Below, in pieces: positions 1 to 64,000 of a stretch of 64,000 bases of DNA; within the stretch, counting starts at the first letter, position 1, and each line of letters starts with the position of its first letter. The position numbers and the translations under genes are program-made. This DNA is from Candidatus Gastranaerophilales bacterium (GTDB taxonomy: Bacteria > Cyanobacteriota > Vampirovibrionia > Gastranaerophilales > Gastranaerophilaceae). The stretch covers positions 1 to 64,000 of the forward strand of contig CALVBW010000030.1 of NCBI GenBank assembly GCA_944325945.1, given 5' to 3'. The notes under the pieces were generated by a model. The model had not been told where the DNA came from. It saw only the letters and a program-made list of their open reading frames with translations, and searched no databases.

Positions 1-166
1 AATATGGATTTAAATAAGAATTTGAATACATTTGATAAAATTCAGAGGCTACAGGAACTGAACGAACATCAATTAAAACATTAATGTGATATTCTTTTAA
101 TTGGTTAAGAAAATCATCAATATTAGCAAAAGCAGAATACCCAATTGTATAGATTAGTCTATCCAT
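1..166 (-). CDS. DUF488 family protein, N-terminal part only
   Basis: Reading leftwards from an ATG at 166, the frame stays open for about 55 residues and runs off the window, so the C-terminal part is unseen. The visible order is that of DUF488 proteins: a first strand ending TIGYS, a short helix with FLNQLK, then a strand ending LIDVRS followed by proline. DUF488 members are small soluble proteins without a settled reaction. No Shine-Dalgarno is obvious. The stretch upstream holds only repeats. The family call rests on this short N-terminus alone. Confidence 0.6.
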   Translation of the reverse strand, partial: MDRLIYTIGYSAFANIDDFLNQLKEYHINVLIDVRSVPVASEFYQMYSNSYLNPY

Positions 167-286
167 ATCGACATTTTACAATATTTGTGAAAAAAATTAA
201 AGGTTTTGCGATATTAAATTTAAGAAATATGACATTAAAATCTCATTGATAATTTAGGATATCTCAATTTGCAAGCAAAAATAAAA

Positions 287-413
287 TTGCACTTTTTTGC
301 ACTTTATTGCACTGGGCTTATCTTTAAACACCTTGCCGATTTTAGCCTAATGTAGTTTTTAAAATTTACAAATGGAGTGCAAAAGAGTGCAAAAAATGAG
401 TACTTGAGTGCAA
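287..413. repeat. Phased TTGCACT / AGTGCAA repeat cluster
   Basis: TTGCACT occurs at 287, 297 and 307, exactly 10 bp apart. Its reverse complement AGTGCAA occurs at 376, 386 and 407, with steps of 10 and 21 bp. The two triplets face each other across about 62 bp. Steps of one or two helical turns suggest a protein binding array or the end of a lost element. No gene lies within 167-598. Confidence 0.6.
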
Positions 414-493
414 GAAAAGACCCATGCATCTCAATACTAAAAAACAGCCTCAATCGTGCTGTCTGTTTGATTTTTTATTAAAATTTCCCCCGT

Positions 494-556
494 CTCAATG
501 TCCCAGAAACCTATTACTCAATGTCCCAGAAACCTATTAGTCCCCGAAACCTATTA
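494..556. repeat. Tandem 23-bp direct repeats ending in GAAACCTATTA
   Basis: Two adjacent identical 23-bp units at 494-516 and 517-539 are followed by a shorter diverged unit at 540-556. All end in GAAACCTATTA. Multi-repeat ends of this kind occur in some insertion sequences, for example the IS21 group, but no transposase is visible here. Confidence 0.6.
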
Positions 557-565
557 CTGCAAAAT

Positions 566-595
566 AAAAGAGAGGTAAAATCTTACCTCTCTTTT
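566..595 (-). terminator. Rho-independent terminator after tRNA-Ile
   Basis: A stem AGAGAGGTAA paired with TTACCTCTCT is flanked by A and T runs. It lies directly 3' of the leftward tRNA-Ile and looks bidirectional. Confidence 0.75.
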
Positions 596-598
596 ATA

Positions 599-672
<74 letters not shown>

Positions 673-718
673 GTATATTTCTATTCTATTGTAAAAACTT
701 TTTTTATCAACCCTCAGG

Positions 719-795
719 CTGTGACCCTTATCAGACCTCTGACTCGACAACACTTAGTTGTCTCGTTCGGCACAGTGCTCTAACACCTGAAGCCC
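719..795 (-). pseudogene. Degraded tRNA-Ile-like remnant
   Basis: Beside the intact tRNA-Ile, the minus strand repeats pieces of it in order: a GGGCT start, a CAGGTG(G)TTAGAGC D-arm block, and the anticodon-loop sequence CTGATAAGGGT. The middle is replaced by a hairpin pairing GACAAC with GTTGTC. Acceptor and T arms no longer pair, so a functional tRNA is unlikely. Confidence 0.5.
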
Positions 796-941
796 GTATT
801 TCGGCAATTCTTAATTTATCATGGACATGTTTTAAAATCAAGTAGATGATTAAAATTTAATATTAAGAAAGGTTACAAATATTCCCATGCATTGAATTCA
901 CCACTTTAAAAAACCGTTATTATATATAACGAGGATTAACT

Positions 942-1850
942 ATGTCTATTGTAATTGATACAAATCTAGCATATCTTCAAAACCGCCTGAATTTATCTGC
1001 GGAAAAACTTGAGCTTTATCAGGGTAAATCAATTGAAGAAGTAATTGAAGCCGAAGCCGCAGCAGGCAACCAGCTTGCGGTTGAACTGGCAAATGAATTA
1101 CTGACTGATGTTAATCTGCTTATTGAAATTTTTAAACTTGCTGACCCTAATAACAAATTCATAATTCTTATGAATATGGATGAACAACAATTGAGAGAAT
1201 TCCTTCCGCTTATGGAACATAATGACCTTATTCAGGGATTAATGTATTTTACACAGGATAAACTTCTCAAAATGCTTGAAGAAGTCCCGCCGGAGCAACT
1301 TGTGGAAACCGTCCTGCAATTATTTTCACAAGAAGAAGTTATCAGCCTTGTTCCGGAAGAAGAATTAGATACAATACTTACCTACCATGATTTGGATAAA
1401 AACAAAGTTCTACAGCATTTGAAATCTATTCCGCCGGAATATATTGCGCAAATGCTTGAAAGCGTAACCGGAGAAGAAGTAGAAAATCAAAATCAACTTG
1501 CGATGATAAAACAAGTAGGCGATCTTAATCCTCTGGAATATAAAGATGCACTCACAAGCCTTCAACCTACACAAAAACAACAATTAACACTTTCTCTGGC
1601 CAAAGAAAATCCTGAACTTTACCAGCTGATTGATGCACGGGCTTATACAAATATGATTGACATCCATAAACAAAAGCCCGAAATCGTAAAAGCAATGAAT
1701 ATACTTGAAGATGAAGAATTGATTAAAATGATAGGTCAGCTTCCTAACGATTTAATGTCAATTGTAATCACCCAGCTTGATACTGAAATTTTTGCTGATC
1801 ATTTAATGAATAAAAATCCTGAAATCATTGCTGATATTATTGCCGGATAA
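942..1850 (+). CDS. Helical-repeat protein resembling MgtE-N/FliG armadillo folds
   Basis: The product is a soluble, acidic, almost wholly alpha-helical protein of 302 residues. It has no signal peptide or membrane segment. Short helical units recur, carrying phrases such as LLKMLEEVPPEQL, VLQHLKSIPPEY and LIKMIGQLPNDL. This cadence resembles the superhelical N-terminal domain of MgtE and the FliG middle domain, which are protein-interaction scaffolds. No metal-site, CBS or transmembrane part follows, so it is not a transporter. The ATG sits behind a weak GAGG. The 3' end overlaps the convergent cinA-like gene by 48 bp. The function is unknown and the fold call is inference from pattern. Confidence 0.65.
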   Translation: MSIVIDTNLAYLQNRLNLSAEKLELYQGKSIEEVIEAEAAAGNQLAVELANELLTDVNLLIEIFKLADPNNKFIILMNMDEQQLREFLPLMEHNDLIQGLMYFTQDKLLKMLEEVPPEQLVETVLQLFSQEEVISLVPEEELDTILTYHDLDKNKVLQHLKSIPPEYIAQMLESVTGEEVENQNQLAMIKQVGDLNPLEYKDALTSLQPTQKQQLTLSLAKENPELYQLIDARAYTNMIDIHKQKPEIVKAMNILEDEELIKMIGQLPNDLMSIVITQLDTEIFADHLMNKNPEIIADIIAG

Positions 1851-2309
1851 TACATCATACGCAAGATTTACGGCATGCTCAGCGAATTGTCGTTTCATTT
1901 CACATCTCTCTATATCCGGATTTAATAAAACTTTTTTAACATAAGTTTTATCTTGATATTTGCAAGATATATAACAAAGTCCTACGGGTTTTTCAACCGT
2001 TCCTCCGGTCGGGCCGGCAATTCCGGTTGTGCAAAGTGCTATATCACAGCCGGTTCTTTTCATCAAACCTTCTGCCATTTCTCTTGCACATTCTTCGCTG
2101 ACTGCACCATACTTTTCAAGAGTTTCCATGCTTACACCAAGAACCTCGCGTTTTGCCTCATTTGCATAAGTCACAAAATTAAGCTTTGTATATGCGGAAC
2201 TGCCGGATACATCCGTCAAAATAGAGCTTAAAAGTCCGCCGGTACACGATTCCGCCGTTGATATAATTAATTTTTTTTCTATTAACAGTTTTGTTAATTT
2301 TTCTATCAT
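1803..2309 (-). CDS. pncC: CinA C-terminal domain protein (nicotinamide-nucleotide amidase type)
   Basis: This is a stand-alone CinA C-terminal domain, the PncC type, which deamidates nicotinamide mononucleotide to nicotinate mononucleotide in pyridine-nucleotide salvage. The core motif TAESCTGGLL is near the N-terminus, and the later TTGIAGPTGG and KPVGLCYIS segments are intact. The N-terminal molybdopterin-binding-like half of full CinA is absent. The start at 2309 (MIEKLTKLL) matches the family. The frame is open to 2336, but those nine extra residues look non-native. It diverges from dnaB and converges with the 942 gene. The family is secure; the in vivo substrate is inferred. Confidence 0.88.
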   Translation of the reverse strand: MIEKLTKLLIEKKLIISTAESCTGGLLSSILTDVSGSSAYTKLNFVTYANEAKREVLGVSMETLEKYGAVSEECAREMAEGLMKRTGCDIALCTTGIAGPTGGTVEKPVGLCYISCKYQDKTYVKKVLLNPDIERCEMKRQFAEHAVNLAYDVLSGNNISNDFRIFIH

Positions 2310-2384
2310 AATTAAAATATATTTTAACATGGGCATGACAAATTTTCATCTTGTTATATCATGTTAAATACGAAGGGGAATAGC

Positions 2385-3758
2385 ATGCCAGCAGTCAAAG
2401 AAAAAATCAATGAAGGCAATCTTCTGCCGCAGAATATAGAAGCGGAAGAAGCGGTTTTGGGCGCAATTCTTGTAAACCCTGAGGTTTTGACAAAAGTTGT
2501 AGAGACCTTAAAGCCTGAAAGTTTTTATAAACCTGCACACAAATATGTATACGAAGCAATGCTTCAACTTTTCAACAGCAATGAACGGATTGACCTTGTG
2601 TCCGTATCTGATGTATTGAGTTACAATTCAAAACTTGAAGCTGTAGGCGGACGTGCATTTATAAACGATTTAAGCTACAAAACTATTACAACATCAAATA
2701 TTGAATACTATGCAAGAATAGTACAGGAAAAAGCAGTAAAAAGAGCTCTTATCAACGCCGGAAGTGAAATAGTATCTTTTGGATACGACATGAACCCCAT
2801 TGATGAATCACTGGAAAGTGCCGAAAAATTAATATTTGACATTGCCTCCAAAAAAGCCACTACGGATTTAAGCCATATAAAAGACCTTGTGATGACCTCA
2901 TACCAGAAAATGGAATACCGCTACGAACACAGGGATGAATTAAGCGGATTAAGAACCGATTTTTATGAGCTTGACAACATGACAAGCGGACTTCAAAAAT
3001 CAGACTTAATAATTCTTGCGGCACGTCCTTCAATGGGAAAAACAGCGTTTGCGCTTAATATTGCGCAAAATGTTGCAATAAAAGAAAAAGTTCCCGTTGC
3101 GATATTCTCACTTGAAATGTCAAAGGAACAGCTTGTTCAGCGTATGTTATGCTCACAGGCAGAAGTTGATACCCAGCGTATTAAAACAGGCAATATGAAC
3201 CAAAAAGACTGGGACAAAATCGTAAACGCAATGAACGATTTTGCAAATGCACCTATCTTTATTGATGATACAAGCGGTTGCACCCTAACTGATATCAGAG
3301 CAAAATGCCGAAGATTAAAAATGGAACAAAAAGATTTAGGCTTAGTTGTAATAGACTATTTGCAATTGATGGAAAGTACAGGCAGAGAAGATCGTATGCA
3401 GCAGATTTCAGCCATATCAAGGGGGTTGAAAACTCTTGCGCGTGAACTTGATGTACCGGTAATTGCACTTTCACAATTGTCACGTGCTGTTGAATCCAGA
3501 ACCGATAAACGTCCGATGTTGTCAGACTTGAGAGAATCAGGTGCAATTGAACAGGATGCGGATATTGTTATGTTTATATATCGTCAGGAATATTACCAGA
3601 AAAATGATGAAGAAGCCGAAGTCGCAAAAGCCGCATCCAAAGGCGAATCCGAAATTATTATTGCAAAACACAGAAACGGACCCGTCGGTAAAGTTGATCT
3701 TTTATTCCAGGCCAGCATAACAAAATTCAAAAACCCTATTAAAACTGACGTGTTTTAA
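2385..3758 (+). CDS. dnaB: Replicative DNA helicase DnaB
   Basis: This hexameric 5'-3' helicase unwinds DNA at the replication fork. Its N-terminal domain opens with LPQNIEAEEAVLG, the usual DnaB start. The RecA-like C-terminal domain has Walker A ARPSMGKTAF, Walker B VVIDYLQLM, the arginine-rich DLRESGAIEQDAD segment and the terminal AKHRNGPVG. The length of 457 residues is normal. The start at 2385 is preferred over the upstream in-frame ATG at 2361 because AAGGGG lies just before it. No intein is present. A DciA-type loader gene (17763) lies in the same window. Confidence 0.97.
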   Translation: MPAVKEKINEGNLLPQNIEAEEAVLGAILVNPEVLTKVVETLKPESFYKPAHKYVYEAMLQLFNSNERIDLVSVSDVLSYNSKLEAVGGRAFINDLSYKTITTSNIEYYARIVQEKAVKRALINAGSEIVSFGYDMNPIDESLESAEKLIFDIASKKATTDLSHIKDLVMTSYQKMEYRYEHRDELSGLRTDFYELDNMTSGLQKSDLIILAARPSMGKTAFALNIAQNVAIKEKVPVAIFSLEMSKEQLVQRMLCSQAEVDTQRIKTGNMNQKDWDKIVNAMNDFANAPIFIDDTSGCTLTDIRAKCRRLKMEQKDLGLVVIDYLQLMESTGREDRMQQISAISRGLKTLARELDVPVIALSQLSRAVESRTDKRPMLSDLRESGAIEQDADIVMFIYRQEYYQKNDEEAEVAKAASKGESEIIIAKHRNGPVGKVDLLFQASITKFKNPIKTDVF

Positions 3759-3782
3759 TTTTCATAATATTTCCTGTTTTTG

Positions 3783-3811
3783 TTGACATATTTAAAAAAA
3801 TAATATAAAAT
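3783..3811 (+). promoter_or_regulatory. Promoter of the small-peptide RNA
   Basis: A perfect TTGACA (3783-3788) is followed by overlapping -10 candidates: TATAAA with a 15-bp spacer, or TAAAAT at 3806-3811 with 17 bp. Transcription would start near 3818, about 68 nt before the peptide ATG. Confidence 0.7.
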
Positions 3812-3833
3812 AAACTCTGAGGGTAAACTCCAA

Positions 3834-3879
3834 ACCTCCGCAGCACACTCATTTGTGAAGAAATAGGCTGAAGGGAGGT
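3834..3879 (+). promoter_or_regulatory. Stem that sequesters the ribosome binding site
   Basis: ACCTCC at 3834-3839 is complementary to the Shine-Dalgarno GGAGGT at 3874-3879. The stem continues with CAGC (3841-3844) paired to GCTG (3867-3870). The 5' leader can thus hide a near-perfect ribosome binding site, as in several type I toxin mRNAs. Confidence 0.6.
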
Positions 3880-3885
3880 GATAAT

Positions 3886-3960
3886 ATGACCAAAAACATA
3901 ATAAAAAGTGCTGCCATTGCACTGAGAGCACTTTTTAAAATTATTTTAATTTGGTTATAG
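3886..3960 (+). CDS. 24-residue hydrophobic peptide, candidate type I toxin
   Basis: An ATG at 3886, seven bases after a very strong GGAGGTG, opens a 24-codon frame that ends in TAG at 3958-3960. The peptide starts with MTKNIIKSAAIALRALFK and finishes with a hydrophobic IILIWL tail. It is basic and amphipathic, the typical look of membrane-acting type I toxins such as Fst, Ldr or AapA. It has its own consensus promoter, a leader that masks the ribosome binding site, an opposing promoter downstream, and a terminator for the antisense RNA inside the frame. I recognise no specific family. A leader peptide or a structural RNA with a chance frame are alternatives. Confidence 0.55.
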   Translation: MTKNIIKSAAIALRALFKIILIWL

Positions 3961-4010
3961 GGAGTGAAGAACGGTTTCAGGAATTGCGGTTTCTGGAGCC
4001 GTTTCCCTAT
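3900..4010 (-). ncRNA. Candidate antisense RNA opposite the small peptide
   Basis: A leftward RNA of about 110 nt is predicted from the promoter at 4017-4044. It would be fully complementary to the 3' part of the peptide mRNA and end at the hairpin AAAAAGTGCT/AGCACTTTTT (3936-3927 paired with 3912-3903), which is followed on this strand by a T-rich tail. Its first 60 nt contain a stem pairing TATAGGGA with TCCCTATA (3956-3963 and 4004-4011). Transcription is inferred only. Confidence 0.55.
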
Positions 4011-4016
4011 ATTTAT

Positions 4017-4044
4017 ATTATAACTCATTTTTGGAGTTTGTCAA
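4017..4044 (-). promoter_or_regulatory. Consensus antisense promoter
   Basis: On the minus strand a perfect TTGACA (4044-4039) and a perfect TATAAT (4022-4017) are separated by 16 bp. No annotated leftward gene follows for more than 1.6 kb, so its product should be the antisense RNA. Confidence 0.75.
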
Positions 4045-4077
4045 TTGGCGGTAAAAAACTATCATAATATACTAAGG

Positions 4078-4284
4078 CTATTTTTTAACAAATTCAAGGT
4101 TATAACCTAAAATATCTGCGAGCAATTCTGCCTCCTTAAAGGTTAGCGTTTCACGTCGAATTTTTCCGGCAAGACCGTCAGGAGTATATTTTTTGCCGCA
4201 TTTTTCCGTCATCATTACGGCTAAATCCTTTATATATACATCATTCAATGTTATAAAAGCTTTAAGTTTACTTTTTGTACTCAT
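4078..4284 (-). CDS. Small Cro/C1-like helix-turn-helix protein
   Basis: The 68-residue product begins MSTKSKLKAF and consists of one helix-turn-helix fold. A helix with VYIKDLAVMM is followed by KYTPDGLAGKI as the likely recognition helix, then the TLTFKEAELLADILGY block seen in small XRE-like repressors. The start at 4284 is chosen because ATGACA-17-TATAAT ends 7 nt before it. The upstream in-frame ATG at 4320 would fall inside the -35 box. A 40-bp palindrome lies just upstream, a likely operator, so autoregulation is plausible. It might regulate the adjacent peptide locus or the divergent gene at 4405. Confidence 0.7.
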   Translation of the reverse strand: MSTKSKLKAFITLNDVYIKDLAVMMTEKCGKKYTPDGLAGKIRRETLTFKEAELLADILGYNLEFVKK

Positions 4285-4291
4285 AATTTTT

Positions 4292-4320
4292 ATTATATCT
4301 ATCTTGACATTTTCTGTCAT
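4292..4320 (-). promoter_or_regulatory. Promoter of the small HTH gene, predicted leaderless
   Basis: ATGACA (-35, 4320-4315), a 17-bp spacer and TATAAT (-10, 4297-4292) are followed by the ATG 7 nt later. The transcript should start at or next to the start codon. Confidence 0.65.
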
Positions 4321-4332
4321 TAGTTATAAAAT

Positions 4333-4372
4333 ATACTTAAATTTTTAAGTATAAACTTAAAAATTTAAGTAT
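4333..4372. repeat. Perfect 18-bp inverted repeat, probable operator
   Basis: Arms 4333-4350 and 4355-4372 are perfect reverse complements around the spacer ATAA. Each arm contains ACTTAAA and TTTAAGT, so four half-sites are present. It lies between the divergent genes starting at 4284 and 4405 and has no T-tract, favouring an operator over a terminator. Confidence 0.75.
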
Positions 4373-4404
4373 TAGATGTAACATAAAATTACAGATTGGA
4401 CATT

Positions 4405-4599
4405 ATGCATAAAAAACTGAAAACGATTTTTAATGAACTGTGCCATGTAAGATATCTGTACCAAATAATGCTGGAAGCACTTAACTATTGCATTGAAAAT
4501 GAATTAGAATGCGGACACATCAACGAACTGAATAACATTATTAAAACCAAATTCAGAGAATTAATAAACGAACTTGACTATTTAATTATGGATTTATAA
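4405..4599 (+). CDS. Small helical protein of unknown function
   Basis: The frame encodes 64 residues from ATG 4405 (MHKKLKTIFNEL); a TTG at 4396 is an alternative start. It is predicted to be two long helices rich in Leu, Asn and Glu, with two cysteines, no signal peptide and no membrane segment. There is no good Shine-Dalgarno. It lies 50 bp before the soluble kinase gene and beyond the large palindrome, so it may share the HTH protein's control. No family is recognised. Confidence 0.5.
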   Translation: MHKKLKTIFNELCHVRYLYQIMLEALNYCIENELECGHINELNNIIKTKFRELINELDYLIMDL

Positions 4600-4613
4600 A
4601 TATATTGTTAATT

Positions 4614-4644
4614 TTGAGCAAAACGCAGCAAAATTTGTTATAAT
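4614..4644 (+). promoter_or_regulatory. Promoter of the kinase gene, predicted leaderless
   Basis: A perfect TATAAT at 4639-4644 ends 6 nt before the ATG at 4651, with TTGAGC 19 bp upstream. There is no ribosome binding site. Confidence 0.55.
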
Positions 4645-4650
4645 CAAAAT

Positions 4651-5364
4651 ATGGACAACTATGAAGATTTTATATCAACCGTAAGCCATGAATTAAGGAC
4701 ACCTCTAACATCTATCAGGGGGTTTGCCCAGACAATGCTGACATCATGGGACAAACTGGATGACGAAAGCAAGAAAAAATTCCTGAAGATTATAGAAGAT
4801 CAATCCAACAGACTTATCGGGTTAGTGGAAAATATGCTTTCCGTCACAAAACTGCATTCCGAAAAAGAAATTCTTATCTTTAAAGAAGCAAATTTAAAAA
4901 CGCTGATTGAGCCGGTTATAGATATCATAAAAACAGCATATCCGACGCATAAATTTGAATTTAATTTTAATGAAAACACGCCGAATATAATTGTAGATAA
5001 AGACAAATTCCAGCAAATAATGACGAATTTGATAGAAAATGCCGCGAAATATTCAAATGAAAACACGACAATAACAATAACAACCGAACCTGCCGGAGAT
5101 TACGTTTCAATAAAAGTAGCCGACCGCGGGGTAGGAATTTTGCCGGAGAATTACAACAAAATTTTCACAAAATTTTCCAGAATAGACAACCCCCTGACCA
5201 GAAAAGTTCAAGGGAGCGGACTGGGGCTTTACATAACCAAAAATCTTGTTGAAAAAATGGACGGCAGGATATCAGTCATTTCAGGTGACGGCGAAACCAC
5301 ATTTGAAATTTTGTTTCCTGTCAAAAGCGTTGAAGAACAGGCGAGGGTAAAATGCAATCGGTAA
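4651..5364 (+). CDS. Soluble sensor histidine kinase without a sensor domain
   Basis: The 237-residue protein begins almost directly at the HisKA domain, with the phospho-acceptor box SHELRTPL (His13). A HATPase domain follows with N box NLIENAAKYS, G1 box DRGVGI and G2 box GSGLGLYI. All catalytic boxes are intact, but there is no input domain, membrane span or signal peptide. It must therefore receive its signal from a partner. The next gene starts inside its last codons (13-bp overlap), implying translational coupling with the REC-GGDEF-like-REC protein, its probable target. The first in-frame ATG follows a -10 box directly, so the short N-terminus appears genuine. Confidence 0.9.
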   Translation: MDNYEDFISTVSHELRTPLTSIRGFAQTMLTSWDKLDDESKKKFLKIIEDQSNRLIGLVENMLSVTKLHSEKEILIFKEANLKTLIEPVIDIIKTAYPTHKFEFNFNENTPNIIVDKDKFQQIMTNLIENAAKYSNENTTITITTEPAGDYVSIKVADRGVGILPENYNKIFTKFSRIDNPLTRKVQGSGLGLYITKNLVEKMDGRISVISGDGETTFEILFPVKSVEEQARVKCNR

Positions 5365-6635
5365 CATTGTTGATAGATAAAAGGCGTGAGCTTTCAACCA
5401 AATATAAAAAGTTACTGGAGAATGATACAAATATTGTACTTGTATCAAAAAACCTTATATCGGCAATGAAAACCATTCAAGACACCGAACCTGATGTAAT
5501 AATTATTTCCGACAGCATAGACAGTGACCTTTCGGATTACTGCAAAAAAATTCGGGCATTGACTTATAACATGCGGCCGGTCATTATTGCGATTTCAAAA
5601 TCTGCAGAAGTTGACGACCGTTTAAAGGTTTTAGAAAACGGTGCGGATGATTTTATAAGCGAGCCGGTAAATTCCGAAGAGTTTGTAATGAGGATAAAGG
5701 CACATCTAAGACGCGAATTTGAATCAAACCTTGATTCCAAAAAGCTTTTACCGAACAAAAATTATTCTTTAAGAGCGCTCAAACGAATTATAAAATCGAA
5801 AAATTCATGGGCGGCAATGCTTGTAACCATTGATAATTTTGAAAATTATAAAGAAACCTACACAGAACTTGCCTCCAATAAATTAATCCAAACTTTCTGC
5901 GCAATTATTCAATCGGCACTGAATAAAGATGACTATCTCGGGCTTGTATCTGACAATGAATTTTTAATTCTCACCGATATGTACAAAGCAGATAAAATAG
6001 CAAATTATCTGACTTTTGCAATTGATTCGGTATCACCGAAATTTTATTCATATGAAGATGTAAACCGCGGATATATGATAATGCAGGGGGATGAATTTGC
6101 CGGCAGAAGAGGTGAATTTATCCATACAACAATAGGCGTTGTAACAAATGAATTTAATAATTTTACTAATGTTACTCAATTGATAAACGCCCTTGTCCAA
6201 ACACGGAATATGGCACACATTCCTACACGGTCCAACTATTTGATAGAACGCCCTAAAATTTCTGCAGAAAACGCCGTTTTTGAAAAAAAATACAATAACA
6301 AAATCTGTATTATAGAACCGGACGATGCCATGAATACCCTTTTAAAAACCATTCTGGAGCTTCAGGGGTATGAAATTATAACAAACCACAAAAAAATAAC
6401 TCCGGCGGTTATTATCCTTGATGCGGGGGATGTTGCATCCCAAAAAGGATTGGATCTTTGTAAAAAATTGAAAACCGACGAAAGACTTTTAAATTCCAAA
6501 TTAATAGTGACATCAATATTTCACGATAAAGAAACCGTTCTGAACTGTGGTGCGGATTTATATATGCCGAAACCATACGAATTACCCCATCTTATAAAAT
6601 GGGTAGACGCTTTTGTGAGAGAATTTAACCGATAA
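5352..6635 (+). CDS. REC - degenerate GGDEF - REC response protein
   Basis: The 427-residue protein has three parts. The first receiver (about 1-120) has VIIISDSIDSDLSD, where the usual phospho-aspartate position is offset by a serine. The middle domain (about 140-300) has the fold pattern of a diguanylate cyclase, but its signature is SDNEF instead of GGDEF, so cyclase activity is unlikely. The C-terminal receiver (about 310-427) is canonical: acidic EPDD, phospho-Asp in VIILDAGD, Thr/Ser in LIVTS and Lys in MPKPYEL. It overlaps the upstream kinase gene and probably receives its phosphate. The 3' end overlaps the convergent RHH gene by 11 bp. Its output is unknown. Confidence 0.8.
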   Translation: MQSVTLLIDKRRELSTKYKKLLENDTNIVLVSKNLISAMKTIQDTEPDVIIISDSIDSDLSDYCKKIRALTYNMRPVIIAISKSAEVDDRLKVLENGADDFISEPVNSEEFVMRIKAHLRREFESNLDSKKLLPNKNYSLRALKRIIKSKNSWAAMLVTIDNFENYKETYTELASNKLIQTFCAIIQSALNKDDYLGLVSDNEFLILTDMYKADKIANYLTFAIDSVSPKFYSYEDVNRGYMIMQGDEFAGRRGEFIHTTIGVVTNEFNNFTNVTQLINALVQTRNMAHIPTRSNYLIERPKISAENAVFEKKYNNKICIIEPDDAMNTLLKTILELQGYEIITNHKKITPAVIILDAGDVASQKGLDLCKKLKTDERLLNSKLIVTSIFHDKETVLNCGADLYMPKPYELPHLIKWVDAFVREFNR

Positions 6636-6813
6636 GCTCTTCAAGCTTTTCAGCATTAGTTGATGCTGCCTTTGCCTGAGACGCGGAAATTCTTCTCATA
6701 TAAGTTCTCAAAGCTTCTCTAATCAATTCGCTGCGTGATCTTTGTTCTGTTAAAGCAAGTCCGTCAACTTTATTCAAAAAGTCATCCGGCATAGTTACCA
6801 AAATTTTTGCCAT
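6625..6813 (-). CDS. Ribbon-helix-helix (CopG/Arc-type) DNA-binding protein
   Basis: The 62-residue protein has the RHH layout: an N-terminal strand AKILVTMPDDFL, helix 1 ending near the turn EQRSRSELIREAL, and helix 2 with RTYMRR. SRSELIREAL is the classic CopG/NikR-like core. A short charged tail follows. The start has GAGGAAA 8-10 nt upstream. No toxin gene is adjacent, so it is more likely a stand-alone regulator than an antitoxin. Its target is unknown. Confidence 0.85.
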   Translation of the reverse strand: MAKILVTMPDDFLNKVDGLALTEQRSRSELIREALRTYMRRISASQAKAASTNAEKLEELIG

Positions 6814-6939
6814 AAACCATTTCCTCTTTACATGTATTTTACCACATTATATAATATTCCGCAACAGGATTAAGTCATATCGGTTATGGACAAAATACAG
6901 GAGTTTGAATAATATAATTCAATAAGAAAGGAGAGTCTT

Positions 6940-7470
6940 ATGGAAGAAAACAACAACTATGAACACAGAAAATGTGAATTTGAACGCCATCCGATTTTAA
7001 AACATTTGTTATATGGTCTTATGGCTTTAATAGGTGCATTTTTGGCATTTTATGTGGTTACGGACTGGTATTTCAAAGCCATGCTCAATCCTGTAAATCA
7101 AATGAAAAGAATGGACAGAGCTATTGAAAGACGCGACAGAGAAATGGAAAAAGCGTTCAAAAAAGCTTTTCACGGGACCGAAAGACTTCAGGAACGTGCC
7201 AACCACATCATAAAACTTGAACAGAATGACGATGAATACAAAGTTCTTGTAGATTTGGTTCCGTTAAATGACAACGAAAAAAATGTTGAAGTAAAAACAA
7301 ACGGCAATATTTTGACAGTAAAAGCAGCCGGTATCCACGGTTTCGGTGACAGAAAATCTCTGGTTGAATTCACACAAAGCTATATGTTCGGTGACAACGT
7401 TGATTTAAGCAAATTAACAAAAGAACGCAAAGGCGATACCTACGTAATAACAGTTCCTATAGAAGATTAA
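6940..7470 (+). CDS. Membrane-anchored small heat-shock (Hsp20-like) protein
   Basis: The 176 residues comprise a charged N-terminus, one membrane span (about 24-44, LLYGLMALIGAFLAFYVV), a basic/acidic helical linker (about 60-95), and a C-terminal alpha-crystallin-like domain (about 96-176). That domain has the beta pattern YKVLVDLVPLN, NILTVKA and DTYVITVPI. Hsp20 proteins hold unfolding clients. The amino-terminal anchor is unusual and would place this chaperone at a membrane surface. Topology, cytoplasmic or periplasmic, is not certain. A strong AAGGAGAG precedes the ATG and a clear terminator follows, so it is monocistronic. Confidence 0.75.
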   Translation: MEENNNYEHRKCEFERHPILKHLLYGLMALIGAFLAFYVVTDWYFKAMLNPVNQMKRMDRAIERRDREMEKAFKKAFHGTERLQERANHIIKLEQNDDEYKVLVDLVPLNDNEKNVEVKTNGNILTVKAAGIHGFGDRKSLVEFTQSYMFGDNVDLSKLTKERKGDTYVITVPIED

Positions 7471-7474
7471 TTTT

Positions 7475-7497
7475 AAGGGCGGGCACTCCGCCCTTTT
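7475..7497 (+). terminator. Rho-independent terminator of the Hsp20-like gene
   Basis: AAGGGCGG (7475-7482) pairs with CCGCCCTT (7488-7495) around a 5-nt loop and is followed by T residues. It is GC-rich in AT-rich surroundings. Confidence 0.85.
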
Positions 7498-7501
7498 ATG
7501 T

Positions 7502-7507
7502 TATAAT
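7502..7507 (+). promoter_or_regulatory. -10 box of the receiver gene, predicted leaderless
   Basis: TATAAT ends 6 nt before the ATG at 7514. No ribosome binding site is present, and the preceding terminator ends only 4 nt upstream. Confidence 0.5.
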
Positions 7508-7513
7508 AATTTT

Positions 7514-7900
7514 ATGAAAAAGATATTAGTTGTGGATGATTCTCCAAGCTGGGTGCGGCACCATATTTTTAACATCAAATACATTTTAGGCGAAGATAAT
7601 ATAGAAATTTTGTCTGCGAATTCCGCAAAAGAAGGCGACAAAATATTATCGGCAAATATAGACAAGCCGTTTGATATAATTTTCACGGATATGCAGATGG
7701 AACCGGATTTTCTGCCCTTAAACGCGGGCGAATGGCTGATAAAACAAATCCAATTTTATCCTGAATACAAAAACACAAAAATTGTAATCATTTCCGCATC
7801 GCCGAGAATTGACAAAATAGCGGAAAAATATGGAGTTGAATTTATTCCCAAAAGGCTCTGCCAGACAACCGTTCCGTATGAAAAAATATTATTGCCCTAA
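7514..7900 (+). CDS. Single-domain response regulator receiver (CheY-like)
   Basis: The 128 residues form one REC domain. They include the acidic start KKILVVDDS, the phospho-Asp in DIIFTDMQME, the Ser/Thr position in KIVIISAS and the conserved Lys in EFIPKRL. There is no output domain, so it acts as a shuttle or by protein contact. An insertion between the Asp strand and the next helix makes it slightly long. No kinase is adjacent; the orphan kinase at 4651 lies 2.9 kb upstream. Confidence 0.9.
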   Translation: MKKILVVDDSPSWVRHHIFNIKYILGEDNIEILSANSAKEGDKILSANIDKPFDIIFTDMQMEPDFLPLNAGEWLIKQIQFYPEYKNTKIVIISASPRIDKIAEKYGVEFIPKRLCQTTVPYEKILLP

Positions 7901-7940
7901 ATCTAAAAACGTGATAAAATAAACATGTAACAGAATACTT

Positions 7941-8152
7941 GGAGGTATTAAACATGGGCGCAAATACGCATCACGACTACTTTTCACTCAGGGGGGGGGG
8001 GCAGTAGCTTAACCTCCGGTCATGCTGAACTTGTTTCAGCATCTCATAATAAAGAGATTCCGAAACTAGTTCGAAATGACAAATATGTGAGCGAAGCTCA
8101 CAGTAAATTCTTAGTGCCTTACTGTCTTAGTAACTTAGTATCTTCTAAAAAA
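7941..8152 (+). repeat. 212-bp 5' cassette of prepilin gene, copy A
   Basis: The stretch runs from the ribosome binding site through the leader codons. It recurs at 13339-13550 with about five mismatches. It includes the start ATG, the poly-G tract, a 62-bp imperfect palindrome (8019-8080) and CTTAGTNN octamer repeats. The genes diverge sharply after it. Confidence 0.9.
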
Positions 8153-8923
8153 ACCGCGTTTACTCTGGCAGAGGTTTTAATAACCCTCGGAATAATCGGC
8201 ATTGTTGCCGCTATGACTATTCCGACACTGATAAGCAATTATAACGAAAAACAAACCGTTACTAAATTGCAAAAAGTTTATGCAACTTTAAAAAATGCTT
8301 TTGAAATGTCTAAAGTTGACCACGGCGATTATGAAACATGGTATTGGAATAATATACCTGCGGACAACGCGCAAAGAACAAATTATTTTTGGGATACATA
8401 TATATTTCCTTATTTAAAAGTATCGAAAAAATGCTTTCCTGCATCAGAAGAATGTCTGCCTTCCGATATGACTTTTTCTAACGGTAGCAGCTTACCAATA
8501 TCCGGCACTCGCGGCGCATTTATATTACCGGATGGAACATCTGTTTATACCTGGGCAGGCGGTGATGCATACTACCCGCATGTATGGGTATATGCTGATT
8601 TAAACGGTAAAGCTAAACCTAATATGCTCGGAAAAGATATATTTGTAATGCTTTTCTCTCCGAATAATCCCGGTCAAACCTGGGGGACAACAGATGATGA
8701 CGGAAATTTTACAGACACAGGAAAAGTATTTAAACAGCAATATGGCCTTGTTTTATATGGAGATACAAATAATGTAACGATAGATGACCTTTTAAATCCG
8801 AGCTTTTCTCTCTCTGATAATACAAATGCCAGTTGTTCATCAAAAGGATTAGGTTACGTTTGCGGTGCCGTAATAAAATTAAACAGCTGGAAAGTTCCCG
8901 ATAATTATCCTTTTAAATTTTGA
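7954..8923 (+). CDS. Prepilin-like protein, phase-variable, OFF (11 G)
   Basis: The best start is the ATG at 7954, right behind GGAGGT. After 12 codons the frame enters 11 G (7991-8001) and stops at TAG. With 10 G it would join, without any stop, the frame visible from GTG 8087, giving a 68-residue leader before the cleavage motif A|FTLAE. The mature part has the type IV pilin/pseudopilin helix (VLITLGIIGIVAAMTIP), then a globular domain of about 250 residues with a GKDIFVM motif and several cysteines. The GTG at 8087 has no ribosome binding site. Expected product: an inner-membrane-inserted pilin of a type IV pilus or type II secretion-like fibre. In this sequence it would be unexpressed. 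Confidence 0.85.
7991..8001 (+). repeat. Poly-G tract of 11, frame OFF
   Basis: Eleven consecutive G lie within leader codons of the prepilin gene. Loss of one G restores the frame to the mature pilin. Confidence 0.9.
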
Positions 8924-8942
8924 ACTTTGTAGATCATAGACT

Positions 8943-8970
8943 GTGGGTTGGGGTTTCTACACCAACCCAC
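8943..8970 (+). terminator. Hairpin after prepilin gene
   Basis: GTGGGTTGG (8943-8951) pairs with CCAACCCAC (8962-8970), 20 nt after the stop. No T-run follows, so it may be a transcript-end stabiliser or weak terminator between convergent pilin genes. Confidence 0.5.
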
Positions 8971-9003
8971 GATTCTGCAAATTCATTATTTGAACCCTAA
9001 ACA

Positions 9004-9813
9004 TTATTCTGCGTCATCACAGCTATGCGCTCCGTCCCAAGATAATTTTTCACGACAATACATATAATCCATATTTTTATTATATATTACCCAGCCTGCG
9101 CATCCCTGTCCGATTACAGATGCAGTACCGCTGTAATTTGGATCACATGTTCTAAAAGGATAATTTGTTGCATCCTTTGTTCCACCAGGGAATAGCCCTT
9201 TATCATTAAAATAGAAATAAAAATAATTTTTACCTAAAGTTGCATCCTTACGCGTAGGCAATATCACTATAATTGTACCGACCCCTGTATAATCTCCGAA
9301 AGATATAAATGTACCGTCTTGAATATAAAATTTAGATGATGCATCAGCTCTGCTATCAACAGAACCTGCATCCTTAATTTTCACACCTGCTAAATTATAA
9401 TAGGCATAAGGATAACAAAAATTATCACCCTCAGTACATTCTCTGGCAACTCGTAATTGTTCTTTAAAACGCTGCGAAATAATTTGATTAGCACTGGTAT
9501 CATATATTGGATTACCATCATCATCAACTTTATTTGTATAAGTATTTTTTAGTCCCCAGGTACTCAACTGACCATATTCTGCTTGTAGCATCTGGTATGC
9601 CTGGGTTAAAGTTGAATATAATTTTGTTAATTGTGATACAGTCTGACGTTCACTATACTTTGCTATCAAAGTCGGAATAGTCATGGCTGCTACAATGCCG
9701 ATTATTCCGAGCGTTATTAAAACCTCCGCTAAAGTAAATGCTCTAAAACCCTTGCTATTTCTACTTAGAAGGGTCGCCCCCCCCCCGATGCTTTCGAATT
9801 TAATATTTTTCAT
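9004..9813 (-). CDS. Prepilin-like protein, phase-variable, ON (10 G)
   Basis: This is the only one of the five prepilin genes with an uninterrupted frame. ATG 9813 follows GAAGGAGAAG. A 25-residue leader contains the Gly-Gly-Gly-Ala-Thr block encoded by the G-tract, ending FRA|FTLAEV at the prepilin peptidase site. The N-terminal helix VLITLGIIGIVAAMTIP is identical in type to the other copies. The globular domain is tyrosine-rich with six or more cysteines and includes a TLGKNYFYFYF strand. Total length is 269 residues. It would be a pilin/pseudopilin subunit. It is convergent with the gene at 7954 and downstream of ldpA, but separately initiated. Confidence 0.93.
   Translation of the reverse strand: MKNIKFESIGGGATLLSRNSKGFRAFTLAEVLITLGIIGIVAAMTIPTLIAKYSERQTVSQLTKLYSTLTQAYQMLQAEYGQLSTWGLKNTYTNKVDDDGNPIYDTSANQIISQRFKEQLRVARECTEGDNFCYPYAYYNLAGVKIKDAGSVDSRADASSKFYIQDGTFISFGDYTGVGTIIVILPTRKDATLGKNYFYFYFNDKGLFPGGTKDATNYPFRTCDPNYSGTASVIGQGCAGWVIYNKNMDYMYCREKLSWDGAHSCDDAE
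9777..9786 (-). repeat. Poly-G tract of 10, frame ON
   Basis: Ten G on the coding (minus) strand encode the third to sixth residues of the ATC-GGG-GGG-GGG-GCG leader block, in frame with the mature pilin. Confidence 0.9.
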
Positions 9814-9850
9814 GATTCTTCTCCTTCTTTTGTAAAAATTATAACAGTTT

Positions 9851-10798
9851 TTATCGAATATTGCAACTATTAATTAAAACCTTAGCAACTTCAACCGCAT
9901 CATTAAACACCAATTCATTATGCAAAAAATCCTCACGCTCAACGTATTTTTTAACAATTTTTCTTGCAAAAGAGCCGACAGAAATTCCGTTTGCATTAAT
10001 TCCGCACATTTTAGCAAGCTCCGCGGTTTTGGAATTTGTACCGCCTGAGAGTAAAAGATATACAGGCAAATTTTCATTCTGAATAATTTCAGCGGTTGCA
10101 ACAGCCTGCAGCGTTGTCTTAAAATCATCTTTCCCGCCGCTCATCGGAAACCCGTCAGCCTGAACAATCGTCGTATATGACGCCCTGACAGAGGTAAGTT
10201 TTTTAACTCTTTCGACAAGTTTTTCGTCGCTTAATTTACCGCGGCTTGTGCAGAGGCTTAAAATTCCTGGATAAATTTCATTTATATAATTCCATTTTTG
10301 CCAAATTTCATCATCATTCAGCCCCATCGCATGGAATTCAATACAGTCAATCCCTTTTTCAATCAATGTGGGCAAAACCTCACGCAAATCTTTTTCTTCA
10401 GATACATAAGAAATCGCACCTTTCGGGCAAATTTTTGCACATCTGCCGCAGCCGATACATTTATATTTTTTAACTTTTGCAAACTTTATGGCGCCTTGAG
10501 GACATACACTATCACATGAATAGCAGGAAATACATTTTTCATAATCCACAACGGCTTTATTCACATGCGGATCATTTTTTATCCCGACACTGACGCACAA
10601 ATAAGCATCATCAACATTAGCAAATTCAAGCCCGCGCTTTGCAGCATCAATAATCTCCTCAGACGCAGACAAATCAAAAAATCTGCATCCTGCTTTTGCA
10701 TAAACCGCCACGAGTTTTTCAACTTCCTTGGCATCCTCATTTCCGGCTCCGCAAACGAGTTTGAAACAATTTTTCGCTTCCAGAAGATCTTTTAGCAT
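9851..10798 (-). CDS. ldpA: LdpA-like circadian-input iron-sulfur protein
   Basis: The 315-residue protein begins with the LdpA pattern (CFKLVCGAGNED, then AGCRFFDLSAS). It carries two [4Fe-4S] ferredoxin motifs at about 89-125 (CISCYSCDSVCP and CIGCGRCAKICP) and has a C-terminal TIM-barrel-like region with LSGGTNSKTAELAK. In Synechococcus, LdpA is a redox-sensing input to the Kai clock. No kai gene is in this window, so here it may be a general redox sensor. Its ATG overlaps the stop of the upstream hydrolase gene (TAATG), so the two form an operon. Homology is inferred from remembered family motifs. Confidence 0.75.
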   Translation of the reverse strand: MLKDLLEAKNCFKLVCGAGNEDAKEVEKLVAVYAKAGCRFFDLSASEEIIDAAKRGLEFANVDDAYLCVSVGIKNDPHVNKAVVDYEKCISCYSCDSVCPQGAIKFAKVKKYKCIGCGRCAKICPKGAISYVSEEKDLREVLPTLIEKGIDCIEFHAMGLNDDEIWQKWNYINEIYPGILSLCTSRGKLSDEKLVERVKKLTSVRASYTTIVQADGFPMSGGKDDFKTTLQAVATAEIIQNENLPVYLLLSGGTNSKTAELAKMCGINANGISVGSFARKIVKKYVEREDFLHNELVFNDAVEVAKVLINSCNIR

Positions 10799-11991
10799 TA
10801 TCTCACCATATAATTGTAGATAATTTCAGATGCTTTCACAATAAAGTCTTTACCCAGAACAGAATTATGCGGACGGTTAGCAAGGATTACGACAATATAT
10901 TTTTTACCGTTCGGCGCAAAAACAATTCCGGCATCACCGAGCATCTTGCCTATGTCACCAGTTTTGTGCATAAATAATGCCCCCGGTCCAAGCCCTGCCT
11001 GAATTAAACGGTTATTATGAACATGCCCCATATAATCAAATATTTTTTCGCGGGAAGATATATCTAAGAAATTCGGGTTATTATCAATATTATAAAGCAT
11101 AGTACCCAAATCGCGGGCAGTCGTATGGTTATTTCCGCTTAAATCAGGAAGCCATGTTTGAACATAGGTACTATTTAAGCCCCAGCTTCTTATGGCTCTA
11201 TTAATATCAACCATTGAACCGATTTTTGACATAATCATATTGGTTGCGGAGTTGTCGGATTCCGTTACCATAATTCTTGCAAGATCATCAAGAGTCCAGT
11301 TGGAATTTTCAGCCTTGAACTGCAAACTGCCTGAGCCTTCGGCTCTGTAATAATCCGTCAGTGTCATTTTATCCTCAAGCGAAACCTGTTTTGCTTCAAC
11401 GGATTTGAAAAGTTCAATCAAAACCGGAAGTTTAATAATACTTGCGGCGGAAAAAATTTCGGACGCATTAATATCTGCAAACTTTTCGGTTTCATACTGC
11501 CAGACATAAATTGACGGATGAATGGACGGATATTGAGCCATTAAATTTTTAAGACTTATTTCCAAATCACCCATCCTGTAGGTTTCGGAAATCTTTTGCA
11601 TTTGGGGTTTTTTAGTTTCAACACCCGTCAAATAACGCTGGTTAAATAACAAATCATTTGCCAGATAATCAGTCGTCGGAAACCTCAGAGCATGATAATC
11701 CGTTTTAACCTCAGGATAAGGAGAACCGTGCAGAAATGACATTGTTACTCTATGAAATCCCAGAGGCAAAACAAAAACAGCAATCAGCGTGAAGAAAATC
11801 GTAGAAATAATTTTGTGCAAAATATTATTCCGTCTGACCTTCTTTTTATTAACCTGCAAATGAACAGGTCTTGGAGTATAAGCGGGTTTTCCGTACGTTC
11901 TTAAAGGACGTACCTCACTAATTCTGGGGTAAGTAGGTTTTACATCCGCATAAAATTGCCTTCTGTCGTATTGTTCTGCTAACTTTGGCAT
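10798..11991 (-). CDS. Membrane-anchored beta-lactamase/PBP-fold serine hydrolase
   Basis: The 397 residues have a basic, proline-rich cytoplasmic N-terminus (1-56), one membrane span (about 57-78) and an extracytoplasmic domain with class A beta-lactamase motifs. These are SIIK (about 184-187; nucleophile Ser, Lys), the SDN loop in TESDNSATN, and KTG in HKTGDIG. I see no clear omega-loop Glu equivalent, so efficient beta-lactam hydrolysis is doubtful; peptidoglycan or peptide hydrolysis is equally likely. It is the first gene of an operon with ldpA (TAATG overlap). Confidence 0.8.
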   Translation of the reverse strand: MPKLAEQYDRRQFYADVKPTYPRISEVRPLRTYGKPAYTPRPVHLQVNKKKVRRNNILHKIISTIFFTLIAVFVLPLGFHRVTMSFLHGSPYPEVKTDYHALRFPTTDYLANDLLFNQRYLTGVETKKPQMQKISETYRMGDLEISLKNLMAQYPSIHPSIYVWQYETEKFADINASEIFSAASIIKLPVLIELFKSVEAKQVSLEDKMTLTDYYRAEGSGSLQFKAENSNWTLDDLARIMVTESDNSATNMIMSKIGSMVDINRAIRSWGLNSTYVQTWLPDLSGNNHTTARDLGTMLYNIDNNPNFLDISSREKIFDYMGHVHNNRLIQAGLGPGALFMHKTGDIGKMLGDAGIVFAPNGKKYIVVILANRPHNSVLGKDFIVKASEIIYNYMVR

Positions 11992-12116
11992 TTATTTCTC
12001 CCAAGTATTAATATTGTACATTAGGAAAAATTTATTGGCAACTCAATTAACATTTTTTTAAAAAATTTTGAAATTTTAAAATATCTGTTATAAAATTGAG
12101 CAAAAGAGGAAAAATT

Positions 12117-12434
12117 ATGGACGAAAATTGTATTTTTTGTAAGATTATAAACGGAGATTTCGGCACTGAATTTGTCTTGGAAAATGAGCATGCCGTTGTG
12201 TTTAATGACATAAATCCGAAAGCACCGGTTCACATGCTTGTTGTACCGAGAATTCACGTTGCATCATTAAATGAACTTGACGATAAAGAATTGTTGGGCG
12301 AACTTATGATGACAGTAAAAGCTGCAGCAAAAAAAGCAGGCTTGAAATCATATAAAACACTTATAAATACAGGAAAAGAAGCGGGTCAGGAGGTTTTCCA
12401 CCTGCATATACATATTATGGGAGATAAAAATTAA
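12117..12434 (+). CDS. HIT family nucleotide hydrolase (HinT-like)
   Basis: The 105-residue protein starts MDENCIFCKIINGD and ends in the histidine triad HLHIHIMGD, whose middle His is the nucleophile for purine-nucleoside phosphoramidates. CxxC near the N-terminus may bind zinc, as in related HinT proteins. The start at 12117 follows AGAGGA; the in-frame TTG at 12096 lies before that site and is rejected. The stop overlaps the speE start (TAATG), giving an operon. Confidence 0.93.
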   Translation: MDENCIFCKIINGDFGTEFVLENEHAVVFNDINPKAPVHMLVVPRIHVASLNELDDKELLGELMMTVKAAAKKAGLKSYKTLINTGKEAGQEVFHLHIHIMGDKN

Positions 12435-13285
12435 TGAAAAACGGAATAGAAAACGGATATTATCATGAAATTACACCATCAGGATTCGGAATTGCAATAA
12501 AAGCGGGAAAAGTATTATTTTCAGAGCAATCCGAATTTCAAAAAGTAGAAGTATTTGAAACCGAAAGCGCACTCGGACGCGTTTTAACACTTGACGATTT
12601 AATGATGACAACCGAAGGCGATGAATACCATTACCACGAAATGATTGCACATATTCCGATGATGAACCACAAATGCCCGAAATCCGTTCTTGTAATCGGC
12701 GGCGGCGACGGCGGCACGGTCAGAGAAGTTTTAAAACACGATACAGTCGAACGCGTTGTGCTTTGCGAAATTGACGGAATGGTTATTGATGCGTGCAAAA
12801 AATATCTTCCGACAATATCATGCGGGCTTGATGATCCGAAAGTTGAAATCCTCGTTCAAGACGCAATTGAATATATTAAGGATAAGAAAAACGAATTTGA
12901 TATTGTTCTGATTGATTCAACAGATCCGATGGGACCGGGTGAAGGATTGTTTACGGAAGAATTTTACACTAACGTAAAAAATTCCCTCAAAGAAGGCGGT
13001 ATAATGGTAGCTCAATCAGAATCACCTTTTGTAAACAAACAAGAAATCAAAAAAATGTATGATTTATTGAAAAAAGTGTTCCCTGTGTGCTCAACTTACA
13101 CATCAAACATCCCGACATACCCCGGCGGATACTGGGCATGGGCATTTTGTTCAGAAAATGTTGAACCGCTTTCATACATTGATGAAAGACGCTGCAGCGA
13201 AATTACAAAAACCTGCAAAATCTATAACAAAGATTACCACATGGCACGCTTTGCACTGCCTAATTATTTGAAAGAATTGTTATAG
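12434..13285 (+). CDS. speE: Spermidine synthase (polyamine aminopropyltransferase)
   Basis: The 283-residue enzyme transfers aminopropyl from decarboxylated S-adenosylmethionine to putrescine. It shows the N-terminal strand domain, the substrate segment YHEMIAHIPM, the nucleotide motif VIGGGDGGTVREV, CEIDGMVID (acidic residue binding ribose), the active-site region LIDSTDPMGPGEGL with the key Asp, and YPGGYWAWAF. It is complete and of normal length. It is translationally coupled to the HIT gene. No speD lies nearby. Confidence 0.95.
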   Translation: MKNGIENGYYHEITPSGFGIAIKAGKVLFSEQSEFQKVEVFETESALGRVLTLDDLMMTTEGDEYHYHEMIAHIPMMNHKCPKSVLVIGGGDGGTVREVLKHDTVERVVLCEIDGMVIDACKKYLPTISCGLDDPKVEILVQDAIEYIKDKKNEFDIVLIDSTDPMGPGEGLFTEEFYTNVKNSLKEGGIMVAQSESPFVNKQEIKKMYDLLKKVFPVCSTYTSNIPTYPGGYWAWAFCSENVEPLSYIDERRCSEITKTCKIYNKDYHMARFALPNYLKELL

Positions 13286-13338
13286 ATTCTTGTAAAATTC
13301 AAAAAAAAATGGTATAATAACTATGTTAAAAATAATTC

Positions 13339-13550
13339 GGAGGTATTAAACATGGGCGCAAATACGCATCACGACTACTTTTCACTCAGGAGGGGGGGGC
13401 AGTAGCTTAACCTCCGGTCATGCTGAACTAGTTTCAGCATCTCATAATAAAAAGATTCCGAAACTAGTTCGGAATGACAAATATGTGAGCGAAGCTCACA
13501 GTAAATTCTTAGTGCCTTACTGCCTTAGTAACTTAGTATCTTCTAAAAAA
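13339..13550 (+). repeat. 212-bp 5' cassette of prepilin gene, copy B
   Basis: This is nearly identical to 7941-8152, with about five substitutions. One changes the G-tract to GGAGGGGGGGG. Confidence 0.9.
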
Positions 13551-14264
13551 GTCGCGTTCACTCTCGCGGAAGTCTTGATAACCCTTGCTATTATCGGTAT
13601 TGTTGCTGCTATGACTATTCCGACTTTGATAAGTAATTATCAGGAAAAAGAACTCGTTACACGCGCTAAAAAGGCATTTGCTCAAGTTAATAACGCTGTA
13701 AATCTTGCACGTGCTGAAAATGGTTACGGAGATAATTCTGTTTTATTCAATCCTAATAACACTAACGAAGAATCCATGAGAGCTTTTGCCAAATATTTTA
13801 AAGTTCAGGAAATTTGTCCGACAGGTACAGGATGCGGCGGTCCATATGAATACAAAATGACAAAACCTATATCAACTGACGGCGAAAATTATTCTGGTGA
13901 GAAGATGCACCATTACCCGAGATTTATAACTATGGATGGAATTTTAATAAGAGTGCAGCAATTTAATAGTTGTGAGAGAACGGACACATTTTCCAAATTT
14001 GAAAATGGTGTTGTAGTAAAAGACGAAGAAGGTAATCCTGTAACTTATGAGGCTAAACAATACAATTGTGCCAATATAATGATAGACACAAATGGCAAAA
14101 ACAAACCAAATCAGGTTGGCAGAGATATTTTTGCACTTGAAGTTCGCAGAGATACTACTGTTTCAAATAAAACAGCATGGGGCGGTGACTTGCATAGTGT
14201 AGTCAGAACCGGAAAGTTATATGATACAGTTGACTATACTATTGGCAGTGCCGTTGAAGATTAA
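13352..14264 (+). CDS. Prepilin-like protein, phase-variable, OFF (interrupted tract)
   Basis: ATG 13352 follows GGAGGT, and a -10-like TATAAT lies upstream. After CTC the tract reads AGGAGGGGGGGG, then CAG TAG, so translation stops. Removing one G joins the frame visible from GTG 13485. The leader matches copy A almost completely up to A|FTLAEVLITLAIIG. The mature domain then diverges (ENGYGDNSVLF, several Cys, NQVGRDIFALEV). The cassette therefore appears to have been exchanged between different pilins. The interrupting A shortens the pure run to 8 and should slow slippage, so this copy may be close to locked OFF. Confidence 0.82.
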
Positions 14265-14303
14265 TTTACTAACAGCTTGTTGGTTGAGCTTTTTGCCCAA
14301 CAG

Positions 14304-14440
14304 TAAATTCTTAGTGCCTTAATGCCTTAGTATCTTAGTATCTTTCTTCTAATAAGTCCCGCAACACCTACCGGCTGCGCCGACCATGCTCACAGTAAAA
14401 ACTTATTTACTTATTCCCTTATTAACTTATTCACCTATAA
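14304..14440. repeat. Short tandem CTTAGTNN and CTTATTNNN repeats
   Basis: After the prepilin stop, an array of CTTAGT octamer-like units (about 14311-14345) copies the repeat found inside pilin leaders. A second array of ACTTATT units follows at about 14400-14437. No coding frame is supported in 14265-14501. Confidence 0.6.
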
Positions 14441-14501
14441 CTTCCGCTTTAACATATTTTATCATTTTTATGCTATAATTTGACTAACAGGGGAGAACTT
14501 T

Positions 14502-15869
14502 ATGTCAATTATTATAATGATACTTTTATTGAGCGTCTTGATACTTGTCCATGAGGCAGGGCATTTTTTGGCTGCAAAAGCTTTTAAAATGAAGGTTGCC
14601 AAATTCGGTTTCGGACTTCCGATAGGTCCTACTTTATGGGAAAAACAGGTGGGTGACGTAAAAGTTCTCGTACACGCATTTTTGCTCGGGGGATACGTTG
14701 CATTTCCCGACGATGACAAAGAATTAGATTTGCCGAAAGATTCTCCCGACAGATTTTTGAACCGCCCGATTTATCAAAGGTTAATTGTAGTTTCCGCAGG
14801 TGTCACCGCAAACGTTATTTGCGCGTTTGTTTTTGTGCTTTTGACGGCATTTTTGTGGGGACACATGCCCTCAGGCAAATATGATGTGTATATTAACCAG
14901 ATTGTAGCTGAAAAAGACCAATCCGTCTGGACATCAGGACTTCAAAAAGGCGACAAAATTATCCGCGTAAACGGTTCCGATATTGACACAAGCTACGGAC
15001 TTCTGGCTTATACACAATTAAGCCAAAAATATGACGGCAAAGTTGATGAAGAATTTGTTGAAGAAAATTACGAAAACCTGAAAAAGCTTAACCCTGCATA
15101 TCGAAAAGATGAAACCATTCCAAAAGACGTCCTTATCAGTCTGCCCCAACAAAAACCGGAAAAAGCCGTTTCTCTTACAAAAAATATGCTTAAAGGTTTT
15201 CAAAAATATGAAGATAAACAACTTTCATTAAATGATGAACAAAAATCTTTGCGGGAAAAAATCACCGGAAAATCATATATAATTTCAGACGGGACATTAA
15301 CATTAAATAACCTTGCATTTGCGCTCTCTGACAGCGTTCGTCCATTAAATATAACCGTTTTAAGAAACGGTAAAGAGATAAATCTTAAACCGATTTATCC
15401 TAATGAAAAAGGTCAAATCGGGGTAATGCTTGATGTGAAGGAAATTCTTATTCCGACAAAAGGAGTCAAATCCGCTGTTGTTACAAGCGGTAAATACCTG
15501 TATGATCAGACCTACATGCTTCTTTATGGATTATACCAGATTGTAAGCGGAAAAATTCCTCTGAAAGACCTCCACGGGATTATTGCAATCACAAAAGTCG
15601 GCGGAGACATAATTGATAATAGCGGATTTTTCTCAGGACTTTTGTTAATCGCAATTATTTCGCTTGACCTTGCAATAGTAAACTTCCTGCCGATTCCGGC
15701 GCTCGACGGAGGGCATGTGATGTTTTTAATAATAGAAAAGCTCCGCGGAAAACCTCTCGACGAGGAAACTATCGACAAAATCGGAACTGCAGGATTTTTA
15801 TTTTTAATTCTGTTAATGGTTTTTGTAATCTTTAACGATATATTTGCACTTGTGACAAAACAGCTTTAG
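14502..15869 (+). CDS. rseP: RIP metalloprotease RseP (site-2 protease)
   Basis: This intramembrane zinc protease cleaves anti-sigma factors or other single-span proteins. The first span carries the zinc-binding HEAGH, and the last spans carry the third ligand in ALDGGH. A PDZ-like region lies at about 135-175 (LQKGDKIIRVNG), and a second, less clear one at about 285-325. An extra hydrophilic stretch of about 100 residues separates them. The length of 455 is normal. GGGGAG precedes the ATG. The 3' end overlaps the convergent YihY gene by 4 bp. Confidence 0.93.
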   Translation: MSIIIMILLLSVLILVHEAGHFLAAKAFKMKVAKFGFGLPIGPTLWEKQVGDVKVLVHAFLLGGYVAFPDDDKELDLPKDSPDRFLNRPIYQRLIVVSAGVTANVICAFVFVLLTAFLWGHMPSGKYDVYINQIVAEKDQSVWTSGLQKGDKIIRVNGSDIDTSYGLLAYTQLSQKYDGKVDEEFVEENYENLKKLNPAYRKDETIPKDVLISLPQQKPEKAVSLTKNMLKGFQKYEDKQLSLNDEQKSLREKITGKSYIISDGTLTLNNLAFALSDSVRPLNITVLRNGKEINLKPIYPNEKGQIGVMLDVKEILIPTKGVKSAVVTSGKYLYDQTYMLLYGLYQIVSGKIPLKDLHGIIAITKVGGDIIDNSGFFSGLLLIAIISLDLAIVNFLPIPALDGGHVMFLIIEKLRGKPLDEETIDKIGTAGFLFLILLMVFVIFNDIFALVTKQL

Positions 15870-16762
15870 GTTCCCGGTTTTTTAAGCTTTGCAAAATCAT
15901 CTCTTATTTCGCCGGCTTTTCTCTCAAGCTGATTATAGACCTGCGAATTTATCTCGCCGCCAATCAAAAGCAATATAGATGTATAATAAAGCCAAACCAT
16001 TAAAACTATAAACGCCCCGATAATCCCGTATACGAGGTTATATGTCCCTAAATTGTTTACATATACGGAAAATCCCCATGACCCCACAAGCCAGAACGTA
16101 CAGAAAAATAAACTCCCCGGCAATGCACTCGCACGCTTGAACGCTTCATTTCCGCGCAAATCAGGCAATATATAATAACTTAAAAACGCCATTAAATACA
16201 ACGCCAGAAACGCAACAGGCCAACGCAGAGTCAAAAGCATTATCGCAATCTGATGCGACATGTGAAAATGTTCTACGGCAAATTTTATAAACACTTTGCC
16301 GAATACAATAAGGTTTATACTCAAAAATAACACAAGCGTGTTTACGATAACCATTATAAAAGACAAAATTCTTGTATAAACAAAATTCCTTGTCTCCTCA
16401 ACTTTATACGCACGGTTTAATCCTTTTAGAACAACTGCGACACCGTTTGTTGATAAAACAATTGTAACAATCACGCCGATAACCGCCATAATATCACCTT
16501 TTTGGAATATCATAACTTCGGACAAAACCGTCAAAATCAAATTCATAGCCTGCTCGGGCATAATATTTGATAATGCAAGCAAAATCGGATCTATATAAGA
16601 TTTATTTCCCATCCAGCCAAACACTGCCATCAAAAACAACATAAACGGAAAAATCCCTATAACCATCATAAAACCCATTTCTGCAGCCATACCGTAGAAA
16701 TCGTTTTTAATAATAGAAATTACTAATCTTTTTACTGCTCTGATAAACGCTTTATTTTTCAC
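15866..16762 (-). CDS. YihY/BrkB family membrane protein
   Basis: This is an integral membrane protein of 298 residues with six or so spans. It has family hallmarks: a GMAAEMGFMMVIGIFPF start of the first span, VVLKGLNRAY, and an SILLLIGGEINSQV end. The family is widespread, once mis-named ribonuclease BN, and its function is unsettled. Its start overlaps the nrnA stop by 4 bp (ATGA type), so the two are co-translated. Confidence 0.9.
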   Translation of the reverse strand: MKNKAFIRAVKRLVISIIKNDFYGMAAEMGFMMVIGIFPFMLFLMAVFGWMGNKSYIDPILLALSNIMPEQAMNLILTVLSEVMIFQKGDIMAVIGVIVTIVLSTNGVAVVLKGLNRAYKVEETRNFVYTRILSFIMVIVNTLVLFLSINLIVFGKVFIKFAVEHFHMSHQIAIMLLTLRWPVAFLALYLMAFLSYYILPDLRGNEAFKRASALPGSLFFCTFWLVGSWGFSVYVNNLGTYNLVYGIIGAFIVLMVWLYYTSILLLIGGEINSQVYNQLERKAGEIRDDFAKLKKPGT

Positions 16763-17724
16763 AGCTCATGTTTCCTAATTTCATGCAGAATTTTTTTAAC
16801 AGCTTCTTCCACGTTACACTTCATTGTGCAGCCGGCAGCAAATTTATGACCGCCGCCTCCGAATAATCCGCAAATTTCTGCAACATCAACCTTTTTACTT
16901 CTCATAGAAATCTTACAACCGCCGTTTTTCATCTCTTTAGCGACAAATGCAACACTTGTTGATGTAATTGCACGGAGTCTTTCAACCAAACCTTCCGCGA
17001 ATTCTTCATCAGTATTGTATTTTTCCATATCTTTTTTATAAACGGTTGTATAAACTATTTTATCATCATCAAGAAACACCGCTTTATCCACACAATAAGC
17101 CTGACAAAGCGCCATGCCTTTTGTGTAGGTTTCATAACAATTTTTAAACATATCATTAGGCAGCACACCGATTTTAATCATTTCAGCGGCATACTCAAGA
17201 CATCTTGCAGTAGTATTGTTAAACCTGAAAGAACCGGTATCAGTTAAAAGTCCAACATACAAACAAGTGGCAATATCCAGATTTATTTTCCAGCCGGATG
17301 TTTTAGCAATTGAATAAACAACTTCTGCTGCAGAGCTTGCATCGCCCTCCACAAAATTCAACTCTCCGTAACCAATATTTGTTTTATGATGATCAATATT
17401 AACGGTATGTTTTGCCTTATCAAAAAGAATTTTGCCGTCGCAAATTCTATCAATTGCAGCGACATCAACATTTATCACAAGATCATATTCACGGGATTTA
17501 TCCAAATCTTCAATATGTTTTACCAGATTAATATTAGGAATAAATTTATACTTCTCAGGCACTTTGGATACAACAAGCATATCACACTTTTTTTTAAAAT
17601 TAAGTTTAATAAGCGAATACATACCACACATAGAACCGAGAGTATCACCGTCAGGATTTATATGGGAGATAATTAATATATTTTTAGAAGACTTTATGAT
17701 ATCATTTAATTGAGTTACTTCCAT
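16759..17724 (-). CDS. nrnA: DHH-DHHA1 phosphoesterase, NrnA type
   Basis: The 321-residue cytosolic phosphodiesterase degrades nanoRNA and pAp. The DHH domain shows SHINPDGDTLGS, NVDVAAIDR and the signature NIDHHKTN. The C-terminal DHHA1 domain ends with GGGGHKFAAGC, the substrate-binding glycine loop. All metal-binding Asp/His motifs are present. It is the first gene of a two-gene unit with the YihY-like gene and is divergent from the dciA-like gene. Confidence 0.93.
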   Translation of the reverse strand: MEVTQLNDIIKSSKNILIISHINPDGDTLGSMCGMYSLIKLNFKKKCDMLVVSKVPEKYKFIPNINLVKHIEDLDKSREYDLVINVDVAAIDRICDGKILFDKAKHTVNIDHHKTNIGYGELNFVEGDASSAAEVVYSIAKTSGWKINLDIATCLYVGLLTDTGSFRFNNTTARCLEYAAEMIKIGVLPNDMFKNCYETYTKGMALCQAYCVDKAVFLDDDKIVYTTVYKKDMEKYNTDEEFAEGLVERLRAITSTSVAFVAKEMKNGGCKISMRSKKVDVAEICGLFGGGGHKFAAGCTMKCNVEEAVKKILHEIRKHEL

Positions 17725-17762
17725 TCTTTAATAATACCATAAAAACCTCAAGGTACAAAATC

Positions 17763-18098
17763 GTGAAGAAAGTATTATATACAAACTTTGTTTCAACCGA
17801 AGAAATAATAGCTGATATGCTTGAAAACAAAGACATAAAAAAAGCTGTAACCAGAAGTAATCTGTATAAATTCTGGTCAAAAGCCGCAGGAGAAAAATTT
17901 GCGAACAAATCAAAACCCTACTCACTACTTCCCGGACACATTATGGTAATAGCCTGCGAAAATGCAATTGTTGCTCAGGAATTAATGCTTAAAAAAACAC
18001 AAATTCTTCTAAAACTTCAACCCTATCTCAAATCTTTGAAAATAAAAGTTCAGGATTTGAAATTTGACCCCAAAAAATGGCAGGTAGAAGAAGATTAA
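17763..18098 (+). CDS. dciA: DciA-like (DUF721) protein, likely helicase loader
   Basis: The 111-residue protein is of the DUF721/DciA family, the ancestral loader that puts DnaB onto DNA in bacteria lacking DnaC/DnaI. The family core is seen in SNLYKFWSKAAGEKFANKSKP, followed by HIMVIACENAIVAQELMLKK. The start is GTG at 17763, with AAGG just upstream. It converges with the ACT gene with a 4-bp overlap. The pairing with dnaB in the same window fits the role, which is known only by family. Confidence 0.8.
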   Translation: MKKVLYTNFVSTEEIIADMLENKDIKKAVTRSNLYKFWSKAAGEKFANKSKPYSLLPGHIMVIACENAIVAQELMLKKTQILLKLQPYLKSLKIKVQDLKFDPKKWQVEED

Positions 18099-18373
18099 AC
18101 ATTATGCATCTTATCAAAAATATCTTTTCTTTGAACCCAAACTTCCATGCCAAGTTCTTCACCGATATGGGTTAAGTTTTCTTTGATTTCTTTAAACGTA
18201 AACTTGGACTTTGAGATATTACCAAGCAGGAACATTACAAAATGTCCCTGCATGATAGTTTGTTTAATATCTTCAATATTTACCTCAAGCATAGCAAGAG
18301 CCGTTGCAACCTTTGCAACGATTCCTACTTTATCAACACCTGAAACTGTAACTATTATCTGTTGATCTGACAT
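18095..18373 (-). CDS. ACT domain regulatory protein (UPF0237 type)
   Basis: The 92 residues form one ACT domain, starting IIVTVSGVDKVGIVAKVATALA with the ligand-loop DKVGI and continuing NIEDIKQTIMQGHFVMFLL. Such proteins bind small ligands, often amino acids, and act allosterically. The adjacent AGCS amino-acid symporter, only 3 bp upstream in the same direction, suggests a joint role in amino-acid supply. Confidence 0.88.
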   Translation of the reverse strand: MSDQQIIVTVSGVDKVGIVAKVATALAMLEVNIEDIKQTIMQGHFVMFLLGNISKSKFTFKEIKENLTHIGEELGMEVWVQRKDIFDKMHNV

Positions 18374-18376
18374 TTT

Positions 18377-19918
18377 TTATGCTTCCGTTGTTACTTCTGC
18401 CTTTTTAAACAATGTGCCGTTTACAAGTTTACCTACATTATGTTTTTTACAATACTCATTAAAATCACGTTTAATTTCAGGTGCCATAATATACAAAGCA
18501 ATAATATTAGGTACACACATTGCAATCATCATAGCATCGGTAATATAAATTACTGACCCTACATTCATGGCAGAACCGATTACAATAAACACACAATATA
18601 TAATATCAAAAGTCAGGTTACGTTTTTTACCTTCACCCACAAGGAAGTTCCATGCTTTTTGACCGTAATATGACCAGGAAATCAATGTTGATAATGCAAA
18701 CATTATAACAACAAGTGACAAAATATACGGGAAGAAAGAAATTACGGATTGAAATGCAGTTGATGCAAGTTCAATACCTGAAATTCCCTGAGCACCCATA
18801 ACAAATGTTCCTGAAAATAATATCGCAAATGATGTCAAAAGACATAAAATACCTGTTAAGAAAGTTTCAATCAACGCTACAAAACCTTGAGAAATAGGCT
18901 CATTAGTCTTAACTGTTGCATAAGCAATGGCAGCAGCACCTGTACCGGCCTCGTTACATTGAACAGAACGTCTTAAACCTATAATTATAGTACCAAACAC
19001 ACCACCTGCAACAGCATGCGGACAAAAAGCTTCTTTTACAATTACCATAAGTCCGTGCGGAATAGCTGCATAATTTGCTAAAATTACAACCAGTGATGCC
19101 CCGATATATAAAAAGCACATTGTCGGAACGAGAATAGTCGTAATCTTAGATATACTTTTAATACCACCAACAACACTCATCCAAACAAGTATTGCAATAA
19201 CAACACCAAACACCCAGGTGTAACCGTGCATAAAACTGTTTACACCACCTGTAATATGAACAAGTTGGTGAGCAGATTGGTTAATTTGAATCATGTTTCC
19301 GCCAGAGATTGCACCACCTATACAAAGTAATGCAAATATAGCAGACAATGGCTGACCTAACCAGCGTAATTTTTTTCTTGTAAGACCGTGTGCAATATAA
19401 TGCATAGGACCGCCGGAAACTGTTCCGTCAAGATTAAATCTTCTGTATTTAACAGCCAGTGTAGCTTCCACAAATTTTATAGACATACCCAAAAGTGCGC
19501 CTATAAAAATCCAGAACGCAGCACCGGGTCCTCCTATTGAAATTGAAATTGCAACACCTGCAATACTTCCGATACCGATTGTTCCGGATAATGCAGTTGC
19601 TAATGCCTGAAATGATGAAACTTCACCATTTGAATCAGAACTTTTGTCAGCCGGTTTTGCAACTGTTTCCACCGCATGTTTTAAACCCCACAAAGATACA
19701 CCTTTAAAATACAATGTGAAAAAGAAGCCTGCAAACAAAATCCAGAATATAATTAAAGGAACATGTGATGATCCTATTGAAATCGGAAAGAATACCACAT
19801 CCGCAATTCTGTCGCAAACCGGTGCAACATATTTGTCCATCATTGCATCAACATTCATAGCATTAGCATATTGAATATTGAATAAAAGTGTAAAAAGTAC
19901 AAGTAAAAATCTCTTCAT
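18377..19918 (-). CDS. Alanine/glycine:cation symporter (AGCS family)
   Basis: The protein has 513 residues and about 11 membrane spans, with a cleavable-looking N-terminal segment. Family motifs are intact: FQALATALSGTIGIGSIAGVA, GGPGAAFWIF, YRRFNLDGTVSGGPMHYI and CNEAGTGAAAIAYA. Members import alanine or glycine with Na+ or H+. It is the first gene of a unit with the ACT gene; GAAAGGAAAC precedes the start. The cation and exact substrate cannot be read from sequence. Confidence 0.93.
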   Translation of the reverse strand: MKRFLLVLFTLLFNIQYANAMNVDAMMDKYVAPVCDRIADVVFFPISIGSSHVPLIIFWILFAGFFFTLYFKGVSLWGLKHAVETVAKPADKSSDSNGEVSSFQALATALSGTIGIGSIAGVAISISIGGPGAAFWIFIGALLGMSIKFVEATLAVKYRRFNLDGTVSGGPMHYIAHGLTRKKLRWLGQPLSAIFALLCIGGAISGGNMIQINQSAHQLVHITGGVNSFMHGYTWVFGVVIAILVWMSVVGGIKSISKITTILVPTMCFLYIGASLVVILANYAAIPHGLMVIVKEAFCPHAVAGGVFGTIIIGLRRSVQCNEAGTGAAAIAYATVKTNEPISQGFVALIETFLTGILCLLTSFAILFSGTFVMGAQGISGIELASTAFQSVISFFPYILSLVVIMFALSTLISWSYYGQKAWNFLVGEGKKRNLTFDIIYCVFIVIGSAMNVGSVIYITDAMMIAMCVPNIIALYIMAPEIKRDFNEYCKKHNVGKLVNGTLFKKAEVTTEA

Positions 19919-20050
19919 AAATGTTTCCTTTCGGGGTTTAACTCACATTTCGGCCAATAAAAAACCAACCTGTTACTATCATAGCAGAAACATTTTTTAT
20001 GCTGAATTTTTTTTGACAAATGTTAAAATATCGTTGCAAAATTTAAAATG

Positions 20051-20865
20051 TCAAAGCCATGGGTAATCATCTTTAATCTGCCAACCGTCAAGATAAATTA
20101 GCTGCCCGCATGTTTGAGAACCGTCATCCTCTGAACACGTATAAAGATAATCTTCTCTGTTATATCCTGATGATGCTGTATTGGAAGCTGTTCCGTATTG
20201 ATGCATTTGAAAAACTTTTTTATTCAAATTAAATATCATATAAAAAACATCTTTACCCAAAGTATTAGGTTTTTGAAAACCATTGATATCCACATCAAAC
20301 AATATATTTGTATATCTTCTCTCCGTACAATTATTATCTTGATCATATTCGTAACAATGAGTTGCTAAACCAATTTTTACAAAAACATTATTTGATAACA
20401 AAACTATATACTTTCTTCCGGTTCCCGTTTTACTATTTGATATAGGAAGATATACTCCGTCATAACCTATAGATCCGGGAAGCACATAACCATAATCTTT
20501 TGCAACTTTTAAATATGGCAAAAAATATTTCTTTGCAAAAGTTGTAATAACATCCTTGGTATTAAAATTTACATCTTCAGTATTTGTACCCCTGATTCCG
20601 GCAACTTCCCAGCTTGTAGTATCACCATGTTCTGACTGTGCCATCGTTAAAGCTTGAGACATTATTGAATAAGTCTGTTTTAATTTCGTAGCTGTCTGTT
20701 TTTTTGTGTAATGACTTATAAGCGTCGGTATTGTCAATGCAGCTACAATACCTATTATTCCAAGAGTAATGAGGACTTCTGCCAGAGTGAATGCCTTAAA
20801 ATCCTTGATATATCTACTTAGAGGAGTCGCCCCCCCCCGCTTCGCAACTTTTTCTGCGTCTTCAT
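20051..20865 (-). CDS. Prepilin-like protein, phase-variable, OFF (9 G)
   Basis: ATG 20865 follows AAGGAG. Nine G (20838-20830) put translation out of frame, stopping at TAA four codons later. With 10 G the frame gives a 25-residue leader of the same length and layout as the ON gene at 9813 (Gly-Gly-Gly-Ala-Thr at 10-14, cleavage after Ala25) and runs through A|FTLAEVLITL to the mature domain. That domain has about 230 residues with NTLGKDVFYMIFN and several cysteines near the end. Without the shift only an internal TTG at 20737 is available, inside the pilin helix. It is transcribed alone between the AGCS and GH57 genes. Confidence 0.85.
20830..20838 (-). repeat. Poly-G tract of 9, frame OFF
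   Basis: Nine G on the coding strand; gain of one G would open the frame. Confidence 0.9.
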
Positions 20866-21017
20866 CAGCTCTTCTCCTTATCTTTGATTTATTATAACAC
20901 TAAATTCCAAAAGTTGCAAATTGTAAACTTCAAAATCCTCTAAACAACTGAATATATGCATACGTTGTATTTTTTATAAAAATAATGCTATAATAACCGT
21001 AGCAGGAAAAAGATTTT

Positions 21018-23252
21018 ATGATGAGCAAAACAAAAAAATTATCTATCGCATTCTACTGGCATATGCACCAGCCTGTTTACCAGCTCACACCGGACGGAGA
21101 TTATTTGATGCCATGGGTCAGACTTCATGCTGTCAAAGATTACCTTGATATGGTAGAGATACTTAGCAAATTCAAAAAGCTTAAATTAAACTTTAATCTT
21201 GTACCGGTACTTTTGGACTGCATAATTGATTACGCTGAAAACGAAATGCACGATATCCACTCACGATTAACAATAACTCCGATTGAAATGCTTTCGGATG
21301 ATGCAAAATTATTTATTATAAATAACTTTTTTGACGCAAACTATCAATCCATGATTCTTCCGTATGAAGAATATAACAGGCTTTACCACAAAATCCAAAC
21401 TAATCCTGACGCAGGCATTGACATATTTTCAGAACAGGAATATTCCAATTTGATGGCATTATTTAATCTTGCCTGGTTTGATCCTGTTTATAAAACAAAA
21501 TATCCTGAATTAAAAAAATTATACAAAAAAGGCAAAGATTACACGCTTGAGGATCGGATTAAAATTATTGAAATTCAGCGTGATATTATGCGGCAGATAA
21601 TTCCGGCATACAAAAAATATCTTGATAAAGGCAGAATTGAAATTACAACAAGCCCATACTATCATCCTATTCTTCCGATATTACTTGAAAACAAAAATAT
21701 TAAAAAGACAACCGAGAATGCCCCGCAAGTATTAAAGACATATCTGGACGGCAAAGTACAGACAAAAATGGCCTTAGACAGAATTGAAAGAATTTTCGGA
21801 AAACGCCCGAGAGGTATATGGCCGTCAGAACAATGCGTAAGCCCCAAAACACTTTACATGCTTACAACTCTCGGTGTAGACTGGACAATTTCAGACGAAG
21901 GCATTTTATCAGACTCAATTAACTTTGAATTTATAAGAGATTTTAAGGGACATCTGGAAGATCCATATCATTTAGTCAAATCTTACGATTATACAGTAAA
22001 AAATAAAGATATAAAAATAATCTTTCGTGACGGAACACTACCAAACCTTATAGGCTTTGAATACCCGAACCATAATCCGATAGCCGCAGCAAATGATTTA
22101 TATGACAGAATAAAAGTCATCCAAAGTAAACTTCTGTCATCGCCTGACAATAACCACCTTCTGACAATTGCAATGGACGGCGAAAATTGCTGGGAAAATT
22201 ATATGGAAGACGGTCTGTCATTCTTAAAAACACTTTATACACTTATTGAGGATGATGACTCTCTTGAAACTGTTCTTATAAGTGAGTATCTGGATAAGGA
22301 AACAGGTCATAAACCACTTGCCAAAATCAGCTCCGGTTCATGGATAAACCGAAACTTTAAACTATGGATAGATGAACCTGTTAAAAATCTCGCGTGGAAT
22401 TATTTAAAACAAGTTCGTGATGATTTTTCAAAATACGTAAAAAAACATCCGCTAAATCCTCATATAAAAGATGCAAGAAAAGAACTTTTTATATGTGAAG
22501 GCAGCGACTGGTTCTGGTGGTATGGGGAACCGAATGATTCGGGACGTGACAATATTTTTGACTACATTTTCCGTGAACACTTAAAGAATATTTATTTATA
22601 TCTGGGATTAGAAGTACCGGCTTATCTTGAAGAACCTTTGACTTCTGCTTTTACAAAACCCTCAAGATATCCCAAATGTGAAATTACTCCGTTAGTTGAC
22701 GGGAATAAAGATGATGATTCATGGCTGAATGCCGGATGTATTGATATACCTGACGGTCCTGTTTTAAGAGAGTCCAAACTATTTGACAGAATTTGCTATG
22801 GCTATGATAAAAATAATTTTTATATAAGATTTTATTTAAACAAATACATAACAGAAGATCCTGAATTAAGACTCCGGACTTATCAAATGTATATTTATAT
22901 GCGCAATTCAAATAAAAAACATTCACTTTCTCCTGTCAGACTTATTAACAAAACAGAAAATGTTCTGCCGCTTTTAAAAGAAAAATTTCATAATGAATTA
23001 CAACTATCAATAAGCGATGCCGAACTAAAACTTGTAAGACTCGCAAAATCTCTGCCCGGAAATATCTGGTCATTACAAAATGATAAAGATATGCAGTATG
23101 CTTTTGCAAATACAATAGATTTCAGAATACCGTTTGACCTGCTTGAAGTGGACTACAATGATACACTGGAATTTATGTTTATAAGTGCACGTCTCGGAGT
23201 AAAAGAATACTGCATTCCCTATGAAATGTTACTAACAGTCCCGAGATTGTAA
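21018..23252 (+). CDS. Glycoside hydrolase family 57 amylase-type enzyme
   Basis: This 744-residue enzyme acts on alpha-glucans (glycogen/starch) by a retaining mechanism. The GH57 barrel begins FYWHMHQPVYQ, has the nucleophile Glu in GIWPSEQCVSP (about 275), and the acid Asp in AMDGENCWENY (about 386). After it, at about 550-744, there is a beta-rich domain (LVDGNKDDDSWLNA) like the C-terminal glucodextranase-type domain attached to many GH57 proteins. There is no signal peptide, so it is cytosolic and probably serves glycogen turnover. GCAGGAA lies upstream of the tandem ATG ATG start. Confidence 0.92.
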   Translation: MMSKTKKLSIAFYWHMHQPVYQLTPDGDYLMPWVRLHAVKDYLDMVEILSKFKKLKLNFNLVPVLLDCIIDYAENEMHDIHSRLTITPIEMLSDDAKLFIINNFFDANYQSMILPYEEYNRLYHKIQTNPDAGIDIFSEQEYSNLMALFNLAWFDPVYKTKYPELKKLYKKGKDYTLEDRIKIIEIQRDIMRQIIPAYKKYLDKGRIEITTSPYYHPILPILLENKNIKKTTENAPQVLKTYLDGKVQTKMALDRIERIFGKRPRGIWPSEQCVSPKTLYMLTTLGVDWTISDEGILSDSINFEFIRDFKGHLEDPYHLVKSYDYTVKNKDIKIIFRDGTLPNLIGFEYPNHNPIAAANDLYDRIKVIQSKLLSSPDNNHLLTIAMDGENCWENYMEDGLSFLKTLYTLIEDDDSLETVLISEYLDKETGHKPLAKISSGSWINRNFKLWIDEPVKNLAWNYLKQVRDDFSKYVKKHPLNPHIKDARKELFICEGSDWFWWYGEPNDSGRDNIFDYIFREHLKNIYLYLGLEVPAYLEEPLTSAFTKPSRYPKCEITPLVDGNKDDDSWLNAGCIDIPDGPVLRESKLFDRICYGYDKNNFYIRFYLNKYITEDPELRLRTYQMYIYMRNSNKKHSLSPVRLINKTENVLPLLKEKFHNELQLSISDAELKLVRLAKSLPGNIWSLQNDKDMQYAFANTIDFRIPFDLLEVDYNDTLEFMFISARLGVKEYCIPYEMLLTVPRL

Positions 23253-23329
23253 AATCATGTAAACTTTTCATATATTTTATCAAAGTTTTTACAATTTTTT
23301 ACGTTAAATATTACAAACGGAGATAAGAA

Positions 23330-23509
23330 ATGGTCAAATTTAGAGACAATATACCAAACGGCTTACCAAAACTTCCTGATAATTACTGGGAGCTCCAAAA
23401 TAACGAAAAAACTGAAAAACTTCCGCCTCACATATTTGACAATGCCGTAAAATCAAGCCTTGCCGATATTACAAACGAAATTTCAATATTCAAAAAAAGA
23501 GAACAGTAA
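23330..23509 (+). CDS. Small protein of unknown function (59 aa)
   Basis: The ATG at 23330 lies behind ACGGAGATAA and opens 59 codons, ending at TAA 23507-23509. The protein starts MVKFRDNIPNGLPKLPDNYW and ends with a charged helix. It is soluble, with no cysteines. A terminator lies at its end, so it is expressed alone or with the GH57 gene. Codon use matches its neighbours, supporting a real gene. No family is recognised. Confidence 0.65.
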   Translation: MVKFRDNIPNGLPKLPDNYWELQNNEKTEKLPPHIFDNAVKSSLADITNEISIFKKREQ

Positions 23510-23522
23510 AAGTTCTCTTTTT
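23492..23522. terminator. Bidirectional terminator
   Basis: AAAGAGAAC pairs with GTTCTCTTT around an AGTAAAA loop, flanked by A and T runs. It serves the small gene at 23330 and the convergent dut. Confidence 0.8.
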
Positions 23523-23958
23523 ATTTTCCTGTAGAACCGAATCCGCCGGCGCCTCTTGTTGTTTCGGTTAATTCCGTCACGACTTCAATTTTTGCCTGTT
23601 CAACACGTGCAATAATCATCTGCGCTATTCTTTCTTCCGGCTGAATTGTATAAGTTTCATTGGACAAATTTACAACAGGCACGCAAACTTCGCCTCTGTA
23701 ATCTTCATCAATTGTTCCTACACAATTAATAAGAGTTATCCCGTGTTTTATTGAAAGTCCCGAACGCGGTCTGACTTGCGCTTCGTAACCATGTTCCAAT
23801 TCGATTTTTAAACCTGTCGGAATAAGCGCTCTTTCAAGCGGCTTTAACGTAACAGGTTCTTCTATTGCCGCACACAAATCCATTCCCGCAGCACCTTCCG
23901 TTTGATACTTAGGAACACTCTTATTATGCGGTAACCTCTCTATTTTTAATACGGTCAT
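23521..23958 (-). CDS. dut: dUTP diphosphatase
   Basis: This trimeric dUTPase makes dUMP and keeps uracil out of DNA. All five motifs are present: [39 protein letters not shown] and the C-terminal glycine-rich [10 protein letters not shown]. The length of 145 residues is standard. It is transcribed leftwards after alaS, with a gap of about 60 bp. Confidence 0.97.
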
Positions 23959-24017
23959 TTCTTATTCCTTTACAATTTTAATACAGGCATTACGAGCAAA
24001 CACAACGCAATTATCAT

Positions 24018-26627
24018 CTAAATCTTGACCACTTTAAGTTCTTCATCAAATTTAGCTAAAATTTCATCAAGTTTAGAGGCGTCTTTTACGCCGCCTTGAG
24101 CAAAATTCGGGCGTCCGCCGCCGTTCGCACCGGTAGCTCTTGCAATTTCACCGACAATTTTGCCTGCATTTACACCGTTTTTGACAAAACCGTCAGAAAC
24201 TTTTGCAATAACCATTTTCGAATTCGCAAGGACTATAATACTTTCACCGAGCTTGTTTGCAAGAACATCAATTCCTGCCTTGATTGCATCGGAATCAAAA
24301 TCTTCAATTTTTGATATAAACAATTTCCCGCCTGCAATATCCTGAGCCCGCGAAATAAATGATGAAAATTTATTTCTTGCATTTTCTTCTTTAGCTCTGG
24401 TAAGCTCTTTTTGTAGTTCTTTATTCTCGTCAAGAAGTTTTTCAACACGATCAAGAATTTCATCATAATGCGTTTTAAACATCAAAGACAATTTATCCAT
24501 TTCTTTGACTTTTGCATTCATAAATTCAAATGCGGAACGTGCGACAACAAGCTCAATACGTCTTGTGCCGGCAGAAATTGCACCTTCCGAAACAATTTTT
24601 ACCAGACGCAAGTCGCGAGTATTTCTTGCATGCGTTCCGGCGCAGAATTCTTTTGAAATACATGTTTCATTGCCGATTGAAACAACCCTTACCTCGTCAT
24701 CGTATCTTTCACCGAACAACGCCGTTGCACCGGTTAATTTAGCTTTTTCAATATCCATAACCTCGGTTGAAACTTTCAAACCTTTTGCAACCCAGTTGTT
24801 TAAAATTTCTTCAACTTTAAACAATTCCTCAGGCGTCATTGCACGGGAAAATGTAAAGTCAAATCTCATACGATTTTCTTCAACCTGAGAGCCTGCCTGA
24901 TGAACTTCATCACCCAAAACCTTAATCAAAGCAGCCTGAAGCAAGTGCGCTGATGTATGGTGAAGTCTGATTTCTTCACGACGCGGAACATCAATTTTTG
25001 CATGAACTTTTTCGCCGATTGTAATTTCACCGTTTATTAATTTTGAACGGTGTACAAAAAGCTGATTAACCTTAAAAGTTGTCAAAACTTCGGCTTTCAT
25101 ATTTTCATTTTCAATGACACCGCTGTCTCCTACCTGACCGCCGCATTCAGCATAAAAAGGTGTTTTATCAAGAATTATATCGACATATCCTTCACCTTCA
25201 ACAATGTCGAGAATTTTTGCGTCGCATTCATTTTCGTCATAGCCGACAAATTCTGTTGAACCGACTTTCTCTTCGATTTTTGCGTATTTAATATCGCCAG
25301 TTACGCTGATTTTCTGAGTTGCGGCTTTAGCACGGTCTTTTTGTTCCTGCATTGCGACTTTAAAGCCTTCTTCATCAACTTTCAAACCGTTTTCTTCCGC
25401 AATTTCCTTTGTCAATTCAAACGGAAAACCAAAAGTGTCATATAATTTGAAGGCATTTTCACCGTCAATATCTTTTTTGGCTGAAATAAATTCATCAAGA
25501 AGTTTGTAGCCTCTATCCAGTGTTTTTGCAAACCGTTCTTCTTCTTTTTTAATTATATCAATAACTTTTGCCTTATTTTTAACCAATTCGGGATAAGCTT
25601 CGCCGTAGTGTTGAACAACAACATCGACGAGTTTATACAAGAACGGCAAATCAAGCCCGAGCATTTTGCCGTGACGCAAAGCGCGGCGCAAAATCATTCT
25701 CAAAACATAACTTCTGCCTTCATTTCCCGGAATTACACCGTCTGAAATCAAAAAAGTTACGCATCTTGCATGGTCTGTTATAATACGCAGAGAAATATCC
25801 GTTTTTTCTGATTTTTTATAAGGAACGCCCGACATTTTTGAAACTTCATCCATAATCGGCTTCAAAAGATCAGTTTCAAAAGTTGAGGCAACACCCTGAC
25901 AAACCATTGTAATACGTTCCAGTCCCATGCCTGTATCAACATTTTTACTGTCCAGAGGCGACTGATTGCCTTCTTCATCCTGATATAATTCGGTAAACAC
26001 AAGGTTCCAAATCTCAACCCATCTGTCGCATTCACATGTATCAATGCCGCAGCCTCTCGGGTCATTACATTTATATTGTTCGCCTAAATCATAATGAATT
26101 TCGGAACACGGACCGCAGGAGCCTGATGCACCCGGAGGTCCCCAAAAATTATCTTTTTTACCTTTACGCTTAATTCTGTCAGCCGGAACCCCAACGCTGC
26201 GCCAAATATCATAAGCTTCGTCATCGGTTTCAAAAATAGTAATCCAGAGTCTGTCTTTATCAAGCTTCAGAACCTCGGTTACAAATTCCCAAGCCCAGGG
26301 GATAATTTCTTTTTTATAATAATCGCCGAACGAAAAATTCCCGAGCATTTCAAAAAAGGTGTGATGTCTTGGTGTACGACCGACATTTTCAATATCTGAA
26401 TCTTTTCCGCCTGCTCTTGCACATTTTTGACAAGATACTGCCCGCGGCGGATCATAAGGTGATTTTACAATCCCTAAAAATATCGGCAAAAATTGCAGCA
26501 TGCCCGCCGTTGTCAACAAAACAGTAGGATTATCCGGCACAAGACTTGAACTTTCAACTATTGTGTGCTGGTGTTTATCTTTAAAATAATCTAAATATAA
26601 CTGTCTGATTTGATTTCCGGTTAGCAT
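24018..26627 (-). CDS. alaS: Alanine--tRNA ligase
   Basis: The 869-residue class II synthetase is full length. The catalytic core has FLDYFKDKHQH-like motif 1 and the HHTFFEMLGNFSFGDYYK motif 2. The editing domain has the zinc ligands in LHHTSAHLLQAAL and CAGTHARNT. The C-Ala domain contains coiled-coil Glu/Lys repeats and ends with a glycine-rich GANGGGRPNFAQGG segment. No frameshift is seen. Confidence 0.98.
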   Translation of the reverse strand: MLTGNQIRQLYLDYFKDKHQHTIVESSSLVPDNPTVLLTTAGMLQFLPIFLGIVKSPYDPPRAVSCQKCARAGGKDSDIENVGRTPRHHTFFEMLGNFSFGDYYKKEIIPWAWEFVTEVLKLDKDRLWITIFETDDEAYDIWRSVGVPADRIKRKGKKDNFWGPPGASGSCGPCSEIHYDLGEQYKCNDPRGCGIDTCECDRWVEIWNLVFTELYQDEEGNQSPLDSKNVDTGMGLERITMVCQGVASTFETDLLKPIMDEVSKMSGVPYKKSEKTDISLRIITDHARCVTFLISDGVIPGNEGRSYVLRMILRRALRHGKMLGLDLPFLYKLVDVVVQHYGEAYPELVKNKAKVIDIIKKEEERFAKTLDRGYKLLDEFISAKKDIDGENAFKLYDTFGFPFELTKEIAEENGLKVDEEGFKVAMQEQKDRAKAATQKISVTGDIKYAKIEEKVGSTEFVGYDENECDAKILDIVEGEGYVDIILDKTPFYAECGGQVGDSGVIENENMKAEVLTTFKVNQLFVHRSKLINGEITIGEKVHAKIDVPRREEIRLHHTSAHLLQAALIKVLGDEVHQAGSQVEENRMRFDFTFSRAMTPEELFKVEEILNNWVAKGLKVSTEVMDIEKAKLTGATALFGERYDDEVRVVSIGNETCISKEFCAGTHARNTRDLRLVKIVSEGAISAGTRRIELVVARSAFEFMNAKVKEMDKLSLMFKTHYDEILDRVEKLLDENKELQKELTRAKEENARNKFSSFISRAQDIAGGKLFISKIEDFDSDAIKAGIDVLANKLGESIIVLANSKMVIAKVSDGFVKNGVNAGKIVGEIARATGANGGGRPNFAQGGVKDASKLDEILAKFDEELKVVKI

Positions 26628-26840
26628 AAATTTTTCCCTCTAATATTGTTTAACTACCAGAAAACTTAGCATAAAAATATTATCTAAGCAAGAAATCCAA
26701 AAAAGTTATGTCAAATTTACGGTAAAGCATTATAATAATCCACAATTTTATCCAGAACGCGGAATAAGAAAAGCTTTCCAATACTTTGCGGGATTTAGAA
26801 ACTTTTTTAAAACAAGATTACCAAACCTGTAAAACCTACG

Positions 26841-26878
26841 ATTTATACTTATTATTTGAATGATAAATAAGTATAAAT
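26841..26878 (-). terminator. Terminator-like 13-bp palindrome after higA
   Basis: ATTTATACTTATT (26841-26853) is perfectly complementary to 26866-26878, with a 12-nt AT-rich loop. It lies 10 bp after the higA stop. The AT-only composition leaves open an operator role. The rest of 26628-26840 shows nothing recognisable. Confidence 0.5.
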
Positions 26879-26887
26879 TGCATAACT

Positions 26888-27196
26888 TTACACAGCTTTC
26901 TTTTGAGTACCGTAATTGAACGGAATTATATTAGACAAATCCGTCTTGCGTTCAGCAGCCAACAATTCAAAATTGTTTTGCAGGCGTAGAAAATACCCTT
27001 TTGAAAGCCCAAAATATTTTGTCAGCCGCAAATCCGTATCTGCCGTAATTGATCTTTGACCTCTTATTATGGCATTAATCCTGTTTGGCGGGACACCAAT
27101 AGCATTTGCAAGTGCATTTTGTGAAAGACCTAACGGCTCCAAAAATTCTTCCTGCAGAACGTCTCCTATATGCGGTATGTCTATGTATTGCGGCAT
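26888..27196 (-). CDS. higA: HigA-type antitoxin (XRE family)
   Basis: The 102-residue protein starts with the HigA/VapI hallmark HIGDVLQEEFLEPLGLSQNALA and has a helix-turn-helix with recognition helix VPPNRINAIIRGQRSITADT, plus TDLRLTKYFGLSKGYFLRLQ. It neutralises the HigB toxin and represses the operon. It lies downstream of higB in the usual toxin-first order, but 124 bp away. A weak -10-like CATAATATAA on its strand suggests it may have its own promoter. Confidence 0.93.
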   Translation of the reverse strand: MPQYIDIPHIGDVLQEEFLEPLGLSQNALANAIGVPPNRINAIIRGQRSITADTDLRLTKYFGLSKGYFLRLQNNFELLAAERKTDLSNIIPFNYGTQKKAV

Positions 27197-27320
27197 TGTA
27201 TATTCCTTTATATAAGTTTACCAAAGTTTATTAAAGTGTATATAACTATACTTATATTATGTATTACGTACAACATAAAATCAACCCCCCTTAAAAATTA
27301 TTTTTCAAAACTTAACAAGT

Positions 27321-27602
27321 TTAGTGATAATCTACAATTTCGACATCATAGGCATCGTTGTCATCCCATAGAAAACAAATCCGGTACTGCTGATTAATCC
27401 GGATTGAATACTGACCGACTCTGTCGCCTTGCAGTTGTTCCAAAAAATTCGCAGGCGGTATTCGAAGGTCAGAAACATTTTCCGCAGCATCAATCATATG
27501 CAGTTTTATTAAAGCACGGCGACGCAACTCCGTCGGTAACTTCTTCGAAACTTTACCCCTGAAAATCTTTTCCGTTTCCTTGCATTTGAATGTTTTTATC
27601 AT
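27321..27602 (-). CDS. higB: HigB-type toxin (RelE/ParE fold mRNA interferase)
   Basis: The 93-residue protein has the HigB layout: a start with IKTFKCKETEKIFRG, helix RRALIKLHMIDAA, the segment LRIPPANFLEQLQGDRVGQYSIRI, and the final strand NQQYRICFLWDDNDAYDVEIVDYH. The basic and catalytic residues of the family (Arg, Tyr, C-terminal His/Asp) are visible. It would cleave mRNA on the ribosome. It is transcribed first in the higBA pair and is intact. Confidence 0.93.
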   Translation of the reverse strand: MIKTFKCKETEKIFRGKVSKKLPTELRRRALIKLHMIDAAENVSDLRIPPANFLEQLQGDRVGQYSIRINQQYRICFLWDDNDAYDVEIVDYH

Positions 27603-27713
27603 AATAAATTATCATAGCATAATTAAAGATAATAAAACTTTACTTAATTTATTTTTACATAAACTTGAAGTAGTACATAAAATAGTAGAGAATGTATAAA
27701 AAGGAGAGTTTAA

Positions 27714-28508
27714 TTGACAAATAATTTTATATGTATTCGAGATATATTACACGATACATTCGCTGACATTGAACGTAGAATGTTTGTAAAAGGCTCCGCA
27801 TCTTCTGTAAAATCAGGATTTTCTTCTCTAGACTTTTATACGGATGGTTTTGAACGAGGCGAACTTATAACTGTTGCTGGAGGATTTAATTCTTATATAA
27901 ATATTTTTATGTTAAACATGGCTAAAAAAATTACTCTCCAAAAAGAAAGACCCCTTTTATTTATAGATTTGGATGTAAAAAATTTTGATAATGAAAATAT
28001 TTCTATAATAAAATTAAATAATGAAAACAGATATATACAATCTCCAAATTTAAACATTGAAATAATTGTATCCTATATTAAAAATTTTCAAGAATTAAAA
28101 CCTAACGGCATTGTTTTTATAAACGGTTTTAATCTCTTGCATAATGATAATAAATTCTTAGCTGGTAAATATATAGATAATAATATCCGTATATTAAAAA
28201 ATCTTATACGTTATTTAAATATACCTTTAATTTTATCTGTAGAAATATCAAACTCTAAAAATTATTTTGCACAACTTGAACTATCAAAATTTGGTATATA
28301 TGATTCTTTAACGGCTTTATCTAGTAAAATACTTATCTTGAGCTGCTATGAAACAAAAAATATTATCAAACGAAAGGACTTGTATATTGATTTAGCAAAA
28401 AATAATTTTGGTCAAACTACAGTTATAAAACTAGGCTTATATGAAGAAACTTCAACCATATGCGAAATTAAAGATGAAATATATAACGCACAGCTGATGT
28501 ACATATAA
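27714..28508 (+). CDS. DnaB-C/RadA-like protein without Walker A
   Basis: A TTG start behind AAAGGAGAG gives 264 residues, about 74% AT. The N-terminal third follows the DnaB C-domain: VKSGFSSLDFYTDGFERGELITVAG matches the helicase block preceding Walker A. The loop itself reads GFNSYIN instead of a GKT motif, so ATP binding is unlikely. Later echoes of DnaB are FINGFNLL (Walker B position, no Asp), YLNIPLILSVEI and DLAKNNFGQTTVIKL. The N-terminal DnaB domain is absent. It lies among HigBA and HTH genes, so a mobile-element origin is plausible. It may be a dominant partner or decoy of DnaB; that is speculation. Confidence 0.55.
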   Translation: MTNNFICIRDILHDTFADIERRMFVKGSASSVKSGFSSLDFYTDGFERGELITVAGGFNSYINIFMLNMAKKITLQKERPLLFIDLDVKNFDNENISIIKLNNENRYIQSPNLNIEIIVSYIKNFQELKPNGIVFINGFNLLHNDNKFLAGKYIDNNIRILKNLIRYLNIPLILSVEISNSKNYFAQLELSKFGIYDSLTALSSKILILSCYETKNIIKRKDLYIDLAKNNFGQTTVIKLGLYEETSTICEIKDEIYNAQLMYI

Positions 28509-28538
28509 ATATAATTTAATAGATAATAATCTATATAT

Positions 28539-28724
28539 TCAATACTTAAACGTTTTTATGATTTCAATGACCTGTTTTTGCTGTGCAGGGGTAAGTTTTT
28601 TTACATAAATCAGAAGTTGGCTTAATAGTTTATCCGGTTCTTGTGGCTTTACGTCAAAAGCAACAATTGAGGCGCGGTTATATTGAGTGATAAACAAATA
28701 TTTTTCAAAATTTTTCAAGCCCAT
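28539..28724 (-). CDS. Small hypothetical protein, HTH-tail-like
   Basis: From ATG 28724 the product is about 61 residues, beginning MGLKNFEKYLF. The frame is open up to 28799, but the extra N-terminus is low-complexity. The C-terminal LLIYVKKLTPAQQKQVIEIIKTF resembles the final helix found after XRE repressor domains; the DNA-binding part itself is missing. It faces the HTH gene at 28802 on the other strand. It may be a broken regulator. Confidence 0.4.
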   Translation of the reverse strand: MGLKNFEKYLFITQYNRASIVAFDVKPQEPDKLLSQLLIYVKKLTPAQQKQVIEIIKTFKY

Positions 28725-28801
28725 ATAGTGTAAGTATTTAAACCATATTTTGTAGAATATATTCGACTGAAAAATATATAATAATATTTTAAAATTCATA
28801 A

Positions 28802-29011
28802 ATGGGTTTAAAGAAAATACAAAATGAAATAGGCAGACGCATACGCACTTTAAGACTTGAAAAAGATCTGACTCAAGACGAACTCGCCTATGAAATTAAA
28901 ATTTCTCGTGACCACTTATCAAATCTTGAAAACGGAAAATATCCTATTAATATAAAAACTTTATACAAATTTGCAGAATTTTTCAATGTAGATATGAAAT
29001 ATTTCTTTTAG
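28802..29011 (+). CDS. XRE-family helix-turn-helix regulator
   Basis: The 69-residue single-domain repressor opens MGLKKIQNEIGRRIRTLRLE and has the classical HTH DLTQDELAYEIKISRDHLSNLENGK, then PINIKTLYKFAEFFNV. It is typical of phage or plasmid-type Cro/C1 regulators. No ribosome binding site is visible. It lies between the accessory patch and the GC-rich island by tRNA-Arg. Its target is unknown; the divergent gene at 28724 is the nearest candidate. Confidence 0.88.
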   Translation: MGLKKIQNEIGRRIRTLRLEKDLTQDELAYEIKISRDHLSNLENGKYPINIKTLYKFAEFFNVDMKYFF

Positions 29012-29021
29012 GTTTCAGTTC

Positions 29022-29323
29022 CCCTGAATGCGATTGTCTTGGTCGCTCGCGTTTAACGGGTCTGCGGACTTTCTTTTCAGAAGCTGTGCTTCTTCCAAAG
29101 AAAGCTCCTCCGCCCTCAGCTCGCTCCCGCTGTCTTGGATTTCCTCCACGCTCGAATAGTTTCGCCTTTAAGCCTGACGGCTTAGCAGGCTCAATATCCT
29201 CGCTATCCGGACTAACTCGCTTTCGCTCGTGTCGTCCGTACGGAAATCCGTTCAAACGCAAAGGACGCTCTCATCGCTATTCAATGTAAATAAAAAAGAC
29301 GGGATAAACCCGTCATTTTTATT

Positions 29324-29325
<2 letters not shown>
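29022..29325. other. GC-rich non-coding island abutting tRNA-Arg
   Basis: About 300 bp are markedly richer in GC than the rest of the window, with motifs such as CTCGCTCCCGCT and CTCGCTTTCGCTCGTG. Frames exist on both strands but have skewed Arg/Ser/Pro composition and no family look. At its left end, 29022-29035 matches 13 of 14 bases of the tRNA-Arg 3' region at 29326-29339, so the island is bounded by a short direct repeat of the tRNA end. Confidence 0.6.
29291..29320 (-). terminator. Terminator after tRNA-Arg
   Basis: On the minus strand GACGGG and CCCGTC pair around TTTAT and are followed by a T-run, four bases after the tRNA 3' end. Confidence 0.85.
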
Positions 29326-29397
<72 letters not shown>

Positions 29398-29540
29398 TTA
29401 ATTTCTTCTGCTGTATTTTTATCTTAGCATAAAATATTTTTGACGCAAGAGAATTTTTTCCGCATGCCACATAATTCACCTTTCAGGGAATGTAAAAACC
29501 TCAAAACTCAATTATCCTTTATAAAAAAGGAGGCAATATA

Positions 29541-30503
29541 GTGCAAAACCTCACAGAAGCCACCCAAAAATTCATTGATAATCTGACGTCCCGAGGCGGA
29601 AAACCTCTTTATGAAATGACGCCCGATGACGCGAGACAATTTTTGGAAAATCTCCAGCAGCAAAGTTACAATCCAATTGACGCTTACGTTGAAGATACCT
29701 TAATTAAAACCAAAAATTACGAAATACCAATCAGGATTTTTAAGCCTGAAAAAACTAATAAAAAACTTCCTGCGATTTTGTACATCCACGGCGGGGGCTG
29801 GATTTTGGGGAGTAAAAATTCCTGGGACAGATTTTTAAGACAATTTGCCGTTCATACAAATTCCGCAGTAATTTTTCCGGAATATTCACGCTCACCCGAG
29901 GCAAAATACCCGAAAGCCCTCAATGAAATTTACGAAACCCTTGAATACATTTGTGATAAACCGAAGGATTTCAAAATCGACCCTAAAAAAATCGTCATTG
30001 CAGGAGACAGCGTCGGAGGAAATATGGCAACAGTCACGGCACTCAGGTCGTCTATAGAAAAAGGACCCAAAATCCTCTTTCAGCTGTTATTCTACCCTGT
30101 CACAAATTCCGAAATGAATACCGAATCTTATAAAAATTTTTCCGACGGTCCATGGCTTACCCGAAAGGCAATGGAATGGTTCTGGCAAGCTTACGAACCG
30201 GACAGAGAAAAACGCAAACATCCTTTTATATCACCGATTAATGCAACAGGAGATGAATTGAAAAATCTTCCGCCTGCATTAATTATTACGGCAGAAAACG
30301 ATGTTTTACGCGATGAAGGTGAAGCTTATGCCGCAAAACTTGACCTGTCAGGAGTAAAAACGGCAAATATAAGGATTAACGGTACAATACATGATTTTAT
30401 GGTTCTTAATGCAATTGCTCATACGGAACCTGTAAAAGCAGCATTTTTGCTCGCTTCTAAAACAATAAAACAAGTATTTAAAGGAGGTAACAATGTTTTT
30501 TAA
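29541..30503 (+). CDS. Alpha/beta hydrolase of the HSL (esterase/lipase) family
   Basis: The start is GTG at 29541, behind GGAGG. The 320 residues show the HSL-family oxyanion motif YIHGGGWILG, the nucleophile elbow GDSVGGN, and a catalytic Asp (ENDVLRDEGE) and His (GTIHDF). It lacks a signal peptide and is thus a cytosolic carboxylesterase acting on short acyl esters. It overlaps the cupin gene by 11 bp, and GGAGGTAAC for that gene lies inside its last codons. Confidence 0.93.
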   Translation: MQNLTEATQKFIDNLTSRGGKPLYEMTPDDARQFLENLQQQSYNPIDAYVEDTLIKTKNYEIPIRIFKPEKTNKKLPAILYIHGGGWILGSKNSWDRFLRQFAVHTNSAVIFPEYSRSPEAKYPKALNEIYETLEYICDKPKDFKIDPKKIVIAGDSVGGNMATVTALRSSIEKGPKILFQLLFYPVTNSEMNTESYKNFSDGPWLTRKAMEWFWQAYEPDREKRKHPFISPINATGDELKNLPPALIITAENDVLRDEGEAYAAKLDLSGVKTANIRINGTIHDFMVLNAIAHTEPVKAAFLLASKTIKQVFKGGNNVF

Positions 30504-30798
30504 TGTTCTCAAAGCAAAAGATCTTGTCGGATTTGACAACGGCAATTTCGAAAAAAATGTATTAATGGCAAACAATGACAGCACTCTTGCTGTTATTGCG
30601 CTTAAAAAAGGCGAAATTATTGACACACATACATCAATTTGCGACGCTGCAGTGTATGTTCTGGAGGGAGAAATTGAACTTCACTTTGATGCGGAAAAAT
30701 TTGAAGTCGACAAAGGTCAAATTCTTATGTTCAAAAAAGACAAAGAACACAAAGTCGTCGCAAATAAAGACAGCAAATTCTTTTTAATTAAAATCTAA
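30493..30798 (+). CDS. Small cupin-domain protein
   Basis: The 101-residue single-domain cupin has motif 1-like GEIIDTHTSICDAAVYVLEGE and motif 2-like DKGQILMFKKDKEHKVVA. Two of the usual metal His are recognisable (TH and EHK); others are replaced, so metal binding is uncertain. It is cotranscribed and probably translationally coupled with the esterase. A terminator follows at once. Confidence 0.85.
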   Translation: MFFNVLKAKDLVGFDNGNFEKNVLMANNDSTLAVIALKKGEIIDTHTSICDAAVYVLEGEIELHFDAEKFEVDKGQILMFKKDKEHKVVANKDSKFFLIKI

Positions 30799-30800
30799 TA

Positions 30801-30827
30801 AAAAAGGCTCTAAATTGAGCCTTTTTT
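30801..30827. terminator. Bidirectional terminator
   Basis: AAAAAGGCTC pairs with GAGCCTTTTT around a 6-nt loop. It separates the cupin gene from the convergent secreted-protein gene. Confidence 0.9.
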
Positions 30828-31539
30828 ATTGTTGATTACAGCTGCAATCGGGTTGTTTTGAAAGACATAAGTCCTCGCAAAGAATCAAAACTATATTTTC
30901 GCCCGCTTTTGCGTGATATTTCAAACCGGGTGTAATCAAACCCGTTATCAAACCAACGGTTGTGCCGACCGGAATACCGATTGCATAACCCACTCCGAGC
31001 TTTGCCGGATTAGGAATAAATGCAAAACCCGTACCTGCACCTGCACCGACAATACCAAGCCCTAAAGTATATGCAAGCAATTTCCCTGCCGTATGCCAGC
31101 CGTCTTCTTTTAATGCACCGTCTTTTGTTAAAGGTTTTGCGGACATCTGAACTGCCGTGCCATCAGGCAAAATTAAACATTCAAAATTTATATAAACCCG
31201 TGCATTTTTATTCGGAACTCTCTGTTTTTCTATTCTTATAATCGTCCCGACAACTTTTGAACACGCCGGAATTAAAAGGGTTCCTTCTCTTGTATATATT
31301 GCACCCGGAACATCAAAATTCACTCTGTCGCCCGCTTTTGAACATTCTGATTTAAAGTCGCAATTAAATGCAACCTTAAAAGCATTGCCTTTACAAATTA
31401 TGTTATGTAAATCCGTAATGGCAACATTATCCGTCAAAGCACCTTTTTCGCAAAACATGTGTTCATAACCTATAATCTCCTCGGAAAAAACCGGAGAAGC
31501 TAAAGATAAAATTAATAGCATTGCAATTATTTTTTTCAT
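30826..31539 (-). CDS. Secreted protein with beta-domain and glycine-rich segment
   Basis: The start is placed at 31539 (MKKIIAMLLILSLASPVFS), giving a clear signal peptide; the frame remains open upstream to 31656 without sense. The mature protein of about 220 residues has eight or more cysteines, a beta-rich part with GTLLIPACSKVVGTI and LPDGTAVQM, and a glycine-rich amphipathic stretch (about 155-205). The IPAxxxxGTI pattern recalls TrbI/VirB10-type C-terminal domains and recurs in the gene at 61397. It is exported to periplasm or envelope; function unknown. Confidence 0.7.
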   Translation of the reverse strand: MKKIIAMLLILSLASPVFSEEIIGYEHMFCEKGALTDNVAITDLHNIICKGNAFKVAFNCDFKSECSKAGDRVNFDVPGAIYTREGTLLIPACSKVVGTIIRIEKQRVPNKNARVYINFECLILPDGTAVQMSAKPLTKDGALKEDGWHTAGKLLAYTLGLGIVGAGAGTGFAFIPNPAKLGVGYAIGIPVGTTVGLITGLITPGLKYHAKAGENIVLILCEDLCLSKQPDCSCNQQ

Positions 31540-31646
31540 ATTTACAGGATTAATCAGCCGGTTCCAAAATTCTATTGCCGATGTGTTTATATTATTATTT
31601 TTAAAAAATTTGAAAACACATGTATTTCGTACTAAAATGATTACGT

Positions 31647-32609
31647 ATGATAACAAATTTTTTACACAAAATTCTCGGGCTCAACGATTTTTTATTCGGC
31701 GGAATTGACAGACTTATTGAAGGTACGGGATTTCCTGACTGGGTATGTGATGCCTTGATTGACAGCATTCATACACTGCCGTTTTTGTTTATAGTTTTTG
31801 TGTTTATAGAACTTTTTGAATACTATTATGCGGATAAAGTTAATAATTTTATGAAAAATTCCGGAAAAACCGGACCTTTAATAGGAAGTTTAGCTGCAAT
31901 AATTCCGCAATGCGGATTTTCAATAATAGCAAGCTCGCTTTATACAAATAAACTCATAACCCGCGGAACATTAATCGCAATTTATCTTGCAACCTCGGAT
32001 GAAGCTTTGCCGGTTTTGTTATCATATCCTGAAAAAATTCATCTGGTTTTACCAGTCATAGGCGTAAAACTTGTTATTGCAATAATTGCGGGATACCTGA
32101 CAGACTTATTTTTCAAATCAGTTATTGATAAAAATGCTGAAATTGAAATTCCGGAAGAGGGCTGCTGTAAACACGATATTTTAACGGATAATAAAATTAA
32201 TCTGTGGCTTCACCCTGTTATGCATACACTTAATGTATTTGCGTTTATTCTGATTATAACGCTTATTTTGAACTTCTTCATCAAAGACGCGATTATAATA
32301 AACTTTTTAAATAATCCGGATTTGGCGCATAAATTTTTGCAGCCTGTTATAACATCTGCTATAGGATTGATACCGAATTGTGCAGTATCAATTGCCCTAA
32401 CAATGATGCTTATCAAAGGCACAATAACTTTCGGTGCGGCAATCGCAGGTTTATGCTCAAATGCCGGACTCGGACTTTTAGTTCTTTTAAGAAAAAACTC
32501 AAGCCTGAAAGATTCTGTTTATATCATATTACTTTTACTTCTAATAAGTATCCTGAGCGGCATTATCTTAGAATGTATAAGTAATACAATTACCGGCAAG
32601 ATTTTTTAG
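31647..32609 (+). CDS. Putative heavy-metal permease, ArsP_2 (10TM) type
   Basis: This 320-residue integral membrane protein has about 8-10 spans in two similar halves. Each half has a conserved proline-cysteine motif: AAIIPQCGFSIIAS in the first and IGLIPNCAVSIALT in the second. YLATSDEALPVLLS follows the first motif. The cytoplasmic loop EEGCCKHD may bind metal. Family members are called putative manganese or arsenic exporters; the substrate is unproven. A TAAAAT -10 lies 8 nt before the ATG. The end overlaps the convergent LysM gene by 42 bp. Confidence 0.8.
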   Translation: MITNFLHKILGLNDFLFGGIDRLIEGTGFPDWVCDALIDSIHTLPFLFIVFVFIELFEYYYADKVNNFMKNSGKTGPLIGSLAAIIPQCGFSIIASSLYTNKLITRGTLIAIYLATSDEALPVLLSYPEKIHLVLPVIGVKLVIAIIAGYLTDLFFKSVIDKNAEIEIPEEGCCKHDILTDNKINLWLHPVMHTLNVFAFILIITLILNFFIKDAIIINFLNNPDLAHKFLQPVITSAIGLIPNCAVSIALTMMLIKGTITFGAAIAGLCSNAGLGLLVLLRKNSSLKDSVYIILLLLLISILSGIILECISNTITGKIF

Positions 32610-33284
32610 TTTTGTTTCAAATTTCTGAAAATCTTCGCCCGAAATCTTTCCTCTGTTTTGTTTATGATAATCATTCGTCACGATTGTACCATCACGATTC
32701 AAATTATAATCATAACCATATCTATTTGTATCACAATTAACATCTTCAAAAGCTATATCGTCGACATTCCCGTCTTTATTTACACTAAATGACAATACCG
32801 GTGATGCATTTGAAAAATCACTTGCTCTATCATTACGCTGTGTATAGACATGATACATAGTAGAATTATCCCAGGAATGTGGATAAACTTTTTTGGTGAT
32901 AATTGATTCATCATTTAACACAATATCCATAACATTTTCAAAACTTTGTTCGGCACTTGTCAAAGGAACCTCTTTGTCTATATATTCCGGATTTATTAAT
33001 TCTCTTGCCGAAACAAATTCCGTGTCCGGCATATAAATAGTTTCTTCAGCTTTTATACTATTCATTTTTTCAACAGTATCAAGACCGTTAAGTTTAGCAA
33101 TCAAAAGCATATATTTACTAATTTCTGCATTTGTAGCCTGTTTTGTTTTATTCAATTCAGCTTTTGCAAGATTCCACAAACTATCTCCGCGTTTAATCGT
33201 ATATTTTTGTCCTTTTGCATTATCCGGCAATTTATCCATCATAGAACGAACATAAGCATTTTCTGCCGAAATTTTCTCAACCAT
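32568..33284 (-). CDS. LysM-domain protein
   Basis: A single LysM domain lies at about residues 27-95 (YTIKRGDSLWNLAKAEL, then IAKLNGLDTVEKMNSI and EETIYMPD), which binds N-acetylglucosamine in peptidoglycan. The remaining 140 residues are polar, with a DGNVDDIAFEDVNCD segment and no catalytic motif I recognise. There is no signal peptide, so export would need another route. AAGGAGGAAAT precedes the ATG. Confidence 0.85.
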   Translation of the reverse strand: MVEKISAENAYVRSMMDKLPDNAKGQKYTIKRGDSLWNLAKAELNKTKQATNAEISKYMLLIAKLNGLDTVEKMNSIKAEETIYMPDTEFVSARELINPEYIDKEVPLTSAEQSFENVMDIVLNDESIITKKVYPHSWDNSTMYHVYTQRNDRASDFSNASPVLSFSVNKDGNVDDIAFEDVNCDTNRYGYDYNLNRDGTIVTNDYHKQNRGKISGEDFQKFETKLKNLAGNCITYTF

Positions 33285-33386
33285 AATATTTCCTCCTTAA
33301 AAATTTTCCCCATATTATTTTTAAAAATTTTTGCTTGAAAAAATTTACTACCGGTCAAAAAAATATTAAGAAATATTAAATGATTA

Positions 33387-34244
33387 TCAGCCAAATAAAA
33401 TTAAAATAACAGAACCGAAAACCATAATAAAAGAACCCAGACATTTTATTTTAATGTCTTTTTCATTAAAAAATTTCCAGCCGAAAATAACACTTAAAAT
33501 AATGGATAATTGAAATAAAGCAAGGGCATAGCTAACATTCATATATTTAAAAACATAATTAGTACTCCACTGCATTACACCTGTAGAACATACCAGCAAA
33601 CACAAACTTCTTAAATTAACTTTAGAAGGCACAATTGGTTGATGACGCAAAACAACTAATATAAACGAAAATAGAGCCCCAAACCAGCACCAGAATGCAA
33701 ACGCAGTTAATACATTTGAGTTTACAATAACATTTTTAATAAAAACAGCTTCAATTGCTGTAAACAACAACGCCAGAATTCTATATTGGATATCACGTCT
33801 TTTTAAAAGCTTAAAGGTAAATCCTTCATTTTGAGTCCCGAAGATAAAATAGCTCCCGTAAATTATCAAAATTATTCCGAGAATTCCGGATAAACCGGGA
33901 ATCTCTTTCAAAAAAATAATTCCAAAAAGAGCTGCTGCAACAGACTTATAAGAATTTATCGGACCCAGAATTGACAGATCGCCTTTTTCTAACGCCGAAA
34001 CCAAAAAACCATTACCCAAAACACCACATATACCGCCTAATATAGCAAATTTATATGCAAAAGTAGAAATTGATAGAAAATCAAGCTTATTTATAAATAA
34101 TAGACAAAATACACTCAAACCCGAATATGTCCAAAAATTAACACTTAAAGGTCTGCAGCCTTTTAAAGTTAAACTTTTTTGCAAAACATTTGAAAACGGG
34201 TTGGAAAAAATTCTTAAAATAAGTGCCGTTACAGTTCCTAACAA
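33387..34244 (-). CDS. EamA/DMT superfamily transporter
   Basis: The 285-residue protein has ten predicted spans in two five-span halves, as in drug/metabolite transporters. Typical features are GICGVLGNGFLVSALEKGDLSILGPI in the first half and STGVMQWSTNYVFKYMNVSYALAL in the second. The substrate is unknown. It lies 12 bp downstream of the alcohol dehydrogenase gene on the same strand, suggesting a joint transcript. Confidence 0.85.
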   Translation of the reverse strand: MLGTVTALILRIFSNPFSNVLQKSLTLKGCRPLSVNFWTYSGLSVFCLLFINKLDFLSISTFAYKFAILGGICGVLGNGFLVSALEKGDLSILGPINSYKSVAAALFGIIFLKEIPGLSGILGIILIIYGSYFIFGTQNEGFTFKLLKRRDIQYRILALLFTAIEAVFIKNVIVNSNVLTAFAFWCWFGALFSFILVVLRHQPIVPSKVNLRSLCLLVCSTGVMQWSTNYVFKYMNVSYALALFQLSIILSVIFGWKFFNEKDIKIKCLGSFIMVFGSVILILFG

Positions 34245-34256
34245 TAAAAAATCTCC

Positions 34257-35291
34257 TTATGCCGTAACAGCGACTTTCAAACAATTTTCGCGCTTATTTT
34301 CAAACAATTCATAGCCATTTTTAATATTTTCCAGCGAAACTTTATGAGTAATAAGAAAATCAGTAGAAATCAAACCTTTTGATATTAAATCAAGAAGTTT
34401 AGCACAATGAATAGCGTCCACACCGCCTGTTTTAAAAGTCAAATTTTTCCCGTACATTTGAGGCAAAGGCAAAATTTGATTTTCCTCATACATTGCAACA
34501 ACACCAACAATTGCGTTAGGGCGCGCGATTTTCCAGCTCATCTCAAATGTGTCTTTTGCTCCGGCACATTCAATAACCCCGTCAGCTCCACGGTTTTCGG
34601 TCAAGTTTTTAACTTCTTTTTCTATATCACAATCCAAAGGATTAAATACAAAATCCGCCAGTTTTTGATTTTTAGCAATCTCAAGTCTTGAAGCGTCTAC
34701 ATCAATTGCAATAATTTTTCCGGCACCCAGATACTTCGCGCACATCATAGCACAAAGCCCGACGGGTCCCGCGCCTATTACCGCAATAGTATCACCTTTT
34801 TTAATCTCACACATCTCAGCGCCAAAATAACCGCTTGATAGAATATCACCGACAAAAAGTGCTCTTTCGTAACTTACATTTTCAGGAATTTTTGTCAAAC
34901 CCTTATCGGCAAACGGAACTCTGACAAATTCCGCCTGACATCCGTCAATTCTGCACCCTAGCTCCCAGCCGCCTTTTTCACAGTTATTTATAAACCCATG
35001 CCGGCAGAAAAAACATTCCCCGCAAAAAGTTTCACAATTCGCGGCAACCCTGTCACCTTTTTTTAAATTCTTAACAGCGGAGCCGACCTCAACAACTTCC
35101 CCCACAAATTCATGTCCCAAAACGGTTTCCGGCACGGCTCTCGGCACCGCACCACGCATTATGTGCAAATCACTTGTACAAATTGACGACAAAGTGACTT
35201 TTACAATTGCATCCCTGTCATTTTGCAGTTTTGGCATTTCTTTTTCAACTAATTCGATTGAACCGTTTTTATGGCAAATTAAAGCTTTCAT
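34257..35291 (-). CDS. Zinc-dependent medium-chain alcohol dehydrogenase
   Basis: The 344 residues have the catalytic zinc site (CTSDLHIMRG, GHEFVGEV), the structural zinc cysteines (CGECFFCRHGFINNC) and the NAD(P) Rossmann motif GAGPVGLCAM. It resembles sorbitol/threonine dehydrogenase-like enzymes; the substrate is not readable. The start at 35291 has GAGGAG 8 nt upstream; the in-frame TTG at 35306 includes that ribosome binding site and is rejected. It is followed by the EamA gene. Confidence 0.92.
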   Translation of the reverse strand: MKALICHKNGSIELVEKEMPKLQNDRDAIVKVTLSSICTSDLHIMRGAVPRAVPETVLGHEFVGEVVEVGSAVKNLKKGDRVAANCETFCGECFFCRHGFINNCEKGGWELGCRIDGCQAEFVRVPFADKGLTKIPENVSYERALFVGDILSSGYFGAEMCEIKKGDTIAVIGAGPVGLCAMMCAKYLGAGKIIAIDVDASRLEIAKNQKLADFVFNPLDCDIEKEVKNLTENRGADGVIECAGAKDTFEMSWKIARPNAIVGVVAMYEENQILPLPQMYGKNLTFKTGGVDAIHCAKLLDLISKGLISTDFLITHKVSLENIKNGYELFENKRENCLKVAVTA

Positions 35292-35388
35292 ATAAATTCT
35301 CCTCAATTAGTATAACATAAAAGATTATACTTTCCGTTAATCAATTATCGGGTAAAAACACTTATAATAGCATAGAAAGGAGATTATT

Positions 35389-35616
35389 ATGCACGAAGAC
35401 AATAAAAAAACCATGAAAGAAAAAATTGATGACACTGCGCATAAAGTAAAAGAAAAAGCCCACGAGGTAAAAGAAGATATAAAGCGCGGCGTTGATGAAG
35501 CCAAAGTAAAAGCACATCTTGCAAAAGAAGATGTTAAAGAAAAGGCCGGTGAAATTAAGGAAAAAGTCCAAGAAAAAGTCGCAGAAGAAAAAGCAAAACA
35601 CAAAAAAACAGCTTAA
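35389..35616 (+). CDS. Highly charged amphipathic helical protein (LEA/YtxH-like)
   Basis: The 75 residues are almost all Lys, Glu, Ala and Asp with an 11-residue cadence (KEKAHEVKEDIKRGVDEAKV), as in LEA-like or apolipoprotein-like stress proteins. There is no membrane span. AAAGGAG lies 8 nt before the ATG and a strong terminator follows, so it is an independent gene. A desiccation or membrane-protection role is a guess from composition. Confidence 0.75.
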   Translation: MHEDNKKTMKEKIDDTAHKVKEKAHEVKEDIKRGVDEAKVKAHLAKEDVKEKAGEIKEKVQEKVAEEKAKHKKTA

Positions 35617-35639
35617 AAGAGCCTTCGGGCTCTTTTTTT
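35615..35639 (+). terminator. Rho-independent terminator
   Basis: AAGAGCC-TTCG-GGCTCTT with a T-run; a stable UUCG tetraloop. Confidence 0.92.
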
Positions 35640-35640
35640 G

Positions 35641-35669
35641 TTGCACAACTTTTTTAAATCAAGTATAAT
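35641..35669 (+). promoter_or_regulatory. Promoter of the Mur-ligase gene, predicted leaderless
   Basis: TTGCAC, 17 bp, TATAAT, then 6 nt to the ATG at 35676. It starts right after the preceding terminator. Confidence 0.7.
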
Positions 35670-35675
35670 AATTCT

Positions 35676-37016
35676 ATGAATTTTTGGAATAAAGAAAATA
35701 TACAAGAAGTACTCGGGACTTGCAAATTTTACAACTTTCCCGAAAACTGGTCAGCATCGGGATTTAGAATCTGGCATACGGATCTGGGCGAAAATGATGT
35801 TGTCATTTTGAGAGCTCCCGGCGAAACAAAAGGTGCCGTAAAACAAAATATTCTGCCTTTTTTGGATAAAATTTCCGCAATAATGTGCACGAATTATGAA
35901 AATTTCAAAGACTTGAATAAGCCCGTCATTGAAATTGAAGATGTTACAAAAGCTCTTTTTGCTCTCGGCAAATATATAAGACGCGCCTATAAAGGAACTG
36001 TTATTACCCTGACAGGCAGTGCGGGAAAATCAACCACAACAAGAATGATATATGAAACTTTAAAAGATTTCGGCGCAGATTCAAACCTGAATCTTGCAAA
36101 CACCCTCATTGCAATTTGCTGGAATATGACAACTTTTGATATCACCCGAAAATACTGGGTAATTGAATCCTCAATAGGTTACGGATATGTTTCATTTCCG
36201 AATATTGCAGTTGTCACGAATCTTGCGGCGGTTCACTTAAAAGAGGGTCAAACACTTGAAGGTATGGCTCGCGGCAAAAGTAAAATATTTGCGACCATGC
36301 TGCCCGGCGGATTTGCCGTTCTTAATCGTGATATGCAGTGTTATGAAATTTTTAAAGAAACGGCTGAAGAAAAAGGGCTTAATATCATCACTTTTGGAAA
36401 AGATGAGGGCGTTGACGTAAGAATTATCCCAGAAAATTATTCTTTTGAAATTGAAGGACAAATATACTCCGCGGGTGAAAACTTTATACCTGAATATCTT
36501 ATGTATGATATGGCGGCAGCCATGGCTGTTAATAAAATTTTAAATCTGCCCGTTCAAGACGCCTTGAAAAAACTTGAAAACTTTAAAAGCCTAAAAGGAC
36601 GCGGCGAAACCCAAAATATAACATTCGATGGCAAAAGTATAACCCTTGTAGACGAAGCTTTTAATGCAAATCCTCTTTCCATGTCTGCAACAATTGAAGC
36701 TTTCGGAAAAAATTATGACTCAAATAAAGTCCTTTTCCTCGGTGATATGACTGAAGGCGGAGACAATTCAAGAGAATACCACCTTGCACTTGTTGATATT
36801 ATAAAAAATGCAAACCCTTCCAAAGTAATTTTCTGCGGACCGGAAATGCAAAACGTTTTTGACATTTTAAAAGATAATTTTGAATGTTATTATTTTGAAA
36901 ACATAAACAAACTACTTCCGGAATTTAAAAATTTCATAAACAACAACGATAATGTTTTCGTTAAATCATCACACGCAACAGGCTTGCATAAAATTGTAGA
37001 GAGCTTAAAAAATTGA
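35676..37016 (+). CDS. MurF-like Mur ligase
   Basis: The 446-residue ATP-dependent amide ligase has the central-domain P-loop TLTGSAGKSTTTRMI, the magnesium/substrate segment NLANTLIAICWN, TNLAAVHLKEG in place of the canonical TNI..HL, and a C-terminal domain with DEAFNANPLSMSATIEAFG and LGDMTEGGDNSREYH, as in MurF. It may be MurF, adding D-Ala-D-Ala to the UDP-MurNAc peptide, or a paralogue. The N-terminal substrate domain is atypical, and the gene sits with a membrane alpha/alpha-barrel gene instead of other mur genes. Paralogue or poly-amino-acid ligase is my lean. Confidence 0.75.
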   Translation: MNFWNKENIQEVLGTCKFYNFPENWSASGFRIWHTDLGENDVVILRAPGETKGAVKQNILPFLDKISAIMCTNYENFKDLNKPVIEIEDVTKALFALGKYIRRAYKGTVITLTGSAGKSTTTRMIYETLKDFGADSNLNLANTLIAICWNMTTFDITRKYWVIESSIGYGYVSFPNIAVVTNLAAVHLKEGQTLEGMARGKSKIFATMLPGGFAVLNRDMQCYEIFKETAEEKGLNIITFGKDEGVDVRIIPENYSFEIEGQIYSAGENFIPEYLMYDMAAAMAVNKILNLPVQDALKKLENFKSLKGRGETQNITFDGKSITLVDEAFNANPLSMSATIEAFGKNYDSNKVLFLGDMTEGGDNSREYHLALVDIIKNANPSKVIFCGPEMQNVFDILKDNFECYYFENINKLLPEFKNFINNNDNVFVKSSHATGLHKIVESLKN

Positions 37017-37041
37017 TTTTTAGATAACGGTCTGCTACAAT
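37013..37041 (+). promoter_or_regulatory. Promoter of the alpha/alpha-barrel gene, predicted leaderless
   Basis: TTGATT, 17 bp, TACAAT, then 6 nt to the ATG at 37048. The -35 overlaps the end of the Mur-ligase gene. Confidence 0.6.
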
Positions 37042-37047
37042 TGCGGT

Positions 37048-38250
37048 ATGGAAGGAATTTCTTTGCAATATATTTATCTCGGAGCTGTCGTCATTGGAGC
37101 GGCAATTTTTGCCTGGATAATTTCCAAAGATGCCAACAAATTTACGGCTTCACAGCGAAATCTTTCCAAAATCCATAATTCCATAATTTATGCCCTATCT
37201 TACGTAAACGAAAATATGCTGGATAACGGCAGGTTTATTTATATACGAAATATACGAGACAAATACAATGTAAATAAAAATGTTTACAACACAACAAATC
37301 ACGCCAGAATGCTTTATTCATTATACCTTTGCGAAAGAGAATTAAACATAAAAGGCTTGGCCGAAAGACGCAGAGAATCTGCAAAATACTTTGTTGATGA
37401 ATATGTAAAACCATTGGGTTTCGGGCGTTATGCCGTAATTTCCAAACCGGATGAAGAAAATTTGAAATGCGAAAAAGCAAAACTTTCCGCAACCGCAATG
37501 GCGCTTGTGGCTTTTTCTGATTTAAGACCGGAAAAAATTATTCCGGATGAAATTTTTGAAGGTATGGGGCAATTTCTGCTGTTTATGCAAATGAAAACAG
37601 GTCAATTTTATAATTTTTACGACATAGAAAACGGCGGCATCGGTGACAGCTTCAACCTGAATTATACAGGTGATGCACCTTTGGGACTTTTATATTTATA
37701 TGAATTTAATCCTAAGAAAAAATGGCTTGAGGGCGCAAAAAAGGGATTGTTATTTCTTGCAAATTTACGCAACCGCCAAAAAGAAGTTCAATTCGATTAC
37801 AATGCCATGCTTGCTACGGAAAAACTTTTCAAGACACCCGATAACGGCTTGACAGATGATGAAAAACATCTTCTTACACTTCATTTGATAAAAATGGTCG
37901 AACAGGTAATCCCGAAACAGATTGTAAACAAAGAAGAACGCTACTACGGCGCTTTGATAGATAATATTAAACCCCTGAACATCGCATGTATTGTGGAAGG
38001 CTTGATTGCTACATACAATTGTGTTGACGATGATATTTTAAAAATGCGGATTATGAAATCCATTGATACAGGTATAAAATTCCTAAGGCTTGTACAAATT
38101 CAAAAAGGACCCTTAAAAGGCGGATTTCCGAATTCTGCAGACTGGAGAGAAGTAGGAGTGCCAAAAACTGCCTCTATTGTCAATATGGACACCGTACAGC
38201 ACGCCCTTGCAGCATGTGTAAAATTCCAAAATATGTTTAAAGATGCATAA
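37048..38250 (+). CDS. Membrane-anchored alpha/alpha-barrel protein
   Basis: The 400 residues begin with a signal-anchor (about 5-25, YIYLGAVVIGAAIFAWII) and continue as repeated helical hairpins: NTTNHARMLYSLYLCEREL, KAKLSATAMALVAFSDLRP, NYTGDAPLGLLYLYEF. This is the (alpha/alpha)6 pattern of glycosidases, lyases and terpene-cyclase-like proteins. Conserved Tyr, Asp and His could form a pocket, but I cannot name the reaction. Its pairing with the MurF-like ligase 31 bp upstream suggests cell-wall or polymer work at the membrane. The 3' end overlaps the convergent GGDEF gene by 14 bp. Confidence 0.65.
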   Translation: MEGISLQYIYLGAVVIGAAIFAWIISKDANKFTASQRNLSKIHNSIIYALSYVNENMLDNGRFIYIRNIRDKYNVNKNVYNTTNHARMLYSLYLCERELNIKGLAERRRESAKYFVDEYVKPLGFGRYAVISKPDEENLKCEKAKLSATAMALVAFSDLRPEKIIPDEIFEGMGQFLLFMQMKTGQFYNFYDIENGGIGDSFNLNYTGDAPLGLLYLYEFNPKKKWLEGAKKGLLFLANLRNRQKEVQFDYNAMLATEKLFKTPDNGLTDDEKHLLTLHLIKMVEQVIPKQIVNKEERYYGALIDNIKPLNIACIVEGLIATYNCVDDDILKMRIMKSIDTGIKFLRLVQIQKGPLKGGFPNSADWREVGVPKTASIVNMDTVQHALAACVKFQNMFKDA

Positions 38251-38899
38251 TTTGATTACGCCCGTTTTCTTTGGCTTTATAAAGAGCTTTATCAGCGTTT
38301 TCAAATAACTTATGAACAGTGTCCGTATTATTGTCAGCTTCGCAAACTCCGATACTTATAGTTACATCAATTTGATTTCCGTTGTATCTGAAAACATAAT
38401 CTTCAATTGTCTTTCTGAGTCTTTCAAGCGGAATAACGGCTTTTTCAAGCGGAGTTTCCGTAATTATTACCGCGAATTCTTCCCCGCCGTATCTGAACAC
38501 CATATCGGTTTTCCTGAATGTCTGCAAAATATAATACGCCACTTCTTTCAACACATAATCACCCGCACTGTGACCGTATGTGTCATTAACATTTTTAAAA
38601 AAGTCAATATCAATAATTGCAAAACTCAAATCACTCTTGTACCTTTTTGCACGCAAAAATTCACGCTCCAGACATTCCTCAAAGTGACGACGATTGTATA
38701 ACCCTGTCAAAGGATCCGTTACAGACATATAACGGGTTTGAGAATACATAAAATTGATTTTTTTAATAACGTCAAACTTATTCGCGTCAGGTATATCAAA
38801 ATTCAAAATTATTTCTTCAATATTTTTTTGAATTTCATCCAATACCGACGGCGGAAAATCAAAATTCTCTCCCAAAGGTTTTTCGCGTCTCTCTTCCAT
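38237..38899 (-). CDS. Diguanylate cyclase (GGDEF domain)
   Basis: The start at 38899 gives 220 residues: a short helical N-terminus and a GGDEF domain from about 85 on. DPLTGLYNRRHFEE opens it, FAIIDIDFFKNVNDTYGHSAGD carries metal and substrate residues, and FRYGGEEFAVII is the active GGEEF signature. It should make cyclic di-GMP. I see no RxxD inhibitory site at the usual place. There is no sensor or membrane part. It is the only intact GGDEF protein here; the copy in the 5352 gene is degenerate. Confidence 0.93.
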   Translation of the reverse strand: MEERREKPLGENFDFPPSVLDEIQKNIEEIILNFDIPDANKFDVIKKINFMYSQTRYMSVTDPLTGLYNRRHFEECLEREFLRAKRYKSDLSFAIIDIDFFKNVNDTYGHSAGDYVLKEVAYYILQTFRKTDMVFRYGGEEFAVIITETPLEKAVIPLERLRKTIEDYVFRYNGNQIDVTISIGVCEADNNTDTVHKLFENADKALYKAKENGRNQIMHL

Positions 38900-38960
38900 A
38901 TCAAAAAAATTATAACATAAAAATTGCGGCAAAGATATTTTTTTGCTACACTCAAAATAT

Positions 38961-39548
38961 ATGAAACTTACATCCGAAGAAATGCTGGAAAAGTTCTCAA
39001 ACAACTCCTCTCACCCGCATGAGGTAAGAAGATTGTCAATGATGATTTTTGACGGTGTGAATGACACCTTAAAAGAACTTTCAAATAAACAGCGCAAATA
39101 TCTGGAAGAAGCTGCCCTTTTACATGATATAGGTTATTATATTGATTCCAAAAGCCACCATAAACACAGCCAAAAAATGGTTCTTGATTACGGACTTGAA
39201 AATTATTCCGAAAAAGAAAAACATATAATTTCATGCATTTGCAGATACCATAGAGGCGGACTTCCCGACAAAAAAGAACACGAAATATACTGTACCCTTG
39301 ATAAAAAAGACCGAAAAACCGTCAAACGCCTTGCCGGAATTTTGAAAATAGCAGACGGACTTGACAGAGCTCACGTAAATTTAATCAAAAAAGTACGCGT
39401 CAATTATGACAACGAAAATAATATTACTGAATTTTACTTAACCCCGAATAATATTGATTACCGGCCTGACATAACTTATGCAATCCGTAAAAAAGATTTG
39501 TTTGAAATCGGGTTCAAAACACAGGTTGTTTTTAAATTTGAAGCTTGA
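38961..39548 (+). CDS. HD-domain phosphohydrolase, Ppx/GppA C-terminal type
   Basis: The 195-residue protein from ATG 38961 (MKLTSEEMLEKF) is an HD domain. HPHEVRRLSMMIFDGV gives the first His, EEAALLHDIGYYID the HD pair, and ISCICRYHRGGLP and LKIADGLDRAHVN follow. This order matches the C-terminal domain of exopolyphosphatase/GppA without the actin-like half. Substrate may be a nucleotide or polyphosphate. It is divergent from the diguanylate cyclase gene, with which it may share control. Confidence 0.85.
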   Translation: MKLTSEEMLEKFSNNSSHPHEVRRLSMMIFDGVNDTLKELSNKQRKYLEEAALLHDIGYYIDSKSHHKHSQKMVLDYGLENYSEKEKHIISCICRYHRGGLPDKKEHEIYCTLDKKDRKTVKRLAGILKIADGLDRAHVNLIKKVRVNYDNENNITEFYLTPNNIDYRPDITYAIRKKDLFEIGFKTQVVFKFEA

Positions 39549-39566
39549 AACGTATTGTAAATTTTT

Positions 39567-39593
39567 TGTTACAATTCAAACAAAATTGTAACA
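39567..39593. repeat. 10-bp inverted repeat upstream of the 39648 gene
   Basis: TGTTACAATT and its exact complement AATTGTAACA lie 7 bp apart, 55 bp before the next gene. Operator or weak transcript-end structure. Confidence 0.45.
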
Positions 39594-39647
39594 TTTCTTC
39601 ATGAAAAATACTTTATATATATAAGGGAAAACCAAGGGGACAGAAAA

Positions 39648-39920
39648 ATGAGTTTCGATGTAAACGTTTTGAGTTCAAAACCGGTAATTAAAGCCGCAGC
39701 GAATATGCAAAACGACGGCGGCGCAGGGAACCTTGGCTATATGAGTCAGGGACGGAAAGAACACGAAGAAAAACATGAAGAAATCAACATTTTCGCTTCA
39801 AAACCGGAAATAGATACCTTCACAATGAGCGGAAAACTTGAGCTTCCCGAAGATGAAGATTTTGACTTGACTAAATGGATAAAAGAAATAATTGATAAAA
39901 TAAAAAGTTTATGGAAATAG
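39648..39920 (+). CDS. Small soluble protein with an internal repeat
   Basis: The 90 residues contain two similar blocks, NVLSSKPVIKAA and NIFASKPEIDTF, separated by a Gly/His/Glu-rich linker. An amphipathic C-terminal helix follows (DLTKWIKEIIDKIKSLWK) with an aromatic, basic face that could sit on a membrane. AGGGGA precedes the ATG and a terminator follows. No family recognised. Confidence 0.6.
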   Translation: MSFDVNVLSSKPVIKAAANMQNDGGAGNLGYMSQGRKEHEEKHEEINIFASKPEIDTFTMSGKLELPEDEDFDLTKWIKEIIDKIKSLWK

Positions 39921-39927
39921 GGGAAAA

Positions 39928-39956
39928 TAAAAAGCGGTCACGGTAACCGCTTTTTT
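39928..39956. terminator. Bidirectional terminator
   Basis: AAAGCGGT pairs with ACCGCTTT, flanked by A and T runs, between the 39648 gene and the convergent prepilin gene. Confidence 0.85.
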
Positions 39957-39967
39957 AAATGATTATA

Positions 39968-40911
39968 TTACCAAGGATAATCGTCTTTTATTTTAAAATT
40001 ATCTATCTGCAGCAACTTCCCGCACTGCAACCGCTTATACGGAACTATATTTTTATTACAGCCGTAAGTATCATTGTTTATTACAAGCTCACGTGAATTA
40101 CCACTCCAGCTAAAAAAATCCAGTTTATTGTTATAAGGCATTATTGTCATCATAAAATCTCTATGTGAATAATCACGGCTTTCATCATAAAAACTTGAAG
40201 TGTTTCCATTAAAACTGCCTATAGCATATATAGCAGACGGAAAATCTCCAACATCAAATTTTCCGTCAAATTGCCATGTAATAGTTACACCGTTTTTTAT
40301 TTTAGTATAATAATATCTTGTCGGATAAGAAATACTCTTACCACTTTCAACAACATAAAAATATGGTTCAAAGTATTTCTTTACAAATTTTTCAACATCA
40401 TCAGAATGATAACTTGTTCCGTAATCCCATGTATTAATATCTCCATTTTCTGCAACAGATCTCTGAACTACATTTGACAATAAACTGTATGTATATTGAA
40501 CTTTTGTTTCAAATAATTTTTTTTGATAATTCTGAACTAGTGTCGGAATAGTCATTGCCGCCACAATTCCGATTATGCCGAGGGTGATTAAAACCTCAGC
40601 GAGGGTAAACGCAGCACGCTTTGCGTGAGTAAAGTGAGTGGAGTGAGTAAAGTGAGATTTGTGGTTTCTGTGAGCTACGCTCACTGATTTGTCCCTCCTG
40701 CCTTTGAGGGACAAAGGAAGTTTCTTGTAGGTCGGGTTTACTAACCCGACGGTAAATTTTCTGTCGGCTTGGTAATGCCGACCGTTACTTCTTAGTATCT
40801 TAGTGCCATAGTATCTTAGTAACTTTTCCCAACGTATACCGCCAAAACCCTTGTCCTGTCTATCTAGGAGAGTCGCCCCCCCCCGCTTCTGAATTTGCGC
40901 ACCATATTCAT
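39968..40911 (-). CDS. Prepilin-like protein, phase-variable, OFF (9 G), very long leader
   Basis: ATG 40911 follows AAGGAG. Nine G (40884-40876) shift the frame, with TAG four codons on. With 10 G the frame is open to the end, giving a leader of about 101 residues before A|FTLAEVLITL. The first 23 leader residues match the layout of the 25-residue leaders at 9813 and 20865 (Gly-Gly-Gly-Ala-Thr at 10-14, KGF at 21-23). About 76 residues encoded by stacked palindromic and CTTAGT-type repeats follow, ending in Thr-His repeats. The mature domain has about 210 residues with cysteines near the end. The internal TTG at 40714 has no ribosome binding site. Confidence 0.83.
40876..40884 (-). repeat. 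Poly-G tract of 9, frame OFF
   Basis: Nine G on the coding strand within leader codons; one more would open the frame. Confidence 0.9.
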
Positions 40912-40921
40912 GATTTTCTCC

Positions 40922-41563
40922 TTATTCTAATTCACCTGTAACACAATCGCAATTTTGTTTTTCGGGCATTGCAAACGGCCGCATTTTAGGATTAGATTTG
41001 TAATAATTTTTTTGCTTGGCGCTTTCCTTCATGGCTTTACGTTGAAGCTTTTGTATCATTCTCAATTTGGAACGCTGCTGACGGTCAAGAATTTTATTAA
41101 ACTCTTTATTTTCTTCTTCTACAATAGCTTTTATCTCTCTTTTAATACAATTTACTTTATCTTCTTGAACTTTAATAACATTTTTTGTAGAATTTTCAGC
41201 TTTAAGCATTTTTAATTTATAATTTTCATCATATAATATACGAAATTTTTCTTCCAAAATCACAGTATTTTTACGAGTCATTTCAACTCTGCATTTTGCC
41301 TGTTCTTCAGTCAAACCAAGCGCATTAGAAACAGCAGCACGTTCTTTTTTAACCTGATCAGCAAAATTTCGGTTAAACTTTAAATCATCCGCAAAAATTG
41401 AACGTGGTTTATAATTAGAATATTCGGCATTTTGCAATTTGGTTTTACAATCACAACTGCATTCAGGTGAACATTTGCAGACAGGTTTGCATTTACATTC
41501 CGCAAACGCATAAGTCGTTGTCAATAAAAAACAAACTATAAAAGATAAAACTGCCTTTTTCAT
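40922..41563 (-). CDS. Secreted Cys-rich helical protein, Spy/CpxP-like
   Basis: The start at 41563 follows CAGGAGAAC and yields a signal peptide (MKKAVLSFIVCFLLTTTYAFA). The mature N-terminus packs eight cysteines in about 18 residues (CKCKPVCKCSPECSCDCK), a likely metal- or disulfide-rich knot. The rest is helical with LGLTEEQAKC and ILDRQQRSKL, close to the LTxxQ repeats of Spy/CpxP periplasmic chaperones. Two further Cys lie at the end. It lies 11 bp downstream of the fifth prepilin start on the opposite side of its leader and reads leftwards into it, so readthrough into the prepilin gene is possible. Confidence 0.7.
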   Translation of the reverse strand: MKKAVLSFIVCFLLTTTYAFAECKCKPVCKCSPECSCDCKTKLQNAEYSNYKPRSIFADDLKFNRNFADQVKKERAAVSNALGLTEEQAKCRVEMTRKNTVILEEKFRILYDENYKLKMLKAENSTKNVIKVQEDKVNCIKREIKAIVEEENKEFNKILDRQQRSKLRMIQKLQRKAMKESAKQKNYYKSNPKMRPFAMPEKQNCDCVTGELE

Positions 41564-41635
41564 AAGTTCTCCTGTAAAATTATTATTCCATAACAAAACA
41601 AATAATACAACTGATTTTTATAGTAAAATAAAAAT

Positions 41636-41992
41636 ATGACAGAAATGAATTTAAGACATTATGCATATCTGGGTGATGCGGTATGGGAACTTTATATACG
41701 AGAACATACCATATATCAAACCTCAAAAGCCGAACAATTGCATAAAATAACAACCGACAAAGTCAAAGCATCATATCAGACAAAAATGCTTGCAATTCTG
41801 GAAGATGAATTAACCGAAAAGGAACACGAACTTTCAAGACGTGCCCGAAATTTGCCGGTTCCTGTCGCCAGACGTTCAAATCAAACTGAATACCGTCAGG
41901 CAACAGCATTTGAAGCATTAATCGGCTGGTGGTATCTAAATGACAAACCAAAACTGGAATATATTTTCAAAAAATTTGAAGAAATTTTATAA
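41636..41992 (+). CDS. mrnC: Mini-ribonuclease III
   Basis: The 118 residues are an RNase III catalytic domain without the dsRNA-binding part. They include YLGDAVWELYIREH with the catalytic Asp, the RRARN segment, and TAFEALIGWWYL with the second acidic site. Mini-III matures 23S rRNA ends. A TAAAAT -10 lies 6 nt before the ATG, so the mRNA is probably leaderless. Confidence 0.93.
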   Translation: MTEMNLRHYAYLGDAVWELYIREHTIYQTSKAEQLHKITTDKVKASYQTKMLAILEDELTEKEHELSRRARNLPVPVARRSNQTEYRQATAFEALIGWWYLNDKPKLEYIFKKFEEIL

Positions 41993-42114
41993 ATAATACT
42001 TTACAAAAAAAATTCATCATGTAAAATAAAAAATGTGACAAATAAATATCACAAGCAAAAAGTTGTATACATTACCCACAGAACCAAAAAAATACAATTT
42101 TTTGCTTCACCAAT

Positions 42115-42187
42115 GGGGGTTTAGCTCAGCTGGTAGAGCATCTGCTTTGCACGCAGAGGGTCAGGAGTTCGAATCTCCTAACCTCCA
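42115..42187 (+). tRNA. tRNA-Ala (anticodon TGC)
   Basis: A 73-nt cloverleaf with acceptor GGGGGTT/AACCTCC (one G-T pair), D arm GCTC/GAGC, anticodon stem with loop TTTGCAC (TGC), T arm AGGAG/CTCCT with TTCGAAT, and discriminator A. CCA is not encoded. Confidence 0.96.
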
Positions 42188-42191
42188 AAAT

Positions 42192-42221
42192 AAAAAGGAA
42201 GATTTTTTAATCTTCCTTTTT
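42192..42221. terminator. Terminator after tRNA-Ala
   Basis: A perfect 13-bp stem AAAAAGGAAGATT/AATCTTCCTTTTT with a 4-nt T loop; bidirectional with the convergent gene ending at 42234. Confidence 0.9.
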
Positions 42222-42233
42222 ATTTGTATTATA

Positions 42234-43097
42234 CTATTTTAATTTATTATACACATCATCTGTGACAGGTTCCAGCCACTCATTTGAAGTATCAACTCCA
42301 TCAAGTTCAACTGCAAGATGGGAAAACCAGGAATCAGGAGCTGCACCGTGCCAGTGTTTAACATTTGCAGGAATATTTATTACATCACCAGGTTTCATCT
42401 CAACCGGTTCTTTTCCCCACTCCTGATAGTATCCACGACCGCCTACTGCAATTAACATCTGTCCGCCGCCTGATTTTGCTTTATGAATATGCCAGTTATT
42501 TCTGCATTTAGGTTCGAATGTAACATTATGTATTTTGACTTGTTGTGTTGAAACCGGGGCTAAATAACTTTGACCTATAAAATATTTTGCATATGCGTTA
42601 TTTGGCTCTCCAATCGGGAACATTATAGTTTTTGCATAGGCTTCTTTTTCAGTTAAGACAGGTTCATCGTCAGTCCAAACTTCTTTTGCCAAATTAAATA
42701 CAGCCCAGGCTTTTGGCCAGCCTGCATAAAAAGCATTATGAGTAATTATTGCAACAATTTCAGGTTTTGTAACCCCATTCTTTTTTGCTGTTTCAAGATG
42801 ATATTTCAAAGATGAATCAACCACACCCTGCGACATTAATGAAACTACTGTTATGATACTTCTTGTTTTTAAATCAATATCTTGATTATTCCAATTTTCA
42901 CCAAATAAAACATCATCATTAAAATGTGCAAACTCCGGTGCAAAATTCCCGAGTTGAACTCTTCCTGCTGTTTGTGTGATTTTTCTCATATTAGCTCCTT
43001 TATTTAATTCTTTGTTTGTTCTTGCAAAACCAGGGTTTAAAACAAAACCTGTCATCAATGCCGTTACGGTTAGTATCGCTAACAATTTGTTTTTCAT
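42234..43097 (-). CDS. Exported carboxymuconolactone decarboxylase-like/cupin fusion
   Basis: The 287 residues have a signal peptide (about 1-25), an AhpD/CMD-like helical domain at about 50-145 (TRSIITVVSLMSQG, HLETAKKNGVTKPEIVAIITHNAFYAGWPKA), and a C-terminal cupin at about 190-280 (WHIHKAKSGGGQMLIAVGG, PGDVINIPANVKHWHGA) with full metal His/Glu set. The CMD domain lacks the CxxC of AhpD. Such fusions go with oxidative or electrophile stress genes. It lies 13 bp downstream of the flavodoxin-like gene and shares its MerR-type promoter. Confidence 0.88.
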   Translation of the reverse strand: MKNKLLAILTVTALMTGFVLNPGFARTNKELNKGANMRKITQTAGRVQLGNFAPEFAHFNDDVLFGENWNNQDIDLKTRSIITVVSLMSQGVVDSSLKYHLETAKKNGVTKPEIVAIITHNAFYAGWPKAWAVFNLAKEVWTDDEPVLTEKEAYAKTIMFPIGEPNNAYAKYFIGQSYLAPVSTQQVKIHNVTFEPKCRNNWHIHKAKSGGGQMLIAVGGRGYYQEWGKEPVEMKPGDVINIPANVKHWHGAAPDSWFSHLAVELDGVDTSNEWLEPVTDDVYNKLK

Positions 43098-43110
43098 ATT
43101 TCACCTATTC

Positions 43111-43641
43111 TTATATATTTTTACCCAACTCATAAGCTTTTTGAGGGTATTGTGTATGATTAACATCACCCTCCGTCCAAACACCTGATGCAATAACTTT
43201 TCCTGCATCAGACCAACCAAGATAATTCAATAAAGTTTCATAATAATTGATGATTGGCTGTGCTTGTTTTTCAGCTGTATCAGCGTAAGTTAAAATCAAT
43301 ACAGCTTTTTTAGGAACATGAATCTGCCCATTAATCGCATAAAACCTGTCAATTACGGTCTTAATCTGAGCTGAAATTCCAAAATAATACATAGGGGTTG
43401 CATATACAACTACGTCCGCGTCAATAATATTTGCCTTCACAAATTCAAAGTCATCTTTAAAAACACATTGACCGTTCATTCCGCATTTATTGCAGGCAAT
43501 ACACGGGTGAACATTTTTGAAGGCTGAATCAAATCTTACTACAGTATGCCCTGCTTCCTGAGCACCTTTGATAAAATTATCCGCTAAAGTATTTGAATTT
43601 CCGTTTTTTCTCGGGCTTCCGGTGATAACAAGTATTTTCAT
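43111..43641 (-). CDS. Flavodoxin-fold NAD(P)H-dependent oxidoreductase
   Basis: The 176-residue FMN-binding protein starts KILVITGSPRKNGNSNTLADNF, the phosphate-binding loop of the NADPH-dependent FMN reductase family. It has a CIACNKCGMNGQC cluster, common in clostridial iron-sulfur flavoproteins, and YATPMYYFGISAQ. It may carry a [4Fe-4S] cluster at the four Cys, though spacing differs from the classic one. It is the first gene after the MerR-type promoter; AGGAGGC precedes the ATG. Confidence 0.88.
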   Translation of the reverse strand: MKILVITGSPRKNGNSNTLADNFIKGAQEAGHTVVRFDSAFKNVHPCIACNKCGMNGQCVFKDDFEFVKANIIDADVVVYATPMYYFGISAQIKTVIDRFYAINGQIHVPKKAVLILTYADTAEKQAQPIINYYETLLNYLGWSDAGKVIASGVWTEGDVNHTQYPQKAYELGKNI

Positions 43642-43756
43642 ATTTTTGCCTCCTGTTTTATTATTTAAAAATACAACAGAGCCGGCAACTACTCGGCTGC
43701 TGTAATGAATGTATTTTTAATAAATTTTCGTCTATCCATATTTAAATCTTTATTAT

Positions 43757-43787
43757 ATTTTAAAACTTGAGAGCTGCTCTAAGTCAA
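43757..43787 (-). promoter_or_regulatory. MerR-type promoter with 19-bp spacer
   Basis: TTGACT (43787-43782) and TAAAAT (43762-43757) are 19 bp apart, and the spacer holds the dyad TAGAG-CAG-CTCTCAAG. Overlong spacers with a central dyad are the hallmark of MerR-activated promoters (AdhR/NmlR type). It points at the oxidoreductase and CMD-cupin genes. No MerR gene is in reach. The rest of 43642-44027 has a 31-codon frame at 43825 that I do not accept, and the hairpins listed. Confidence 0.65.
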
Positions 43788-43923
43788 GGGGTATGTGAAA
43801 TCTAAATCTTAAATTAAATATAAAATGGCAAAAGAAATTGAAAAAGATTTAGACTTTAAGTTTTCGAAAATAATCAAACCATGTGGAACAAGAAATCATG
43901 CCAAGTGTTTCTTTACATAAGAA

Positions 43924-43947
43924 AAAGACCGGCTAAATCCGGTCTTT
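43924..43947. terminator. Hairpin terminator
   Basis: AAAGACCGG pairs with CCGGTCTTT around CTAAAT. It probably ends the leftward gene that stops at 44028, about 80 nt away; another small hairpin AGTGCC/GGCACT lies between. Confidence 0.75.
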
Positions 43948-44027
43948 CAAATTTTGTGAGTAAATGCGATTAATAAATTGTGTTGGAGTGCCTTTGGCAC
44001 TGAGTAAATGTGATTTATAAGTCTTTA

Positions 44028-44426
44028 CTAAACGCCAAATATATCATTTAAAACGCTAAATTCAGGTGATTTAAAAAGCTGTTCGGCATTCGTAGTTGTT
44101 GTTAATCCATCTAATGCTGTAACAGCACCTCCGACGTGGTTTGCAATACTTGTATATTGAGCTACCGTTGGCATTTTCGGATTTTTAATACCTACCATTG
44201 CAAACATTTCTGATAATTCAGCCCGGTCAGCCTCGGGAATTCTTGAAGCCTGAACAAATCCCGGTTGAACCTGTTCTAATAATTTGTCTCCGAATTCGCC
44301 GATATGTTTGTTATCAGTAATATTTACTTCAACTTTTTCTGTTCCGGAAGTATTTTGTGCTTTTGTGTTGCCTGTAACAAACAAATTCTTGTTTACATTT
44401 CCGTTTCCGCTAATCTCGAATGCCAT
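44028..44426 (-). CDS. Hypothetical protein (132 aa)
   Basis: The product begins MAFEISGNGNVNKNLF, then a Thr/Asn-rich stretch, and from about 45 a helical part with IPEADRAELSEMFAMVGIKNPKM. It is acidic, with no cysteines, signal peptide or membrane span. Its N-terminus resembles that of small proteins in the same genome type such as the 39648 gene (short Asn-rich start), but no family is recognised. AAGGAGAAAT precedes the ATG. The upstream 44427-44709 is AT-rich with TTTACAATTG direct repeats. Confidence 0.65.
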   Translation of the reverse strand: MAFEISGNGNVNKNLFVTGNTKAQNTSGTEKVEVNITDNKHIGEFGDKLLEQVQPGFVQASRIPEADRAELSEMFAMVGIKNPKMPTVAQYTSIANHVGGAVTALDGLTTTTNAEQLFKSPEFSVLNDIFGV

Positions 44427-44709
44427 ATCCGATTTCTCCTTTTTTACTCACATTCTCTTAATAATACTTTTTCCTATTTCAAGATTTTCATCTATACATT
44501 TAAAAAGTATTTTTGTATCTAAAAATTGCGCAATTGTTATATACTATTTACATATCTTTACAATTGTTTACAATTAAAAAATGAAAAAGCCTTGATATAC
44601 AAGGGTTTTCAAAAAATAAAGCTATAACTAGACATATGGGTAATAGATTATTGGGGAATATTTGTTAGTATAAAAATATAAAGAGATATTATTAAGAAAA
44701 GGAGGCCAC

Positions 44710-44955
44710 ATGGAAGAAGATAAACATGAATTAACCGAAAGAGAAGAAGAAGTTTTGTATTACCTTACACAAAGCTTGACCAACAAAGAAATTGCATCAA
44801 TACTTGATATAACACATCATACGGTAAAAGCACATATAAGTGCTATATTAAGAAAACTAAGATGTAAAAACAGAACGGAATCAGCATTATATGCTATGCA
44901 GCATGATTTGTTTGAAACGTTACTTAGGTATCGTCCAGACTCAAAACAGCCATAA
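44710..44955 (+). CDS. LuxR/NarL-type helix-turn-helix regulator, single domain
   Basis: The 81 residues are the NarL-type DNA-binding domain alone: [44 protein letters not shown] with the usual recognition helix. There is no receiver or autoinducer domain (GerE-like). AAAGGAGGCC precedes the ATG. Its 3' end overlaps the lepA end by 32 bp in convergent arrangement. It may respond through dimer partners; target unknown. Confidence 0.93.
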
Positions 44956-46726
44956 ATGCTTCTTGCGGAACCTCAACCCGCCCGATAGATTTCATGCGTT
45001 TTTTACCTTTTTTCTGTTTTTCAAGCAATTTACGTTTACGTGAAATATCACCGCCGTAGCATTTATCAAGAACATTTTTGCGCATAGCTTTAATATTTGT
45101 TCTGGCAATAACGCGGCCGCCTATTGCAGCTTGAACAGGTACTTCAAATAATTGGCGCGGAATAATTTCTTTTAATTTAGCTGTTAATTTTTGACCTATA
45201 TAAAAAGCATTGTCTTCATGACAAATAACGGAAAGTGCGTCAACAACTTCGCCTGCAAGCATTATATCAAGTTTTACGAGTTTTGAACGTTTATAATCTT
45301 TAAATTCGTAATCCATGCTTGCATAACCTTTTGAGCGAGATTTCAACTGGTCGTAAAAATCAGTGATAACTTCGCTCAACGGGATTTCATATTCAAGGCT
45401 TGCCCTGACTTTATCAAGATATGACATATTAACAAAAATTCCGCGCTTAGATTGAGCAAGCTCCATTAAGGTTCCGACATAGTCATTCGGCGTAATTATC
45501 TGAACTTTTACATAAGGTTCTTCGATATAATCTCTATACTGCGGCGCCGGAAGATTCGCGGGGTTGTCGATTTCAACCATTTCTCCGTTTGTTTTGTAAA
45601 CATGATAAACAACTGATGGTGCGGTTGTTACAAGTGAAAGGTTGTATTCGCGTTCAAGCCTTTCTTGTGCGATTTCCATATGCAGCATACCTAAAAAACC
45701 GCATCTGAATCCGAATCCCAGTGCGCTGGAGGTTTCCGGTTCAAAAGTTATACTGCTGTCATTGAGTTTTAATTTTTCAAGCGCTTCTTTCAAATTCTGA
45801 TAATCATCGTTATCAACCGGATACATACCGGAAAATACCATAGGCAGTGCTTCTTTGTACCCTGGTAAAGGTTCTTTTGCCGGTTTTTCAACGCTTGTGA
45901 TTGTATCACCGACAAATCGGGTTAATTCTTTTATGGAACCTGCAAAATATCCTACATCCCCGCATACAAGTTCATTTACCTGCACCCGTGTCGGTGTCAG
46001 GTAGCCGAGTTCTACTATTTCGTATTCTTTGCCTGACGCCATAAATTTGACTTTTTCATTAAGTTTCATTTTGCCGTCAATAATTTTGAAAAAGCAAAGG
46101 GTCCCGAGATACTGATCATACGCGCTGTCAAAAACAAGCGCTCTTAACGGTTTATCTGATGTGTCAACAGGCGGCGGAATAAAATCAACAACCGCTTCCA
46201 GAACATCTTCAATTCCGATTCCGGCTTTTGCGCTTACAGGAATTGCCATTGAGGCATCAATTCCCAAGACTTCTTCAATTTCTTGTTTTACATGTTCCAC
46301 ATCTGCTGACGGCAAATCAATTTTGTTTATAACAGGGATAATTTCCAGATTTTGTTCAATTGCAAGGTACACATTTGCCAGCGTTTGCGCTTCAACACCT
46401 TGAGTCGCATCAACAATTAAAAGTGCACCTTCACATGCCGCAAGTGATCTTGAAACTTCATAGGAAAAATCCACATGACCCGGGGTGTCAATCAAGTTCA
46501 AGATATAATCTTTACCGCTTTTGGATTTGTAATTCATTCGAGCGGCATTCAGCTTAATTGTAATACCGCGTTCGCGTTCAATATCCATAGAATCCAAAAG
46601 CTGATCCTGCATGTCGCGCTCTGCAACCGTGCCGGTATATTCCAGCAATCTATCCGCCAATGTTGACTTGCCGTGGTCTATATGCGCAATTATACAAAAA
46701 TTTCTTACGTTTTCCCTGTACTTCAT
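44924..46726 (-). CDS. lepA: Elongation factor 4 (LepA)
   Basis: This 600-residue ribosomal GTPase has the full EF4 layout. The G domain has [21 protein letters not shown] and NKIDLPSAD. Domains 2 and 3 follow, and the LepA-specific C-terminal domain has [24 protein letters not shown] and [20 protein letters not shown]. It is complete. TATAAT on its strand ends 7 nt before the ATG, so the mRNA is probably leaderless. Confidence 0.98.
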
Positions 46727-46733
46727 ATTTTCA

Positions 46734-46739
46734 ATTATA
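46734..46739 (-). promoter_or_regulatory. -10 box of lepA, predicted leaderless
   Basis: TATAAT followed by 7 nt and the start codon; no ribosome binding site. Confidence 0.5.
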
Positions 46740-46763
46740 TAGGAAAAACAAAGAACTTCAATA

Positions 46764-46964
46764 TTATTGCTTTATTTCTATGCTGAATTCGTCAATGTCT
46801 TCGTAAATCTGTGTGGTTTTTTCAACAATCATATTGATAAGTGTCAGTGCATAATAAGGTTTTTCATCTTTTTGCATACAATTTTCCAATACATCTGCCG
46901 CACAGCTTTGCAGCTCATTGATTTCTCCGATTTTTAACAGCCATTCTTCAATTTTATTCTTCAT
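46764..46964 (-). CDS. Small helical protein of unknown function
   Basis: The 66-residue acidic protein ([20 protein letters not shown]) is predicted all-helical with two cysteines. The ATG is preceded by GAGGAATTATT. It resembles the 4405 product in size and helix layout, though similarity is too low to call homology by eye. It lies upstream of lepA but lepA appears to have its own promoter. Confidence 0.6.
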
Positions 46965-47125
46965 AATAATTCCTCTTTTTTATTTTAACCTGTTTTTTCT
47001 TTTTTGTCAAGTGGGCTGAATAAAGAATAATCTATTAGTCTATATCATAGTAAATATAATAGTATATAAATTTTATAAAACAATTTATTATTAAGTTAAT
47101 GTAATAGTAAATATATGAGTTAATT

Positions 47126-47293
47126 ATGGATGTAAAATTTTTTCGTTCGGGTTCAGGATGGGCAGTGTTTGTGAATTCAACAATATTAAAATTGCTAAAG
47201 ATTAATCCTGAAGTTGATATGGCAGAGTATACCATAGAAGGTGACAAACTTATTATCACGAAAAGTCCGAACAGAAGAACGGATAAAAAATAA
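47126..47293 (+). CDS. Small AbrB/MazE-like domain protein (55 aa)
   Basis: ATG 47126 to TAA 47293. The sequence MDVKFFRSGSGWAVFVNSTIL, then INPEVDMAEYTIEGDKLIITK, follows the swapped-hairpin pattern of SpoVT-AbrB/MazE proteins (xGNSxxVRIPxxxL followed by a VxxxVEDGxLxI-like strand). The tail is basic. No toxin gene follows, so a transition regulator or orphan antitoxin is possible. Confidence 0.55.
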   Translation: MDVKFFRSGSGWAVFVNSTILKLLKINPEVDMAEYTIEGDKLIITKSPNRRTDKK

Positions 47294-47356
47294 ATTTGTT
47301 TATAACATTTGTTAAAACCTGCATTGTAAAAGTTTATTTTATGCTAGTATAAAACT

Positions 47357-48076
47357 ATGTTAGAGTTATTTGTATCCGGAGCGGAAAAAAACAGCGGCAA
47401 AACATTTATCACGGCAGGACTTGCTGCGACTATGCAGAGTCTCGGATACTCTACATGTGTTTACAAACCGGTTCAGACGGGCGCAATTGAAAAAAGCGGG
47501 TTTATTCAGGCGCCGGATCTGGCTTTTGTTAAATTTATCGACCCTTATATAAAAACTTATTTTTCATACCTTTTGAAAAGCAACGCAATACCTTTAATTG
47601 CAGCGGAACTTGAACATACATATATTAATAAAGACGTAATTTTTCAGGATTTTGCAAGTATAAAGCGTGAATTTGAATGCACGCTAATTGACGGGACAAT
47701 GGGGCTTGCTACACCTCTGGCAGATAAATTTTTGGAACAGGATCTGGTAAAAATGCTTGAGGTGCCTGTGCTTTTGGTAGTTTCTCCGAGTGAAAATTCC
47801 GTGAATAACACACTTGCAAATATTAATCAGGCTGTTGCATCAGGTGTGAAAATCCGCGGTGTTATTATAAACGACTGCCCGGAAGTTATTCATGACCTGA
47901 ATATAAAATCAATGCCAAAATTAATTGAAAAATATACGGATACAAAGATTTTGGGTGTTATGCCCCATATTGAAAATTTGAAAAAAATTAACCCGAATGA
48001 TTTGATATCAAATGTTTTGACGGGAATTGACATTGAAAGCGTTTTTGATGTCAAAATTGCAAAACTTGAGCTATAA
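47357..48076 (+). CDS. bioD: Dethiobiotin synthetase
   Basis: The 239-residue P-loop enzyme closes the ureido ring in biotin synthesis. VSGAEKNSGKTFITAGL is the P-loop and YKPVQTGA the substrate segment. LIDGTMGLATPL replaces the usual EGAGG loop in a slightly altered form, and VLLVVSPSENSVNNT and GVIINDCP follow. No other bio genes are in the window. A TATAAA lies just before the ATG, with no ribosome binding site. The altered EGAGG loop keeps a related P-loop amidoligase possible. Confidence 0.85.
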   Translation: MLELFVSGAEKNSGKTFITAGLAATMQSLGYSTCVYKPVQTGAIEKSGFIQAPDLAFVKFIDPYIKTYFSYLLKSNAIPLIAAELEHTYINKDVIFQDFASIKREFECTLIDGTMGLATPLADKFLEQDLVKMLEVPVLLVVSPSENSVNNTLANINQAVASGVKIRGVIINDCPEVIHDLNIKSMPKLIEKYTDTKILGVMPHIENLKKINPNDLISNVLTGIDIESVFDVKIAKLEL

Positions 48077-48580
48077 AATTTCTTCTCCGAATTCAACGGA
48101 CGGGTTGTGTTCTTTTAAGATTTTGTCAATTTCATCACGTGCTTCAAGTTTTGACGAAAGTTCTTTTTTTTCAAGATTATATTTTTTGCAGAGTTTTTCG
48201 TAATAATATAACTGTTTTTTTGTCGGGGATTCTTTTGACATTTTGACCTGACGCAAAAATTCGCGTTTTTTCTTTTCAAATTCTTTTTGTGCCTGAATTA
48301 AAGGCTCCTGTGATTTTTTATAATCATAATATTTTCTGCATTCTTTTAAATATTTTTCCGTATCTTTTAAAAACTGTTCATCGTCAAGCAGATTTTCTAA
48401 AAATTCAAAGCGGGAGTTGTTGATCTCAAGATAATATTTTTCATCCTCAATAAATTTTTGCATAATTTCATCAACAGATAATTCAGGTGATTTTTTCACT
48501 AATGCACGCAAAAAATTACACAGGGCAGCTTTTTGTGTTTTTGAAAAATCAAGATATATCTGCTTTTTAATCTCGTACAT
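48071..48580 (-). CDS. Coiled-coil hypothetical protein (169 aa)
   Basis: The highly charged, helical protein has a long coiled coil at about 75-120 (Lys/Glu-rich). Its C-terminal block SPTKKQLYYYEKLCKKYNLEKKEL has the look of the small TEKQ..YI..L motif seen in plasmid and phage-associated proteins. No signal peptide. A direct-repeat site (48596-48615) lies 16 bp upstream of its start. Function unknown. Confidence 0.65.
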   Translation of the reverse strand: MYEIKKQIYLDFSKTQKAALCNFLRALVKKSPELSVDEIMQKFIEDEKYYLEINNSRFEFLENLLDDEQFLKDTEKYLKECRKYYDYKKSQEPLIQAQKEFEKKKREFLRQVKMSKESPTKKQLYYYEKLCKKYNLEKKELSSKLEARDEIDKILKEHNPSVEFGEEIL

Positions 48581-48595
48581 ACAACTACCTTAAAA

Positions 48596-48615
48596 AAGTA
48601 TAACGAAGTATAACT
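48596..48615. repeat. GTATAAC-type site, copy 1
   Basis: AAGTATAACGAAGTATAAC contains two GTATAAC half-sites 10 bp apart. A near-identical copy in inverse orientation lies at 48873-48892. Each sits just before a leftward gene. Confidence 0.55.
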
Positions 48616-48683
48616 TTCAGAATTTCGCAAACCGGCGGATCATTCTGCCCCCGTGCGGTCCTCATAAAACCGTGCGCATATTC

Positions 48684-48866
48684 CTAACGCGTGAACAAAT
48701 CTTTGACCGAAAATTTGTGTGTTAATTCAGACTTGCCAAATTTCAACAACTTTCTAACAATAGGATTTGTCTGGCGAGACAAACGAATTTGTTCAGAAAC
48801 TTCATTACCTCTCGTCTCTTGAGAATTTGATATTACTTTTAAGTTTTGCTCGTTTCTCTCATCCAT
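48684..48866 (-). CDS. Small polar protein (60 aa)
   Basis: The product (MDERNEQNLKVISNSQETRG) is polar with a basic helical C-terminus (RKLLKFGKSELTHKF). It has no recognised domain. Its start lies directly beside the second GTATAAC-type site, shared with the gene at 48580. Between the two genes, 48630-48680 is a GC-rich patch unlike its surroundings. Confidence 0.45.
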   Translation of the reverse strand: MDERNEQNLKVISNSQETRGNEVSEQIRLSRQTNPIVRKLLKFGKSELTHKFSVKDLFTR

Positions 48867-48872
48867 AACGTA

Positions 48873-48892
48873 ATTATACCTCGTTATACTTT
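48873..48892. repeat. GTATAAC-type site, copy 2 (inverted)
   Basis: On the minus strand AAGTATAACGAGGTATAA, one mismatch from copy 1 over 18 bp. It abuts the start of the 60-residue gene. The following 48893-49069 is plain AT-rich DNA. Confidence 0.55.
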
Positions 48893-49069
48893 ATTAAAGA
48901 AATTTGTTAAGATAAAATTGCTTTAAAAGTATATAAACTTTATATATTGTTACAATTGTAATTAATAATACATATTATATTATTATTAATAAATTGACAT
49001 CTGCATAAGCAAACTTAATTTTTTGCCCAAGTGCAAAAAATCTCCGAATTACCAGCTTAAAATTATTAT

Positions 49070-49291
49070 ATGCAGGATAATAGCAGAGAATTTCTTATAA
49101 TGCTTGGCAATAGAATAAAGACCTTGAGAACATCAAGGAAATTAACGCTTGAAGCTTTTTGTTATTTAAACGGTCTGGAGCCGTCAACGATTATGAGAAT
49201 TGAAAAAGCGCAGACTACGGCTAAAATTACAACGTTGCTGAAAATTGCTCAAGGTTTTGATTTGACGCTTTTGGAGTTATTGGATTTTTAG
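49070..49291 (+). CDS. XRE-family helix-turn-helix regulator
   Basis: The 73-residue single-domain protein has MLGNRIKTLRTSRKLTLEAFCYLNGLEPSTIMRIE and a stabilising helix with TLLKIAQGFDLTLLELL. The initiating ATG is directly preceded by a TATTAT-like box without a ribosome binding site. It may recognise the nearby GTATAAC-type sites, but that is speculation. Alternative start at the internal MLGNR. Confidence 0.88.
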   Translation: MQDNSREFLIMLGNRIKTLRTSRKLTLEAFCYLNGLEPSTIMRIEKAQTTAKITTLLKIAQGFDLTLLELLDF

Positions 49292-49331
49292 TAATATTCA
49301 AAATAACTTATTTTAGTGTTATAAATATATT

Positions 49332-50165
49332 ATGACTATTCAGGAGATTGTAAAAATTTTGACCGATGCCGGAATTGACCCTAACGAGGCGAATGTTGAG
49401 GTTAAACTGCTTATTGAGCATTTTGCGGGGTTTGGCGTAAAAGATATTCTTATGGGTAAAAAGCTTGACCCTCAAAAGCTTGAACTTGTTAAAGAAAAAG
49501 CTGAACTGCGTGCCCGAACACGCCAGCCTGTTCAGCATATCATAGGATTTGCGGATTTTATGGGGGAAAAGTTTATTGTTAATAAAAATGTTTTAATCCC
49601 CCGTGATGAAACGGAAATTCTTGTCAGAAAAGCGGTTGAAATCATTAATGAAAATAATTTTAAAATGGCGCTTGATGTCGGAACAGGCACTGGTTGTATT
49701 GCATGTATGATTGCAAAACTTACCGGTTGTCAGGTAATCGGGCTTGATATATCCAATGAAGCTCTGAATACTGCGCTTGATAACGCATCAAGGTTGAATT
49801 TATTTAACAAAGCGATTTTTAGAAAGTCTGATATTTTTTCTAATGTAAAACCGGATGAAAGTTTTGATATAATTGTTTCCAACCCGCCGTATATTCCGCC
49901 TTACGAAAAAAATAATATCCAGCCGGAGGTTAAATTTGACCCTGAAATGGCTTTATTTACTAAAGATGAAAAAGGGCTGGAATTTTATGAAAAAATTACA
50001 AAAAATGCGCCTGAAATTTTGAATAAGGGCGGATATCTTTTGTTTGAACTCGGCATAGGACAGGCTGAAGATGTCCGAAAAATTATGGAATCTGCAGGAT
50101 TTAGCCAGATAGAAATTATTAAAGACCTTGCTGATATTGACCGTGTAATTTTGGGCAAAATTTAA
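49332..50165 (+). CDS. prmC: Release factor glutamine methyltransferase
   Basis: This 277-residue SAM enzyme methylates the GGQ glutamine of RF1/RF2. The N-terminal helical domain is followed by QHIIGFADFMGEKF, LIPRDETEILV, the SAM loop DVGTGTGCIA and the catalytic NPPYIP. It is complete. The 3' end overlaps the convergent kinase gene by 4 bp. Confidence 0.96.
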   Translation: MTIQEIVKILTDAGIDPNEANVEVKLLIEHFAGFGVKDILMGKKLDPQKLELVKEKAELRARTRQPVQHIIGFADFMGEKFIVNKNVLIPRDETEILVRKAVEIINENNFKMALDVGTGTGCIACMIAKLTGCQVIGLDISNEALNTALDNASRLNLFNKAIFRKSDIFSNVKPDESFDIIVSNPPYIPPYEKNNIQPEVKFDPEMALFTKDEKGLEFYEKITKNAPEILNKGGYLLFELGIGQAEDVRKIMESAGFSQIEIIKDLADIDRVILGKI

Positions 50166-50941
50166 ACACAATTTTCATAATAAAATTTGCCTACAGCTTC
50201 TTTTGGAATTTCAAAACCAAGAATATTTTTTTGATCTATAAAACTTTCTATAATAATTTTTCCACCGTGTTTCTCAATAATTTTCTTCACCAGAAACAAC
50301 CCTATACCAGTGCCTATTTTATCGTATTTCTCAGTGTTATAGGTATGGAATTGGAATCTTTTTTTTATTTTTTCAGGGCTGATATAACCGCTGCGGCTTT
50401 CGATTCTGACTGAAAAATTATTGTTATGCTCATTCAAATAAATCTTCATTATTGAATTTTTAAAGGCAGTGTTTAGTGAATTGAATAAAAGTGTCTGAAC
50501 AACCTTTGTTAAACGTATTACATCTCCGGAAATTATGGGATTTTTAATCTCGGGTATAATTACTATTTTGATATTATTTTCTTTTAAATAAAGTTTCGTC
50601 TTTTTTATTGTATCTTCTATTATCTGCATTATGTTAAAATGTGAATAATTAAGCTCAGGTTCCTCTATGTCAAATTTATAGGTAGAAATCAAAGTAGCTA
50701 CCATTGTATACATATAATTACAAGACTCAAGCGTTAAATTCAACATTTCTGACTGTTCATTGTTCAATTGTCCAAATTTACCTTCGACCAGCATATCCAG
50801 CACTCTTATTTGCGCCAAAATAGGTGTCTTTAAATCGTGTGTCAAAATTTCAACAAAGTTTTTTTTCAGATCCATCAAGTCTGTATTATTAATTATTTCG
50901 GTGCACAAATTCGCACAATTACTGTGTGTATCTTTAAACAT
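50162..50941 (-). CDS. Soluble sensor histidine kinase, second orphan
   Basis: The 259-residue protein has a 30-residue N-terminus, then the phospho-acceptor box LTHDLKTPI (His about 35) with an unusual Asp-Leu-Lys in place of Glu-Leu-Arg. The ATPase domain has an N box QTLLFNSLNTAF with Asn, a poor G1 box ESRSGYISPEK lacking the usual DxGxG, and a good G2 box GTGIGLFLVKKII. ATP binding may be weakened. No sensor or membrane span, and no adjacent regulator. Confidence 0.85.
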   Translation of the reverse strand: MFKDTHSNCANLCTEIINNTDLMDLKKNFVEILTHDLKTPILAQIRVLDMLVEGKFGQLNNEQSEMLNLTLESCNYMYTMVATLISTYKFDIEEPELNYSHFNIMQIIEDTIKKTKLYLKENNIKIVIIPEIKNPIISGDVIRLTKVVQTLLFNSLNTAFKNSIMKIYLNEHNNNFSVRIESRSGYISPEKIKKRFQFHTYNTEKYDKIGTGIGLFLVKKIIEKHGGKIIIESFIDQKNILGFEIPKEAVGKFYYENCV

Positions 50942-51052
50942 AACTCCACCTTTCTGAAAGTATACTCATTTTATCCTGCTACCGGGTAAAACTAAATTGC
51001 CCGATTGGATAAATAATTATTAATTTTTATTTATATATGCTATCATTATGTT

Positions 51053-51601
51053 ATGAAAATTTTTTATCTTGATATAAATGAATATCCGTCAAATATTGAT
51101 TTCTTAAAAAAATTTGCTGACAGAAAATTCCTTTGCGAAACAAAAGAAATACAACATTGCTACGGCAGATTTTTAGTTAAAACGGCTGCAAAAAATTTTT
51201 TTAAACTTGATGATACGGAAATTGAAATTGTAAATAACAAACCGAGATTTAAAAATAACAAATTGCAATTTAGTATATCCCATTCGGCAAATATTGTTCT
51301 TGCCGCATTTGACATAAATCATGTCGGTGCTGATATTGAATTTATGAAAGAAAGAAATTTTAAAGAAATTTTTAAAAGATATAACTACAAAGGCGAAAAT
51401 ATATCTAAAGAATTATTCTACAAATTCTGGACTGAACATGAAGCTGTTATTAAACTTCAAGGCTCACCAAAAACTAAAATAACCATTCCGTTTGAAAATA
51501 ATTTTATGATTACTGTTGCAGGTAATTTTGAAGAAAATTATAAAATTTATAAACTTACGCCGGACGGTTTTAGCTGTGTCGAAAATCTATTTTGTAAGTA
51601 A
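51053..51601 (+). CDS. 4'-phosphopantetheinyl transferase (Sfp type)
   Basis: The 182-residue enzyme activates acyl or peptidyl carrier proteins with CoA-derived phosphopantetheine. Family motifs are ETKEIQHCYGRFLV, LQFSISHSANIVLAAF, VGADIEFMKERNF (magnesium Asp/Glu) and KFWTEHEAVIKLQG. It is shorter than Sfp (about 224) but holds both metal motifs. No polyketide or peptide synthetase genes are in the window. It overlaps the convergent radical SAM gene by 32 bp. Confidence 0.88.
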   Translation: MKIFYLDINEYPSNIDFLKKFADRKFLCETKEIQHCYGRFLVKTAAKNFFKLDDTEIEIVNNKPRFKNNKLQFSISHSANIVLAAFDINHVGADIEFMKERNFKEIFKRYNYKGENISKELFYKFWTEHEAVIKLQGSPKTKITIPFENNFMITVAGNFEENYKIYKLTPDGFSCVENLFCK

Positions 51602-52373
51602 ATTTATGTTTCTTGCAGTATTGAATAATCTTATGTTTTAAGAAAAACCAGTATTCCCTGTTTTTATCAACATAAATCTCTTTGTATTTATCATAATACT
51701 CCGGATAATTACTCTGGATAAAATTTAATATTGTTGTTTTGTATGGCTGTCTCAGGTTAAGATTCTCAAACCAGTATTCATCAACAAATCCCTTGGCTTT
51801 TTCTATAATTTCTTCATAATCTGTTATATACGGAAATATCGGTGAAATACAAAGTATTGTATAAATTCCTTCATCATGAAGTTTTTTAAGTGCTTTTAAT
51901 CTTTTTTTAATAGGCGTCGTATTTTCACAATTTTTTACAAAATTTTCATCAAGAGTATTAACTGCTATTACGACCCTTGCCTGCATATCTTTCAAAATAT
52001 CAATATCGCGTAACACAAGATCAGACCGTGTCCAAACAGTGAGATTACAACCGATTTCATGTAATCGTTCAAGAATAGCTCGCGTATTCTTGTACTCTTT
52101 TTCTAAGGGATTATATGGATCGGTTACCGTGCTCATCAAAATATTCCGCCCCTGAACCGCTCTTTTTGTTCTCACAATGCCATCCCAGCGTTTTATATCA
52201 ATAAATTCTCCCCATTCTTCATCTGCATGATTTGTAAACTGCTGCATAAAACACGCATGACAGAACAAACATCCGCTGGCACAACCTGTATACGGGTTAA
52301 TAACATAACTATAACCTTGAAATGATGTTTTAGAAAATATATTCCCTACCGGTATTTCTTTAATATTTAACAT
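51570..52373 (-). CDS. Radical SAM protein, SPL-like family
   Basis: The 267 residues start with the SPL-family pattern FQGYSYVINPYTGCASGCLFCHACF, whose cysteines bind the [4Fe-4S] cluster that cleaves SAM. GRNILMSTVTDPYNPLEKEY and LTVWTRSDLVLRDIDIL follow, as in spore photoproduct lyase-like proteins of non-sporulators. The real substrate is unknown. The cluster motif has the CxxxCxxC spacing. Confidence 0.9.
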   Translation of the reverse strand: MLNIKEIPVGNIFSKTSFQGYSYVINPYTGCASGCLFCHACFMQQFTNHADEEWGEFIDIKRWDGIVRTKRAVQGRNILMSTVTDPYNPLEKEYKNTRAILERLHEIGCNLTVWTRSDLVLRDIDILKDMQARVVIAVNTLDENFVKNCENTTPIKKRLKALKKLHDEGIYTILCISPIFPYITDYEEIIEKAKGFVDEYWFENLNLRQPYKTTILNFIQSNYPEYYDKYKEIYVDKNREYWFFLKHKIIQYCKKHKFTYKIDFRHS

Positions 52374-52464
52374 AACTTTATTATAATTTTATATATTATT
52401 TTTGTCTACCATTAATTTTATATAAACACAAATAACGCAAAATTGGAACTATAATTTATAAAAA

Positions 52465-53454
52465 TTAATCTTTAAATCCCGAAGGATTATTTTTATGCCA
52501 TCTCCAGGCAGATTCTATAATGTTTTCAGGCTTGGTGTACACAGGTTTCCAACCTAATATCCTTTCCGCTTTTTCATTTGAGGCAATTAATTTTGCAGGA
52601 TCGCCAGACCTTCTCGGACAAATTTCAGCGGGTATCGGATGTCCTGTAACCTTACGTGCGGAGTCTATTATCTCTTTGACACTGAAACCAACGCCGTTTC
52701 CAAGATTAAATATATCGCTTTTTCCTGTTTTTTTAAGATAATCTATTGCAAGAATATGTGCCTGCGCAAGGTCTGTTACATGTATATAATCTCTTATACA
52801 TGTTCCGTCTTTTGTATCATAATCATCGCCAAAAATTTTAACATTTTCTCTTTTATTATTCGGAACCTGTAAAATAAGCGGTATAAGATGAGTTTCAGGT
52901 AAATGATCTTCACCTATTTTTCCGCTTTTGTGAGCACCAGCTGCATTAAAATATCTTAACGACACATATTTTATGTTATGCGCCACAGAAACCCATTTAA
53001 ACATTTTTTCCATTGAAAGTTTTGTTTCGCCATATGTATTTATAGGCACTGTTCTGTCCGTTTCTTTTATTGGAATATTTTCAGGCTCGCCATAAGTTGC
53101 GGCTGTGGATGAAAAAATAATTTTGTCCACATTATTCTCAACCATTGATCTCAAAAGAGTCATTGTACCGTAAAGATTATTATCATAATATTTTAAAGGA
53201 TCAATCATACTTTCAGACACAAGAGAACTTGCCGCAAAATGAATTACCGCATCTATTTTTTCTTTTTTAAAAACATTATCAAGGAATTCTTTATCTCGGA
53301 TATCACCTTTATAAAATTTAGAGTCAGGATGAATTGCATCTATATGACCGGTTTGAAGATTATCAATTACAATTGTATCTTCACCTCTGTCTATTAATTC
53401 ATAAACAGTATGTGAACCTATATATCCTGCGCCGCCTAAAACTAAAACTGCCAT
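52465..53454 (-). CDS. galE: UDP-glucose 4-epimerase
   Basis: This 329-residue extended SDR enzyme interconverts UDP-glucose and UDP-galactose. It has the NAD motif GGAGYIGSHTV, FSSTAATYGEP with the catalytic Ser/Thr, the YGETKLSME catalytic Tyr-Lys, and RYFNAAGAH, GDDYDTKDGTCIRDYIHV and RRSGDPAKLIASNEKA typical of GalE. It is complete. It is divergent from a sugar porter gene, consistent with hexose use. Confidence 0.96.
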   Translation of the reverse strand: MAVLVLGGAGYIGSHTVYELIDRGEDTIVIDNLQTGHIDAIHPDSKFYKGDIRDKEFLDNVFKKEKIDAVIHFAASSLVSESMIDPLKYYDNNLYGTMTLLRSMVENNVDKIIFSSTAATYGEPENIPIKETDRTVPINTYGETKLSMEKMFKWVSVAHNIKYVSLRYFNAAGAHKSGKIGEDHLPETHLIPLILQVPNNKRENVKIFGDDYDTKDGTCIRDYIHVTDLAQAHILAIDYLKKTGKSDIFNLGNGVGFSVKEIIDSARKVTGHPIPAEICPRRSGDPAKLIASNEKAERILGWKPVYTKPENIIESAWRWHKNNPSGFKD

Positions 53455-53569
53455 AAAATATCCTTTCTAACAATTATATAATAAATATTATTATTTGAAA
53501 ACCAGCTTGAAAAAGTTACAAAATAAGTTATAATAAAAAAGTAAACACGTTTTCTGGAGTAAGATATAA

Positions 53570-54931
53570 ATGAAATATTTATGGTTATATGTTGTTGCAA
53601 TTGTTGCATCTTTGGGCGGATTATTGTCAGGATTTGATACGGGAGTAATTTCAGGGGCTTTGCTTTACATAAATGAAACCTGGAATTTGTCTGATTATTT
53701 GCAGGGAATTCTTGTAAGTTCAGTATTAATCGGAGCTGTTATCGGTGCTGCAACAAACGGAATTTTAGCGGATATATTCGGTCGTAAGAAGATTATTATT
53801 GCAACGGCATTAATATTTATTACGGGCTCAATTCTATGCGGCTTGGCACCAAATATTTATGTGTTAATTTTATCCAGAATTCTTGTGGGTTTGGCTGTCG
53901 GGATTGTTAATTTTGTTGTACCGCTGTATTTATCGGAAGTTTCACCAAAACAACTCAGAGGAACTCTTGTATCGCTTTATCAATGGGCAATTACAGCAGG
54001 AATTTTGTTTTCATATTTAATTAATGCCGCATTTGCTCAAGCAGTATACAGCTGGAGATGGATGTTATTTGCGGGAGTTTTTCCGGGATTAATTCTTTTA
54101 ATCGGTATGATGTTTTTGAGTGATACTCCCCGTTGGCTTGTCAGCAAAAATCAAGATGATGAAGCTAAAAAAGTTTTCCAAAAAATTGAACCTGATATTG
54201 ATGTTGACGAAGAAATAAGACAAATTAAAGAAACATTAAAACCTGAAAAAGATACGCAAGATCAAAAATTCAGATTTAAAAAATGGATGATAATGCCGTT
54301 TATTGTGGGTATCGGTATTATGTTTGCCCAAATTTGTACAGGCATAAATACAATAATTTATTATGCTCCTACTATTTTTAAAATAGCAGGATTTGATTCA
54401 AATTTGAATGCAATCTATGCAACAACGGGTATTGGCGTTGTAAACTTTTTAATGACGGTTGTCGCAATATTTTTTACGGACAGACTCGGCAGAAAACCTT
54501 TATTATATTTCGGTTTGACAGGGGTCATGCTGAGTTTGTTGGCTCTTGGATGTGCTTTTCAATTTGAACAAATTTTGGGCGCAAATTTAAAATGGGTTGC
54601 TGTCGGAAGTTTAGTTTCTTATATTGTATGTTTTGCGTTTAGTCTGGGACCTGTGGGCTGGGTTCTTGTATCAGAAGTATTCCCGCTTAAAATAAGAGGT
54701 TTGGCAATGAGTATTTGTACTGTTTCAAATTTTGCCTTTAATTTCTTTGTTGTCGGGAGTTTTCCGATTTTGATTAACAGGCTTGGCGGCGCAATAACTT
54801 TCTGGGGTTTTGCTGCCGTATCATTCCTTTGCATATTGTTTGTATTCTTCTTTGTTCCTGAGACAAAGGGTATTTCTCTGGAACAAATAGAATCCAACTG
54901 GCTTAAAGGTGTTAATCCGCGTGATTTTTAA
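53570..54931 (+). CDS. MFS sugar porter
   Basis: The 453-residue protein has 12 spans and sugar-porter signatures: GFDTGVISGAL in span 1, NGILADIFGRKKIIIATA between spans 2 and 3, QICTGINTIIYYAPTIF in span 7, DRLGRKPLLY, and the C-terminal PETKGISLEQIE. It is close to proton-coupled hexose/pentose transporters such as XylE or GalP. The ribosome binding site is TGGAG. It is divergent from galE. Confidence 0.95.
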   Translation: MKYLWLYVVAIVASLGGLLSGFDTGVISGALLYINETWNLSDYLQGILVSSVLIGAVIGAATNGILADIFGRKKIIIATALIFITGSILCGLAPNIYVLILSRILVGLAVGIVNFVVPLYLSEVSPKQLRGTLVSLYQWAITAGILFSYLINAAFAQAVYSWRWMLFAGVFPGLILLIGMMFLSDTPRWLVSKNQDDEAKKVFQKIEPDIDVDEEIRQIKETLKPEKDTQDQKFRFKKWMIMPFIVGIGIMFAQICTGINTIIYYAPTIFKIAGFDSNLNAIYATTGIGVVNFLMTVVAIFFTDRLGRKPLLYFGLTGVMLSLLALGCAFQFEQILGANLKWVAVGSLVSYIVCFAFSLGPVGWVLVSEVFPLKIRGLAMSICTVSNFAFNFFVVGSFPILINRLGGAITFWGFAAVSFLCILFVFFFVPETKGISLEQIESNWLKGVNPRDF

Positions 54932-54934
54932 TTG

Positions 54935-55816
54935 CTATTGAGCATTATAGAAAAATCTTTTAACCTTTTCGACAAAAGACATTTCACGGTTGCCTTTTTT
55001 AACTGAAACCATGGTAAACGGTTCAGGCTGCGGTGCTCTGTGGTATGTTATGTCTTTCGGCCCGAAAAGCATTACATAAGATAATTTGTGCGTGTCCGGA
55101 ATTTCAAGCTGTTTGCAAAGCTCCGGCATGAATCTTAAAACACCGTATGCAAGCCCGCACCAGCACGTTGCGACCCCTAAACTCTGAGCATAAAGTTCAA
55201 AATAACTTAATGCAATAACAGGATCAATATCTTTGCACGGGGCATCAACAGGTGACGATACAACAACCATGTGCGGTGCTCCGCGAAATATTACGTCATC
55301 CCCTCTTAATATAGCATTTTTATACCTTGCAAATTTCTTTAATGCTCCGTTGAGTCCGGGTTTTGATATTATGTCAACAAGTTTTTTATTTGTATATTCT
55401 CTGAAATCATTCATAACGTCAACATCATCAATGAAAGAAAAGTGTAACTTATGGTTATTTACCCCTGTCGGAACCCAGTTGAGCATATTTTTTAATTTTT
55501 CCATAACTTCTGGCGGTAAATTTTCGGATTTGTAGCGTCTGTAACTGCGTCTGTTTTTAATCAAATTAAGAATTTCATCAGGATTGTATTGTTGAACAGC
55601 GTCAGATTCTTCGGGATTTTTACCGAAAATGGATAAAGCGCCCGTCGGACAAACTGTCAGACAATGCTGGCAGCCTATACATCTTTTTTCTCCGTTTTCG
55701 GCAATTTTTGGAATTTTATTTTCATCAAATTCCAATACCTTTGATAAGCAGTCATTAATACATTGCCCGCAATGAGTACATTTGTCTTCATCTATTTTTA
55801 AATTCATGTTTCTCAT
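54935..55816 (-). CDS. Nitroreductase with N-terminal ferredoxin domain
   Basis: The 293 residues combine two [4Fe-4S] motifs (CTHCGQCINDC...C and CIGCQHCLTVCP, about 13-60) with an FMN nitroreductase domain from about 82 (IKNRRSYRRYKSE, WVPTGVNNHKLHFSFID, GVATCWCGLAYG). Such fusions reduce nitro compounds or flavins with ferredoxin-level electrons in anaerobes. It converges with the sugar porter gene, 3 bp between stops. GGAGTTTA precedes the ATG. Confidence 0.93.
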   Translation of the reverse strand: MRNMNLKIDEDKCTHCGQCINDCLSKVLEFDENKIPKIAENGEKRCIGCQHCLTVCPTGALSIFGKNPEESDAVQQYNPDEILNLIKNRRSYRRYKSENLPPEVMEKLKNMLNWVPTGVNNHKLHFSFIDDVDVMNDFREYTNKKLVDIISKPGLNGALKKFARYKNAILRGDDVIFRGAPHMVVVSSPVDAPCKDIDPVIALSYFELYAQSLGVATCWCGLAYGVLRFMPELCKQLEIPDTHKLSYVMLFGPKDITYHRAPQPEPFTMVSVKKGNREMSFVEKVKRFFYNAQ

Positions 55817-55867
55817 AATAAACTCCTTTTTCTCAAATTATAAAAGTTAAATGAATTTAATGCAAGA

Positions 55868-57418
55868 TTAACTTTCTCTGCGGCTTTTAATATTTACTTT
55901 TAACGCAAAAGCATACGGAATTAAGATAAATGCGAGTAATGCAAAAAGTTCAAACACATCAACAAAAGCCATTAATCTTGACTGCTGTACAAGTTGTTTG
56001 TAGAAAAAGCCGTTTGCTTTGTGTTGTGCAAAAACGCTTGACGCTGATGACATAAATGTATTAACCATAGCCGCAAACTTATGCTGGAATGTAAGGTTAA
56101 AATTTGACAGATGCCTTACAAGATAAACCTGATGCATCTGGGAATGTCTTGCAACAAGTGTTGAGGACATTGAAATTACAAACGCTGTCGCAACACATTT
56201 GCATAAGCTGTGTAAACTTGCACCGTTGGACAATTCGGATTTCGGCAACGTCCCGAGAACTAATGATGACACAGGAATGAATACAAGAATTACCCCAATC
56301 CCCATAATAATATTCGGTATTGCTACATAAGTGAATGAAACCGATAAATTCAAATTCATAAACATTATTGTTGATAATCCCAAAAAGAAGAATCCTGATG
56401 AGATTAAAAATCTGTTATCTACAACATTCATCAAAGGTCCGATTATAAGAAGCATTATAACACAGGAAATTACACGCGGAGCAAGAGAAAAACCGCTAAG
56501 CATTGCAGTATAACCCATCATGTTTTGTAAGAATTGCGGCAGCAAAAGAATTGTAACGTAAATAATGACATTAACGGACGAACCTAAAAGCGTTCCGATA
56601 AAGAAATTTTTATCTTTGAAAATTCTTAAATTTATTAAAGCATGCTTGCATTCAAGTTCCCAAACAATAAAAAATGCCATTGCGCAGGCTGAAATTCCGG
56701 CAAGCCATGAAATCCATGCGCAGTCAAACCAGTTGTACTGCTGACCCTTGTCAAGCACAACCTGCATTGTTAAAAGCCATATCACAAGTGATATCATGCC
56801 CGGGAAATCTATTTTTTCGATTTTTTTTCTTATTTCCAACTCAGGAATATTACAATGCACCAGAATTACCGAAATTACGCCTATCGGTATATTAATATAA
56901 TAAATCCACTGCCATGCGGAATTATCCACAATAAACCCGCCGAATGACGGTCCTAAAATTGAAAAAACCATAACCGCAAGTCCGAATAATGACATTGCAA
57001 GTCCTCTTTTTTCAAAAGGAAAACTCTCAAGTAAAATCGCCTGTGAAATAGGCATCATCGGACCTCCGCCTATCCCTTGAATCAAACGCCCCAAAACCAT
57101 AAAATTCAAATTCGGCGCAACCGCGCAAATTAATGAACCGACCGTAAAAATGGAGATAAAGACTTTTAAAAAGTTTTTACGTCCCATAAGATTTTCAAGC
57201 CAACCCGTCATCAAAATAAGACAGGCATTTGCTATCATATATGATGTAATAACCCAGTTAGCTTCATCAATAGTTGAGCCGAAATATCCTGCAATATGGG
57301 GGATTGCAACGTTTGTGGCAGATGTTGCAAGCATTGCAAATGCAGTCGGCACAAGAATTGAAATTGAGATGAGCCACAAAGGGGCTTTTTGGGGTGTTTT
57401 TATTACTTCATCGGTCAT
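55868..57418 (-). CDS. emrB: EmrB-type multidrug transporter (MFS DHA2)
   Basis: The 516-residue protein has 14 spans. DHA2 signatures include ATNVAIPHIAGYFGSTIDEANWVITSYMIAN in the first spans, LGRLIQGIGGGPMMPIS (motif C region) and GPSFGGFIVDNSAWQWIYYINIPIG. It would extrude hydrophobic toxicants with EmrA and a TolC-like protein. It is 2 bp downstream of emrA and third in the MarR-controlled unit. Confidence 0.94.
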   Translation of the reverse strand: MTDEVIKTPQKAPLWLISISILVPTAFAMLATSATNVAIPHIAGYFGSTIDEANWVITSYMIANACLILMTGWLENLMGRKNFLKVFISIFTVGSLICAVAPNLNFMVLGRLIQGIGGGPMMPISQAILLESFPFEKRGLAMSLFGLAVMVFSILGPSFGGFIVDNSAWQWIYYINIPIGVISVILVHCNIPELEIRKKIEKIDFPGMISLVIWLLTMQVVLDKGQQYNWFDCAWISWLAGISACAMAFFIVWELECKHALINLRIFKDKNFFIGTLLGSSVNVIIYVTILLLPQFLQNMMGYTAMLSGFSLAPRVISCVIMLLIIGPLMNVVDNRFLISSGFFFLGLSTIMFMNLNLSVSFTYVAIPNIIMGIGVILVFIPVSSLVLGTLPKSELSNGASLHSLCKCVATAFVISMSSTLVARHSQMHQVYLVRHLSNFNLTFQHKFAAMVNTFMSSASSVFAQHKANGFFYKQLVQQSRLMAFVDVFELFALLAFILIPYAFALKVNIKSRRES

Positions 57419-57420
57419 TG

Positions 57421-58410
57421 TTATTTAACTTTTACCTCCGGAACAACTGACATGCCAGGAACAATATTGTATTTTGAAATGTCCTCGGTGAATACAATTT
57501 TAACGGGAACTCTTTGAACAATTTTTACATAACTTCCCACAGCATTTTCAGGCGGAAAAAGACTTGCTTTTGCACCGCTTGCTCTTTGAATACTGTCAAC
57601 TTTTCCCTGAAATTTTTTGCCTCTGTAGGTATCAACTTTAATTTCAACAGGTTGTCCCGGTTTCATATTTGCAAGTTGAGTTTCTTTAAAGTTTGCAACA
57701 ACCCACATTTTTTCGGGAACAATTGCAAACATCGGCTGTGCAACCTGCACATAATTACCCTGTTCGACGGAACGATTTGTGATTAAACCTTCTTCCGGAG
57801 CGTAAATTTTCGTATAAGAAAGATTTAATTCATCCTGTTCAACTTCAGCTTCCAGTCTTTTTATGGAAGCGGAAATTTCATCATACATTGCTTTTGCGGC
57901 ATTGCTATTTGTCCGCGCGGAAGTTAATTTATTTAAACTTGAATCATAATCTTGTTTGGATGCAATGCCCTTTGCGTACATTTTAGAATATCTGTCATAA
58001 TCAGCTTCCGCAAATTCCAAATCAGATAAACTTTTTGTAACCTGATTTTCCGTTTTGACAAGAGATGCCTTTGCCTCTTCAAGTTTTGCCTCAGCCTGAT
58101 GAAGTTTAACTTCATAATCCTTAGGGTCAATTTCCAACAATAAATCACCTTTTTTTACAAGCTGGTTATCATCTATTAATAATTTTAAAACAGGTCCTTC
58201 AACACGCGGTGCAATTGATACTATATGACCTTCCACAAAAGCATCGTCGGTTGATTGGTAAAATATTGAATGAATTGTAAAATATATACCGAATATTAAA
58301 AATATAATTGCAGTTACAGATGGTACTATAACTCTCTTCTTCATATATTCCGGTCGTGTATCAATATTTTCGTCTACAGTATTTGTTCCATGATGATCAA
58401 TATTTTCCAT
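57421..58410 (-). CDS. emrA: EmrA-type membrane fusion protein (HlyD family)
   Basis: The 329 residues have a membrane anchor at about 30-48 and a biotinyl-lipoyl-like beta part (DAFVEGHIVSIAPRVEGPVLKLL), then a helical hairpin of about 90 residues (Lys/Glu/Ala-rich), and NLSYTKIYAPEEGLITNRSVEQGNYV as the second lipoyl half. It bridges EmrB to the outer-membrane channel. It is located between marR and emrB, in one leftward operon. Confidence 0.94.
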   Translation of the reverse strand: MENIDHHGTNTVDENIDTRPEYMKKRVIVPSVTAIIFLIFGIYFTIHSIFYQSTDDAFVEGHIVSIAPRVEGPVLKLLIDDNQLVKKGDLLLEIDPKDYEVKLHQAEAKLEEAKASLVKTENQVTKSLSDLEFAEADYDRYSKMYAKGIASKQDYDSSLNKLTSARTNSNAAKAMYDEISASIKRLEAEVEQDELNLSYTKIYAPEEGLITNRSVEQGNYVQVAQPMFAIVPEKMWVVANFKETQLANMKPGQPVEIKVDTYRGKKFQGKVDSIQRASGAKASLFPPENAVGSYVKIVQRVPVKIVFTEDISKYNIVPGMSVVPEVKVK

Positions 58411-58425
58411 TTTATCTCTCCATTA

Positions 58426-58881
58426 CTAAATTTGTAAGCTAACTTTATCTTTCATGTTGTCAAGCATTTGTCCCAAAATCGCAAGACATTTTTCTAAATC
58501 TTCAACTGCTATATTTTTTGTAACAATTTTTCTGATTTCAACGGATACAGGATGAATTTTTTCCCGTAATTCCCGTCCCTTTTCCGTTACAACTATTTTA
58601 TTAATTTGTCTGCCGTTTGAATCATTTATACGTTTTACAAGTCCTTTTTGCTCAAGAATATTAATTAATCTGCTCACGTTAGGTCTGTCTTTATATGTAA
58701 GTTCGGATATTTGTCTTTGATATAATTCGCCATGTTCATACAAAAGCGACAATATCAAATATTGTTCCGGTGTTATGTCAAAACCTTTTTCCGCAAATGT
58801 CTGCAATGAAAGTCCGCGTGATAATACTCCGGTTGCGACAAGCATTGCTCCTACTCTTTTTCGTAAGGGGTTATTTTTCAT
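58426..58881 (-). CDS. MarR family repressor of the efflux operon
   Basis: The 151-residue winged-helix regulator has ITPEQYLILSLLYEHGELYQRQISELTYKDRPNVSRLINILE, the MarR DNA-binding core, and a wing with DSNGRQINKIVVTEKG. It is the first gene of the emrAB operon and faces the TolC-like gene across a perfect palindrome (58912-58943), so it probably represses both directions until a drug-like ligand binds. Confidence 0.94.
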   Translation of the reverse strand: MKNNPLRKRVGAMLVATGVLSRGLSLQTFAEKGFDITPEQYLILSLLYEHGELYQRQISELTYKDRPNVSRLINILEQKGLVKRINDSNGRQINKIVVTEKGRELREKIHPVSVEIRKIVTKNIAVEDLEKCLAILGQMLDNMKDKVSLQI

Positions 58882-58911
58882 GATTTACTTTTTTATTTCT
58901 TTGTTATAAAA

Positions 58912-58943
58912 TTTTCTTGTGTTATAATCATAACACAAGAAAA
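58912..58943. promoter_or_regulatory. MarR operator overlapping the divergent promoter
   Basis: The 14-bp arms 58912-58925 and 58930-58943 are exact reverse complements with the spacer AATC. The palindrome contains TATAAT (58923-58928) with TTGTTA 16 bp upstream, so a bound repressor would cover the -10 box of the TolC-like gene. Confidence 0.8.
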
Positions 58944-58961
58944 AAATAATGGAAGAGGAAT

Positions 58962-60359
58962 ATGAAGAAATTTTTAATTATACTATTAACCCTGACTATT
59001 GTTATGCCTGCGGCATGTGCAAAACAGTCAAAAGCCGAAATTAAACATGAAGAAAATAAAATTCATTATTTGAATTTGTCGTGGTGGGAAAAATATCAAG
59101 ATCCTATTTTGATAAATAATTTAAAAAAACTTTATGAAGTCAATTACGATTTAAAAAATGCCGAACTAAAAGTTAAAGAAAATGAAAAATTGGTTAAAAT
59201 TCAATTTGCAAATGAACTTCCTATGCTGACATTTGACGGATCCTTAGGCAGACAATTCAGATCCTCAAACCAGCAATTCGGTGATATGTTAATTCCTAGT
59301 TTTGCCCAGTATAACTATCAATTGCCGCTGACTATGGCTTATGAAATTGATATCTGGGGCGAAAACAGACTTAAAACAAAAAGTGTACAGGAACAGCTTG
59401 CAATTATAAAGCAGGCAGAACGCGCAACATATATTACTCTGACATCTGATTTTACGGCAGATTATTTTAATCTTATAAAAACAGACAAATTTTTACAAAT
59501 ACAAGATGAACTTGTAAAATTACAAGAAGATATTGTGAAAAAAACTTTGAGCAAATATGATACGGGTCTATGCACAATTAATGAAGTTCTTGCAGAACAA
59601 AAACTCCTTACACAATTAAAAGAAGAAAAAAATAATTTAATAGAAAAACAGGAGGTTTTGACAAACGGTTTAAGGGTTTATCTTTCAATGAAAGAAGGCG
59701 AGCCTGAAAGAGCAAAGTATGAAAGCATACACTTATTAACAGGAATACCAATGGAATATGACACAACGGTTATTGAAAACAGACCTGATTATTTGCAGGA
59801 AGAGGCAAATATTAAACGTCTCGGATTTGATGTCAGAATTGCCAGAAAAGAACTTTTGCCTAAATTTGTAATATTCGGTCAAATCGGTTTGAACGCATAT
59901 CATCTGGATACTTTGTTTAACAGTTATTCGCAATTATTTAATGCGGGGATTTTGCCTTCATTTGATTTGTTTGCCGGCGGAAGAAAAATGGCGCTTTTAA
60001 AGTTGAGAAAATTTCAGTATGAAGAAGCCTTAAACAGTTATCAAAAAACCATATTAGAGTCTATAAAAGAAATTAATCTCGGGCTTATGGGCTACAAAAC
60101 AGCTATGAAAAATTATGATGAAACAAATGACCGATTAAAAATACAGGATAAAATTTATCAGCTTATGGAGGATAAAAGACAAATCGGCGCAGCATCGGAT
60201 ATTGATGTTTTATATAGCAAAGAGGCTCACCTTTTAATGGAAAAAGAAGAAATCTCTAATAAAATTAATTATTTAATATCCACAATATCACTTTACAAAT
60301 CAGTCGGCGGAGTTGATTTGTATTCAATCAATACTACAGTTCAAAAAGAAGATATTTAA
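58962..60359 (+). CDS. TolC/NodT-type outer-membrane efflux protein
   Basis: The 465-residue protein has an export signal ending MPAACAKQ; the Cys could be a lipobox, but the -3 residue is Pro, so lipidation is uncertain. It has two OEP repeats with long coiled coils. PMLTFDGSLGRQFRS and TMAYEIDIWGENRLKTKS are in the first, and VIENRPDYLQEEANIKRLG, PKFVIFGQIG and GILPSFDLFAGGRKMA in the second. It completes the tripartite EmrAB pump and implies an outer membrane. Confidence 0.92.
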   Translation: MKKFLIILLTLTIVMPAACAKQSKAEIKHEENKIHYLNLSWWEKYQDPILINNLKKLYEVNYDLKNAELKVKENEKLVKIQFANELPMLTFDGSLGRQFRSSNQQFGDMLIPSFAQYNYQLPLTMAYEIDIWGENRLKTKSVQEQLAIIKQAERATYITLTSDFTADYFNLIKTDKFLQIQDELVKLQEDIVKKTLSKYDTGLCTINEVLAEQKLLTQLKEEKNNLIEKQEVLTNGLRVYLSMKEGEPERAKYESIHLLTGIPMEYDTTVIENRPDYLQEEANIKRLGFDVRIARKELLPKFVIFGQIGLNAYHLDTLFNSYSQLFNAGILPSFDLFAGGRKMALLKLRKFQYEEALNSYQKTILESIKEINLGLMGYKTAMKNYDETNDRLKIQDKIYQLMEDKRQIGAASDIDVLYSKEAHLLMEKEEISNKINYLISTISLYKSVGGVDLYSINTTVQKEDI

Positions 60360-60433
60360 CTGTAAAGAAAATATAAAAATCCGTCAGTAATTTAAGAATT
60401 ATATGATATTATATAATTGAAAGGAGATATGTT

Positions 60434-60634
60434 ATGTACAGTGTTTATACTGAAAAAAATCATTCAAGTCTTACAAAAACATTAATCGGTGAATTCAAAG
60501 ATTACGATGAAGCAATGGACTGTGCTGAAAATGCAGTTGAAGGAAAACCGGAATTAAGATATATAGTTGAAGAAACAGACGGACATTTTAACAGTTACGG
60601 CGAATTAGTCACCACTGTTGTTGCCGAAAGTTAA
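60434..60634 (+). CDS. Small conserved-looking protein (66 aa)
   Basis: The product (MYSVYTEKNHSSLTKTLIGEF, then DYDEAMDCAENAVEGKPELRYIVEET) alternates strand-helix-strand like a small ferredoxin-fold domain. AAAGGAGATAT gives a strong ribosome binding site. It lies 14 bp before the secreted M48-like gene and probably starts that operon. No family recognised. Confidence 0.7.
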   Translation: MYSVYTEKNHSSLTKTLIGEFKDYDEAMDCAENAVEGKPELRYIVEETDGHFNSYGELVTTVVAES

Positions 60635-60648
60635 TTTTAAAGGAAAGT

Positions 60649-61404
60649 ATGAAAAAGATTTTATTTTTATTTATTGCTGTAATATTTTTCGCAGGCAGTA
60701 CTTTTGCTGCAGAAAATTATATTGATGAAAATATTACACCCGAGGATTTTGCGGTTCAACAAGAGACACCAAAAGATGAAACTATTATTCATCAGAAAAC
60801 TATTCAGGAACAAATTAACAATATTGCATTCAAATTACTAAATGCAAACAAAATAGATAAAAGAATTGTATTTGTGTATGACGAAACCGCAAAAAAATCT
60901 TTGTTAAAATCAATTGAAGACGTTACAAAAAGGCAAATTGTATTATACAAAGATGACATCCAATTTATAGCAAACGATGACGAACTTGCAGGATTTCTGG
61001 CAAGAGGGATTTCAATGGCGTTGAAATCATACGGCGGCATGTGCAACGGAAGTTTAACCTCTGTTCAGGTAAAACTTGCACCTAAAATTTATGAAATATA
61101 TGCTGATAAAAGAGCTGTAGATTTTATGGTTAAAGCAGGATATGATCCGATAGGTCTTATAACTTATATAAATAAAGCATTTCCGCAAAAAAGATTTGAT
61201 ATGTTTTCCAATACAAACTTAACCTCAAAAAGACTCGCCATAATTTATGAATATATTTATACAAAATATCCGTATTTCCTTGAAAATAATAAATATTTTG
61301 AAACAGACAGCTACCAAAATTTCCTTTTAACGTCAAGATACAATAGAAAATTACTTGAACACAAAATAAAAAATAACTTGCATGAGGAATTAAAATATGA
61401 ATAA
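60649..61404 (+). CDS. Secreted M48-like protein without the HExxH site
   Basis: A signal peptide (about 1-20, ending FAA) precedes a domain with the M48 peptidase layout. DDELAGFLARGISMALKSYGG (about 110-130) aligns with the helix that normally carries HExxH, but His, Glu and His are Arg119, Gly120 and Met123. The downstream EIYADKRAVDFMVKAGYDP (about 149-167) keeps the ExxAD motif and the family's GYDP. The zinc site is lost, so it is a pseudopeptidase, perhaps a chaperone or regulator in the periplasm. It overlaps the next gene by 8 bp. Confidence 0.75.
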   Translation: MKKILFLFIAVIFFAGSTFAAENYIDENITPEDFAVQQETPKDETIIHQKTIQEQINNIAFKLLNANKIDKRIVFVYDETAKKSLLKSIEDVTKRQIVLYKDDIQFIANDDELAGFLARGISMALKSYGGMCNGSLTSVQVKLAPKIYEIYADKRAVDFMVKAGYDPIGLITYINKAFPQKRFDMFSNTNLTSKRLAIIYEYIYTKYPYFLENNKYFETDSYQNFLLTSRYNRKLLEHKIKNNLHEELKYE

Positions 61405-61963
61405 AATTTTAATACTTATGTTTAGTATATTAATTGGCACATCTGCTTTCGGAGAACTTATAACAGATGAATTTGTCGATGCAACTCTGAAGGGCAAAAA
61501 TTTTGAAAAACCGGAAACTCATTTGAAATATAACTATATCGGCACAGAAAGAATTCCCGTAAGCCTACGTATAACTAAAAAAATTTCATCCGAAACAAAA
61601 GTCTCCGAAGGACAGGATGTAACCTTTAAGGTTCGATCAGATGTTTATTATAAAGATAAAATAATTTTTGAGAAGGGGACAATTGTACCGGCAAAGATAG
61701 AAACCATAATAAGAAGCGGAATGAACGGCATTCCGGCAAGTATAATTGTCGGTAATTTTGAAGTTGAAAATATTCCGAAAGGTCAAATTTCAGATAGTTT
61801 TGAAATTAGAGGACAGGACAGAAGCCTCTGGGTTTATCCGTTAAAATGGGCATTGACAATTTTGCCGCCTACAGGTTCCCTGACTAATTTTATAAAAGGC
61901 GGGCATGCAAAACTTAAAGAAAACAAAACAATACAAATTTATTATTACCCCGAATGGATTTAG
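61397..61963 (+). CDS. Secreted beta-rich protein, partner of the M48-like protein
   Basis: The 188 residues start with a signal peptide (MNKILILMFSILIGTSAFG). The mature part is beta-rich, with FEKGTIVPAKIETIIRSGMNG and VGNFEVENIPKG, a pattern shared with the 30826 gene. A hydrophobic KWALTILPPTGSLTNFIKGG segment lies near the end. It overlaps both neighbours (8 and 10 bp), so it is tightly coupled. Envelope location; function unknown. Confidence 0.65.
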   Translation: MNKILILMFSILIGTSAFGELITDEFVDATLKGKNFEKPETHLKYNYIGTERIPVSLRITKKISSETKVSEGQDVTFKVRSDVYYKDKIIFEKGTIVPAKIETIIRSGMNGIPASIIVGNFEVENIPKGQISDSFEIRGQDRSLWVYPLKWALTILPPTGSLTNFIKGGHAKLKENKTIQIYYYPEWI

Positions 61964-62307
61964 ATATGGACGATATATTTGAACGGCTTGCAAAATCTGA
62001 TTTCCGCAGCAGATTTAAACTTAAAGACAAAGATAAATTGTATATTAAAGAAAAAGGACTTGAAACAATCAGACGTCATGCCGGAGATTTTATCGCTAAA
62101 AGAATTGCACCTGCCATAATCCCGAATGACGGTAAACAAACGCCCATGAAGGGACATCCTGTTTTTATAGCACAGCATGCAACAGCCTGCTGCTGTAGAA
62201 AATGTATTAATAAATGGCATAAAATTCCTTATGACAGGGCACTTTCCGAAAAAGAACAAAAGTATCTTGTGAATATTATTATGCAATGGATTGAAAGACA
62301 AATGTAA
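61954..62307 (+). CDS. DUF4186 family protein
   Basis: The 117 residues match the DUF4186 pattern closely: a start with LAKSDFRSRFKL, then IRRHAGDFIAKRIAPA, NDGKQTPMKGHPVFIAQHAT, and CCCRKCINKWHKI. Conserved His and Cys could bind metal. The family function is unknown. ATG 61966 is an alternative start. It is cytosolic by sequence, unlike its two operon neighbours. Confidence 0.88.
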   Translation: MDLDMDDIFERLAKSDFRSRFKLKDKDKLYIKEKGLETIRRHAGDFIAKRIAPAIIPNDGKQTPMKGHPVFIAQHATACCCRKCINKWHKIPYDRALSEKEQKYLVNIIMQWIERQM

Positions 62308-62383
62308 ATTGTAACAGAATGTCTACAGATTTTACAAAACCAATTTTTTTATAATAAAATTAGAATAAGGGATAAATAATATT

Positions 62384-63034
62384 ATGAAAAAAATAATTTC
62401 TGCAAAAGAAGCTGCAAATATGATAAATGACGGTGCCTCAATTATGGTCGGCGGATTTTTAAGCTGCGGCACGCCTGACAGAATTATTGATGAGCTTGTA
62501 AAATTGAATGTTTCAAATCTCACAATGATTTGTAATGATACATCAACCCCGGGAAATGACAGAGGCAAACTTATTGAAAATAAACAGGTTAAAAAAGTTA
62601 TAGCATCCCATATAGGCACAAACCCTGAAACAGGCAGGCAGATGCATGACGGAGAAATTGAAGTGGAACTTGTTCCAATGGGGACATTGATTGAAAAAAT
62701 AAGAGCAAAAGGCACGGGTCTTGGCGGAGTTTTAACTCCTACCGGTGTCGGAACGATTATTGAACAAAATAAAGAAACAATGACAATTGACGGGAAAAAA
62801 TATATTTTTGAAAAACCCCTGGGGGCTGATTTTGCGTTAATTTACGGTACAAAAGTAGACAAATACGGCAATGTATCATTTTTCGGAACAACGCGCAACC
62901 ATAATACGATAATGGCAACTGCAGCAGAAACAGTAATTGTTCAGGCTGATGAACTTGTAGATTGCTTAGATCCTAATGAAGTTGTAATCCCGGGACTTTT
63001 TATAGATTATGTTGTTGTAAACGAGGAGAATTAA
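62384..63034 (+). CDS. atoD: CoA-transferase subunit A (AtoD/ScoA type)
   Basis: The 216-residue alpha subunit of a 3-oxoacid/acetate CoA-transferase has KEAANMINDGASIMVGGFLSCGTPDRIIDEL, the CoA-binding GGxxxCGxP region, and KGTGLGGVLTPTGVGT and LGADFALIYGTK. It moves CoA between short-chain acids, typically in acetoacetate, butyrate or acetate metabolism. It directly abuts subunit B. Confidence 0.95.
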   Translation: MKKIISAKEAANMINDGASIMVGGFLSCGTPDRIIDELVKLNVSNLTMICNDTSTPGNDRGKLIENKQVKKVIASHIGTNPETGRQMHDGEIEVELVPMGTLIEKIRAKGTGLGGVLTPTGVGTIIEQNKETMTIDGKKYIFEKPLGADFALIYGTKVDKYGNVSFFGTTRNHNTIMATAAETVIVQADELVDCLDPNEVVIPGLFIDYVVVNEEN

Positions 63035-63715
63035 ATGGCAATAGCATTACAGGAACTATCAAAAGAAAAAATCCGCGAAATTATTGCAAAACGCGCCGCA
63101 AAAGAATTTCAAAACGGTGATGCAGTAACTTTAGGCATAGGTCTTCCGACTGCAGTTGCCGACTATGTACCGGAAGGAATTAATGTAACTTTTCAATCAG
63201 AAAACGGCCTTTTAGGTGTAGGAAAAAGCCAGAGAGGCGACATTATTGATAAAAGAATTATAAATGCAGGCGGCGGATATGTAGAAGCCAAAAAAGGAGC
63301 AAGTTTTTACGATTCCCAGATGGCATTCACCATGATGCGCGGCGGACATATTGATGCTACTGTTCTCGGAGCTTTGCAGGTTGATGAGGAAGGAAGCCTG
63401 GCAAGCTGGCTTATTCCGGGTAAATTCGTTCCGGGTATGGGCGGGTCTATGGATCTTGTTGTCGGAGCTAAAAAAGTTATTGTTGCAATGGAACATACCT
63501 CAAAAGGACAGATAAAAATAGTTAAAAAATGTAATTTACCTTTGACTGCATACCGTGAAGTTAATTTGATAATAACTGAACGCTGCGTGTTTAAAGTTAC
63601 ACCGGATGGTCTTATTATGACGGATATTAATCCGATGTTTTCCGTTAATGATATTAAAGAGTCAGTTACGGCGGATTTTACCGTAAGCGATAATTTGCAT
63701 TATATGGAAATATAA
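63035..63715 (+). CDS. atoA: CoA-transferase subunit B (AtoA/ScoB type)
   Basis: The 226-residue beta subunit carries the catalytic Glu in FQSENGLLGVG, preceded by AVTLGIGLPTAVADYVP, and followed by MRGGHIDATVLGALQVDEEG and MGGSMDLVVGAKKVIVAMEHT. It starts one base after the subunit A stop, with GAGGAG before it, so the two are made together. Confidence 0.96.
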   Translation: MAIALQELSKEKIREIIAKRAAKEFQNGDAVTLGIGLPTAVADYVPEGINVTFQSENGLLGVGKSQRGDIIDKRIINAGGGYVEAKKGASFYDSQMAFTMMRGGHIDATVLGALQVDEEGSLASWLIPGKFVPGMGGSMDLVVGAKKVIVAMEHTSKGQIKIVKKCNLPLTAYREVNLIITERCVFKVTPDGLIMTDINPMFSVNDIKESVTADFTVSDNLHYMEI

Positions 63716-63784
63716 TACGGTTAGGGAATATCCTATAGCTGACCGGTTAATAGCAGATTTTTTTTAAAAAATGATAATAATTTT

Positions 63785-64000
63785 ATGAAAAAGTTTAAAT
63801 ATTTCATAAAATTATTATTTTTACTATTGTTTTTTACGAGTTTAGAGTCAAAAGCAAATAATATTGATATTGCAAGTTTTAACGAGTTAATAAACTCTAC
63901 TCCGCAAAACGGTGATATTTTTACATTTACAAATGATTTAAATTCAACATCGTCTATAAATAATCATTTTATAGGGCTTGATATAACTTTTGCAGGAAAT
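63785..64000 (+). CDS. Secreted protein, N-terminal part only
   Basis: From ATG 63785 the frame is open to the window end (72 codons). It has a signal peptide (MKKFKYFIKLLFLLLFFTSLESKA) and then an Asn/Ser/Thr/Ile-rich mature start with NGDIFTFTNDL and NNHFIGLDITFAG, a strand-turn cadence common in beta-helix surface proteins. The rest lies outside the window, so the class is open. Confidence 0.6.
   Translation, partial: MKKFKYFIKLLFLLLFFTSLESKANNIDIASFNELINSTPQNGDIFTFTNDLNSTSSINNHFIGLDITFAGN

What the first reader, a model, noticed from the sequence alone, without database searches (positions are those of the whole stretch)
3783..4044. Compact two-RNA locus resembling an undescribed type I toxin-antitoxin system
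Seen: (1) plus-strand TTGACA promoter; (2) a leader in which ACCTCC and CAGC can pair with the GGAGGT ribosome binding site region; (3) a 24-codon frame for a basic, hydrophobic peptide; (4) on the minus strand a perfect TTGACA-16-TATAAT just downstream; (5) a terminator for that antisense RNA inside the peptide gene; (6) a long stem TATAGGGA...TCCCTATA in both RNAs. Known: AapA/IsoA and Fst/RNAII systems combine masked translation starts with an overlapping antisense RNA. Inference: a chromosomal toxin with an antisense antitoxin; the peptide matches no family I recognise.
Basis: partly seen in the sequence, partly recalled or inferred. Interest (0 to 1): 0.87.

Follow-up and report, generated by a model that had tools for sequence, protein, structure and literature searches.

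The report
New type I toxin–antitoxin RNA family
Next to dnaB in an uncultured gut bacterium (Candidatus Gastranaerophilales, a non-photosynthetic relative of cyanobacteria) lies one copy of a large, apparently undescribed family of two-RNA genes that look like self-poisoning switches: a short membrane-type peptide whose messenger RNA folds up so it cannot be read, plus an opposing RNA that should silence it.

Summary
The window locus is one copy of a multicopy family. A covariance model finds it in 88/146 genomes of the family and 115/192 of the order, up to 11 copies per genome, with no credible hit outside the order. Nothing matches in Rfam, Pfam, NCBIfam or PADLOC.

The antisense promoter sits at a fixed place in 62/64 divergent copies. 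The 24-codon frame is under coding selection, and its peptides are cationic amphipathic helices.

Best explanation: a new type I toxin–antitoxin family that works much like aapA/IsoA and hok/Sok but belongs to neither. The antisense RNA starts downstream of the ORF and ends at a terminator inside it. The same RNA chassis carries several different peptide types, sometimes side by side in one tandem array.

Not shown: transcription, toxicity, neutralisation, and what activates translation. In silico, 3' trimming does not free the ribosome site.

The parts
3783..3811 (+). sense (toxin mRNA) promoter TTGACA-17-TAAAAT
   Evidence: 11/12 consensus; across 64 divergent copies mean 9.45/12 vs 7.69 shuffled, at a preferred distance before the leader
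3820..3831 (+). 5' end of the sense RNA: AGGG pairs with CCCT 4005-4008; ACTCC 3827-3831 pairs with GGAGT 3961-3965 (long-distance interaction)
   Evidence: MFE of the window RNA; covariation CUCC/GGAG, GUACC/GGUAC, GUUCC/GGAAC, GACC/GGUC, GCACC/GGUGC; own vs permuted partners z -10.0, 0/2000
3834..3879 (+). hairpin masking the ribosome binding site: anti-SD ACCTCC 3834-3839 + CAGC with GGCTG + GGGAGGT 3873-3879
   Evidence: own vs permuted arms z -10.1, 0/2000; SD unpaired probability 0.08 over 109 copies
3886..3960 (+). toxin-like ORF, 24 aa MTKNIIKSAAIALRALFKIILIWL; TAG stop overlaps TATAGGG
   Evidence: ATG to TAGGG is 72 nt in 41 of 46 copies, 75 in 4, 73 in 1, while the leader varies 66-74 in all phases; second codon position 0.28 vs 0.47 and 0.51 mean difference; amphipathic helix z 14.7 over 103 peptides
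3882..3958 (+). start-codon region paired with the end of the ORF (TATGACCAAA with TTTGGTTATA)
   Evidence: MFE of the window RNA; own vs permuted z -11.2, 0/2000
3894..3936 (-). intrinsic terminator of the antisense RNA inside the toxin ORF: hairpin 3903-3936 then U-tract TTTTTATTATG running to 3894
   Evidence: hairpin arms covary z -13.6; T content after stem 6.7/10 on antisense vs 4.5/10 on sense over 58 copies
3956..4011 (+). 3' hairpin: TATAGGGA 3956-3963 with TCCCTATA 4004-4011, inner stem GAACGGTTTCAGGAA / TTTCTGGAGCCGTTT; its complement is the 5' hairpin of the antisense RNA
   Evidence: inner arms covary z -18.8, 0/2000
3905..4010 (-). predicted antisense (antitoxin) RNA of about 105 nt, covering the 3' hairpin, the stop and about the last 17 codons of the ORF
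   Evidence: promoter and terminator positions; folds at -30.1 kcal/mol, z -5.6; transcription not tested
4017..4044 (-). antisense promoter, perfect TTGACA-16-TATAAT
   Evidence: 12/12; same position in 62/64 copies, mean 11.0/12 vs 7.5 shuffled

Best explanation
The locus is one member of a multicopy chromosomal type I toxin-antitoxin family of the order Gastranaerophilales. Shown at sequence level: a sense RNA starting near AGGGTAA carries a hairpin that hides the Shine-Dalgarno sequence; its 5' end pairs with the region just after the stop and with the 3' end; the start-codon region pairs with the end of the ORF; the ORF encodes a cationic amphipathic peptide of about 24 residues. A stronger, position-fixed promoter just downstream drives an antisense RNA of about 105 nt whose 5' hairpin is the complement of the mRNA's 3' hairpin and whose terminator is written into the toxin codons. 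Inferred: the full-length mRNA is made but not translated; the antisense RNA contacts it through the complementary 3' hairpin and forms a long duplex, probably leading to RNase III cleavage rather than direct blocking of the ribosome site, which it does not cover; when the antisense RNA is lost, the mRNA is activated by a step not yet identified and the peptide inserts into the cell membrane and stops growth.
For: Multicopy family within the order. Antisense promoter conserved in place and strength. Five helices covary by partner-permutation tests while three control pairs do not; long-distance-interaction types switch on both sides together. Coding signature and length conservation of the frame. 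Amphipathic, cationic peptides. Antisense terminator embedded in the ORF, including in a second peptide class by inspection. Clean presence/absence of the window copy next to dnaB in close relatives and tandem arrays, as expected of accessory TA modules.
Against: No transcript, toxicity or neutralisation data. Folding does not show the ribosome site being freed by 3' or 5' trimming (unpaired probability 0.08-0.09 in every form), so the activation step known for aapA is not reproduced. The sense RNA has no convincing U-tract terminator after the 3' hairpin. Copies sit among ordinary housekeeping genes, not islands.
Confidence: 0.84

Rival explanations
1. Antisense-controlled small membrane peptide that is not a toxin (for example a regulator of a membrane enzyme or a stress peptide), using the same RNA architecture.
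For: Toxicity is untested; peptides are conserved in pattern over many species; copies lie between housekeeping genes.
Against: Up to 11 divergent copies per genome, clean presence/absence between 95-98% relatives, unrelated-looking peptides on one RNA chassis, and such heavy silencing (masked SD, masked start, 5'-3' closure, antisense) are typical of toxins rather than of ordinary small proteins.
Confidence: 0.11
2. A structured non-coding RNA pair (sRNA and its antisense) in which the reading frame is incidental.
For: Helices run through the ORF and explain part of its codon choice; a few copies have lost the start codon (L061, L092, L098) or the frame (L055, L113) but keep the RNA parts.
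Against: ATG-to-stop spacing 72 or 75 in 45 of 46 copies while other linkers vary in all phases; second codon positions invariant at hydrophobic sites; helical periodicity z 14.7; SD and start conserved.
Confidence: 0.03
3. A small mobile or repeat element (MITE-like) carried by a transposase elsewhere; the two-RNA look is a by-product.
For: Multicopy, discrete ca 320-bp presence/absence next to dnaB, flanking TCATAATAT direct repeats at 3762-3770 and 4062-4070, tandem arrays.
Against: No terminal inverted repeats; copies are highly diverged rather than near-identical; selection acts on promoters, helices and coding frame. No hit among phages, plasmids or viral contigs (the single viral pattern hit, L136, does not match the model).
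Confidence: 0.02

Closest known systems
[quoted passage not shown] PMC6733600)
   Same: short peptide (30 aa there), several chromosomal copies, SD masked by anti-SD elements, 5'-3' long-distance interaction in the full-length mRNA, cis-overlapping antisense RNA of about 80 nt
   Different: IsoA3's -10 box lies inside the toxin ORF; here the antisense promoter is downstream of the ORF, the antisense covers the 3' half plus 3' UTR and terminates inside the ORF. 3' trimming frees translation in aapA; not reproduced by folding here.
hok/Sok
   Same: translationally inert full-length mRNA closed by a 5'-3' interaction (as cited in PMC6733600)
   Different: no match of any peptide class to a Pfam or NCBIfam family, so none to Hok; local anti-SD hairpin in the leader; antisense enters from the 3' side
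Fst/Ldr (par of pAD1; PMC7472228)
   Same: short hydrophobic peptide; antisense transcribed convergently; hairpin with T-tracts on both sides
   Different: the hairpin is inside the ORF, so it cannot serve as the normal 3' end of the toxin mRNA, and its T-tract is better on the antisense side; no Fst or Ldr Pfam match
txpA/RatA, yonT/SR6 and convergent C. difficile modules (as summarised in PMC12390103 and PMC6563280)
   Same: long convergent sense/antisense overlap, pointing to duplex-triggered mRNA degradation
   Different: toxins there are longer (50-53 aa in the C. difficile cases); embedded terminator and the 5'-3' closure were not compared
msoT1/msoA1 of Microcystis aeruginosa (PMC12390103)
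   Same: the only type I TA candidate described in the same phylum; antisense pairs with the 3' end of the coding region and 3' UTR
   Different: 63-aa toxin with two predicted membrane helices, 56- and 83-nt antitoxins; different peptide length class, no evidence of relation

Membership tests
type I toxin-antitoxin system | small hydrophobic peptide gene | tested here: met
   coding signature, cationic amphipathic helix z 14.7
type I toxin-antitoxin system | antisense RNA gene with its own promoter overlapping the toxin mRNA | tested here: met
   sequence level only: promoter fixed in 62/64 copies, terminator in ORF
type I toxin-antitoxin system | non-translatable primary transcript with masked SD | tested here: met
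   anti-SD x SD arms covary z -10.1; SD unpaired 0.08 in 109 copies; in silico
type I toxin-antitoxin system | toxicity and neutralisation by the antisense RNA | not testable with these tools
   needs expression assays
aapA/IsoA | 5'-3' long-distance interaction in the mRNA | tested here: met
   covariation
aapA/IsoA | antisense promoter inside the ORF, antisense against the 5' part of the toxin gene | tested here: not met
   promoter at 4017-4044, downstream of the stop at 3960 vs PMC6733600
aapA/IsoA | 3' truncation makes the ribosome site accessible | tested here: not met
   SD unpaired 0.08 full-length vs 0.09 truncated, n=109; folding only
aapA/IsoA | peptide homology to AapA | not tested
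   no AapA sequence was compared; no Pfam or NCBIfam match
hok/Sok | Hok peptide family | tested here: not met
   no Pfam hit
Fst/Ldr | Fst or Ldr peptide family | tested here: not met
   no Pfam or NCBIfam hit
Fst/Ldr | shared bidirectional terminator at the 3' ends of both RNAs | tested here: not met
   hairpin lies within the ORF
msoT1/msoA1 | 63-aa two-helix toxin | tested here: not met
   peptides are 21-39 aa; PMC12390103
any Rfam family | match at gathering score | tested here: not met
   (one search shows only sub-threshold matches)

The most novel reading that the evidence does not exclude
The family is a modular type I system: one conserved RNA control chassis (masked SD, 5'-3' closure, 3' hairpin, downstream antisense promoter) into which several different peptide toxins have been fitted, each re-evolving the antitoxin's terminator inside its own codons, with different cargos side by side in tandem arrays (L093, L105, L114, L119, L071).
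Probability: 0.5. Interest if true: 0.86.

Novelty: new variant of a known kind. Interest (0 to 1): 0.77.

Why it matters
A 2025 paper (PMC12390103) states that type I systems were known only from Proteobacteria, Firmicutes and Tenericutes, with one Microcystis candidate added. This family is present in over half of sampled Gastranaerophilales genomes, a common uncultured gut lineage, at up to 11 copies each, so it is probably the main type I system of a whole order and was missed because its peptides are unannotated. If confirmed, it shows that a long-distance-closed toxin mRNA exists outside the lineages where it was found, and it gives a large natural data set on how RNA structure, antisense terminator and protein code are packed into the same bases. 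The different peptides on one chassis would make toxin exchange directly testable.

Tried and rejected
Rfam, Pfam, NCBIfam and PADLOC: no match. Weak mir-17 and ctRNA cmscan hits are below their gathering scores and were dismissed as hairpin look-alikes. Phage, plasmid and viral collections: nothing (L136 is a chance pattern hit not confirmed by the model). Hits outside the order: Paenibacillus, Chloroflexi and Armatimonadetes pattern hits do not match the model. MAGs labelled Muribaculaceae and Acinetobacter do match, but their DnaB is 75-79% identical to ours, so they are mislabelled Gastranaerophilales. Four phylum-level hits at E 6e-4 to 0.01 in 292 genomes are chance level. 'Trimming frees the ribosome site' was tested and not supported. 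dN/dS alone is weak evidence (pN/pS 0.68-0.73) because RNA helices constrain synonymous sites; frame-length and codon-position tests were used instead.

Full report
Observation. The sense RNA 3818-4016 folds at -65.8 kcal/mol against -42.2 for shuffles (z -6.0) and the antisense 4011-3900 at -30.1 against -15.0 (z -5.6), with no shuffle as low. The minimum-energy sense fold contains, unprompted, the masked ribosome site, a 5'-3' closure (AGGG with CCCU; ACUCC with GGAGU), a helix between the start-codon region and the end of the ORF, the ORF hairpin and the 3' hairpin.

Relatives. A DNA search of the genus found copies in 11 of 16 genomes, several per genome. An alignment of 43 copies gave covariance model R1, which finds the family in 88/146 genomes of the taxonomic family and 30/41 of its genera, and in 115/192 genomes of the order, including two further families. 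Beyond the order only chance-level hits appear. Named records show the order to be Candidatus Gastranaerophilales. The window genome itself holds five copies, lying between ordinary genes (for example one between ORFs that I read as ispF- and ffh-like).

RNA structure. For 43 24/25-codon copies, mostly deduplicated at 85% identity, I compared the duplex energy of each pair of arms with the energy after permuting partners among copies. Leader x post-ORF z -10.0; anti-SD x SD z -10.1; start region x ORF end z -11.2; ORF hairpin arms z -13.6; 3' hairpin arms z -18.8; none of 2000 permutations reached the observed value. Three control pairs gave z 1.4, -1.2 and 0.0. The permutation ignores relatedness, so the z-scores overstate independence, but the long-distance interaction switches type on both sides together: CUCC/GGAG, GUACC/GGUAC, GUUCC/GGAAC, GACC/GGUC, GCACC/GGUGC, and AAGCCCC/GGGGCUU in the distant family f3.

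Antisense RNA. In 64 deduplicated copies the best promoter on the antisense strand scores 11.0/12 on average against 7.5 in shuffles; 97% reach 10/12 against 2.8%; and in 62 of 64 the -10 box ends at the same distance from the 3' hairpin. The sense promoter is weaker (9.45/12). In family f3 the same place holds TTTAAA-16-TATAAT in most copies. The hairpin inside the ORF is followed by 6.7 T of 10 on the antisense strand and 4.5 on the sense strand, so it reads as the antisense terminator; this also explains part of the conservation of codons 5-7 (Ile-Ile-Lys, antisense TTTTATTAT).

Coding. The distance from ATG to TAGGG is 72 (41 copies), 75 (4) or 73 (1), while the leader varies from 66 to 74 in all phases; the second codon position differs least (0.28 against 0.47 and 0.51) and is invariant at several hydrophobic sites. 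The 103 class-1 peptides have mean net charge +2.4 and a helical hydrophobic moment of 0.339 against 0.198 shuffled (z 14.7). A handful of copies have lost the start codon or frame while keeping the RNA parts.

Different cargo on one chassis. The model was built from 43 copies, nearly all with class-1 peptides, yet it also finds full-length matches carrying other peptides: a 32-33 aa class ending LELLELFLKS, MVDKIIMLLLAF.. peptides..ITEKALWLI.. peptides, and in family f3 ..KKDLVEILSLL and SKWDWLAII peptides. Several arrays hold different classes in tandem (L093, L105, L114, L119, L071). Leader, long-distance interaction and antisense promoter are present in all of them. By inspection the antisense terminator is again inside the ORF; this was not tested statistically for the small classes. 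Whether these peptides are unrelated or only far diverged is open: single-linkage clustering merges some of them.

Gain and loss. Downstream of dnaB the locus is present in the window genome and two relatives (G014, G011) but cleanly absent in G010 (DnaB 98% identical) and G003 (95%), the flanks rejoining within a few bases.

Mechanism. Shown by sequence: occluded ribosome site, closed mRNA, overlapping antisense gene, membrane-type peptide. Inferred: inert full-length mRNA, antisense-triggered duplex and degradation, membrane damage when antisense is lost. The antisense does not cover the ribosome site, so degradation is more likely than direct blocking; this parallels txpA/RatA as described in PMC12390103. 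The activation step is not explained: in silico the SD is equally hidden in full-length, 3'-trimmed and 5'-trimmed RNA (0.08-0.09 unpaired, n=109). A cut in the strongly conserved apical loop between anti-SD and SD would release it; that is a guess.

Known systems. The fold recalls aapA/IsoA and hok/Sok (PMC6733600), but the antisense geometry is the opposite of IsoA3 and no peptide family matches. msoT1/msoA1, reported in 2025 as the first type I candidate of the phylum, has a 63-aa toxin with two predicted membrane helices (PMC12390103). No paper in the library joins type I toxin-antitoxin with Melainabacteria, and the two that join toxin-antitoxin with Gastranaerophilales concern a Fusobacterium phage and a coral microbiome; the library lacks most subscription journals, so absence is not proof.

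Noticed in passing
window 3759-4078 versus L158, L159: The ca 320-bp stretch with the locus is cleanly absent next to dnaB in two close relatives; it is bounded by TCATAATAT direct repeats at 3762-3770 and 4062-4070.
   Followed up: partly
L114 (JAMPCZ010000016.1), L133 (ONVC01000018.1): Public MAGs labelled Muribaculaceae and Acinetobacter carry the family and a DnaB 75-79% identical to the window's: they look like mislabelled Gastranaerophilales.
   Followed up: partly
L137-L154 (order family f3): The antisense promoter there mostly uses TTTAAA-16-TATAAT instead of TTGACA, always at the same place, suggesting a lineage-specific -35 preference.
   Followed up: partly
window 3846-3863 and homologues: The apical loop of the SD-masking hairpin (CACACGC..AAGAAAT) is among the most conserved stretches of the family although it is predicted unpaired; no function known.
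   Followed up: no
window 4078-4320, minus strand: An 80-aa small ORF that looks like a helix-turn-helix protein lies beside the locus; relatives G010 and G014 have a different sequence at that spot.
   Followed up: no
L013 430-1420: Three copies in tandem within 1 kb, each preceded by TTAATAATATTTCCTTG, suggesting amplification by recombination between these short repeats.
   Followed up: no
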